45,281 nucleotides of DNA, taken from positions 1 to 45,281 of the forward strand of contig JAUYEO010000169.1 of NCBI GenBank assembly GCA_030689795.1. Direction: 5' to 3'. Under the pieces are notes generated by a model. It saw only the letters and a program-made list of their open reading frames with translations. It was not told the origin of the DNA and did no database searches. Source of the stretch: Desulfobacterales bacterium (lineage in GTDB: Bacteria; Desulfobacterota; Desulfobacteria; Desulfobacterales; RPRI01). This document shows, piece after piece, positions 1 to 45,281 of the stretch; the first letter of the stretch is position 1, and each line of letters begins with the position of its first letter. The translations under genes were made by a program, and so were the position numbers.

Positions 1-138
1 TACTATTATTACTGGTAAATAATTTTATTGAAATGTTCTCAGTATTAAGGCACACTGTAAAAAAATAATTTTTTCCGTCATGTTTTATCAAAAAACGTCA
101 TCCTAATTGCGCCTAACTTTGTATCTTACTGCGGGGTT

Positions 139-198
139 CGATGAGCTAAGGGGCGCGGCGGCTTTTTAGCCGCGACCCTCTTGAGCGACGGGTTAGAT
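139..198 (-). other. Integron attC-like recombination site (partial R' box)
   Basis: Read on the minus strand: ATCTAAC(R'')-CCGTC-GCTCAAG(L'')-AGGGTCGCGGCTAAAAAGCCGCCGCGCCC-CTTAGC(L')-TCATC-G. L''/L' pair with one bulged C (GCTcAAG/CTTAGC), as in attC folding. Only the G of the expected GTTRRRY R' box is present. Confidence 0.72.
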
Positions 199-1717
199 AC
201 TGCGCTTGTTTTTCAAAGACAAGCAGACCTTGTTGGCTCTCAAACATTGCGGCATCTCTGAAGTATGTGCGTGCTTCTCTTTCCAAGCCCAGCCTTTCCG
301 CCACCCGTTTCAAATCAATACGGCTAAGCACATCGATAGTAACAGGTCTTTTTGCATCAAAGAACACGAGGGAATGAAGGAACCGCTTGGTGATGTCGGA
401 ATTGAGCAGAAGGCACATGAGAGTTGCTTCCTCCTCGGAACTGCACGGGATGGAGTAACAGGTATCGTCTAAAACCACCGGCTTGTTCTTGTGCTTTCCG
501 ACGACTACGAATCGGCAATTCTTATAGAGGCCGGAGATCGCCACCTTCCATGGAGAAAAAGTATAGTCTCCGACGCCGAATACAGAGAACTGCGGTCGCT
601 TCTGATAGATTATGCTCTGACGCCGATCCAGAGCCTCCGCGTGACTCAGCAGGTAAGCCCACGTCTTCGGAGCGGTTCTCGCAATAGACGCCGTGTCATC
701 ACCGGGCTTGCGTTGAGTAACAAGAACAGAGCGTTTCGGTATAAGCCTGTCATTGGCGAGGTCGGAAGACTTCAACAACGGATAGAGGTAGGTCGGTTCA
801 ATCCTGACCTGTTCACCAGAACCGTTGACCAGTGTGTCGCCGGACTTACTGAATTCCATGACGGAAGCCGCATCGTGTTTCACGCCAGAGCGCCATGTAT
901 AATAGGCAATACCGTCGAGATCGCGCAGCCGTTGATATTCGTCAACATCCGCGACTAGGTTTTTACCGACCAAGCCGAATGTCGTCAATTTATTATCGAA
1001 AGAAAGGTCTGCATATACTCCTGCCTTGGACAACAGGTCCGGCACACCCATGTGAACAACAAGCAAACAGGCATCAACCGAAACGCCGAAGTGCAATGCA
1101 GCGTCTATCAAATGAAGGCTTGCCCTGCCGATATTAAACTGATGGAGCCAGCCGTGGCGGAGCACTTTCCGAGCGGTTGAAGTCTTACAAAGCATGGCCA
1201 GACTGCCGTGCCGTCCATTAAGAGCTTCGAGGAGTTTGATCAACATCCATTCTGAAATGTCGAAGTTGGCCTTGCCGGTCTTCGCGGCAAAACCGACGTG
1301 ATTTTGGAAGTTTGTTTTCTCAGGAAGATTGTCACTTCTCAAGACCCCAAGCGCGGCATTGGTAACCCATGGAGGATTTCCAAGAACAAGTATTTCACCG
1401 CGAAACGTCGCAAAGAACTCTTTCCAATTGTAGGTGAAGAAATCCTGTCGAGCCACATGCCAATGAACGCCACTTGCATCATGGACTTTATTTCGCAAAT
1501 CCAAAACATAAGCATCATTAATGTCGAAAGCGAATATTTGGCGCACTTTGGAAAAAACATCATGTGCCGCAAGAACAAAACTGCCGTGGCCACACGTCGG
1601 TTCTACAATAACGGATGGTGAAATACCCGCGTAGCGGAGGAAGGTCGTAACAGCGACAGCCAAATCGCGGGGCGTCTGAAAATCTCCGAATTCTATTTTA
1701 GTCTTTTTGATTGTCAT
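146..1717 (-). CDS. Class I SAM-dependent DNA adenine methyltransferase (restriction-modification M subunit)
   Basis: 523 aa ORF; N-terminal EFGDFQTPRDLA, SAM-binding region VEPTCGHGSFVLAA, catalytic NPPW (LVLGNPPWVTN). Start overlaps the upstream endonuclease stop. Confidence 0.88.
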   Translation of the reverse strand: MTIKKTKIEFGDFQTPRDLAVAVTTFLRYAGISPSVIVEPTCGHGSFVLAAHDVFSKVRQIFAFDINDAYVLDLRNKVHDASGVHWHVARQDFFTYNWKEFFATFRGEILVLGNPPWVTNAALGVLRSDNLPEKTNFQNHVGFAAKTGKANFDISEWMLIKLLEALNGRHGSLAMLCKTSTARKVLRHGWLHQFNIGRASLHLIDAALHFGVSVDACLLVVHMGVPDLLSKAGVYADLSFDNKLTTFGLVGKNLVADVDEYQRLRDLDGIAYYTWRSGVKHDAASVMEFSKSGDTLVNGSGEQVRIEPTYLYPLLKSSDLANDRLIPKRSVLVTQRKPGDDTASIARTAPKTWAYLLSHAEALDRRQSIIYQKRPQFSVFGVGDYTFSPWKVAISGLYKNCRFVVVGKHKNKPVVLDDTCYSIPCSSEEEATLMCLLLNSDITKRFLHSLVFFDAKRPVTIDVLSRIDLKRVAERLGLEREARTYFRDAAMFESQQGLLVFEKQAQYLTRRSRGSRLKSRRAP

Positions 1718-2364
1718 GCGATGCGCTGTACGCCGGTGACTTTGCCGGCCTGCTCAATGACCCGGGCGTACTGAAGCCTCCATTGAAGAGCGTTTGAGAT
1801 GGTCAGATAGCCGACTTTGGGTATGGTTTTGAGGATTTCTTTCGCCAATTCCGTGGCCTGAATCTCGTCCACCGGCAAAAAACGCTCCGTCATAAAAGCA
1901 ACAAGATCATCAGCGTTGCCGTTATTGTCCAATATTTTAAGGAGTCCTGTCGTAGTCTGAAAGTCCCCGGTCTGGCCACTTTCGATAAAAATAACGTGTT
2001 TGATATCCAAAGTGGCAGTGCGTGTTTTCCGCTCGTCCTTCTTGTCGTAGACGAAAACCAATAGAGAGTAACCGAGTCCATATATTTTCTGTCGGGCGGA
2101 CTTAAAAGGGCAGGAGGATTGTGGTTGCCGGATACTGGTCACCTTTATGTCTATATCTAGTTTGGGGAAGTCTATCCCTTTCGCTGAGGAACCTCGTGCG
2201 TACTCGTATTTTTTCTGTAGCGCTTCCTGGAACTTATGTTCCAGATAGGTCCCGACGGCTTTGCCGTCCGTCACACCGAAAAGTGATTTCTCTTTGTGCC
2301 CTGATTCCCGATCAGCAAAGGCTTTTGCTTCTGTTTTCAGAAGTTGGACGGTAAGTTTTTGCAT
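1714..2364 (-). CDS. Putative type II restriction endonuclease, PD-(D/E)XK-like
   Basis: 216 aa ORF directly upstream of and overlapping the methyltransferase; GIDFPKLDIDIKVTS resembles a D-(X)n-DxK active site. Assigned from context and motif only. Confidence 0.7.
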   Translation of the reverse strand: MQKLTVQLLKTEAKAFADRESGHKEKSLFGVTDGKAVGTYLEHKFQEALQKKYEYARGSSAKGIDFPKLDIDIKVTSIRQPQSSCPFKSARQKIYGLGYSLLVFVYDKKDERKTRTATLDIKHVIFIESGQTGDFQTTTGLLKILDNNGNADDLVAFMTERFLPVDEIQATELAKEILKTIPKVGYLTISNALQWRLQYARVIEQAGKVTGVQRIA

Positions 2365-2502
2365 ATCATTCTCCCGATATTGGTAATAGGCGGAAAGCTT
2401 TCCATCTATGGCCTATATACGATGGAAAATATTCCCATATATTGTTGTATTATCAATAAAACACGAAAAATACACCATTAAATTTTCCACGTTTTAACGA
2501 TA

Positions 2503-2748
2503 TTGATTGTTACCATGGAAATCAAGAATAAATTTACACCAGATCCCAAAAGAAAACTTATGGATCAGGTGCGACAGGTTCTGAGATATCATCATTATTC
2601 GATGAGCACTGAAAAGACCTACTGTGACTGGATAAGCAAAGTCAAAAGGAAAATAGACCTGAGTTCAGCCCGAACCACCTCATCTATCTTTACAAAAACA
2701 AATAGTTGTGCAATAATAAATCATCAATCACCCTTTATGAACTCGTAA
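2503..2748 (+). pseudogene. intI: N-terminal remnant of an integron integrase (IntI-type tyrosine recombinase)
   Basis: KNKFTPDPKRKLMDQVRQVLRYHHYSMSTEKTYCDWI matches the IntI SAM-like N-terminus. The rest of the integrase, including the catalytic domain, is missing. Confidence 0.75.
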
Positions 2749-2792
2749 CAAGGCATCACCCTTAATCAAAACATATTCTTTATCAGCCAGGC

Positions 2793-4502
2793 TTGTTTAT
2801 TATGCTTCGAGAGCTTTCCATAAGAAACTTTGCAATAATAGACGATCTGAATATCCGCTTTTCAGACGGCCTGACCGTTTTAAGCGGGGAGACGGGCGCG
2901 GGCAAATCCATCATAATCAATGCCGTAAATCTTCTGCTTGGAAGCAGGGCAACCGCCGCAATGGTCAGAACCGGCGCTGAAACGGCGGAGCTTGAAGCCC
3001 TGTTCGAAATTGCACCGGAAAGCAAAGCTGCCCGACTTATGCTGAATCAGGGATATGATCCTTCCGAAGGGCTGCTTATCAGAAGAATTATATCAAAAAA
3101 TGAGCGTCACAGGATATATATAAACGGAAGGCTTTCAACGATTCAGATTTTAGACTCGGTAACCGAGAATCTTGCCAGCATTTCAGGGCAGCACGCGCAC
3201 CAGGGCTTGCTGAAAGAGGAACAGCATCTTTTAATCCTCGACCAGTTTGCCGGCCTTATGCCGATGCGAAACGAACTGGCCGGACTTTACAATGAAATAG
3301 TTCCTCTTGTTAAAAAGCTGAAAGAGCTTAATTCGGTAAAAGATCGCCGCACCGAGCAGATCGAATATCTTTCGTATCAGAAAAAGGAGATAATTGATGC
3401 GGCAATTAAACCGGGGGAGGATGTGTCTCTTGAGCAGGACAGAACAAGGCTGAAAAACAGAGAAACCCTTTTTGAGGCTGTGAACGGCAGCATCGAGGAG
3501 CTTTACAGCGCCCAGGGATCGGTAACCGAGCGGCTCGGAATTGTCAGAAAGAATCTTAATAAGGCGAGCCGGCTTGATCCGGAGCTTTCTTCAAAGGAAG
3601 TGTCTGTTGCTGAAGCCGTCTATAGTATCGAAGAGACCGCAAACTCTCTCAGGGCCTATCTTGCAAAAATCGAAACGGATGAAAAGGTACTTGAGGCGGT
3701 TGAGGCGCGCATTGATGTTTTAAACAAATTGAAGCGCAAATACGGTGGATCTCTCCAGGCGGTTTTTGAACAGCTTGATGCCATCCGGATGGAACTTTCC
3801 GGAATCGAAAATCTCTCCGAAACGATTGATGAAACGCAGAAAAAACTTGTCGGGCTGCATAAGGAGCTTGCTGCCTGCGCAAGAGAGCTTTCTGGAAAAA
3901 GGAGAGAAAGCGCAAAGGATTTTGCTTTAAAAGTGGAAAAAGAGCTTTCAACACTTAAAATGCCCCGCACAAAATTTGAAGTATCCCTGCAAACCCAGCC
4001 GACTTCAGACAGTGCCGATTTGTTTTTTACAACCGCCGGCAGCATCATAAATGAAACCGGGATCGACAGAGCTCTGTTTCTGATCGCTCCGAATGTGGGA
4101 GAGGCTTTAAAGCCTCTCTCCGGCATAGCCTCCGGAGGAGAGCTTTCAAGAGTTATACTCGCATTAAAGGCTCTGCTTGCAGGGACCGAATCGGTTGAGA
4201 CGATTGTTTTTGATGAGGTTGACGCAGGCATCGGGGGTGGTGTCGCCGAGGTTGTCGGAAGAAAAATGGCATCCCTTGCCCGGCATCACCAGATAATATG
4301 CATTACCCATCTTCCGCAGATTGCAAAATTCGGCGATCATCATTTAAGAATTTCGAAACATGTATCAGGAGGAAGAACAAGAACAACAATTACGCCGCTG
4401 GCTGAAAATGAACGAGTAGAAGAAATTGCAAGAATGCTCGGGGGTGAGGAAATCACACGGGCAACGATTGCGCACGCACGCGAGATGCTTGAAAGCAGAT
4501 GA
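2793..4502 (+). CDS. recN: DNA repair protein RecN
   Basis: 569 aa; MLRELSIRNFAIIDDLNIRFSDGLTVLSGETGAGKS Walker A, ASGGELSRVILALK signature, VFDEVDAGIGG Walker B. Confidence 0.97.
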   Translation: MFIMLRELSIRNFAIIDDLNIRFSDGLTVLSGETGAGKSIIINAVNLLLGSRATAAMVRTGAETAELEALFEIAPESKAARLMLNQGYDPSEGLLIRRIISKNERHRIYINGRLSTIQILDSVTENLASISGQHAHQGLLKEEQHLLILDQFAGLMPMRNELAGLYNEIVPLVKKLKELNSVKDRRTEQIEYLSYQKKEIIDAAIKPGEDVSLEQDRTRLKNRETLFEAVNGSIEELYSAQGSVTERLGIVRKNLNKASRLDPELSSKEVSVAEAVYSIEETANSLRAYLAKIETDEKVLEAVEARIDVLNKLKRKYGGSLQAVFEQLDAIRMELSGIENLSETIDETQKKLVGLHKELAACARELSGKRRESAKDFALKVEKELSTLKMPRTKFEVSLQTQPTSDSADLFFTTAGSIINETGIDRALFLIAPNVGEALKPLSGIASGGELSRVILALKALLAGTESVETIVFDEVDAGIGGGVAEVVGRKMASLARHHQIICITHLPQIAKFGDHHLRISKHVSGGRTRTTITPLAENERVEEIARMLGGEEITRATIAHAREMLESR

Positions 4503-6700
4503 TAAATCCCTACAGCATTCCACCCTTACTGACTTTGTGCTGTTTTCTCGGACTGGCCGTATTGACTCTTATGCGGGGCAGAAAAACCGAGGTCAATATC
4601 CTTTTTTTCATTCTCTGCCTTCTCGGGTCCTTTCTGTATATCGATATATTCCTTGTTTTAAATGTGGAATCTGACGCGACCGCTCTTTTTATAAGTCGCG
4701 CCGATCATTTTATTATAATTTACCTCTTTCCTGTTTATGTTCACTTCTTTCACGCGTATCTCAACATTAACAACCGTAAATGGCTTACAGGATTTGCGTA
4801 TGCCTGCGCTTTTGCCCTGATGTGGCTGACTCCCACACCATTATATATTGAATCGATGCACAGGCATTATTTCGGCTACTTTGCAAGGGCAGGAAAGCTT
4901 TACCCTTTATTCGGCCTGGGGAGTCTTTTCATAACGATATATGTTCTTACACTGCTCTATAATGCAATACTCAGGGAAAAAAGCAGCATAAGAAAAAACA
5001 ATCTGAAATATATTTTTACCGGATTCGGGCTCATGGGCCTTATGAACGGGCTGAATGTTTTGCCCATGCACGGTTATCCCGTATATCCGCCGGGCAGTTT
5101 AAGCTTTATCCCCCTTATTGTTTTTGCTGTAGGGCTTTTTAAGTATGATCTTCTCGATATGGGGATTCTGATAAAAAAAAGCCTTGTCTATTCGCTCCTT
5201 ATGGCATTTCTTACCGGATTTTATGCCCTTGTCGTCATGCTGGCACACAAGGTTTTCAAGGATTATTATTTCCCGGGTTCGATATATTTTCCTGTAATTT
5301 TTTTTCTGATTATTACTTTCATTTTCGGGCCGCTCAAGACGCAGATACAGAAGATAGTGGACCGGCTTTTTTTCAAAGGTAAGTATGACTATCAGAAGAC
5401 AATAAAACATGTAAGCCGGATGATAGTCTCCGTCCTCGATTTTAAGGAGATCGGGAGATTACTCACGGAAACAGTCACAAACGCCATACAGGCCGATAAT
5501 TGCGCTCTTTATCTGCGAAACCATTATTTGCATAACGAGGCCGGTTCGGGCTTTGCTATCTGCTCTGCAAAAGGAAGCCATATATATACCGGGAATGAAT
5601 CACTTATTTCAGGGGAATCACCTTTTATAATTCTGATGGAAAAGTGTCGCAGGCCGCTTATCAGAAAGAACCTGATGGAGCGTTCGGATGATCCTGAGAT
5701 ACAAAAAGTTCTTTCGGTAATGGATTCATTTCATGCAGAAATGGCTTTACCGATGATTTTCGAGGAATCGCTGAACGGATTTATTATTCTCGGGGAAAAA
5801 CTTTCCGGTGATCTTTATACACCCGAAGATCTCGATCTTCTTGAAACTCTTTCCATGCAGAGCGCTCTTGCCGTTCAGAATACCCGCTCATACAAGATTA
5901 TAGATGAACTGAATAGGGGTCTCGAAGAAAAGGTTGAACAAAGAACCCGTGATTTGGAAAATGCGCTTAACGAGAAAGAAAAAGCGCAGGAGCAGCTTAT
6001 CAGATCCGAAAGCCTTGCGGCCATCGGCCAGCTTGTGGCAGGGGTTGCGCATGAACTCAATAATCCTCTTTCAAGCAGCACAAGTCTCGTGCAATCGGCC
6101 ATAGAAGACCTTGAGAAATTGAATAAGGAAAAACAGCCTGCCCAGGAATTGATTTCGGATCTTAAATTTGCGGAAAAAGAGCTTGGGAGGGCAAAAGGAG
6201 TTGTCGCAAGCCTCCTCGGTCTTTCAAGACAAAGCCACACCTATTTTGAGACAGTCTGCATGAACCTTGTAATAAAGGATGCGTTAAGAATCCTGTCCAA
6301 CAAGTTAAAAAAGAGCTATGTCGTCATTACGGAAAATTACGAAAATAACCTGCCTGATATCAGAGGCAATTTTGCCAATCTGGGGCAGGTGGCTCTCAAT
6401 ATAATATTAAACGCTTTTCAGGCTGTTGATTTAAAAAGCGGAAAAATCATTCTTTCAACTTATTATGATGATATGAAAAAACAGGTTGTATTTGAATGCG
6501 CAGATAACGGACCGGGCATCCCGGAATCAATCCGTCGGGATATTTTCAAGCCTTTTTACACAACAAAAGATGTCGGAAAGGGAACCGGCCTCGGGCTTTA
6601 CATGTGCCACGAGATTATTGCCAAACATAAAGGGAGTATAACCCTTCAAAGCTCTGAGTCAGGCGGCGCAAAATTTGTTGTCAGGCTGCCTGTTAATTAA
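4499..6700 (+). CDS. Membrane sensor histidine kinase (multi-TM N-terminus, GAF-like, HisKA/HATPase_c)
   Basis: 733 aa; VAGVAHELNNPL H-box, NIILNAFQAV N-box, DNGPGIP, GKGTGLGLYMC. Overlaps the recN stop by 4 nt. Confidence 0.93.
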   Translation: MINPYSIPPLLTLCCFLGLAVLTLMRGRKTEVNILFFILCLLGSFLYIDIFLVLNVESDATALFISRADHFIIIYLFPVYVHFFHAYLNINNRKWLTGFAYACAFALMWLTPTPLYIESMHRHYFGYFARAGKLYPLFGLGSLFITIYVLTLLYNAILREKSSIRKNNLKYIFTGFGLMGLMNGLNVLPMHGYPVYPPGSLSFIPLIVFAVGLFKYDLLDMGILIKKSLVYSLLMAFLTGFYALVVMLAHKVFKDYYFPGSIYFPVIFFLIITFIFGPLKTQIQKIVDRLFFKGKYDYQKTIKHVSRMIVSVLDFKEIGRLLTETVTNAIQADNCALYLRNHYLHNEAGSGFAICSAKGSHIYTGNESLISGESPFIILMEKCRRPLIRKNLMERSDDPEIQKVLSVMDSFHAEMALPMIFEESLNGFIILGEKLSGDLYTPEDLDLLETLSMQSALAVQNTRSYKIIDELNRGLEEKVEQRTRDLENALNEKEKAQEQLIRSESLAAIGQLVAGVAHELNNPLSSSTSLVQSAIEDLEKLNKEKQPAQELISDLKFAEKELGRAKGVVASLLGLSRQSHTYFETVCMNLVIKDALRILSNKLKKSYVVITENYENNLPDIRGNFANLGQVALNIILNAFQAVDLKSGKIILSTYYDDMKKQVVFECADNGPGIPESIRRDIFKPFYTTKDVGKGTGLGLYMCHEIIAKHKGSITLQSSESGGAKFVVRLPVN

Positions 6701-6741
6701 TTTCCATCCGGAAATGGCCTTTTTGTGCGATCTCGGTGTCA
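6701..6741 (+). repeat. Repeat family A, partial copy 1
   Basis: TTTCCATCCGGAAATGGCCTTTTTGTGCGATCTCGGTGTCA; 39/41 identical to the reverse complement of 25110-25150. Starts on the base after the kinase TAA. Confidence 0.85.
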
Positions 6742-7134
6742 TTTTGAAGCCGGAGCACCCGGCATCCGGCGATAAATGAAAGGAGTCGAATTCGGCCCCT
6801 TTGATAAATCTGGAATTATGCAATTTTTACCACAGGCCGAAAGAACTCCAAGTGATGGGGCGATTTTATGTCAATAAATCAATATCCGTTAAAAGCTGTT
6901 AAATCACAAAACAAGGTTTGACCCTATGCGCCCTCTCAAGATATCAACTGTAAGAGTCAAAAGCCAGACCCGACCCCTTTTACACGTCTTCCCCGGCACT
7001 AAAACCTGCATCAAGGCTTGGTTTAATGTTAAGACACTTCCTATGCCCTCACCGGAAAAGAATAAATGTTTTGTTGTTAAAAACAATATTTTACCAGAAT
7101 CATTATAAATTGGCTCTCAGAAATGCACTGACAC

Positions 7135-7271
7135 CAGAGCCAATTGCAAAAGTCCTAAAAAGAGAAGAATTTGTCATTCCCACGAAAGTGGGAATCCAGT
7201 CTTATCAATATGTTGCAAAAATTTCTGGATTCCCGTTTGCACGGGAATAACGACTTTTGCAATTGGCTCTG
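7135..7271. repeat. MITE-like palindromic element with 20-bp terminal inverted repeats and internal ATTCCC-N8-GGGAAT boxes
   Basis: cagagccaattgcaaaagtc (7135-7154) is the exact reverse complement of gacttttgcaattggctctg (7252-7271). Inside are attcccacgaaagtgggaat and attcccgtttgcacgggaat. Confidence 0.9.
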
Positions 7272-7643
7272 ACGTTTATATATTACAACACCGGTTCTCG
7301 ACTTAATTTATCGGTTCCGACTTAGGTTCCGACTTAAAAAGCGCGATTTAGATCAAAACCAGGATAAAAGGGATCGTCGTAATAAAAGATAATTGAACAA
7401 ACTTAGAAAGATAAACACGGGAAGGCTTTAAAAATCACATTCCGCATTTTTCTGAGATAGCGTGCAAATTTCCCGTAAAAAACCCCTGAAACACCGCAAT
7501 TTGACCTCAAATTTCTGAGATACAAAACCGCTCGAATCCACAAACCCACCCATTCCTAACTCCCTGCAAGTCCTGTCAAATCCCATCATGTCCCACAATA
7601 AAACATCCCCAAATCATATTTCTTAAATAGCGTGCTCCCCTAT

Positions 7644-7706
7644 AGTCGCCGATTAGGTTATTTTGTCGCCGATTAGCTTTTGATTTGTCGCCGAATAGGC
7701 TATTGC
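7644..7706. repeat. Three imperfect ~20-22 bp tandem units (tGTCGCCGATTAGg)
   Basis: agtcgccgattaggttattt / tgtcgccgattagcttttgatt / tgtcgccgaataggctattgc. Confidence 0.8.
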
Positions 7707-7758
7707 TGATAAATTTGCTCCTTTTTTCAGGCAACCGGTTACAATTTGGTCACAAACG

Positions 7759-7793
7759 AAAAAAAGGGGCTAACCGTAATTGGCTAACCCCTT
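7759..7793 (-). terminator. Rho-independent terminator downstream of tRNA-Val
   Basis: Minus-strand RNA AAGGGGUUAGCC-AAUUAC-GGUUAGCCCCUU followed by a U run. The stem is complete only on the minus strand because two positions are G.U wobbles. Confidence 0.85.
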
Positions 7794-7801
7794 GATATTT
7801 C

Positions 7802-7876
7802 TGGTAGGCGCGATTGGATTTGAACCAACGACTTCTACCGTGTCAGGGTAGCGCTCTCCCCCTGAGCTACGCGCCT
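7802..7876 (-). tRNA. tRNA-Val(GAC)
   Basis: AGGCGCG...CGCGCCT acceptor stem; anticodon arm CTACC-CTGACAC-GGTAG; T-arm GTTGG-TTCAAAT-CCAAT; encoded CCA. Confidence 0.95.
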
Positions 7877-7931
7877 TTACTTTGAAAAAAATTAACACCT
7901 CTGAATTTTCATGTCAAGGGAAATGAACTCT

Positions 7932-8510
7932 TTATTTCTGTTTCTGGTTGTTTAATGAAGCCGCCTGAAGAATATTCATGCCCTTGTAAATATAGTGAAA
8001 TCCGGAAAGTATCGACAGTCCTGCCGTAAGCCAGTAAAAGCTGTTCTTAATTAATTCAGTCTCCGAAATCTCCGGGTTTAATAGAATGAATATAACGGTT
8101 GAAATCTGGGCGACAGTCGTGCATTTGCTGACAAAGCTCGGTTTGATATCAACAGATATATCTGTTATAGAAAAAACGGCTATCCCGAGAAGGATAAGCA
8201 CATCACGGCTTATCACGATAACCGTCAGCCATCCGGGAATGATCTTGAGAATTGCAAGACTTACAAATGCGGAAATTATAAGGAGTTTGTCGGCAATCGG
8301 GTCAAGATAAGCTCCGAGTACCGTTCGCTGATTGAAATATCTTGCAAGGAGTCCGTCAAGGCCGTCGCTTAAACCTGCAACCGTAAAAACAATGAGAGCG
8401 GAAAAGAACAGATCCTTGATCAGGGCAATAACAAAAAGAGGAACCAGCAGGATTCTGATAATCGTTAATATGTTTGGAATGTTTATCTTCATTTGCATAT
8501 GCCGGGGCAA
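7932..8510 (-). CDS. pgsA: CDP-diacylglycerol--glycerol-3-phosphate 3-phosphatidyltransferase
   Basis: 192 aa; IPNILTIIRILLVPLFV and CDP-alcohol phosphotransferase motif DGLDGLLARYFNQRTVLGAYLDPIADK. Confidence 0.93.
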   Translation of the reverse strand: MPRHMQMKINIPNILTIIRILLVPLFVIALIKDLFFSALIVFTVAGLSDGLDGLLARYFNQRTVLGAYLDPIADKLLIISAFVSLAILKIIPGWLTVIVISRDVLILLGIAVFSITDISVDIKPSFVSKCTTVAQISTVIFILLNPEISETELIKNSFYWLTAGLSILSGFHYIYKGMNILQAASLNNQKQK

Positions 8511-8525
8511 GTCTTAAAGCAGGTT

Positions 8526-9506
8526 CTATACTTTTCTTGAAAGAGCGTAGTCGGCTATATATTCAAGTATTCTTCTTGTTTTTGAAGGTTTGAAAATAAG
8601 AAGAGTTTTTTTTGCTTTTTCAATATGATACTTCGCACGCTCTTTCGTGTATGCAATTCCTCCGTATTTTTCAAGGAGTTTTATCAGCAATTTAAAATCG
8701 CGCACTGAAAAAGTTTTATTTTGTATTATCGCTTCCATCCTAAAACGGTCATTCCTGTCCGCTTCTTTCAGGGCATATATTACAGGAAGTGTCAGCTTCC
8801 CTTCTTTTAAATCGGCTCCCACCTCTTTTCCAAGAGCCCTGGTATCAAGCGTATAGTCCAGAAGGTCATCTGCCATCTGGAAGGCCATTCCCATGTTATA
8901 TCCGTATCCGGAAACAGCCTTTTCTTCTCTTTTCGAAGCATTTGCTATAAAGGCGCTTATCCTGCAGGCACCCTCAAATAAAACGGCGGTTTTACGCCGG
9001 ATTATCTCCATATATTCTGCTTCGGTAAGGTCCAGCGCGCCTTTTCTCATAAGCTGGTGGATCTCTCCCTGAGACATGCTTTCGGTAACTCCCGCGATTA
9101 CCTTAATAACTTTTAGTTTTCCGGTAGCAGCGGCAATGGATAAACCCCGCGCAAGAAGAAAATCACCGACTAACACCGCTGTCGAATTTCCCCATATTGA
9201 ATTTGCAACTGGTTTTCCCCTCCTTAATTTCGCCCCGTCAACAAGATCATCATGCAAAAGGGTTGCGGCATGCAGGTATTCAAATGTTGTTGAAAGAACC
9301 TTGTCATACTCTCCCTTATAGCCGCAAATTCTTGCCGAAAGCACCATAAGAAGCGGCCTCAACCTTTTTCCCCCGGCAAAAAGAATATGTCCGGCAACAT
9401 CAGAGACAAGAGCCAGATAGGGGTTTAAATTATCTGCAAGCGCAATTTCAATCTCTTTAAGGTCTTTTTCGACCATGGGAAGAATTTCACGCTTCAAATC
9501 TCTCAT
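8526..9506 (-). CDS. Polyprenyl diphosphate synthase family protein
   Basis: 326 aa; GGKRLRP, LLHDDLVD first Asp-rich motif, FQMADDLLDY second Asp-rich motif. Confidence 0.95.
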   Translation of the reverse strand: MRDLKREILPMVEKDLKEIEIALADNLNPYLALVSDVAGHILFAGGKRLRPLLMVLSARICGYKGEYDKVLSTTFEYLHAATLLHDDLVDGAKLRRGKPVANSIWGNSTAVLVGDFLLARGLSIAAATGKLKVIKVIAGVTESMSQGEIHQLMRKGALDLTEAEYMEIIRRKTAVLFEGACRISAFIANASKREEKAVSGYGYNMGMAFQMADDLLDYTLDTRALGKEVGADLKEGKLTLPVIYALKEADRNDRFRMEAIIQNKTFSVRDFKLLIKLLEKYGGIAYTKERAKYHIEKAKKTLLIFKPSKTRRILEYIADYALSRKV

Positions 9507-10831
9507 GCAGCTTCTCCGACGAGATCATATTCAAGCGCATCTGTGATTTTTACACTGGCAAAAGAGCCTTCCCTTAGTTCACCTGCAATATAGGTAATGC
9601 CGTCAACATCAGGAGCCTGATACCTTGTTCGTCCGATACAAAGCCTTTTTTCAGGTAACTCCTCAACAAGAACATCAAAAACCTTGCCTATGTGTTTCCT
9701 GTTGTTTTCGAGGGATATTTCCCTCTGGCGGGACATGATTCTGTCGCGTCTTTTTTTCGCGACATTTTTCGGAACCCTGTCCGGAAGCTTATGGGATGGA
9801 ATATCTTTGGAATCTGAATATATAAAAACTCCGAGATGATCAAATTTTACTTTTTCTATGAAAGAGAACAGATCTCTGAAGTCCTTATCCGTTTCACCCG
9901 GAAAACCTGTAATGACGGTTGTCCGCAGGGATGCATCGGGAACTGCGGACCTTATTTTATCAAAAAGTTTTAACAGGTCGTTTTGATTGTAACTTCGCCC
10001 CATTCTTTTCAGCACGGGACGGCTTGCATGCTGAATTGGAATATCGAAATAGGAACATATATTGCGGCCTGAAGCAATGGTTTTAACGATATTATCATCG
10101 ATGCTTTCAGGATGCGCGTAAAGAATTCTTATCCAGGCATCCCCCGATATTTTGGATATTTTTTCAAGAAGCCTCCCGAGGCCGGAGGAACCCTTCAGGT
10201 CTTTTCCATAAGAGGTTGTGTCCTGTGCCACAAGGATCAGTTCTTTCACTCCTGATTCAATCAGCAGCCTCGCTTCTGAAACTATATCCTCAGGAGAACG
10301 GCTCCGTTGTTTTCCGCGCAGCCTGGGAATAACACAATAGCTGCAACGCCTGCTGCATCCTTCCGCAACTTTTAAATATGCCATATGCGGAACGGATCTT
10401 ATTCTCGGCACAGAAGGCTCGCTTAAAACGGTCAGGTTGGGATCAGGCAAAAGGCATCCTGACGCTATAGGAACGCCTTCAACAGCCTGGACAATTTTAT
10501 CAAATGCGCCTGTGCCGATAAAACAATCCACCTCGGGAAGGGTTTTTGCTATCTTTTCCCTGAAACGCTCGGGAAGACAACCTGTAACAACCAGCCTGCG
10601 GCATGAGCCGTTCTGTTTGTGAGCGGAAAAATCGAGAATCGTGTCTATAGATTCATCTATCGCGGACTCAATAAAACTGCACGTATTCACAATGATCGTA
10701 TGTGCTCTTGCAGGATCCTGAACAATATTCCACCCCGCGTTTGCAAGCCTTCCCAGCATCAATTCGCTGTCCACAAGATTTCTCGCGCACCCTAAACTTT
10801 CCAGATAGACATTTTTTTTACGTCTTGGCAT
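9503..10831 (-). CDS. rimO: Ribosomal protein S12 methylthiotransferase RimO
   Basis: 442 aa; ESLGCARNLVDSE, radical SAM CSRRCSYCVIPRLRGKQRSR, C-terminal TRAM-like region. Confidence 0.96.
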   Translation of the reverse strand: MPRRKKNVYLESLGCARNLVDSELMLGRLANAGWNIVQDPARAHTIIVNTCSFIESAIDESIDTILDFSAHKQNGSCRRLVVTGCLPERFREKIAKTLPEVDCFIGTGAFDKIVQAVEGVPIASGCLLPDPNLTVLSEPSVPRIRSVPHMAYLKVAEGCSRRCSYCVIPRLRGKQRSRSPEDIVSEARLLIESGVKELILVAQDTTSYGKDLKGSSGLGRLLEKISKISGDAWIRILYAHPESIDDNIVKTIASGRNICSYFDIPIQHASRPVLKRMGRSYNQNDLLKLFDKIRSAVPDASLRTTVITGFPGETDKDFRDLFSFIEKVKFDHLGVFIYSDSKDIPSHKLPDRVPKNVAKKRRDRIMSRQREISLENNRKHIGKVFDVLVEELPEKRLCIGRTRYQAPDVDGITYIAGELREGSFASVKITDALEYDLVGEAA

Positions 10832-10869
10832 ATAAAAAAACCGGTTCTATTATCCGCTGCAAAAATCTT

Positions 10870-11838
10870 CTATATACCTTTGATTTTTTTAATCTCTTCC
10901 GTAATCAAAGGGACAACTTCAAACAAATCTCCCGCAATTCCATAATCCGCCTTTGCAAAGATGGGCGCCTCGGAATCCTTGTTTATTGCCACAATAACTT
11001 TTGATGAGGACATCCCTGCAAGATGCTGTATTGCTCCCGATATCCCGCAGGCAATGTAAAGATTCGGTGAAACAACTTTTCCCGTTTGCCCGACCTGATC
11101 CGAGTGAGGCCTCCATCCTTCATCAACAGCAGACCTGGAAGCTCCGACAGCTCCTCCAAAAATCCCGGCAAGCTTTTCTATTACCGAATAATCAGGCCCT
11201 CCCATTCCCCTTCCACCTGATACAACTACATCTGCTTCGGTCAATTCGACCTTGCCCGTATCAAGTTTCTTTTCTATAAATTTAAGATCTGTCCTGCCTT
11301 TGTCGGGAGCAATAATTTCAACTGCTCCTGCCTTTTGAGATTCGGCAATCCTCATTGAATTGGGACGAACTGCAATTATCCGGGGCTCTCCTTCAAACAT
11401 GATTTCGGCAAGGATTTTCCCGCCGTACATAGGCCGTGTCACAACAACATTTCCGGCATCAACCCTGACTGCAACACAATCCATTGCAAGAGGAGAGTCG
11501 AGTCTGGCGGACAGCCTCGCTGCAAGATCTCTTCCACGGGAGGACGCCCCCAATATAATTACGCAGGGTTTTTCTTTGGTTACAATACCGGCAACGACAT
11601 TCGTGTAAGCATCGGTCATGTACTCTTCAAGCACGGCGTCGTCGGCAACAAGTATCCTGTCTGCGCCGTATTTTCCCAACGACTCGGAATTGCTTTTTAT
11701 TCCTGAACCTATAACCGCAACGGAAAGAGCGCATCCAAGGCCGTCCGCTATTCGCCTTCCCTCACTGAGCGCTTCGTAAGTAACCTTTCTGAAAACACCA
11801 TTTACCTGTTCCGCTATTGCAAGTACTCCACAAGACAT
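10870..11838 (-). CDS. etfA: Electron transfer flavoprotein alpha subunit
   Basis: 322 aa; VVSGGRGMGGPDY, GASRSAVDEGW, QVGQTGKVVSPNLYIACGISGAIQHLAGM. Confidence 0.97.
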   Translation of the reverse strand: MSCGVLAIAEQVNGVFRKVTYEALSEGRRIADGLGCALSVAVIGSGIKSNSESLGKYGADRILVADDAVLEEYMTDAYTNVVAGIVTKEKPCVIILGASSRGRDLAARLSARLDSPLAMDCVAVRVDAGNVVVTRPMYGGKILAEIMFEGEPRIIAVRPNSMRIAESQKAGAVEIIAPDKGRTDLKFIEKKLDTGKVELTEADVVVSGGRGMGGPDYSVIEKLAGIFGGAVGASRSAVDEGWRPHSDQVGQTGKVVSPNLYIACGISGAIQHLAGMSSSKVIVAINKDSEAPIFAKADYGIAGDLFEVVPLITEEIKKIKGI

Positions 11839-11862
11839 ATTAATCTCCTTATAATAAATTGA

Positions 11863-12651
11863 TCAAACAACCTTGGCCTCTTCATGCAGGGCTTTGACAA
11901 GCGCTATAGCCTTATCTGCGGCGGCCTCCCCGGCAATCATCTTTCCTCCCTTTCGTTCGGGCGGATATTTGAGTGAAATTATCTTTGTTTTCGGGGCGCC
12001 TATTCCGGCAGTATCAAGACCTATATCTTTAAGGCTTTTAATTTCAAGAGGTTTTTTCTTGGCTTTCATAATACCGGGCAGTGATGCATACCTTGGTTCA
12101 TTCAATCCCCGCTGAGTTGTTATCAGAGCAGGAAGGGGAGCTTCTACAACAACAATGCCGCCCTCTACTGTCCTGTTGCAGGTTATTCTTCCGTCTGCTA
12201 TCACTTCTTTCATTACCATCGTAACAGCCGGAATATTCAGGAATTCAGCCACCGCTGACCCCACCGCGTAATTATCCCCATCAACAGCCCGCTGGCCTGC
12301 AACAATAAGATCAAACGGCATATTCTTAAGAACTGCCGCAAGAATTTTTGCCGTTTGCAATCCGTCACAGTTGTGAGCGGCAGGGTCGTTTATCAATATG
12401 CCTTTATCGGCTCCCATTGCAAGCGCAGTCCGTATCGCTTCAACCGCTTTCTCTGTTCCGACAGAAAGAATGGTTACCGATCCCGAACCGCCGTGAGCCT
12501 CCTTAACCCGAAGAGCTTCTTCCACAGCAAATTCGTCATAAGGGTTCATTACCCATTTCACATCACCCGTCTTTACCGACAAACCGTTTTCGGAAATACC
12601 TACAAACGACTCGGTTGATGGAACCTGTTTTAATAAAACAATGACTTCCAA
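11863..12651 (-). CDS. etfB: Electron transfer flavoprotein beta subunit (probable TTG start)
   Basis: LEVIVLLKQVPSTE, GQRAVDGDNYAVG. GGAGG lies ~10 nt before TTG at 12651; the ORF track extends the frame to 12747. Confidence 0.93.
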   Translation of the reverse strand: MEVIVLLKQVPSTESFVGISENGLSVKTGDVKWVMNPYDEFAVEEALRVKEAHGGSGSVTILSVGTEKAVEAIRTALAMGADKGILINDPAAHNCDGLQTAKILAAVLKNMPFDLIVAGQRAVDGDNYAVGSAVAEFLNIPAVTMVMKEVIADGRITCNRTVEGGIVVVEAPLPALITTQRGLNEPRYASLPGIMKAKKKPLEIKSLKDIGLDTAGIGAPKTKIISLKYPPERKGGKMIAGEAAADKAIALVKALHEEAKVV

Positions 12652-12838
12652 TTTTCCAGTTCCTCCCTTCATGTTGTGTTGATTAAATTGATATTGCTCA
12701 AAAAAACAATGGAGCAGGCGAATCACCCTGAAAACATGCAACTCCATATAATTAAAAAATATTTATTTATAATAAGTTGAGTATATTAGTATAAAATTCT
12801 TGTCAAATAAATTCTAAATCGATTTATTGAAGAATCCG

Positions 12839-13873
12839 TTATCTTTCAAAAAGGATCTTTTCATTATTTCCAAACCCTTTTGAAAAATAATCGGTAAGTT
12901 TTCCATCCTTATCCTTGATCACTATAAAGCATTCAACACCCGGAATTTTATCTGCAAGTTCAAGTCCCTTTTTATACCCCATAACCATTATGGCTGTTGC
13001 AAGCCCATCAGCAAAAGTGCAGTTATCTGCAATTACTGAAACGCTGACAACTCCGTTGGTTACAGGATATCCTGTCTTTGGGTCCAAAACATGCGTATAA
13101 ACAGCCCCCTCTTTTTCAAAATAATTCCTGTAATCACCGCTAGTGGCAAGCCCTTTGTTTTTAAGCATCACTGTTTTGTATACTTCATCAAAAGGGACGT
13201 CTTTATCAGGCCTGTTTATTCCTATACGCCAGTAACCGCCGTCCTTTCTCAGGCCCGAAGCATATACTTCTCCTCCAATTTCAACAAGAAAGTTATCAAT
13301 TCCTTCTTTCCTGATAACATCCGCAATCTCGTCAACCCCATACCCCTTTGCAATTGAAGCAAGATCAAGACCCACGGAAGGATTTCGCTTCACAAGGTAC
13401 CCGCTTTCAGATATCTCAATTTTATCGAACCCAACATTTGCAAGCCGGTCTTCAATCTCTTTTTTTTGCGGAACCTGCTTCTCTTTTTCAGTTCTGCCGA
13501 ATCCCCACAGATCAACGAGAGGATACACTGTTCCGTCCCATGCCCCTCCCGAAAGCTCGTAAATTCTCCGGGCAACGATCATAACATTCAAAAAGTCCTC
13601 TGTAATAATAAACTTATCCTGTGAGTTAAACGCATTGAACCTGCTTATCTCGCTTTCACTGATAAAGACTGACATGCTGTTGTTTACATCTTTCAAACTT
13701 TTTTCAATTTTGTCTTTCAGTTCCGCCGTATCTTTATAAAACCATGTCACAACCTTTATATTATATGTAGTGCCCATGGTTCTTCCTGAAATCAGAACTT
13801 CTTTTTTCAGGTTGCAGCCTGTCAATATTAATAAAAAAAAGATTATACAGGCTGTTTTTGGCGGATATTTCAA
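12839..13873 (-). CDS. apbE: FAD:protein FMN transferase (ApbE family lipoprotein), probable TTG start
   Basis: LILTGC lipobox, SGRTMGTTYNIKV, GLDLASIAKGYGVD, LVEIGGEVYASG. AAAGGAAAG precedes TTG at 13873; the ORF track start at 13963 overlaps hypE. Confidence 0.92.
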   Translation of the reverse strand: MKYPPKTACIIFFLLILTGCNLKKEVLISGRTMGTTYNIKVVTWFYKDTAELKDKIEKSLKDVNNSMSVFISESEISRFNAFNSQDKFIITEDFLNVMIVARRIYELSGGAWDGTVYPLVDLWGFGRTEKEKQVPQKKEIEDRLANVGFDKIEISESGYLVKRNPSVGLDLASIAKGYGVDEIADVIRKEGIDNFLVEIGGEVYASGLRKDGGYWRIGINRPDKDVPFDEVYKTVMLKNKGLATSGDYRNYFEKEGAVYTHVLDPKTGYPVTNGVVSVSVIADNCTFADGLATAIMVMGYKKGLELADKIPGVECFIVIKDKDGKLTDYFSKGFGNNEKILFER

Positions 13874-13892
13874 TAATAAATCTTTCCTTTTA

Positions 13893-14903
13893 TCAGCAGA
13901 TTCTTGGGAGCTGCTCTCCGGTGAGCATATCGACCATCCTGATTCCGCCGATTCCCGTCTCAAGGAAAACTTTTCCCGGATGTCCGGATACTACCTCGCC
14001 TATTATGCAGGCGTCTTTCCCGAACTCATCTTCCCTGACAGCCGAAAGAACCTTGTCGGCATCTTCCGGCGACACAAAAGCAAGCAGCTTTCCCTCATTT
14101 GCAATATAAAGAGGATCAAAACCGAGCAGTTCACAAATCCCTTTGACCTCATTTTTTACAGGTATCTTATTCTCATAAATCTTTATCCCGGCACAGGATT
14201 TTTCAGCTATTTCATTCAGGGAGGTGCCCACTCCTCCCCGGGTCGGATCACGCAATACATGGACATTTTTGCTTGAAGAAAATATTTTTCCGACCATGTG
14301 ATTTAACGGCGCCGTATCGCTTCTGACAGAAGAAGTAAAGGTCATCCCCTCCCGCTGGGTCAAAACGGTTATGCCATGATCTGCAATCGTTCCGCTTAAT
14401 ATTATTTTATCGCCGGGAACCGCCTTGTCACATCCGACATCAACATTGTCAGGTATAAGCCCGATCCCTGATGTGTTTATGAATATCTTGTCTACAGCGC
14501 CCTTCGGCACGACCTTGGTATCGCCCGTCACAACTTTAACTCCCGCTTTCTCAGCAGCGGCACCCATTGATTTTATTATCCTCTCAAGATCGGATATTAA
14601 AAAACCCTCTTCAATGACAAGTCCTACGCTCAGGTAGAGAGGAGAACCACCGCACATTGCGATATCGTTCACAGTTCCGTATATTGCAAGCTCCCCGATA
14701 TCTCCTCCGGGGAAAAAGATAGGATCAACAACATACGTATCTGTGGAAAAGGCGAATTTCTTTCCGCCGATATTCAATATCGCCCCGTCATTTAATTTTG
14801 AAAGCATTGGATTGTCAAACACGGGAAGCATGATATCCAAAGTCAGCGAGTGGGATATTTTTCCGCCGCTTCCGTGATCAAGTAATATTCTGTCGGTTTT
14901 CAT
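13893..14903 (-). CDS. hypE: Hydrogenase maturation protein HypE
   Basis: 336 aa; LDHGSGGKISHSL, FSTDTYVVDPIFFPGGDIGELA, C-terminal PRIC-COOH. Confidence 0.97.
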   Translation of the reverse strand: MKTDRILLDHGSGGKISHSLTLDIMLPVFDNPMLSKLNDGAILNIGGKKFAFSTDTYVVDPIFFPGGDIGELAIYGTVNDIAMCGGSPLYLSVGLVIEEGFLISDLERIIKSMGAAAEKAGVKVVTGDTKVVPKGAVDKIFINTSGIGLIPDNVDVGCDKAVPGDKIILSGTIADHGITVLTQREGMTFTSSVRSDTAPLNHMVGKIFSSSKNVHVLRDPTRGGVGTSLNEIAEKSCAGIKIYENKIPVKNEVKGICELLGFDPLYIANEGKLLAFVSPEDADKVLSAVREDEFGKDACIIGEVVSGHPGKVFLETGIGGIRMVDMLTGEQLPRIC

Positions 14904-14915
14904 AATGGAAACTCC

Positions 14916-16010
14916 CTAATCTTCGCTGTGATACTTGTAGTAAGCTGCGCATGTCCCTTCGCTTGAAACCATGCACGGCCCGACAGGATCAACCGGGGTG
15001 CAGATTTTTTTATAAAGTGGGCATTCGACAGGGGTTTTAATGCCTGTAAGGATTTCACCGCAGGCGCATCCCTTAGGCTCATCCGAATCTTTTTCACTTA
15101 TTTCAAACTTTTTCATAGCGTCATAATCTGAAAATTCATTTCTGATTTTAAGCCCGCTTCCCGGAATAATCCCTATCCCCCGCCACGCAACATCCGCAGC
15201 TTCAAATACATCATTCATTATCCCGACCGCTTTTTCATTTCCTTCAAAAGAGACAGCCCGCGTGTAGGCATTTTCAAGCCCCGGAGTTTTATTTTCTATC
15301 TGCTCAACAAGCATCAGTATCGCCTGCAGAATATCGGATGGTTCAAAACCGGCAACTACACAGGGCATTTGATATTGATTGAAAAATGGAAGATACGCCC
15401 TGGTTCCTATAATCACGGAAACATGTCCCGGCAGGATAAACCCGTCTATTTTAATCCCTTCGGTCTTCATTAGAGCGCAAAGAGCCTGGGGCACTGTTTT
15501 ATGAGCCGAATAAACAAAGTAGTTTTCTACCTTCATCTCTCTTGCGGACAGAATGGATGCGGCGACGGTCGGCGCCGTTGTCTCAAAGCCCACACCAAGA
15601 AAGATAACTCTCTTATCGGGATTTTTCCTTGCAATTTCAATCGCATCAAACGTGGAATAGACCATGCGGATATCTTTTCCATCAGCCCGCTCTTTTAGCA
15701 GAGATGAATTAGTCCCGGGAACCCTCATTAAATCTCCGAAAGTTGTTATGATTGTATCGGGAACCCTCGATATTTCAATAAAAGCATCTATCTCATTCTG
15801 GGCGGTCACACAAACAGGGCATCCTGGCCCGGAAAGCAGGGATATGGTGCCCGGAATCAATTTTCGTATTCCGTTTCTGAATATCGACATGGTATGCGTA
15901 CCGCATACCTCCATCAACCGGACATTCTTTTTACTCAGGTTGTTTATCCGGTCAAGAATTTTTCGGGAAATCTCGGGATCCCTGTATTCGTCTGCATGTT
16001 TTATGGTCAT
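14916..16010 (-). CDS. hypD: Hydrogenase maturation protein HypD
   Basis: 364 aa; LMEVCGTHTMSIFRNGI, LSGPGCPVCVT, GFETTAPTVA. Confidence 0.97.
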   Translation of the reverse strand: MTIKHADEYRDPEISRKILDRINNLSKKNVRLMEVCGTHTMSIFRNGIRKLIPGTISLLSGPGCPVCVTAQNEIDAFIEISRVPDTIITTFGDLMRVPGTNSSLLKERADGKDIRMVYSTFDAIEIARKNPDKRVIFLGVGFETTAPTVAASILSAREMKVENYFVYSAHKTVPQALCALMKTEGIKIDGFILPGHVSVIIGTRAYLPFFNQYQMPCVVAGFEPSDILQAILMLVEQIENKTPGLENAYTRAVSFEGNEKAVGIMNDVFEAADVAWRGIGIIPGSGLKIRNEFSDYDAMKKFEISEKDSDEPKGCACGEILTGIKTPVECPLYKKICTPVDPVGPCMVSSEGTCAAYYKYHSED

Positions 16011-16127
16011 ATTATATATCCGTCTAACCCGTCTTTTGGTTATTATAAAAGTTTCTTCTCCCGGTCAGTTGAAAAAAAGGGTTCCAGGATTCGAGGGTTC
16101 AGGTGTTTGGAGATGATACTTACAAAA

Positions 16128-18404
16128 TCAGTCCGCTGATCCGGCAACTACCGCCTGGCCGAGTGAAATGCCCCCGTCATTTGCCGGAACAAGTTTATGC
16201 GTATAAACTTTAAACCTGTTTTCTTCAAGAGCTTTGATCATACCGGATAAAAGTATTGAATTCTGGAATACTCCGCCACTTAATGCTACTCTTTCAATAT
16301 CAGTATCTTTTCTTATTATTTTACACAGCTCTGTAAACAGGCGTATCACTGTTCTGTGAAATTTTCCGCCGATTACAGACGTGTGAACGCCATTATGAAT
16401 GTCCTCAACAATACCTTTAATTATAGGAGCCGTTAAAATTTTATATACATTATCATCCGATATCCATTCATAATCATAAATCTCTTCTGTGTTTTCATCG
16501 GACAGCATCTCAAACTCCATTGCAGCCTGCCCTTCAAAGCAGACACGGTTTCTGATTCCTATAATAGCGGCAATGCCGTCAAAAAGCCTTCCCAGGCTCG
16601 ATGTTTCAGGCGAATTGATTTTTCTTGAAATCATATCAATGATGAATCTGATTTTATCTTCGCTGATTTCTTTTAAAACGGGAATATCCAGTCCCCGCAT
16701 ATCTTCACCGAAAACATCGTAAAGATAACTTACGGCCATGCGCCACGGCTCCTTTATAGCTGCCGCGCTCCCCGGCATGGAAATATATGAAAGGTGGGCT
16801 GCTCTCGTAAACCGGCCATGCTCTGCGATAATGACCTCTCCGCCCCAGATATTACCGTCTGATCCATACCCTGTCCCGTCAAAAGCGAGTCCTATAACAG
16901 GGCCGTCAATCATATTTTCAGCCATGCAGCCTGCAATATGCGCGTGATGGTGCTGAACCCTAACTACTTTAATATTTTTCAGCGAGAGAGCATATTTTGT
17001 GCTCAGGTAATCGGGGTGAAAATCGCAGGCCACAATCTCAGGATTAACATCAAGAATCCTCTTCATGTGCCGGATGGTAAGCTCAAAGAACTCAAGAGTG
17101 GAAAGATTTTCAAGATCACCTATATGCTGGCTTACAAATGCCTTGTCGTCTTTAGTAATGCAGACCGTGTTTTTCAATTCGGCCCCGCAGGCAAGAACCA
17201 TGGGAACCTTTTTATTGAGAAAGACCGGTGCCGGTATATATCCGCGGGAACGGCGTATAAATCTGGTTTCCCCTGCCGTTTTTTTCACTATTGAATCATC
17301 GCTTCTAAGATAAATATCCCTGTTGTGCACCAAAAAATAATCGGCGATATCAGAAAGCCTGTCAAAGGCATCTTCATTATCTATTGAAATGGGCTCTTCG
17401 CTCCTGTTTCCACTTGTCATGACAAGTGCGGTAAAATCATGCTGCAACAGCAGATAATGAAGAGGGGTATATGGAAGCATCGTTCCGAAATATCTGTTTT
17501 TAGGCGATACTTCACGGGAAAGCTGATTCGGTTCTTTCTTTTTTAAAAGGACTATAGGCCGCAGGCAAGATGATATAAGCGCCTCTTCCCCGGGTTCGAT
17601 AACGGCAAATCTTTTTATTCTCTCTACATCAAAGGACATGATTGCAAAGGGTTTTTCTTCCCTCAGCTTTCTTTTTCTAAGCGTGTAAACGGCTTTATCA
17701 TTTTCAGCATCTGCCGCAAGATGAAAACCACCGAGACCTTTTATCGCAACAATATGCCCCTGCTTTAAAAGCCCGGCGGTTTTTTCAACAGGATTTATTC
17801 CGTCAATCATTTTTCTGTTGTTGCCATAAAGAGTTAAATAAGGACCGCAATCACGGCATGCGTTCGGCTGGGCATGAAATCTCCTGTTTTCCGGATCATC
17901 ATATTCCGCTTGGCATTTGCCGCACATTCTGAAATGTTTCATGGAAGTGTTCGGCCTGTCGTACGGGATATCGTCGATTATTGTATATCTTGGCCCGCAG
18001 TTTGTGCAGTTGATAAAAGGATACCTGAACCTTCGGTCTTTGGTGTCGAAAAGCTCCTTCAGGCAGTCATCACAAATGCTTACATCGGGCGAGATAAGAA
18101 CTGACCGGGAAGCATCCGGCCTGCTTTCTGCAATTGAAAAACTATTGTGGTTTTTTACGGTTTCGGGATAATCTGAAACATCCGTAATACGGGCGAGCGG
18201 CGGACCGTTTTTCTTCAGTTCCCGGCAGAAGGAATTAATGTCTTTATCAATACCTTCAACATGAATTGATACTCCGGAGGAGGTGTTTAATACTTCTCCT
18301 TTCAGGTTATGACGGTTTGCAAGCTGGTAAACAAAGGGACGGAAACCGACACCCTGCACTATGCCTTCTACTTCGATTCTTCTTGCGACATACTCCCTTT
18401 GCAT
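16128..18404 (-). CDS. hypF: Carbamoyltransferase HypF
   Basis: Acylphosphatase domain EGIVQGVGFRPFVYQLA, two zinc-finger-like CDDC/CGPC regions, YrdC and carbamoyltransferase domains (VRVQHHHAHIAGCMAEN). Start moved to ATG 18404; the track frame runs to 18515 inside hypC. Confidence 0.95.
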   Translation of the reverse strand: MQREYVARRIEVEGIVQGVGFRPFVYQLANRHNLKGEVLNTSSGVSIHVEGIDKDINSFCRELKKNGPPLARITDVSDYPETVKNHNSFSIAESRPDASRSVLISPDVSICDDCLKELFDTKDRRFRYPFINCTNCGPRYTIIDDIPYDRPNTSMKHFRMCGKCQAEYDDPENRRFHAQPNACRDCGPYLTLYGNNRKMIDGINPVEKTAGLLKQGHIVAIKGLGGFHLAADAENDKAVYTLRKRKLREEKPFAIMSFDVERIKRFAVIEPGEEALISSCLRPIVLLKKKEPNQLSREVSPKNRYFGTMLPYTPLHYLLLQHDFTALVMTSGNRSEEPISIDNEDAFDRLSDIADYFLVHNRDIYLRSDDSIVKKTAGETRFIRRSRGYIPAPVFLNKKVPMVLACGAELKNTVCITKDDKAFVSQHIGDLENLSTLEFFELTIRHMKRILDVNPEIVACDFHPDYLSTKYALSLKNIKVVRVQHHHAHIAGCMAENMIDGPVIGLAFDGTGYGSDGNIWGGEVIIAEHGRFTRAAHLSYISMPGSAAAIKEPWRMAVSYLYDVFGEDMRGLDIPVLKEISEDKIRFIIDMISRKINSPETSSLGRLFDGIAAIIGIRNRVCFEGQAAMEFEMLSDENTEEIYDYEWISDDNVYKILTAPIIKGIVEDIHNGVHTSVIGGKFHRTVIRLFTELCKIIRKDTDIERVALSGGVFQNSILLSGMIKALEENRFKVYTHKLVPANDGGISLGQAVVAGSAD

Positions 18405-18435
18405 GGAAGTCCTTTTTGGAGGGAACAGCAGATGA

Positions 18436-18675
18436 TCAGGCGGCCGGTTTTTCTTTTTCCGCAAAAGCAAGCGCTTCCCGAAGAACCATAAGGGTCTCCA
18501 TGGCTGCTTCTTCATCTATCTTTTTTATCGCAAAGCCTGCGTGCACTATCACGTATTCTCCCACCTTCGGATCTTCCAGAAGAAGCAGACTTGCTGTTCT
18601 CTGAACGCCGTCAACATCTATTATGCCGAGGTTGTTTTCAATCTTTACAATTTTTGAAGGAATAGCAAGACACAT
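18436..18675 (-). CDS. hypC: Hydrogenase assembly chaperone HypC
   Basis: 79 aa; MCLAIPSKIVKI, GEYVIVHAGFAIKKIDEEAA. Confidence 0.96.
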   Translation of the reverse strand: MCLAIPSKIVKIENNLGIIDVDGVQRTASLLLLEDPKVGEYVIVHAGFAIKKIDEEAAMETLMVLREALAFAEKEKPAA

Positions 18676-19169
18676 TATAAACCGCTCCTCTTCTGATAGC
18701 CGACTCCAAGAAGGTCAAGCTCTTTTAAAACCATTCCAATCATAGGATCAACCTTTGATCTCGTCGTAGAAGTAAGCTCAAGCCCAAGAGTATCGATATC
18801 CTCGGGCTCAACACCAAGTATCACCGTCTTCGGAACCTTATCAAGAGCCTGGCACATAGTCAATGCCTCAAGAAAATCGACCTGATGAAGGGAGTTTTTG
18901 GCCCTTATCCGATCTGGAATGGCATTCCCTTCAAGGCGGTAAAGAGAGCCTGCGTCACCTTTATTCCTGACAGCATCCACCACAATAAGGTGGTCGGCTT
19001 CGGATATAACGCCCAGGAGATTGAGACCGAGAACTCCTCCGTCAACTACCGAGACATTTTCAGGAAACTCGTAAAGCTCCTGTATTTTTTCAATAACGCG
19101 TATTCCAAAACCTTCATCTGTAAAAAGTATGCAGCCAACTCCAAGAATCATGATGTGATTTTGTTTCAT
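18675..19169 (-). CDS. [NiFe] hydrogenase maturation endopeptidase (HyaD/HybD/HynC family)
   Basis: 164 aa; ILGVGCILFTDEGFGIRVIEKI, VVDGGVLGLNLL, HQVDFLEAL; next to the large subunit. Confidence 0.93.
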   Translation of the reverse strand: MKQNHIMILGVGCILFTDEGFGIRVIEKIQELYEFPENVSVVDGGVLGLNLLGVISEADHLIVVDAVRNKGDAGSLYRLEGNAIPDRIRAKNSLHQVDFLEALTMCQALDKVPKTVILGVEPEDIDTLGLELTSTTRSKVDPMIGMVLKELDLLGVGYQKRSGL

Positions 19170-19201
19170 TTCTTATCTTTCAGACAAATTAATTAAACGG
19201 C

Positions 19202-19248
19202 AAAAAAAATCCCCTCGGTCTTCTGTGCAGAGTGAAAACCGAAGGGAT
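19202..19248 (-). terminator. Terminator/attenuator between hydrogenase large subunit and maturation protease
   Basis: Minus-strand RNA AUCCCUUCGGU...ACCGAGGGGAU followed by a U run; 11-bp stem, one position G.U. Confidence 0.78.
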
Positions 19249-19265
19249 GAATTTAAAAAACATGC

Positions 19266-20906
19266 TTATAGAACTTTTATATCGTAAACTTGGTTTGATT
19301 CCGGATCAATTACATGCACGCCGCATGCGATACATGGATCAAAGGAATGTATCGTGCGCAAGATTTCAAGAGGCCTCTTGGGATCGGCAACCGGAGTCCC
19401 GATAAGAGCCTCTTCAACAGGTCCCAGTTTGCCTTTGTCGCATCTCGGGCCAAGATTCCATGTTGAAGGAACGACATACTGGTAATTCTTGATAACCTTG
19501 TTCTCGATCTTGATCCAGTGGCCGAGAGATCCTCTCGGAACATCATTCAAACCAACACCCATAGCGCTGTTCGGCATTTCCCACGCCGTGTATGTTTTCG
19601 TGTCACCGCTTTTCAGATTCTCAATGAGCTCCATAACCCAACGCTCTGTTGCAGCTCCTATTGCAACTGTCTCAAGGCCTCGTGCCGCAGTCCTGCCGAG
19701 AGTCGAAAAAAGAGCCTGAACAGGAACGCCAAGTTTTGCTAATGTGCTGTCGACAAGAGCCTTAATTTCTTTATTGCCTTTTCCATAGGCAACAAGAACG
19801 CGCGCAAGCGGGCCAACTTCACAGGGTTCACCGTCATAACGCGGCGCCTTGAACCAGGAGTATTTCTTGTCCGTCACATAATCGCCATGTTTTGGCTTGG
19901 TCTCACCTATGTATGGATGTTTTGCATCTCCATCCTCGTACCATCCGTGCGCAACGTGCTCTGTGACCTTCTCCTGAATCGCCATCTTCATTCCGGCGAT
20001 ATCTCTCTTCATTATGACGCCTCTCGGCATTAACAGGCTATCGGGCTCGTTGTCGCCTTCTGGAAACTCGCCCCATGCGAGGAAATTGGTTGTGCCGCCT
20101 ATTGCACCCCAGTCCTTATAGAATGACGCAACCGCCAGCAGGTCGGGAATATATACCTTGTTGATAAATTCCTGCGTCTCTTTGGTGATAAACAGAAATT
20201 CCGCTATGCGGTCAGGTGTAAGATCTGCTACGCATGTCACACCTCCGACTACAAGTGACTGCGGATGCGGATTTTTTCCTCCGAAAATAGCATGCATTCT
20301 GGCGGCTTTTGCCTGGAGCTTCAATGCTTCAATATAATGGGCTGCCGCCATCAGGTTTGCTTCGGGCGGAAGCTTGTAGGCAGGATGCCCCCAGTAAGCA
20401 TTGTTGAAGGGGCCAAGTTGTCCGCTGTCAACAAAAGTTTTAATCCTCTGCTGGACTTCCTTGAAATATACCGCTCCCCCCCATGGCGCATTGCTGACAT
20501 TATCGGCCAGTGCCGCTGTTTTGGCAGGATCTGCGCTGAGAGCGCTTACTATATCGACCCAGTCAAGCGCATGGAGATGATAAAAATGAACTATATGGTC
20601 GTGCTGGAATTGTGCGCCGTGAAGAAGATTTCTGATTATGCGCGCGTTTTTTGGAATTTTTACTTTAACTGCATTTTCGACTGCCCTCACCGAGGACAAA
20701 GCATGTGTGTACGTTCAGACTCCGCAGGAGCGTTGAACAAAATGCTGGGCATCGCGGGGGTCGCGGCCCTGGAGAATCATTTCAATACCCCTGAACATCT
20801 GACCTGAACTCCAGGCATTTACTACTTTGCCTCCGGCCACTTCGACTTCGATTCGAAGGTGGCCTTCTATTCTGGTAATCGGATCTACTATAATTCTTTC
20901 ACCCAT
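19266..20906 (-). CDS. [NiFe] hydrogenase large subunit, candidate selenoprotein with in-frame TGA (Sec) at 20715-20717 in the L1 motif
   Basis: ORFs 20715..20906 and 19266..20699 share one frame, broken only by a TGA: ...[32 protein letters not shown]...[26 protein letters not shown]. The combined protein is a full-length group 1-like large subunit. Confidence 0.85.
20682..20698 (-). promoter_or_regulatory. Candidate bacterial SECIS element
   Basis: Minus-strand RNA UGUCCUC-GGU-GAGGGCA: 7-bp stem, GGU apical loop starting 23 nt after the UGA. Confidence 0.65.
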
Positions 20907-20960
20907 ATTATCTCCTCCCTTTTTCTAAAAAGGATTTTTATTTAACAAAAAGAATATTGC

Positions 20961-21902
20961 CTACATTTCCTTGTAGAAGGGGCTCATCTTGTCCCAGAAA
21001 TTCGGTTCGCTGCAGCCAAGACAAGGATGACCGGCTTCAACCGGCCAGCTCGTGCCGTCATTGAATTTTGCTGTCGGGCAATTGTTGAATGTTTCAGGCC
21101 CTCTGCATCCCATTTTGTAGAGACAATATCCCATTGCCGCTTCTTTTGATCCGAATTCTTTGACAAACTCGTTGTTCTCAAAATGGGATCTTCTCTGGCA
21201 CTGATCATGAACAGATTTTCCATAGGCAAACAGAGGTCTTCCGAGATTATCGAGAGCCGGAAGCTTGCCGAGGAGGAGATAGCTTACTATTGTTCCAACC
21301 AGATTGACAGGGTTGGGCGGGCATCCGGGTATGTTTAAAGTCTTGATGCCAATGGCTTCACCGACTCCTTTGTATCCTCCCGGATTTGGATTCGCGGCCT
21401 GAACGCCGCCGAATGTAGAGCACGTTCCATAACAAATAACCGCTGCGGCTTTGGGGCATACTTCTTTCGCTATTTGCAGGAAGGTCTTTCCGCCGATTTT
21501 CCCGTATGCTCCGTCATATTTCGTTGCTACGGCGCCTTCGACTACGCATACAAACTTTCCTTCGTACTTCTTGACGGCATTGTGAAGATTTTCTTCAGCC
21601 TGCTTACCCGCTGCAGCCATGATTGTTTCATGATATTCTATTGAAAGAATCTCAAGAACAAGCTGGTCAATTCCAGGATATATCGAGCGCAGTAAGGATT
21701 CCGTACACCCGGTGCATTCCCCAAACTGGAGCCATACGACAGGCGGACGCTGTGCTGGAGCTGCAAAAACCTCGGCTACTTTGGGAACAAACGATGACGA
21801 AAGTCCCATGGTAGCAGTGAGGAATGTACAGTACCTCATGAAGTCTCTTCTTGAGACTCCTCTTTTTTCCAACTTTTCAAAAAAATCTCTTTCCTTTTCC
21901 AT
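20961..21902 (-). CDS. [NiFe] hydrogenase small subunit with Tat signal (periplasmic)
   Basis: SRRDFMRYC twin-arginine motif, LQFGECTGCTES, ICYGTCSTFGG, IPGCPPNP, HPCLGCSEPNFWD. SD ggaggtgccg precedes ATG 21902. Confidence 0.96.
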   Translation of the reverse strand: MEKERDFFEKLEKRGVSRRDFMRYCTFLTATMGLSSSFVPKVAEVFAAPAQRPPVVWLQFGECTGCTESLLRSIYPGIDQLVLEILSIEYHETIMAAAGKQAEENLHNAVKKYEGKFVCVVEGAVATKYDGAYGKIGGKTFLQIAKEVCPKAAAVICYGTCSTFGGVQAANPNPGGYKGVGEAIGIKTLNIPGCPPNPVNLVGTIVSYLLLGKLPALDNLGRPLFAYGKSVHDQCQRRSHFENNEFVKEFGSKEAAMGYCLYKMGCRGPETFNNCPTAKFNDGTSWPVEAGHPCLGCSEPNFWDKMSPFYKEM

Positions 21903-22281
21903 CGGCACCTCCTCTGATGCTGTTAAAGTAGCTAAATATACCACCTGTAAAGTTAAGGCTATCTCAAAGAATGATTAACATCTCTAAGGTCTTATAATCA
22001 CAAAATCAATGGAAAACGATTTATTTTCTCTTACCGCCTTTAATGCACAAATACCGCACAAATTACAGCCAACTTTGACGGCACTTTAAAACTAAGGTGA
22101 AAATTTATAAAAATATTTCTTTTATGCAGAAATTCCCCTTATATAACCCCGGGGGAAATGATTTGTTCGGTATGGCTCTTTACGAAACCGCAAAAGATAA
22201 GTCAATAAAATTTTATACTTTACGATCACCGGATAAGGCCGGAAAATAAGATATAAGCATACAATATCTCAATAATCTCAG

Positions 22282-22782
22282 CTAAATTTCTTCATCATTG
22301 TCGACAAATTCGTCTTCAGCAATTGCAATGCTTGATTTAAGGTTATTTATCGGAGCCTTACCGCCCTCATAATTGTCATCAAATCTTTCCTCGAATATTT
22401 CTTCAATTGCCTCGGTTTCCTCGGTTTCACTTTCGGTGGGTTCATCTGCTAAAATTTCGATCGGTTCTTTTGCCAAATGTTCAGCATCATCTATGTAAAC
22501 TTCGACAGGTTGAGCGCTTCCGGAACTGTAAATAGTCATCACCGCTTCGGCTATTTTGCCGGCCTGTAAACCGGGAGGATAAAAATTATGGGTGCGAAGA
22601 GCCGATATCAATTCTTCCTTACCTTTTTGAATTGCACTCTTTATTTTATTTTTTTCATATGTTTCCTCGCAAAGCAAAGAAAACATTTCTTTATCAAGCT
22701 CTGCAAGCTCCCTTATTATGAGCTTACCGTTTTCATCATCTTTTAAAACCATATACTTCTGTTTCATTTTTTTCCCCTTCAA
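22282..22782 (-). CDS. Hypothetical protein with acidic C-terminal tail
   Basis: 166 aa ORF in an intergenic-flanked position; C-terminus rich in E/D. No family recognised. Confidence 0.6.
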   Translation of the reverse strand: MKGKKMKQKYMVLKDDENGKLIIRELAELDKEMFSLLCEETYEKNKIKSAIQKGKEELISALRTHNFYPPGLQAGKIAEAVMTIYSSGSAQPVEVYIDDAEHLAKEPIEILADEPTESETEETEAIEEIFEERFDDNYEGGKAPINNLKSSIAIAEDEFVDNDEEI

Positions 22783-23010
22783 ACGAAATAATCCTGCAAC
22801 ACACAGTTATGAGGAAGTTATGAAAATCACAAAACATGAATGATGTCAACAACTAATTAAATTTGTTTAAAATAATGTTTACCCCGTTTTCACAATTCCT
22901 TCAATATTAAATGATTAATAGATATGTAATTCAAACAGAGCGTTATAACAATATCTTCAAAAATCTTGACCTGTATATAATAAGGTGTTAGGGGAGAGAA
23001 ACTTCAAAAA

Positions 23011-23098
23011 GGAGGGATGTCCGAGTGGTTTAAGGAGGCGGTCTTGAAAACCGTTGAGCTTAACGGCTCCGTGGGTTCGAATCCTACTCCCTCCGCCA
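23011..23098 (+). tRNA. tRNA-Ser(TGA)
   Basis: GGAGGGA...TCCCTCC acceptor stem, anticodon loop CTTGAAA, long variable arm, GGGTTCGAATCC T-arm, CCA. Confidence 0.95.
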
Positions 23099-23106
23099 AA
23101 AAACCC

Positions 23107-23199
23107 GGAGAGATTGCCGAGAGGCCGAAGGCGCTCGCCTGCTAAGCGAGTGTGGGGCGAAAGTTCCACCCAGGGTTCGAATCCCTGTCTCTCCGCCAG
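23107..23199 (+). tRNA. tRNA-Ser(GCT)
   Basis: GGAGAGA...TCTCTCC acceptor stem, anticodon arm CTCGC-CTGCTAA-GCGAG, long variable arm, CCA. Confidence 0.95.
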
Positions 23200-23468
23200 T
23201 TATAAAAATATCCTGAAGCCTTTATTATCCTTAAATAATTTCATATGGATTCCAGGTTCCGCGGGAATGGTGTAAAAGAGCAAATCCTGAATTTTTACGA
23301 GACCATAAGATTTAGTTATTAAATTGATTGCCGATATTCAAATACGCTTGACAAACATCACTTTTCTTAATAAGGGAAACATTCCTTGTAATTCATAATT
23401 AAACCCATAAAAAGCCGTTGCTTTTTTGTTTATAAAAACAATAAACCATTGAAAGGAGAAGTTAACAG

Positions 23469-24743
23469 ATGTCGAATTTGATACCACCTCATGGCGGAAA
23501 AGGCTTGACCTGTTGTTTACTTGAAGGAAGTGCGCTTGAAGCAGAAAAAAAGAAGGCCAAGGGTCTTAAAACTATTGATGTTTCACCGCGTGAAAACGGA
23601 GATTTGATCATGATGGGAATAGGCGGATTCAGTCCGCTGACAGGCTTCATGACAAAGGCCGACTGGAAGGGAGTTTGCGAAAAATTCCTTCTCGCAGACG
23701 GGACATTCTGGCCCATTCCGGTAACACTTTCCGCTTCCAAAGCGGATGCGGACAGCATTAAAGTCGGAGAAGAAATCGCGCTCCGTGATCCTGAGACCAA
23801 AGAGACCATGGCCACGATGAAGGTCACCGAAAAATACGAGATGACCGAAAAAGATAAAAGATTCGAATGCGAAAAAGTTTACATGGGCGAAGGCACCAAG
23901 ACAGCCGAAGATTTCTGGAAGATCGCACAGAAAGATCATCCGGGCGTCCAGATGGTTATGGAACAAAAAGAGTTTAACCTTGCAGGCCCCGTAAAAGTGT
24001 TAAGCGAGGGCGAATTCCCGGTAAAATACGCAGGAGTTTACATGAGACCTGCCGAATCGAGAAAGATTTTCGATGAAAGAGGATGGAAGGAAATCGCAGC
24101 CCTTCAGCTCAGGAATCCCATGCACAGGTCGCATGAATACCTCTGCAAGATAGCTGTCGAAGTGTGTGACGGTGTTTTCATTCACTCGCTTGTCGGCAAT
24201 TTAAAACCCGGCGACATTCCCGCTGATGTCCGCGTAAGATGCATTGACGCTCTTGTAAAAAATTATTTTGTCGAAAAAAATGTTCTGCAGGGCGGCTATC
24301 CTCTTGACATGCGTTATGCGGGCCCGAGAGAAGCTCTTCTTCACTCAACATTCCGCCAGAACTACGGATGCTCACGGATGATCATCGGCCGCGACCATGC
24401 AGGCGTAGGCGACTTCTACGGCATGTTCGAAGCACAGACAATTTTCGATAAGATACCTCATCCGAAAGAACCGGGTAAGGCGCTTCTTTGCAAGCCGCTC
24501 ATGATAGACTGGACATTCTACTGCTTCAAGTGCGACGGCATGGCATCTCACAGAACCTGCCCGCACACCAAAGCCGACCGCGTTATATTAAGCGGAACAG
24601 CGCTCCGCAAGGGTCTTTCCGAAAACACCCCGATTCCGGATCACTTTGGCCGCGACGAAGTACTTGTGATTCTTAAGGAATATTATGCAGGGTTGACCGA
24701 AAAGGTCGAAGTTAAACTGCATGGAGCAGCTACCGGAAAATAA
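23469..24743 (+). CDS. sat: Sulfate adenylyltransferase (ATP sulfurylase)
   Basis: 424 aa; [14 protein letters not shown] (QxRNP/HxxH), [13 protein letters not shown]-terminal zinc-binding-like [14 protein letters not shown]. Confidence 0.97.
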
Positions 24744-24864
24744 ATTTATAGTATATGAATTTCTTTTTTGGACGCAGATGAACGCAGATTTTAGAGATTT
24801 CAAATATAAAGAGCTAATAGAATGTTTATCTGCGGGGATCGGCGAAAATCGGCGTCCTAATTAA
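24741..24864 (+). repeat. Repeat family B, copy 1
   Basis: TAAATTTATAGTATATGAATTTCTTTTTTGGACGCAGATGAACGCAGAT matches the reverse complement of 37763-37811 at 46/49; distal arm atctgcggggatcggcgaaaatcggcgtcctaatta resembles 37640-37675. The first three bases are the sat stop. Confidence 0.88.
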
Positions 24865-24893
24865 TTTAACAGGAAAACGTTCTTAAAGTAAAT

Positions 24894-24928
24894 AAAAAGG
24901 GAGATGGTTTCAAACCATCTCCCTTTTT
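24894..24928 (+). terminator. Rho-independent terminator downstream of sat
   Basis: AAAAAGGGAGATGGTTT-C-AAACCATCTCCCTTTTT perfect palindrome followed by a T run. Confidence 0.9.
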
Positions 24929-25009
24929 ATTTTTTTTACCGGAATTGCCGGAATTTTATGAAGATTATTAACTATTGTCCATCCGGAAACAAATTATGGA
25001 CACAGGTGA

Positions 25010-25151
25010 GTTTCCAATCAGGAAATCGGCAATTTTAGGCAAGCTCAAGGAAATCAAGAGATTGCGCGGAGGCATACGCAATGTATGCCGCACAAGAAAT
25101 CCCGCAGATTGACACCGAGATCGCACAAAAGGGCCATTTCCTGATGGAAAC
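25010..25151 (-). repeat. Repeat family A, full-looking copy 2 with terminal inverted repeats
   Basis: gtttccaatcaggaaat (25010-25026) vs atttcctgatggaaac (25136-25151) are inverted. The qmoC-proximal 41 bp match 6701-6741 at 39/41. Confidence 0.88.
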
Positions 25152-26284
25152 TATTTTCTGCTGCTGTATTCCGCATACGCCATTGCAAGCGTTCTGTAAA
25201 CAAGATGCGCAAGTTTAGAGAACGGCAGGAAAGCAAAGAGGTTGAATACGAAAATAAGATGAATAAAGTAAAGGGCGTAGGAGCCAGCCGCCCAACCGGC
25301 TAGCCTTGTAATTTCAGTAAGCATCCCTGAAACGCCCAGGCCAAGCACAAGCCCGATCAGGTACCAGTCTTTATAGCTGTTTGTCTGGTCTTTTTTATCC
25401 ATCCTGCTTTTCATCAGAAGATAACCGCCGGCAATAAGCACAATACCGCTTATGTTTGCAAGCCATTTAACGGGATTTATCTGGGAATAGGGCCCGTGAA
25501 TCTGAAGGCCGTACAGCGTTACAAAGAAAATGTTTGTGACAATAAACAGCCCGATAAATGAATATAAAACCATGAGGTGTCCTGAAGACCTCTCTTTATT
25601 CTCACCGCATTCGGAAAACTTGCTGTGCTTTAATATCGTGGGAATAACTTTTATAAGAGCCAGCAAATATTCCTTCTGATCAAAATCCTTCTTATCTGTT
25701 TTTCCTGTCGAAACGGCATTTTCATGAATATCGGCAACAAAATTTTTGATCCCAAGCGCAAAAATCACCGCAACCCATCCTGCAAGAGGTACAAAAATCA
25801 TGTCAACAAGCCATGAAGAGAAGAATTTCGAATGAACAATCTCATCCCCGGCCGGCGTAAAATCAAGCAAACCGGTTGCAAGACCAAGCACAATAAATAT
25901 AATTACAGGAAGTAGAATTAATATCGGCAGTTTTTTAGGGTCATTTATCGCTTTCCCCAAACCTTTCGGGACAGCGTATTCGGCGATTGCAAGCGAGCGT
26001 AATGCGCCAAGCACATCTCCGGGCTTTGCGCCTCTCGGGCATTTTGTTGAGCAGTCCCCGCAATTGTGGCAAAGCCAGATGTCCGCATTCTTTATAACCC
26101 TGTCCTTAAGACCCCAAGACGCCGCCATCATCTCTTTTCTCGGAAAGGGTTTATTGTCCGGGGAAATGGGACAAACTACCGAACAGGTTGCACATTGAAA
26201 GCATTTTTTCAGCGTATCCCCGCCAAGCCCTGCCACATCGTTTATGAAGCTGATATCAGGCTCGATCAGATATTTATCAGTCAT
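25151..26284 (-). CDS. qmoC: Quinone-interacting membrane-bound oxidoreductase subunit QmoC
   Basis: 377 aa; CFQCATCSVVCPI and CHNCGDCSTKCPRGAKPGD ferredoxin motifs followed by a heme b-type membrane domain. Confidence 0.94.
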   Translation of the reverse strand: MTDKYLIEPDISFINDVAGLGGDTLKKCFQCATCSVVCPISPDNKPFPRKEMMAASWGLKDRVIKNADIWLCHNCGDCSTKCPRGAKPGDVLGALRSLAIAEYAVPKGLGKAINDPKKLPILILLPVIIFIVLGLATGLLDFTPAGDEIVHSKFFSSWLVDMIFVPLAGWVAVIFALGIKNFVADIHENAVSTGKTDKKDFDQKEYLLALIKVIPTILKHSKFSECGENKERSSGHLMVLYSFIGLFIVTNIFFVTLYGLQIHGPYSQINPVKWLANISGIVLIAGGYLLMKSRMDKKDQTNSYKDWYLIGLVLGLGVSGMLTEITRLAGWAAGSYALYFIHLIFVFNLFAFLPFSKLAHLVYRTLAMAYAEYSSRK

Positions 26285-26304
26285 GCTAATACCTCCTTAT
26301 TCAT

Positions 26305-26345
26305 ATTTATCCCCCGCCATTAGAAAATAAAGACGGGGGATAAAT
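26305..26345 (-). other. Stable hairpin between qmoB and qmoC
   Basis: atttatcccccg (26305-26316) and cgggggataaat (26334-26345) are perfect 12-bp complements; no U run. Confidence 0.75.
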
Positions 26346-26350
26346 AAATA

Positions 26351-28669
26351 TCAGAATCCCTTGAACGGATTAGGCCCAAGTCCTTCGATTATTTCTACAA
26401 AATCACCGATCATCTTGGGAATCTTGTCGTATTCATCTATTGCAATTTCAAACTGTGCAACCCGCTCATTTTCAAGGGCCAGGCTCTGGAGAGCCTCACC
26501 GATCTTTTTCATTCTTATACTTGCAAGCTCGCTCCCTTTTACAAAATGGCACTGGTAATCATCACCGTGCCTGCAGCCAAGGAGAAAGATACCGTCCATC
26601 CCCTGTGAAAGCGCATCCTTTATCCATATAACATTTACCGAGCCAAGACATCTTACAGGGATAAACCTTACGATATGTGAATAATTAAGCCTGTTCATGC
26701 CGGCAATATCAAGAGCCGGATAAGCGTCATTTTCACAAACAAGGGCAAGAATTCTTAAAGGCGGATCGTCAAAGTCATTTTCAGAAGGAACCTTAATCGA
26801 TTTTACCATCGATCCTATGCTGTCGATATTGTAATCGGCAAAACCGATAATCCGCTCAGGACACGCGCCCATGCAGGTTCCGCAGCGTCTGCATCGGGTC
26901 GGGTTCGGCTTTGGTGTGCCTTTTTCATCATCATCGAGAGCGCCGAAAGGACATTCCTCCGTGCAGCGCTTGCACTGGGTGCATCTCTGGAAGAAAAAGT
27001 CGGGAAACGACATATCGCCGGATCTCGGATGAACCGCAACGCCTCTGTTGGAAGATTCAATGCATTGAATCGCTTTAAGGGCTGCTCCCGTTGCGTCTTC
27101 AATTGTCTCTTCCATGGTCATGCTTCTGCGGATACATCCGGCGGCATAAATGCCGGTTCTCTGTGTTTCATACGGAAAGCATATGAAATTTGAATCGGTG
27201 TACTTGTCAAAAAGATCTATATCTCGGAACCCTGGGCCCTGCCTGTAAGCAAGATTTATAACAGGATCATCAGCGGTCGCAGGAACCATGCCTGTGGCCA
27301 GAACAACCATATCCGCTTTAACCTTTATCTTTTCGCCCAGAAGAGTATTATCGGCTTCAACAACCATCCCGTCGCCGTTTTTTGAAACACTCACAACTTC
27401 TCCCTTGGTCAAAAAGATACCGGGATCCTGCTGGATGCTCTTATAAAAATTTTCCATAAGGCCGGGGGTCCGCATATGCTGATAAATAACGTAGGCCTTC
27501 CCGTCCGGATAATCCTCACGGACATATTTAGCCTGCTTCAGCGATACCAGGCTCGTTACCGATCCGGCATAAGCGAAATCATTGTCGCTTCCTTTTCCGG
27601 GACTCTGGACAAATACAACCGATCTGGCCTCTTTACCGTCCGAAGGGCGCATTATCCTGCCTTTCGCTGCAATCTCCTCAAACCGGGTGTTCGTAACAAC
27701 ATCGGGAAGCTCGCCAAACCCAAGATGGGCAAATTCATTTCCTTCCGGATTATATGGTCTCCATCCGGCAGTAAGTATGACTGCGCCGAATTTTTCGCCG
27801 TTCGGATCAATCGCAAGAATATCCAGTTTGCCTTTATTAAAGTCCTTGTAAATCTCTATCTGTTTATCTTTATCAAACTCTTTCCCATTCGAATCAATCT
27901 TCATTTCGGGAGGCAGCGGAAATGGAACATCAAATTCTATATTTTCTCCGGGTTTCTTTAAAGTAACAGTAAAATCTCCGGGCTGACCGGCTATTCTGGC
28001 AACAACAGTGTTCGTTTTCACTGTTATGCCGGGCAATGATTCAAGCTCTTTAATCCTGTCTGAAATAACAGGAGGAATAATATTTTCAAATGGATTTTCA
28101 ACCGGAAGCTGCTTGCGCACCTTTGCAGCATATCCTCCCAGAGAGCTCTCCTTCTCTACGATTGTTACTTCATATCCGGTTTTTGCAGCATCCATAGCTG
28201 CCGAAATACCCGCTATACCGCCGCCGATAACCAGTATCTTCCTGCAAAAAGCGTCGAGTTTGTAAGGCTCAGGCAGTGTTATCTTCTGTATCTTGATGAC
28301 ACCCATTTTCAGATAATCTTCAGCCATCATCTGAATATGGTCAATACCGCCTTCTTCTCCGGCTTTTTTTGTGCTTGGATGGGTCCATACAACCTGCTCT
28401 CTCAGATTGACACGATCCACAAGGCAGCCGTCAAATCTGAAAATATCGAAATTGACCCGGCGGGAACAGGCTCCAATCACGAGAGAATTGACTCCCTCGC
28501 CGGCTATATCCTGCTTGAGTAATTCCAGGCCTTCCTTGCCGCAAAGAAACGGGTGTGTCTTGACTATGCCCACGCCGGCTTCTTTAGGAACCGCGCTAAG
28601 CTTTTCTACATTGAGAGCTTCTCCGATTCCGCAACCAGTGCATATATATACGCCATATTTCTTATTCAT
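26351..28669 (-). CDS. qmoB: Quinone-interacting membrane-bound oxidoreductase subunit QmoB
   Basis: 772 aa; HdrA-like flavoprotein (VIGGGIAGISAAMDAA), CTQCKRCTEECPFGA/CRRCGTCMGACPERI, C-terminal MvhD-like domain. Confidence 0.95.
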   Translation of the reverse strand: MNKKYGVYICTGCGIGEALNVEKLSAVPKEAGVGIVKTHPFLCGKEGLELLKQDIAGEGVNSLVIGACSRRVNFDIFRFDGCLVDRVNLREQVVWTHPSTKKAGEEGGIDHIQMMAEDYLKMGVIKIQKITLPEPYKLDAFCRKILVIGGGIAGISAAMDAAKTGYEVTIVEKESSLGGYAAKVRKQLPVENPFENIIPPVISDRIKELESLPGITVKTNTVVARIAGQPGDFTVTLKKPGENIEFDVPFPLPPEMKIDSNGKEFDKDKQIEIYKDFNKGKLDILAIDPNGEKFGAVILTAGWRPYNPEGNEFAHLGFGELPDVVTNTRFEEIAAKGRIMRPSDGKEARSVVFVQSPGKGSDNDFAYAGSVTSLVSLKQAKYVREDYPDGKAYVIYQHMRTPGLMENFYKSIQQDPGIFLTKGEVVSVSKNGDGMVVEADNTLLGEKIKVKADMVVLATGMVPATADDPVINLAYRQGPGFRDIDLFDKYTDSNFICFPYETQRTGIYAAGCIRRSMTMEETIEDATGAALKAIQCIESSNRGVAVHPRSGDMSFPDFFFQRCTQCKRCTEECPFGALDDDEKGTPKPNPTRCRRCGTCMGACPERIIGFADYNIDSIGSMVKSIKVPSENDFDDPPLRILALVCENDAYPALDIAGMNRLNYSHIVRFIPVRCLGSVNVIWIKDALSQGMDGIFLLGCRHGDDYQCHFVKGSELASIRMKKIGEALQSLALENERVAQFEIAIDEYDKIPKMIGDFVEIIEGLGPNPFKGF

Positions 28670-28679
28670 GGATAACCTC

Positions 28680-29957
28680 CTACCTCCTCACCAGGGTTTG
28701 AATAGCCTTAAGGGCCATACCGGTGGCATTCTGGTTTGACGATACCACATCGGCAGGCTTGTTGGCACATCCTGCAGCAAACATTCCGCCCTTATTAAAA
28801 TCATTGATGATGAATCCGTCAGGGTTATAATTCAATTCTGCATGCGGTTTGCTTATTGCTGCTGTCGGTTGCATGCCTGTAGCAAGAACGGCCATTTCAA
28901 CAGTCTGTCTGACCTTTTCACCTGTTACGGCATTTTCGGCAACTACTGTAATATTTTTTGTGGCAGGATCTTCACTTACTTCCGCCACTTTGCCCTTGAT
29001 GAAAAATACTTTGTCGTCGGCCTTGATCTTGTTATAAAATTTTTCATATCTCAGGCCGGGAGTCCTCAAATCTATATAAAAGATATAGATTTTGGCATCA
29101 GGATATTGTTCCCTGATATAAGTCGCATGCTTGAGTGAAGCCATGCAGCATATGTAAGAACAATAAGGAAGGTGATTTTCATCCCTTGATCCGGCGCACT
29201 GGGCAAATGCAACGCTTTCCGGAGCCTTGCCGTCGGAGGGGCGGAGTATTTTCCCCTTTGTGGGGCCATTTGGAGAAGCATATCTTTCCAGAATCATGTT
29301 CGTAATTATATTAGGATACTTACCGAATCCGAGATTATCGATCTTATTAGCGTCATACGGAGCCCATCCTGTTGCCCATACGATTGCGCCCACCTTAAGG
29401 TTAATAGTCTTTGATTCCATCTTAAGGTCTATTGCGCTGTATTTACATGCATCAACACACTTGGCACATTCAGGCCCTTTGCATGTTGCGCCGTCAATAA
29501 CATAACGCATTGGAAATGACATTTCAAAAGGTCTGAATATAGCCTTTGTATTATCGAGGCCGAAATTGAAGTCGTTTTTTCTTTCAACAGGGCATACTTT
29601 AACGCATTCATCGCAAGCCACACAGTTTTCATTGATATATCTCGGGCTTAACTTGATCTGAACATCATAATTTCCCGGCACGCCCTCAACATTTTGAACC
29701 TCTGCCAGTGTAAAAACTTTGATTCTCGGGTTGTCTTTAATTCTCCTGAAATTGATCTCAAGACCGCAGGTCGGAGGACATAGCTTTGGAAAATATTGAT
29801 TTAATTGCGCTACTCTTCCACCCAGGTAAGGATTTTTTTCGACCAGAAAGACCTCATACCCCACTTCTGCAGTCTCAAGGGCCGTGGTCAAACCGCTCAT
29901 TCCGCCCCCGACGACCAGAACGCTTCCGCTAGCAGGAGCTGCTTTGTCTGCTGTCAT
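28680..29957 (-). CDS. qmoA: Quinone-interacting membrane-bound oxidoreductase subunit QmoA
   Basis: 425 aa; VVGGGMSGLTTALETAEVGYEVFLVEKNPYLGG, HdrA-like, upstream of qmoB. Confidence 0.95.
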   Translation of the reverse strand: MTADKAAPASGSVLVVGGGMSGLTTALETAEVGYEVFLVEKNPYLGGRVAQLNQYFPKLCPPTCGLEINFRRIKDNPRIKVFTLAEVQNVEGVPGNYDVQIKLSPRYINENCVACDECVKVCPVERKNDFNFGLDNTKAIFRPFEMSFPMRYVIDGATCKGPECAKCVDACKYSAIDLKMESKTINLKVGAIVWATGWAPYDANKIDNLGFGKYPNIITNMILERYASPNGPTKGKILRPSDGKAPESVAFAQCAGSRDENHLPYCSYICCMASLKHATYIREQYPDAKIYIFYIDLRTPGLRYEKFYNKIKADDKVFFIKGKVAEVSEDPATKNITVVAENAVTGEKVRQTVEMAVLATGMQPTAAISKPHAELNYNPDGFIINDFNKGGMFAAGCANKPADVVSSNQNATGMALKAIQTLVRR

Positions 29958-30024
29958 GCTATCCCTCCGTGCTTAAAAAAGTTAATCTTAATAAAATAAT
30001 AAAAAACCGGCGATATCCTTTATA

Positions 30025-30215
30025 TGATGGTTTCGTAAAAAGTCCAAATATGCTCTCTTAATGAGCTTTTTGGGGATTTTTAAATGACTTCGCTAAATCA
30101 CAAGAACTCGGGCTAAAGCCCTCAAACAGCTTGTGATTTTTAACGCTCAGTTCTTTAAAAATCTACTTCCCAAAAATCTCAAATCCGTTCGCATATGACT
30201 TTTTACGAGTCTATC
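30025..30215. repeat. Repeat family C, ~190 bp imperfect palindrome
   Basis: gatggtttcgtaaaaagtc and gactttttacgagtctatc ends, internal aaatcacaag...cttgtgattt stem. Confidence 0.78.
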
Positions 30216-30517
30216 AATTTTCATATGTTTAGAATATCTCATACTTTAACAATGTGTAAGCTATTCTGTTAATACTCTAATATTATTTATGATACAATTA
30301 ATTAAATACTTATATAATTTGGCCGATTCTAGTAATTTAATTAAGATTTAATGTCAAGTTATATTATTTTTATTACATGAACTTAAAATAGTATGATATT
30401 TGAAACTAATTTAAAGGAAATAATGATATAAATAGATGATATATCAGAAATTTATATTGTTGTTAAATAATATACTAATTACTAATATAGGATGAGCTCT
30501 TAAAGAGTAAAATGTTG

Positions 30518-30655
30518 AGAGACTCGTAAAAAGTATAAAATCCCGTCACTCCCGTGAAAATCCGCGCCGGCGGAAAACACTTAAAAAGATCCGCCGCGGC
30601 GGAATCTCGCGGGAATGACGCTTAGAAGTGAATTCGAACTTTTTATGAAGCCGTC
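30518..30655. repeat. Repeat family C, copy overlapping the 3' end of the downstream minus-strand gene
   Basis: gagactcgtaaaaagt ... aactttttatgaagccgtc; internal ccgtcactcccgtga...tcgcgggaatgacg and tccgccgcggcgga. Confidence 0.78.
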
Positions 30656-30897
30656 ATCTTTAATGCTTCTTCAAACTTCTTATTAATTTCCTCGGTTATA
30701 ACGGCTGCCTCCTCAAGAAGAATAAATACTTTCCCCACATCTTTATCTTTTGCTTTTCTGGCCCAATCCCGGTATGTTTCGGCATGTTCTTTGTTGTGCT
30801 TTATCCAGTGCTCCAGTAGTTTTGCCATTTTTTGATCAAAAGAGAGAGTTGAAGCCGTTTCTTGGTTGTGATGATTATGATTATGGTGATGTGTCAT
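30643..30897 (-). CDS. Small conserved-looking protein with His-rich N-terminus
   Basis: Probable start ATG 30897 (MTHHHNHNHHNQETAS...) after GGAGACGACTCA; the ORF track start is 30939. Confidence 0.72.
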   Translation of the reverse strand: MTHHHNHNHHNQETASTLSFDQKMAKLLEHWIKHNKEHAETYRDWARKAKDKDVGKVFILLEEAAVITEEINKKFEEALKMTAS

Positions 30898-30994
30898 TGA
30901 GTCGTCTCCTTCCACAAATTGAATGAATATTAACGACAATAATTATAATGGCTTTGCATTATAGTCAACAAAACATAATCGTATATACCCCGGC

Positions 30995-32980
30995 TTGAAA
31001 CAAATGAAATATTTTATAATTTCCAGTAATAATCGGCGCTTTAACTACCGGACAATATCCATTGTTGTTTTTGCAGCTCTTATATCAGGTATTATTTCAG
31101 GAGCTTTTATTGCATTAACGTGGGATCTGCCCCAGGTACGCTCGCTTGAGTCTTTCAGGCCGGCCGGAGTGACACGAATATATTCCGCCGACGGTATATT
31201 GCTTTCGGAGCTTTATCTGGAAAAACGAGAACCTGTGCCGCTCAAGGCAATTCCGTATTATCTCAAAGCAGCGCTTGTTGCTACGGAAGACAGGAACTTT
31301 TATAAGCACAGCGGTGTGGATATAAGGGGAATCCTCCGCGCCATAATAAAAGACATAATGGCGGGAGAATATGTCGAAGGCGCAAGCACAATAACCCAGC
31401 AGGTTGCAAAAACTTTTTTTCTGACCCCAAAAAAGAGTTTGTTGCGGAAGATCAAAGAAGCTATCCTTTCCTTTCAGCTTGAACGCCGCTACACCAAAGA
31501 CGAAATAATGGAACTGTATGTCAACCAGATATACTTCGGAAGCGGCGCTTACGGTGTCGAATCTGCGTCAAAATTATATTTCGGAAAATCGGCAAAAGAC
31601 CTTAACCTTACCGAATGCGCTCTGATAGCCGGTTTACCCAAATCCCCTTCCCGTTTTTCCCCTCTCATAAATTTGAATGCGGCTCAAAAAAGAAGAAATA
31701 TTGTACTAAAGCAGATGCTGGCAACCGGGATAATCTCCGAAGCCGAACATAATGCTTCAGCCGGTAATCCTGTTATACTTTTTAATCATCAACAAAGCAG
31801 AGTCATTGCACCCTATTTTATAGAATATGTAAAAAATTATCTCGAAGAGGTACTGGGCGCATCACGATTGTACAGGGAAGGGCTTACCGTTCATACCACT
31901 CTTTTGTCAAATCTGCAGAATGCTGCCGAAGAGTCATCTGCAAACGGAATTGCTGAAATTGCAAAAAGAATGAAAAAGCGCGGCATAATAAATCCCGATC
32001 CTCAGTGCGCTCTTATCTCCATTGACATAAAGACCGGTGGAATCGTTGCCATGACAGGAGGTAACGATTTTTCTAAAAGCTCTTTTAACAGGGCCACAAT
32101 GGCTTTAAGGCAACCCGGATCGGCATTTAAACCTTTTATTTATGCTCTTGCCGTTGAACGCGGGTTTACCCAGCATTCATTACTTCTTGATGCTCCGGTT
32201 GTCTTTAAAGGCGGAAAAATCGGCGAAGACTGGATACCCCAAAATTATTCGGGCAGTTATGAAGGTGAAATTACATTAAGGAAGGCGCTTGCCATTTCAG
32301 AGAATATTCCCGCCATCAGGCTTACAGAAATTCTTGGCCCTTCTTATGTGGCGCAATTTGCCCACAGACTCGGAATCGAAACTTTCCTTGACCCGAACCT
32401 TTCCCTTGCTCTCGGCACATCCGGGGTAACATTGATGGATCTGTCATCCGCATATGCGGTATTTCCAAACATGGGCAAATATATCAGGCCTTTTTGTGTA
32501 ACCGAAGTTGAAGATCACAGGGGGAATATCATATGGCGGACAAAACCACAAAAAAGGATTGTGATGTCGGGCGAAGGGGCCGCAATAATGACAAACATGC
32601 TTGAGGCCGTGATAAATGAAGGCACTGGAACTGCTGCGCGAGTCCTGAACCGATCTGTCGCAGGAAAAACAGGAACAACCAATGATCACAAGGATGCGTT
32701 TTTTATTGGCTTCTCTCCGTCGGTGCTGGCAGGGGTATGGGTTGGCCGCGATATGCCGGCTTCGCTTGGTAAAGGAGAAACCGGAGCAAAGGCGGCGCTT
32801 CCTATATGGATCGATTTCATGTCAAAAGCCCTTGCAAACAAACAGGGCGAGGCATTTAATGTGCCTGAAGGAGTAGTCATTGTAAACATAGATCCTGCGA
32901 CGGGTCTTCCGGCATCACCCGAATCAAAGGTTGTTGCAACTGCTCTTTATAAAAAAGGAACGGAGCCAAACCATCCATAA
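30995..32980 (+). CDS. Penicillin-binding protein 1A family (transglycosylase/transpeptidase)
   Basis: 661 aa; ATEDRNFYKHSGVD, GASTITQQVAKTFFL, RQPGSAFKPFIYALAVE, SVAGKTGTTNDHKDAFFIGFSP. Confidence 0.96.
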   Translation: MKQMKYFIISSNNRRFNYRTISIVVFAALISGIISGAFIALTWDLPQVRSLESFRPAGVTRIYSADGILLSELYLEKREPVPLKAIPYYLKAALVATEDRNFYKHSGVDIRGILRAIIKDIMAGEYVEGASTITQQVAKTFFLTPKKSLLRKIKEAILSFQLERRYTKDEIMELYVNQIYFGSGAYGVESASKLYFGKSAKDLNLTECALIAGLPKSPSRFSPLINLNAAQKRRNIVLKQMLATGIISEAEHNASAGNPVILFNHQQSRVIAPYFIEYVKNYLEEVLGASRLYREGLTVHTTLLSNLQNAAEESSANGIAEIAKRMKKRGIINPDPQCALISIDIKTGGIVAMTGGNDFSKSSFNRATMALRQPGSAFKPFIYALAVERGFTQHSLLLDAPVVFKGGKIGEDWIPQNYSGSYEGEITLRKALAISENIPAIRLTEILGPSYVAQFAHRLGIETFLDPNLSLALGTSGVTLMDLSSAYAVFPNMGKYIRPFCVTEVEDHRGNIIWRTKPQKRIVMSGEGAAIMTNMLEAVINEGTGTAARVLNRSVAGKTGTTNDHKDAFFIGFSPSVLAGVWVGRDMPASLGKGETGAKAALPIWIDFMSKALANKQGEAFNVPEGVVIVNIDPATGLPASPESKVVATALYKKGTEPNHP

Positions 32981-33160
32981 ATAACCTCTATAAACCTCAA
33001 AAAAGCCGAGTGTGCGAGGCGTGATGGAAGGGAGACGATTGAAGCCGGGAGATTGACCTGTCCTAACATGTTGACTTTTTAGCGCTGTTAAAATATTGTC
33101 GGACAAATTCTGTTCGGAGTGAAATAATAAACCGGAGTTCTTCAAGCGGATATAATATTT

Positions 33161-35422
33161 ATGCCTCTTTTTCAAAATAAATTAAAATTCAATCCTGTCA
33201 TCATCTCAATCATCGCTGTAATTATAGTAACTTTCTCCTATTTGTACGGTATTCCTTTTCTTGACCTCATGGAATTGAAAACCGTCGATTTGAGATTCAA
33301 ATCAAGAGGGAACATACCTACAACTTCAGATGTCGTTCTTGCTGTAATAGACGAAAAAAGCATCGCAAAAGAAGGCAAATGGATCTGGCCCAGGTCAAAA
33401 ATGGCGGAACTTGTCAACAGGCTTTCAAATGCCGGAGCTAAAGTAATCGCTTTCGATATCGGGTTTCTTGAAGCCGATGAAAAGAGCACTGTCAGAGCAA
33501 TAGAAGAGATTCAGAAAAAGATGGGGGATCTCACCCAAGTCAATCCTTCACTGGCAAAATATCTCGAGGATCTCAAATTCCATACGGACAATGACAGGCT
33601 TCTTGCAAATGCAATACGCAACTCAAAAGCAAAAGTCATCCTCGGCTATTTTTTCCAGACCGATAAAACATCGGCAGGACATATCGATGAAAAAGAAATC
33701 CGCATGCACCAGAACAATGTTCAGAGCTCGGAATACAAATCGATATCCTATTCATCAGAATCGGCCAGAAATGCCCCGCTCATAGAGACTTTTTCTCCAC
33801 AGTCAAATATCAAAGCTATTTCAGAAACAACAGGTTATTCGGGTTATTTCAACATGTTTCCTGATGAAGACGGAGTAGTCCGGTGGCTTCCGGCCGTTCT
33901 GAAATGCAGGGAATCTCTGTATGCTCCGTTATCCGTTGTCACTGTCAGCGCTTTTCTTGACAGCCAGCCCTCTGTTCAATTGTATGAATACGGCGTCGGT
34001 GAAATAAAAATCGGGGATATGTCAATTCCGACCGATGAGATCGGAAGGATAATAATAAACTACAGGGGGCCCGGAAAAACTTTTCCGCATATTTCCGTAA
34101 CCGATATTCTGAAAGGCGAAGCTGATACAAACATTACAAACATCATAAAAGACAGGATTGTCCTCATAGGAGCTACCGCCGTAGGAGTATATGACCTCAG
34201 GGTAACCCCATTTTCAACTGTCTTTCCCGGTCTTGAAATTCATGCAAATGTTATAGACAGCATTCTCGGCAAAGACCTTATGTACCACCCGGGCTGGTCA
34301 AATATTTTCGATATATTCGCAATAATCATCGCCGGACTGTTTCTTGGAATAATAATTCCCAGAACCAATGTATTGGCGGGCGCGGCGGCATCGATATTTT
34401 TATTTTTCGGATATATTCTTCTATGCCAGTTCCTTTTTTCCGGAAAGGGGTGGATATTGAACCTGGTCTATCCTCTTTCGGTTATGATAATAGTCTATGT
34501 CAGTATCACACTTTACAGATACATAGCCGAATCCAAACAGAAAAAATTCATCAGGGACGCATTCTCCACTTACCTTGCTCCTTCGGTAGTAAAGCAGCTC
34601 ATCGATTCACCTGAGAAGCTGGGTCTAGGCGGCCAGGAACGGGATATTACCGCTTTTTTTTCAGATATCCAGGGTTTTACAGGCATTTCCGAGACACTCT
34701 CCCCTAAAGAGCTGGTTGATCTTTTAAATGAATTCCTTACTGAAATGACCGATATCATCCTCGAATTCGAGGGAACAGTGGACAAATTCGAAGGCGATGC
34801 GATCATCGCCTTTTTCGGAGCGCCAAATGACTTGCCCAATCATTCAGAAGTTGCCTGCAAGGCATGTATAAAAATGCAGAAAAAACTCGAAGCGCTGAGG
34901 ACAAAATGGAAATCAGAGAAAAGACCCGCACTGAAAATGCGCATAGGACTTTGCAGCGGTAACGCCATTGTCGGGAACATGGGATCAAAGAACCGGATGG
35001 ATTATACGATGATGGGAGATACGGTCAACATTGCCGCAAGGCTTGAAGGAGTAAACAAGATTTACGGCATTTATTCAATGATAAGCGATACGACATTTGC
35101 CGCGGCGGGAAACGGAATAGTGACACGTGAGATAGACTCGGTAAATGTGGTCGGCAGAAACGAACCTGTTACCATATACGAACTCGTGGGGCTTCCCGAA
35201 GATATTGATGACGGTACGCGCAGGACTTTCGACAGTTACGCAAAAGGTCTTGCGGCATACAGGAGGAGCAACTGGGACCTTGCCATAAAACAATTCATAT
35301 CGGTTCTCGACCTCACCATAAACGACGGGCCAAGCAAAACAATGCTGGCCCGTTGCAATGAATATAAACTCAATCCGCCTGAAAAAGACTGGAACGGGGC
35401 ATATACGATAAAGACCAAATAG
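33161..35422 (+). CDS. Adenylate/guanylate cyclase with CHASE2 sensor domain
   Basis: 753 aa; extracytoplasmic CHASE2 (ELKTVDLRFKSRG, VVLAVIDEKSI), TM segments, class III cyclase (ITAFFSDIQGFTGISE, MDYTMMGDTVNIAARLE). Confidence 0.95.
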   Translation: MPLFQNKLKFNPVIISIIAVIIVTFSYLYGIPFLDLMELKTVDLRFKSRGNIPTTSDVVLAVIDEKSIAKEGKWIWPRSKMAELVNRLSNAGAKVIAFDIGFLEADEKSTVRAIEEIQKKMGDLTQVNPSLAKYLEDLKFHTDNDRLLANAIRNSKAKVILGYFFQTDKTSAGHIDEKEIRMHQNNVQSSEYKSISYSSESARNAPLIETFSPQSNIKAISETTGYSGYFNMFPDEDGVVRWLPAVLKCRESLYAPLSVVTVSAFLDSQPSVQLYEYGVGEIKIGDMSIPTDEIGRIIINYRGPGKTFPHISVTDILKGEADTNITNIIKDRIVLIGATAVGVYDLRVTPFSTVFPGLEIHANVIDSILGKDLMYHPGWSNIFDIFAIIIAGLFLGIIIPRTNVLAGAAASIFLFFGYILLCQFLFSGKGWILNLVYPLSVMIIVYVSITLYRYIAESKQKKFIRDAFSTYLAPSVVKQLIDSPEKLGLGGQERDITAFFSDIQGFTGISETLSPKELVDLLNEFLTEMTDIILEFEGTVDKFEGDAIIAFFGAPNDLPNHSEVACKACIKMQKKLEALRTKWKSEKRPALKMRIGLCSGNAIVGNMGSKNRMDYTMMGDTVNIAARLEGVNKIYGIYSMISDTTFAAAGNGIVTREIDSVNVVGRNEPVTIYELVGLPEDIDDGTRRTFDSYAKGLAAYRRSNWDLAIKQFISVLDLTINDGPSKTMLARCNEYKLNPPEKDWNGAYTIKTK

Positions 35423-35451
35423 GCCCGGAAAGTCTTTTTATACTGCTAATA

Positions 35452-35781
35452 TCATTCAACTTGCTGGATGATCTCGCCTTGCTTGTCTCCGTGGAATATG
35501 CCGGTTGCATTCGAACCTTCTGTTTCTATGCGCCAGATACCGCCCATCGACTGGGCTGCAGGACCATAAAATGATCCGGATGCATTAAAAGCGCCGTCAT
35601 CACCGTCTAAAGCACCATCGCCGCTGACTCCAAAATGAGATGTTCCCCCCTCAAAAGATCCGAAAGCGCCTGTTATGGAAGCGCTGTGCGGCTGCTCTAT
35701 ATCTCCACTCACAACGTCCAGGTTAAACTCCGTTACCCAATGACTCATAAAATTTACCTTAGCGTCAAATCCGCCGGTCAT
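35452..35781 (-). CDS. Short Gly/Ser-rich ORF, possibly a C-terminal fragment of a larger secreted protein
   Basis: 109 aa; GSFEGGTSHFGVSGDGALDGDDGAFNASGSFYGP. Reading frame continues upstream of the ATG (HGTYWTDTGGVN) without an evident start. Confidence 0.45.
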   Translation of the reverse strand: MTGGFDAKVNFMSHWVTEFNLDVVSGDIEQPHSASITGAFGSFEGGTSHFGVSGDGALDGDDGAFNASGSFYGPAAQSMGGIWRIETEGSNATGIFHGDKQGEIIQQVE

Positions 35782-35921
35782 GTTGACTCCGCCCGTATCC
35801 GTCCAATATGTTCCATGATTATTATTTATTCACAAATACCGGTGATTGTCAATATGGCATTTCACATTAAATCTTCATATTATTGCTTGATTTAACTCAA
35901 AATGATGTTATAAGAACTTCC

Positions 35922-36383
35922 ATGATTCGAAAGGCAAGAATACACGATATAAAGGCAATTTACACCCTTCTGCAAATATACAGCAGCAAAGGAGAGCTGT
36001 TGCCCCGCCCTTTCAGTAAGCTATATGATCATCTCCGGGATTTCATTGTTTACACTGATGACACAACCGGTGAAGTCATAGGATGCTGCGCCCTGCAGTT
36101 CTGCTGGGAATATCTTGCAGAAATCCGATCTCTTGCGGTACATCCCGATCATGTCAGAAAAAAGATAGGCACATTGCTTGCCGAAACTGTTCTCGCCGAA
36201 GCAAAAACTTATGAAATGAGAAAAGTTTTTTCCCTTACTTATAAACCCGGGTTTTTTGAAAAACTGGGATTTGTTCATGTTGATAAAACCGAACTTCCGC
36301 TCATTAAAATCTGGTCCGATTGCATTCTTTGCGTTAAATTCCCCGATTGCGACGAGATAGCGCTGATCAAAGAAATTATATAA
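35922..36383 (+). CDS. GNAT N-acetyltransferase, possibly short ArgA-type N-acetylglutamate synthase
   Basis: MIRKARIHDIKAIYTLL, EIRSLAVHPDHVRKKIGTLL, YKPGFFEKLGFVHVDK. Start placed at ATG 35922. Confidence 0.85.
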   Translation: MIRKARIHDIKAIYTLLQIYSSKGELLPRPFSKLYDHLRDFIVYTDDTTGEVIGCCALQFCWEYLAEIRSLAVHPDHVRKKIGTLLAETVLAEAKTYEMRKVFSLTYKPGFFEKLGFVHVDKTELPLIKIWSDCILCVKFPDCDEIALIKEII

Positions 36384-36387
36384 AGAA

Positions 36388-36470
36388 AGAAGTCGAAATT
36401 CAGAAGCCGGAAGTCAGGAGACAGAAGTCGGAAGACAGGAGTCAGAATCCAGAAATCAGGAGCCAGAAGA
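36388..36470. repeat. Degenerate short purine-rich repeat (cagaagtcaggag-type)
   Basis: cagaagccggaagtcaggagacagaagtcggaagacaggagtcagaatccagaaatcaggagccagaag. Confidence 0.75.
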
Positions 36471-36542
36471 GGAATAGTATCGGCATTCTTCCAGAGAACC
36501 TTTTCATTCTGGATTCTGTCTCCTTTATAAACACAAAGTCAT

Positions 36543-37604
36543 CTATGTATAAATAATATTGTGCGGAAGAGGAGGATATTTCCAGACTCCAGGCTTTGGC
36601 AGAATATACTGGCCATCAACAGTCTGCCAGTAAAGATCGGATTTTAATTCTCTCAGTTTTCCGTCATCAGGCGGCCTTGCGTGACTTGTCGGATAGTACG
36701 ACACCTGAAATATGCAGATATTATCCTTTCTGTCCCTCGCTACAACATAATTCTTTTTGAAACTGTTGACGGAAATATTATTTGAAGCCGCCATCTCCGC
36801 CAACTCATCCTCGGTAAGCTTTATCAATATAGCTTTTGAAACACCTCTTTCCGAAATCCTTATCAAAGCTCTCGATCCGCTGCTTCCGGCATAAACGGTT
36901 GTAATGCATGGAATCCTTCTCAGATACTGGGCGGCCACAATCGCGGCGGTTCTTCTGCCGCCGGCCATAACAGGAAGTCCATAATATTCGAAATATTTCT
37001 TCTGTATATCTTCAGCATACTTATCCCCTTTTTCATAAATGTCCTTTGAAATATAACGCAAACTGCGCGCAAGATCTTCGGCGGCATCAGCAACAGGCCA
37101 GTCGACACGAACATGAAAATGGGTCAGGGCGTACCTGTCCGCCAATCTGCCTGAAGGATCTCTTTGAATAAGAAGGGAATAATCAACAGGCAGCAGTATG
37201 CGCATAAAATCAACAAATCTTGCCGAATCAAGGAATTTCTGAGTCCTGTCGAATGTATTTGAAAGGGGAAGCATTTTTGAACTTATCATATTGGCTTTGT
37301 TTGTTTTATTTACATCAAAGAACCTGATATATTTTTTGTGATCCGCAGAAATGGTATCTTCAACGAAAATAACAAGAAAGGTGTTCTGAGATTCATATTC
37401 TATGTCGGATACGCGGGCGCGGGGTTTAAGTTCCCGTTTTTCAACAAAAGGATAGTTTTTATTCTTGCTTAAAAAATTGTTGAAAGAATCGACGAGGGCA
37501 TATTGAAGCATGAACTGGTCAAGCTCGTCCCTCAGGAGCTCATAATATGACCGCCTCAGTTTATTTGCCTGACTCAGAGATTCTCTGACACTCCAGAACG
37601 CCAA
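36543..37604 (-). CDS. Hypothetical protein
   Basis: 353 aa uninterrupted ORF filling the interval; no family recognised. Confidence 0.75.
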   Translation of the reverse strand: MAFWSVRESLSQANKLRRSYYELLRDELDQFMLQYALVDSFNNFLSKNKNYPFVEKRELKPRARVSDIEYESQNTFLVIFVEDTISADHKKYIRFFDVNKTNKANMISSKMLPLSNTFDRTQKFLDSARFVDFMRILLPVDYSLLIQRDPSGRLADRYALTHFHVRVDWPVADAAEDLARSLRYISKDIYEKGDKYAEDIQKKYFEYYGLPVMAGGRRTAAIVAAQYLRRIPCITTVYAGSSGSRALIRISERGVSKAILIKLTEDELAEMAASNNISVNSFKKNYVVARDRKDNICIFQVSYYPTSHARPPDDGKLRELKSDLYWQTVDGQYILPKPGVWKYPPLPHNIIYT

Positions 37605-37639
37605 TTTCCCCTCCCTTAAACTTTGATTAAATCTGGTTT

Positions 37640-37811
37640 TAATTAGGACCCAGATTTTCGCCGATATCCGCAGATGAATATTTTCTCAAATTATCAAATG
37701 CCTTACGTTTGACTTCTGGCTTATTGCCAATTACTTAGTTCTTTATATTTAAAATCTTGATGATCTGCGTTCATCTGCGTCCAAAAAGGAAATTCCTATA
37801 CTATATATTTA
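37640..37811 (-). repeat. Repeat family B, copy 2
   Basis: Inverted relative to copy 1 at 24741-24864; 37763-37811 matches at 46/49, plus a longer internal segment. Confidence 0.88.
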
Positions 37812-37821
37812 TTATCCCTGT

Positions 37822-39045
37822 TTATTCCCCGGCTTTCATCAGGGCGGCAACAGCCGGCAGAGTCTTCCCTTCAAGCAGCTCAAGAAAAGCTCCACCCCCT
37901 GTTGAGATAAAGGTTATCCTGTCCGCTTCTCCAGCCTTGTGCACCGCCGTATCCGTATCCCCTCCGCCCACAATAGTCAGGGCATGGGAATTAGCCAGGC
38001 TGTTTACCATCGCCATTGTTCCCCTGCTGAAGGCATCCATTTCAAATGCGCCAAGAGGGCCGTTCCACACTATTGTCTTTGCATCATAAAGCGCTTCTGA
38101 AAAGAGCAGCGATGTAGCAGGGCCTATATCGAGAAACATCCATCCTTTTGGAATTTCATCAACCGGCACAATCTTTGTCACGGCATCGGGAGAAAAGGTG
38201 TCGGCGGCAACTGCGTCCACCGGGAGATAGAGCCTTATTCCCTTTTCGGACGCCTTCCGGATGATCGTTGCTGCAACTTCCACCAGCTCTTCTTCAATTT
38301 TGGAACTCCCGACATCTATGCCTTTGCTTTTCAAAAACGTATTGGCCATAGCCCCGCCGATAATGATTTTGTCAACACGCTGAATCATGTTTTCAAGCGC
38401 AGCAAGTTTGGTTGAAACCTTCGCACCTCCTATAACAGCCACAAGCGGCCTCTGCGGATCTGCCATAGCCCTTTTGAAGTATTCCAGCTCTTTCTGAAGC
38501 AGAAATCCGGCAACCGATACGGGAGCATGTTCCGTGATCGAGGCAACCGAAGCATTTGCCCTGTGGGAAACTGCAAAGGCGTCGTTGACATAAACATCAC
38601 AAAACCGCGCCAGTTCTTTTCCGAAGGCATCGTCGTTTTTCTCTTCCTCCGGATGAAATCTCAGGTTTTCAAGAAGCAGGACATCTCCATCAGACATCGA
38701 AGATACAAGAGCCATTACTTCCGGCCCGATACAGTCGGGCGCCATCCTTACCTCTCTCCCGAGATAAGAGCCGAGACATTTTAAGACAGGAGCAAGACTG
38801 TATTTCGGCTCGACCTTGCCTTTCGGCCTGCCAAGGTGAGATGCAATTATAAGTTTTGCTTTATTGTCGATGGCGTATTTTAAGGTCGGAACTACAAAAC
38901 GTATCCTTGTATCGTCGGTGATATTATGCTTTTCATCCAGAGGAACATTAAAATCCACCCTTATAAATACACGTTTGCCTGAAAGGTTAACATCTTTTAT
39001 AGTTTTCAAGATTTCCTCCTTCCCGATGCCGTTAATTTTTCTCAT
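37822..39045 (-). CDS. pgk: Phosphoglycerate kinase
   Basis: [84 protein letters not shown]. Confidence 0.97.
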
Positions 39046-39301
39046 GCATCTTTCTGTGAAAGTCCTTCTTATCAGACCACCGCTTGAAAAATCCGATCAT
39101 ACCTGAATTATAAGCCCTGTCGACCATTTCCTCTTTTACTTTCAGACCTTCTTTCCCCTTCATCGCCTCACGCAGGCAGTCGGTCTTGTAATGACAGGGG
39201 AAACAGGATTCCGGGGTGCTTCGCAAGCCATCTTCTCCTTCCGGAAAAACAACCTCGAGTTTAGCGAAACAATAGGGATGCTTTTTCCTGTTCTCCGTCA
39301 T
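39032..39301 (-). CDS. Small Cys-containing hypothetical protein
   Basis: [42 protein letters not shown]...; lies between radC and pgk with short overlaps. Confidence 0.65.
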
Positions 39302-39302
39302 T

Positions 39303-40043
39303 TCATCTCCCGGCCCCGAGTTCCCTGACCTGCATGTCAAATTCGCGGTTGATTTTTTCTATATATCCGTTATCTGCAAAACTGTAATATTTATTATCCC
39401 CTATTACAAGGTGTTCATGAACAGTTACGCCCATAACCTTGCAGGCAAAAATGAGCTGCCGTGTAACGGAAATATCTTCTGAAGATGGCGCCGGATCGCC
39501 TGACGGATGATTATGAGCAAATATCAGGGCAGCAGCGTGATAATCAAGAGCGGCCCGTGCGACTTCCCTCGGATATACCGAACTTGAAGTAAGCGAGCCC
39601 TGAAAGAGTGTTTCAGTCCTGATAACTTTATTTTTGGCATCAAGAAATATAACCTTGAAGCATTCTATGTTTTTATCCCTCAGATCATGATTGAGGTATT
39701 CAAACAATTCTTTTGAGTTGTTTAACGGATTTTTATTGATCAATCTTTTTTCGAGATAACGGTGCGCGGCGGCCTGCACAAGCTTTATCCCAAAGAGGTT
39801 TTTCGGGCCTATGCCTTCTATCTCGCACAATTCATTGGGTGAAGCCTCAAGAACTCCCTGAAGAGTTTTAAATCTTTGCAATGCCGCCTTTGCGGCATCC
39901 TTGCAATCCTTGCGGGGAGTTGCAAGGGTCAGGAGAAGTTCTATTACTTCATAATCGTGGAAACCGGAGAGGCCTGATGATATAAATTTATCACGAAGCC
40001 TCTCTCTGTGGCCTTCGCCCTTATTTTTTTTGTCACTGCTCAT
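39303..40043 (-). CDS. radC: RadC family JAB-domain protein
   Basis: 246 aa; HhH region ELCEIEGIGPKNLFGIKL, metal-binding FAHNHPSGDPAPSSED. Confidence 0.94.
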   Translation of the reverse strand: MSSDKKNKGEGHRERLRDKFISSGLSGFHDYEVIELLLTLATPRKDCKDAAKAALQRFKTLQGVLEASPNELCEIEGIGPKNLFGIKLVQAAAHRYLEKRLINKNPLNNSKELFEYLNHDLRDKNIECFKVIFLDAKNKVIRTETLFQGSLTSSSVYPREVARAALDYHAAALIFAHNHPSGDPAPSSEDISVTRQLIFACKVMGVTVHEHLVIGDNKYYSFADNGYIEKINREFDMQVRELGAGR

Positions 40044-41067
40044 CCATTTCCTGCTTAAGATCCCTTGTCATAAGCCTGAGGACGGCCTCTTTCGGAGAAA
40101 CATCTTCATAGAGTATACGGTATATTTCATGGGAAATCGGCATCTCGACGCCAAGCTTTAAAGAAAGATTGTAGACCGACTTTGCGGTCTTTACACCTTC
40201 TGCAACCATGCGCATTTCGGAAAGGATATCTTTTAACTTCATTCCCTCCCCGATTTTTTTCCCGACAGTATGATTCCTGCTCAGGTCCCCGGTGCATGTC
40301 AGAATCAAATCACCGATACCGGCAAGACCTGTAAAAGTTCTCGGCTTAGCTCCAAGCGCCAGGCCCAGACGCCGTATTTCGGTCAGGCCTCTTGTAATAA
40401 GAGCAGCTCTCGTATTCAATCCGAGACCAAGGCCGTCTATAACACCAGCGGCAATGGCAATAACATTCTTAACCGATCCTCCCAGTTCCACGCCTGTAAC
40501 ATCATCATTAGTGTAAACTCTGAAAAACGGAGCGGCAAAAACACACTGAACAAATGCTGCTGCATCAGGATCCTTTGATGCCGCAGTCACGGCAGTAGGA
40601 ACTTTTCTTGCAACCTCCTTTGCAAAGCTCGGCCCTGAAAGCGCTGTAAAGTTTCCCTCCGGAATGCCGGGAATGCATTCTTTAAGAACGCCGGACATTG
40701 TCAGATATGTGCTGTTCTCTATCCCCTTTGTAGCTGATACTATTATTGTATCTCTCGCAATCAGGCCTGAAATTTTCATTGCGATTTCACGCATTACATG
40801 GGATGGAACAGCTATCAGCACAAGGTCTTTTCGTGTAACAACATCCTCAATATCATTTGAAGGAAAAAGATTTGAAGAGAGCGTTACACCGGGAAGGAAA
40901 ACCTTATTCTCTCTGAACTCGAGTATCTGTTCCTTCACATCCTTTTCAAAAACCCAGAAGTCTATTCTGAATCCTTTATCCGCAAGAAGATTCGCAAGAG
41001 CTGTGCCCCAGCTCCCTCCACCTACGACACCTATTCTTGTACTGCTTATATCAGCAATTTTATTCAT
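40033..41067 (-). CDS. gpsA: NAD(P)-dependent glycerol-3-phosphate dehydrogenase
   Basis: 344 aa; GVVGGGSWGTALANLLADKG, ATKGIENSTYLTMSGVLKE, GLAGIGDLILTCTGDLSRN. Confidence 0.97.
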   Translation of the reverse strand: MNKIADISSTRIGVVGGGSWGTALANLLADKGFRIDFWVFEKDVKEQILEFRENKVFLPGVTLSSNLFPSNDIEDVVTRKDLVLIAVPSHVMREIAMKISGLIARDTIIVSATKGIENSTYLTMSGVLKECIPGIPEGNFTALSGPSFAKEVARKVPTAVTAASKDPDAAAFVQCVFAAPFFRVYTNDDVTGVELGGSVKNVIAIAAGVIDGLGLGLNTRAALITRGLTEIRRLGLALGAKPRTFTGLAGIGDLILTCTGDLSRNHTVGKKIGEGMKLKDILSEMRMVAEGVKTAKSVYNLSLKLGVEMPISHEIYRILYEDVSPKEAVLRLMTRDLKQEMDEQ

Positions 41068-41079
41068 TTAAAAATCTAT

Positions 41080-43506
41080 TTAATCCTTTTCAGCAAGCCT
41101 CGCAGCGCCGACAACTTTTTCAGTCGACTCCCTGTTAATCAACTTGACGCCCTGGGTATTCCGGCTGATAATAGAAATGCCGCTTATAGGAGTGCGAATA
41201 ATTTTTCCCGTATCGGTCATAAGCATCAGGTCATCCGCATCATCAACAATCAGTATTCTAACGACCCGGCCGTTTCGTTCGGTCGTCTTTATGCCTATGA
41301 CACCCTTTCCGCCTCTTTTCTGAACAGGATATTCATCTATCGATGTCCTTTTCCCGAAACCGTTTTCCGTAACTGCAACGAGTGTCTGGCCGTGAGTTAA
41401 GACTTCCATTCCCACAATACGGTCGCCATCGGCAAGGCGCATACCGCGCATTCCGCCTGCAATGCGGCCGGTTGTACGCACATCCGACTCGTGGAAACGG
41501 ATAGATTTTCCCGTCGCGGAACATACGAAAACATTAAGGGTTCCGTCCGTAATCCGCGCCGCGATAAGCTCATCCCCCTCATCAAGATGCAAAGCCCTGA
41601 TTCCTCCCAGCCTGGGGCGGCTGTAATCCATCAGATCCGTCCTTTTAACCAGCCCATGTTTGGTTGCCATTATTACATAAGAACCGGGCTCAAAAGCCTT
41701 AACAGGAAGAATGGTGGTCAGTTTTTCACCTTCATTAAAGTTGAGGAGATTTACTATAGCCTTTCCGCGGGTTGTCCGTCCGGATTCCGGAATATCATAT
41801 ACCTTGCACCAGTAGACTTTTCCCTGATTTGTAAAAAATATGAATGTATGGTGGGTTGAAGCGACGAAAAGGTGGGCAACGAAATCCTCCTCTTTGGTGC
41901 CCATCGCCGTTTTCCCTTTTCCTCCCCGGCCCTGGGCCTGATATACACTTGCAGGAGTTCTCTTGATATATCCATCCTTTGAAACGGTTACAACCATATC
42001 CTCTTCTACTATCATATCCTCAATGGAAATATCCTCTGTTTCTTCTATAATTTCGGTTCGGCGGGAATCACCGTACTCATTTTTTATCTGAGTAAGCTCA
42101 TCCTTTATGATATTCAATACGAACTGTTCGCTTGCAAGAATCTCCCCGAATCGGGCGATATCTTTCAGAATAGCATTGTATTCATCAATAATTTTTTCAC
42201 GCTCAAGGCCGGTAAGTCTTTGAAGGCGCATATCGAGCACAGCCTGGGCCTGAATCGGCGTCATGCTGAATTTCGATATAAGGCCGTTTTTGGCATCTCC
42301 CGGAGATTTGGAACTTTTGATCAATGAAATGACGGCATCGATATTATCTATTGCTATCTTGAGACCTTCGAGTATATGGGCCCGCGCTTCGGCTTTTTTC
42401 AGATCGAACCTTGTCCGCTTTACTATTATATCCTTCCGGTGAAGAACAAAATACTCAAGTATCTCCTTTAAAGTCAGAATCTCCGGCCTGTTGTTTACCA
42501 CGGCAAGAAAAATAATCCCGAAGGTGCTTTCCATGCGTGTATGCTTGTAAAGCTGGTTTATCACCACTTTCGCCACCTGGTCCTTTTTCAGGCTGATGGC
42601 AATCCGCATACCCTCCCTGTCGGATTCATCCCTTACATACTTTATTCCCTCTAAATGCTTATCGCGGATCATCTCCGCAATCTTCTCTATAAGCCCGGCC
42701 TTGTTGACCATATAAGGAAGCTCGGTAACCACTATGGTCTCATTTTGATTCTTTTTATCTATTTCAACCTTAACGCGGGCCCGTATCTTAACCTTGCCTC
42801 TCCCGGTGGAATAGGCTTCGGATATTCCGCTCCTTCCGTAAATGATGGCGGCCGTGGGAAAATCAGGGCCGGGAACTATTTTTATAAGTTCCTCACATGA
42901 AATACCGGGGTCATCGATAAGAGCTCTTATCGCATCTGCAATCTCGGTCAGGTTGTGCGGAGGAATATTTGTTGCCATGCCGACGGCGATTCCGGAAGAT
43001 CCGTTTATCAGAAGGCATGGAATTTTCGCAGGCAAAATTGAAGGTTCGGTCAGCGACTCGTCATAGTTCGGGACAAAATCAACAGTCTCCTTATCGATAT
43101 CCTCCATCATTTCATGAGCAAGGCGCATCATCCTCACTTCGGTATACCTCATCGCAGCAGGAGGATCTCCGTCTACCGAGCCGAAATTGCCCTGCCCGTC
43201 AATCAGCATATACCTTAATGAAAAATTCTGCGCCATGCGCACCATGGTATCGTAAACGGCGGTATCGCCATGCGGATGATACTTGCCGATGACATCACCC
43301 ACAATCCTTGCCGATTTTTTGTACGGTTTATTCCAGTCGTTCTTCAGCTCGCGCATAGCATAGAGAACACGGCGGTGAACAGGCTTAAGACCATCCCGGA
43401 CATCCGGCAAAGCCCTCCCGATAATAACGCTCATGGCGTAATCGAGATAGGACTTTTTCATTTCGGTCTCTATGTTAATCTCTGATAATTTTTCAGCTTC
43501 CATCAT
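41080..43506 (-). CDS. gyrA: DNA gyrase subunit A
   Basis: 808 aa; [50 protein letters not shown], GyrA-box QRGGKG. Confidence 0.97.
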
Positions 43507-43662
43507 GACAGAACCTTATTAATTCTATTGCTTTCATTCAAACGAAATTTCCTCCTGCTTAAAATAATTACGGCATATTAAATACAGAATTTAAACCGGC
43601 AGAAAGGGCGATAATAGATAAAGCCATTGAACCTTGACAGTTTTGATAAGAAAAGGATTATT

Positions 43663-43684
43663 GGACTTTTTACGAAGCCGTCAT
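43663..43684. repeat. Repeat family C, solo end
   Basis: ggactttttacgaagccgtcat; same core as 44125-44147. Confidence 0.7.
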
Positions 43685-43693
43685 TAATTTTCT

Positions 43694-43849
43694 TTATTTG
43701 CTGACAAACGCTCCGGCAACAAATAAAAGGAATACTTCATATACAAGCACAGGAATATAACTGCCGAAAAGAGCATAAACAATCCCGCCCCCGATTATGG
43801 CAGGCACGCCACAAAAAACCAGAACTCCCAATTTTCTGCTGATGTCCAT
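43694..43849 (-). CDS. Small (51 aa) hydrophobic, probably membrane protein
   Basis: MDISRKLGVLVFCGVPAIIGGGIVYALFGSYIPVLVYEVFLLFVAGAFVSK; strong SD (AGGAGG) before ATG. Below the ORF track length cutoff. Confidence 0.62.
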   Translation of the reverse strand: MDISRKLGVLVFCGVPAIIGGGIVYALFGSYIPVLVYEVFLLFVAGAFVSK

Positions 43850-43987
43850 CTTGCAAACCTCCTATAACTTATTGTATCCATATAATAAACTGTTTGATAA
43901 TAAGAACTGCTGACTATTTAAAACATACTTGGAACATTCGTCTATTTCTACCAGCAACAGTTTAATAAGTAAAGAAAAAACAGACCT

Positions 43988-44147
43988 GATGTACCCGAAA
44001 AAGTCAAATTTCAGACGGCAAAGTAAAAAGCTCAGTATGCAAGGCGCGCGAATCTTGAGGAATGAAGCGTACTTTTTGGTACGCTGCAATGACGAAAGAT
44101 GAAGCGTCCGCCGCGGCGGACAGAATGACTTTTTACGAAGCCGTCAG
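43988..44147. repeat. Repeat family C, copy just after the thiolase stop
   Basis: Right end atgactttttacgaagccgtcag, degenerate left end tgatgtacccgaaaaagtca; internal agcgtac-tttttg-gtacgct and tccgccgcggcgga palindromes. Confidence 0.72.
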
Positions 44148-44149
44148 AT

Positions 44150-45281
44150 TTATTTTCTCTCAACAATCATCGCCATCCCCATCCCGCCCCCGATACACAT
44201 CGTAATGAGCCCTGTGGCATATCCTTTCCTTTTCATCTGATTCATTCCTGAAACCATCTGGCGCGCTCCGGTGCATCCTATCGGATGTCCCAGAGATATA
44301 CCGCTTCCCAGTTCATTCGGTCTATCATTTTCAATTCCAAGTTCGCGCATGCAACCGATTGCCTGTGCAGCAAACGCTTCATTTAACTCAATCATATCAA
44401 TGTCTTTTAATGTCATCCCGGCCGATTTCAAAACTTTCCTGACAGCAGGAACAGGACCGAGCCCCATGTAAGCAGGATCAACACCACCTGACGCAAAAGC
44501 CTTAATCGATATTATGGGCTCAAGACCCAGCTCTTTCGCTTTTTCGGAACTCATCAAAACAACTGCCGCGGCCCCGTCATTAATGCCTGAAGCATTTCCG
44601 GCAGTTACGCTCCCGTCCTTCTTGAATGCGGGCCTTAATTTCGCCATTTTTTCAATGCTTGTTTCCATGGGACGCTCATCTTTATCAAATACGGTTTCGC
44701 CTTTGCCTGTCTTTATGACTACCGGCACTATCTCCTGTGCAGATATGCCGTTCTTTATGGCAGCCATAGCTCTGTTATGGCTCAGGACACTGAGCTGATC
44801 CTGTTCCTCCCTACTGATTTCATACATGGCGGCAATATTTTCAGCGGTTAATCCCATGTGGTACCCGTAAAAAATCTCGAATAACCCGTCAAAAACCATG
44901 AGATCATAAATCTGGCCTGTCCCAGTAAGTTCCATTCTGTGTCCCCAGCGGGCTTTCGGAAGAGCCATTGGAGCAAGGCTCATATTTTCCTGGCCTCCTG
45001 CTATTATTACATCAGCCTGGCCTGTCATTATGGAAGAGGCGCCCAGGGCAATGGCTTTCAGACCGGAACCGCAAACCTTGTTGATTGTAAATGCCGGAGT
45101 CTCTTTCGGAAGCCCCGCCCGGATCATGGACTGTCTGGCCGGATTCTGGCCCTGACAGGCCTGGAGCACGTTGCCCATGATAACTTCATCAACCGTAACA
45201 GGGCTATTTGAATTGTCCCAGTCCGAATATCTGCTCTCAAGCTCAGTTAATCCTTTATCTTTCAATTTATCCGGAGCATTC
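44150..45281 (-). CDS. Acetyl-CoA acetyltransferase (thiolase), 5' end outside window
   Basis: VDEVIMGNVLQACQGQNPARQ, INKVCGSGLKAIALG, GQENMS, ELNEAFAAQAIG, GSGISLGHPIGCTGAR, CIGGGMGMA. Frame open to the window edge. Confidence 0.93.
   Translation of the reverse strand, partial: NAPDKLKDKGLTELESRYSDWDNSNSPVTVDEVIMGNVLQACQGQNPARQSMIRAGLPKETPAFTINKVCGSGLKAIALGASSIMTGQADVIIAGGQENMSLAPMALPKARWGHRMELTGTGQIYDLMVFDGLFEIFYGYHMGLTAENIAAMYEISREEQDQLSVLSHNRAMAAIKNGISAQEIVPVVIKTGKGETVFDKDERPMETSIEKMAKLRPAFKKDGSVTAGNASGINDGAAAVVLMSSEKAKELGLEPIISIKAFASGGVDPAYMGLGPVPAVRKVLKSAGMTLKDIDMIELNEAFAAQAIGCMRELGIENDRPNELGSGISLGHPIGCTGARQMVSGMNQMKRKGYATGLITMCIGGGMGMAMIVERK

What the first reader, a model, noticed from the sequence alone, without database searches (positions are those of the whole stretch)
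139..2748. Degraded integron: truncated intI divergent from a restriction-modification cassette ending in attC, beside recN
Seen: an IntI-like N-terminus on + (2503-2748), then R and M genes on - running away from it, then an attC-like site at 139-198. This is the canonical integron layout (intI divergent from the array, attC at the 3' end of the cassette). Inference: a two-gene R-M cassette left stranded after loss of the integrase catalytic domain.
Basis: partly seen in the sequence, partly recalled or inferred. Interest (0 to 1): 0.74.

Follow-up and report, generated by a model that had tools for sequence, protein, structure and literature searches.

The report
Integron remnant split by recombinase-trio element
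Next to recN in an uncultured sulfate-reducer-like bacterium lies a real broken integron (a decapitated integrase gene plus a restriction-modification cassette), and the cassette's recombination site was cut open by a mobile element made of three tyrosine recombinases that, in dozens of genomes, repeatedly inserts at exactly that kind of site.

Summary
IntI homology covers only 2515-2637. From about 2622 on the DNA is the native recN upstream region, joined to intI codon ~41 at a short microhomology; relatives have kdtA there and no intI. The R and M genes (1714-2364, 146-1717, minus strand) form a type II R-M pair, and homologous pairs sit in attC-bounded cassettes in three other genomes. The attC (R'' 198-192, L'' 186-176, L' 153-145, minus strand) is only half a site. 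Its R' core is missing because window 1-138 is the end of a ~3.1 kb mobile element with three overlapping tyrosine-recombinase genes (best seen on contig C186). The array continues beyond the element: methyltransferase, HigB/HigA-like and cupin cassettes with CM-detectable attCs. The same element end occurs 59 times in 26 of 390 genomes of the order. Its outer flank is an attC half far more often than chance (27/60 above the 99% shuffle level), and 15 of 17 opposite ends abut a GTT core. I read this as a RIT-like element family that targets attC cores. Known attC-targeting elements (IS1111-attC, group IIC-attC introns) are unrelated. The physical join of window and C186 is an assembly inference.

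The parts
1..138 (+). Right terminus of a ~3.1 kb element encoding three tyrosine recombinases (genes on contig C186); conserved end GCGCCTAACTTTGTATCTTACTGCGGGGTT
   Evidence: 100% identity to the ends of C186 and C206; conserved terminus in 20+ loci and 59 genome matches with 0 in the reversed-pattern control
114..139 (+). Diagnostic end motif YAACT-N9-ACYGCGGGGTTC
139..200 (-). Interrupted attC of the R-M cassette: R'' 198-192, L'' 186-176, central hairpin 171-157, L' 153-145, CG 140-139; R' (GTTRRRY) displaced by the element
   Evidence: fold z -2.5/-2.7; stem+GTT score 31.5 against 26.0 at the 99% shuffle level; same geometry at many sites and absent 250-890 nt further out
146..1717 (-). 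Type II DNA adenine methyltransferase (M) of the cassette; stop codon lies inside the attC
   Evidence: PADLOC MTase_II 515.8 bits; PF02384 22.4 bits
1714..2364 (-). Type II restriction endonuclease (R), 4-bp overlap with M
   Evidence: NF052465 344 bits; PADLOC REase_II 325.7 bits
2492..2498 (-). Weak candidate attI/cassette core GTTAAAA (position approximate; does not match the R'' of the attC)
   Evidence: read from the sequence; inference only
2515..2637 (+). intI 5' fragment, about 41 codons
   Evidence: PF13495, TIGR02249, NF011946 N-terminal matches; 97% identical over 66 bp to intI on C299
2622..2792 (+). Native recN upstream region; microhomology junction (TGTGACtGGATAaG) with the intI fragment
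   Evidence: alignment A1 with G001 and G008
2802..4502 (+). recN, chromosomal neighbour
   Evidence: RecN relatives in 37 of 40 genomes

Best explanation
This is a fragment of a chromosomal integron. Shown from sequence: the first 41 codons of intI, a two-gene type II R-M cassette read away from it, and an attC at the cassette's 3' end whose R' core has been replaced by the terminus of a mobile element that encodes three overlapping tyrosine recombinases. The element family sits, in one orientation, between the L' box and the GTTRRRY core of many different attC sites. Inferred: the element excises as a circle whose joined ends form a palindromic core (ACYGCGGGGTT-spacer-AACCYCGCRGT). Its recombinases exchange that core with the L/R core of an attC, double-stranded or folded. 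This separates L' from R', so the upstream cassette (here R-M) can no longer be excised by IntI, while the downstream cassette keeps its own GTTRRRY start. Inferred: a separate rearrangement joined intI codon ~41 to the recN upstream region, replacing the ancestral kdtA side. The R-M pair should still work as ordinary restriction-modification; I did not test this.
For: Window 1-140 equals the ends of C186 and C206. C186 reads: element end, three recombinase genes overlapping by 4 and 10 bp, inverted terminal repeat, GTTATGC, then methyltransferase, HigB/HigA-like and cupin cassettes. A class 1-derived attC model finds attCs after the methyltransferase and HigA genes (21.9 and 27.3 bits) and none in 81 kb of recN-locus controls. 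The element end occurs in 20 related loci, at 59 sites in 26/390 genomes, 0 in the reversed-pattern control. Outer flanks: 27/60 exceed the 99% shuffle level (0.6 expected), against 1.3% of windows 250-890 nt further out. Opposite ends: 15/17 show AAC (GTT core) exactly 5 bp outside the repeat. Where the flank allowed the test, several adjacent cassettes end in an attC whose R'' is the inverse of their own start (L013, L023, L107, L109, L031, L037 exact; L033 with 1 mismatch). Homologous R-M pairs are cassettes elsewhere. recN without insert in relatives.
Against: The window-C186 join rests on a 140-bp identical overlap that C206 shares equally, so which right partner belongs to the C186 copy is unresolved and the MAG may mix strains. 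The class 1-derived attC model does not recognise the half attC in the window and finds nothing significant genome-wide. About half of the 60 flanks are not clear attCs by my score; some are attCs by eye with short arms, others (for example most of those in genome G355) are not. No cassette start matching the R-M attC was found. Nothing shows that the element moves or that any enzyme is active.
Confidence: 0.84

Rival explanations
1. Simple decay: a plain integron remnant (intI fragment, R-M cassette, terminal attC) with no second element; window 1-138 is just a chromosomal repeat.
For: intI fragment, R-M genes and attC-like hairpin are all present.
Against: Window 1-140 is the conserved terminus of a recombinase-trio element found in many genomes, always followed by different DNA; the R' core is missing exactly at the junction.
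Confidence: 0.06
2. The trio is itself a gene cassette: IntI captured a circular trio at the attC, so IntI rather than the trio made the junction.
For: The junction lies at the IntI crossover point G|TT, and the right neighbour restores a GTTRRRY core.
Against: A cassette would begin TTRRRY and end in its own attC; the element begins AACCCC and ends in an inverted repeat of its start. It encodes its own recombinases and also occurs at non-attC sites.
Confidence: 0.08
3. The hairpin is a rho-independent-type terminator or part of the mobile element and not an attC; R-M beside an IntI-like fragment is coincidence.
For: The class 1-derived attC model rejects the half site, and R-M homologues also occur on a plasmid in a stretch with no annotated integron genes.
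Against: R''/L''/L' geometry and fold; homologous R-M pairs are attC-bounded cassettes in three genomes; the flank differs at every element copy; intact cassettes with model-supported attCs lie across the element on C186.
Confidence: 0.05

Closest known systems
Sedentary chromosomal integron / CALIN with VCR-like attC sites
   Same: intI oriented away from an array; cassettes bounded by attC; toxin-antitoxin-like and R-M cassettes; GTTRRRY cores matched by each cassette's own R''
   Different: intI reduced to ~41 codons and fused to the recN upstream region; attI not found; one attC lacks R'
RIT (recombinase in trio) elements (PMC3414803, PMC8138268)
   Same: Three adjacent overlapping tyrosine-recombinase genes on one strand; inverted terminal repeats; ~3.1 kb against ~3.5 kb; multiple copies per genome
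   Different: Proteins of 292, 303 and 328 aa, so the first lacks room for the double core-binding domain of RitA; only 24-30% identity to the one plasmid-borne trio compared; the RIT section I read describes no attC specificity
[quoted passage not shown]
   Same: Mobile elements that specifically invade integron attC sites, with a circular intermediate described there
   Different: DEDD transposase with seekRNA there; three tyrosine recombinases here
Group IIC-attC introns (PMC7923331)
   Same: Insert into attC hairpins against the direction of cassette transcription
   Different: Retroelement with ribozyme and reverse transcriptase; a different position in attC (TTGT/T)
GInt islands and strand-biased circularizing elements (PMC5385486, PMC10214605)
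   Same: Several tyrosine recombinases required together
   Different: Four-gene modules; no attC target described in the passages I read

Membership tests
Integron | Integron integrase gene (full length, with IntI-specific patch) | tested here: not met
   Only N-terminal model positions match in the window; other IntIs exist on C70, C160, C299
Integron | attI site next to intI | tested here: inconclusive
   Only a weak GTTAAAA core between R and intI, read by eye
Integron gene cassette (R-M) | attC at the 3' end with R''-L''-L'-R' | tested here: inconclusive
   R'', L'', L' present; R' displaced by the element; class 1-derived model rejects the half site
Integron gene cassette (R-M) | Cassette start is the inverse of R'' of its attC | tested here: not met
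   No GTTAGAT found between 2365 and 2515, by eye; met for the C186 methyltransferase cassette and the homologous R-M cassette in L173
Type II R-M system | REase and MTase pair matching curated families | tested here: met
RIT element | Three overlapping tyrosine-recombinase genes in one direction | tested here: met
   L013 258-3021, overlaps of 4 and 10 bp, each PF00589
RIT element | Belonging to RitA/RitB/RitC sequence families; RitA with two CB domains, RitC with an extra C-terminal helix | tested here: inconclusive
   One single-CB SAM-like match per protein; 24-30% to a Bradyrhizobium trio; no Rit-specific model or reference set searched
IS1111-attC | DEDD transposase | tested here: not met
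   The element's genes are Phage_integrase family
Group IIC-attC intron | Group II intron RNA and reverse transcriptase | tested here: not met
   No group II intron in L012 or L013 at gathering threshold; element ORFs are recombinases

The most novel reading that the evidence does not exclude
A family of recombinase-trio elements, widespread in this bacterial order, that uses the attC recombination core of integron cassettes as its specific, oriented target, splitting L' from R' and locking cassettes in place: a third, mechanistically independent kind of attC-targeting element and a defined target for RIT-like elements.
Probability: 0.8. Interest if true: 0.68.

Novelty: new variant of a known kind. 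Interest (0 to 1): 0.6.

Why it matters
RIT-like trios have no demonstrated mobility or rule for target choice in the literature I read (PMC3414803), and why three recombinases are needed is open. A trio family with sharp ends and a recurrent, structured target makes both questions testable. It also adds a third kind of attC-targeting element and a way by which integron cassettes, here a restriction-modification pair, become fixed.

Tried and rejected
Rfam: no hit at E<=1 in window 1-3000. Class 1-derived attC model on the window half site and genome-wide: no usable hit. End pattern with 8 instead of 9 spacer bases: three matches only. Viral contigs: with 8 N none, with 9 N three matches without the wider end consensus, taken as chance. 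A half-attC model without R' was dropped because the alignment lost register. Search for the kdtA/nucleotidyltransferase side of recN in the own genome: nothing. Suspected group II intron in the attC flank of L035: not confirmed by Rfam. Idea that the trio is an IntI-captured cassette: rejected, its start is AACCCC and not TTRRRY.

Full report
Observation. The window is contig C359 of a 3.04 Mb draft genome (376 contigs, 96.6% complete, 3.75% contamination) and starts at the contig end. The IntI piece is limited to 2515-2637. From ~2622 on the sequence aligns with the recN upstream DNA of same-genus genomes G001 and G008, which have no intI. Four same-genus genomes have kdtA upstream of recN, and none of the 29 relatives' recN loci has IntI there. 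kdtA and its neighbour were not found in this genome, which may be loss or incomplete assembly. The join falls in a short microhomology (TGTGACtGGATAaG). Contig C299 carries a nearly identical intI 5' part (64/66 bp) followed by a catalytic domain that lacks model positions ~46-76.

R-M cassette. R (1714-2364) and M (146-1717) are a type II pair with the same gene order and 4-bp overlap as a plasmid pair in Klebsiella. Homologues with 63-70% identity to R were found in other genomes of the order. In L173, L176 and L177 the pair lies beside attC sites that my class 1-derived covariance model detects. In L173 the cassette starts GTTATAGTG and its attC has R'' CACTATAAC, a textbook two-gene cassette. 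This supports the reading of the window's R-M pair as a cassette, although its own start (GTTAGAT expected) is not visible between R and intI.

attC and the second element. On the minus strand the site reads GTATCTAAC (R''), CGCTCAAGAGGG (L''), hairpin, CCCCTTAGC (L'), TCAT, CG, and then AACCCCGCAGT instead of GTTRRRY. That sequence, window 138 down to 1, is shared exactly with C186 and C206. On C186 it leads into three tyrosine-recombinase genes (292, 303, 328 aa; Phage_integrase domains), an inverted copy of the terminus (AACTGCGAGGTT), TATGG, GTTATGC and a run of cassettes. The methyltransferase cassette starts GTTATGC and its attC R'' is GCATAAC, as the cassette rule demands. The attC model finds this attC (21.9 bits) and the next one (27.3 bits), and nothing in 81 kb of recN control loci.

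Generality. A scan with the third recombinase gave 20 loci, most from MAGs labelled Desulfobacteraceae or related deltaproteobacteria and one each labelled Elusimicrobia and Anaerolineales. The conserved terminus as a pattern with nine spacer bases gave 59 matches in 26 of 390 genomes of the order and none for the reversed pattern. I extracted 61 distinct outer flanks. Scored for a stem starting at the junction and closing just before a GTT, 27 of 60 exceed the 99% level of dinucleotide shuffles and 32 exceed the 95% level (0.6 and 3 expected). Windows 250-890 nt further out behave like the null (1.3% and 4.8%). The cores found are of the usual attC kind (GTTAGGC, GTTGGGC, GTTCGGC, GTTATGC). 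The base next to the junction is G in 53 of 61 flanks (all 47 outside one terminus subfamily), which corresponds to the C of CG|TT. At the other end, 15 of 17 copies have AAC exactly five bases outside the repeat. Where the flank allowed the test, several neighbouring cassettes end in an attC whose R'' is the inverse of their own start. About ten copies carry a complete trio; others have internal deletions, are cut by contig ends, or are solo ends.

Mechanism. Shown: position, orientation and recurrence. Inferred: a circular form whose joined ends make a palindromic core, recombined with the L/R core of attC. Consequence by established integron biology: an attC without R' should not be a good IntI substrate, so the R-M cassette is fixed here twice over, by the missing R' and by the decapitated intI in cis. 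Whether other IntIs in the genome could act in trans is open.

Known relatives. attC-targeting elements described so far in what I could read are IS1111-attC sequences (DEDD transposase; PMC11187229; PMC11089894) and group IIC-attC introns (PMC7923331). RIT elements share the trio layout, but the RIT section I read reports no defined target (PMC3414803). Four papers held both 'recombinase in trio' and 'integron', and the three I looked into show no link between the two. The library lacks many subscription papers, including the main RIT survey (Ricker 2013), so novelty is provisional.

Limits. The genomes are draft assemblies; the C359-C186 and C206-C186 joins are overlaps, not reads. About half of the flanks are not clear attCs by my score. 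The attC model is built from eight class 1 sites only and does not recognise the interrupted site in the window.

Noticed in passing
L012 (C206) 5523-5717, minus strand: A second intI 5' fragment (model positions 1-63) with an in-frame TAG, near a HicA/HicB-like gene pair and another interrupted attC with the same element end.
   Followed up: partly
L004 (C70) 560-1876; L014 (C160) 1-990: Further strong integron-integrase matches in the same genome; the C70 one (438 aa) has an extra N-terminal segment, and no cassette array is evident on these short stretches.
   Followed up: no
G355 contigs C9, C43, C61, C62, C74, C217, C433, C557: Eight copies of a related terminus in one genome, mostly at sites that do not score as attC, as if this subfamily has a looser target.
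   Followed up: partly
L137, L138, L109, L033, L087, L130: Short internally deleted derivatives of the trio element (about 390-1235 bp between both termini), possibly non-autonomous copies.
   Followed up: partly
L031 7263-7460: A group II intron D1-D4 match (RF02005, 128 bits) overlaps the outer junction of an element copy whose flank does not look like attC.
   Followed up: no
element terminus, window 107-120 minus strand: The terminus contains ACAAAGTTAGGCGC, which resembles the class 1 attI core (AAAACAAAGTTAGGC); it may be a recombinase binding site.
   Followed up: no
window 24735-24938, 37639-37817, 43987-44145: Dispersed repeats of 50-180 bp shared with C281, C206 and C119 (72-95% identity), possibly small mobile repeats.
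   Followed up: no
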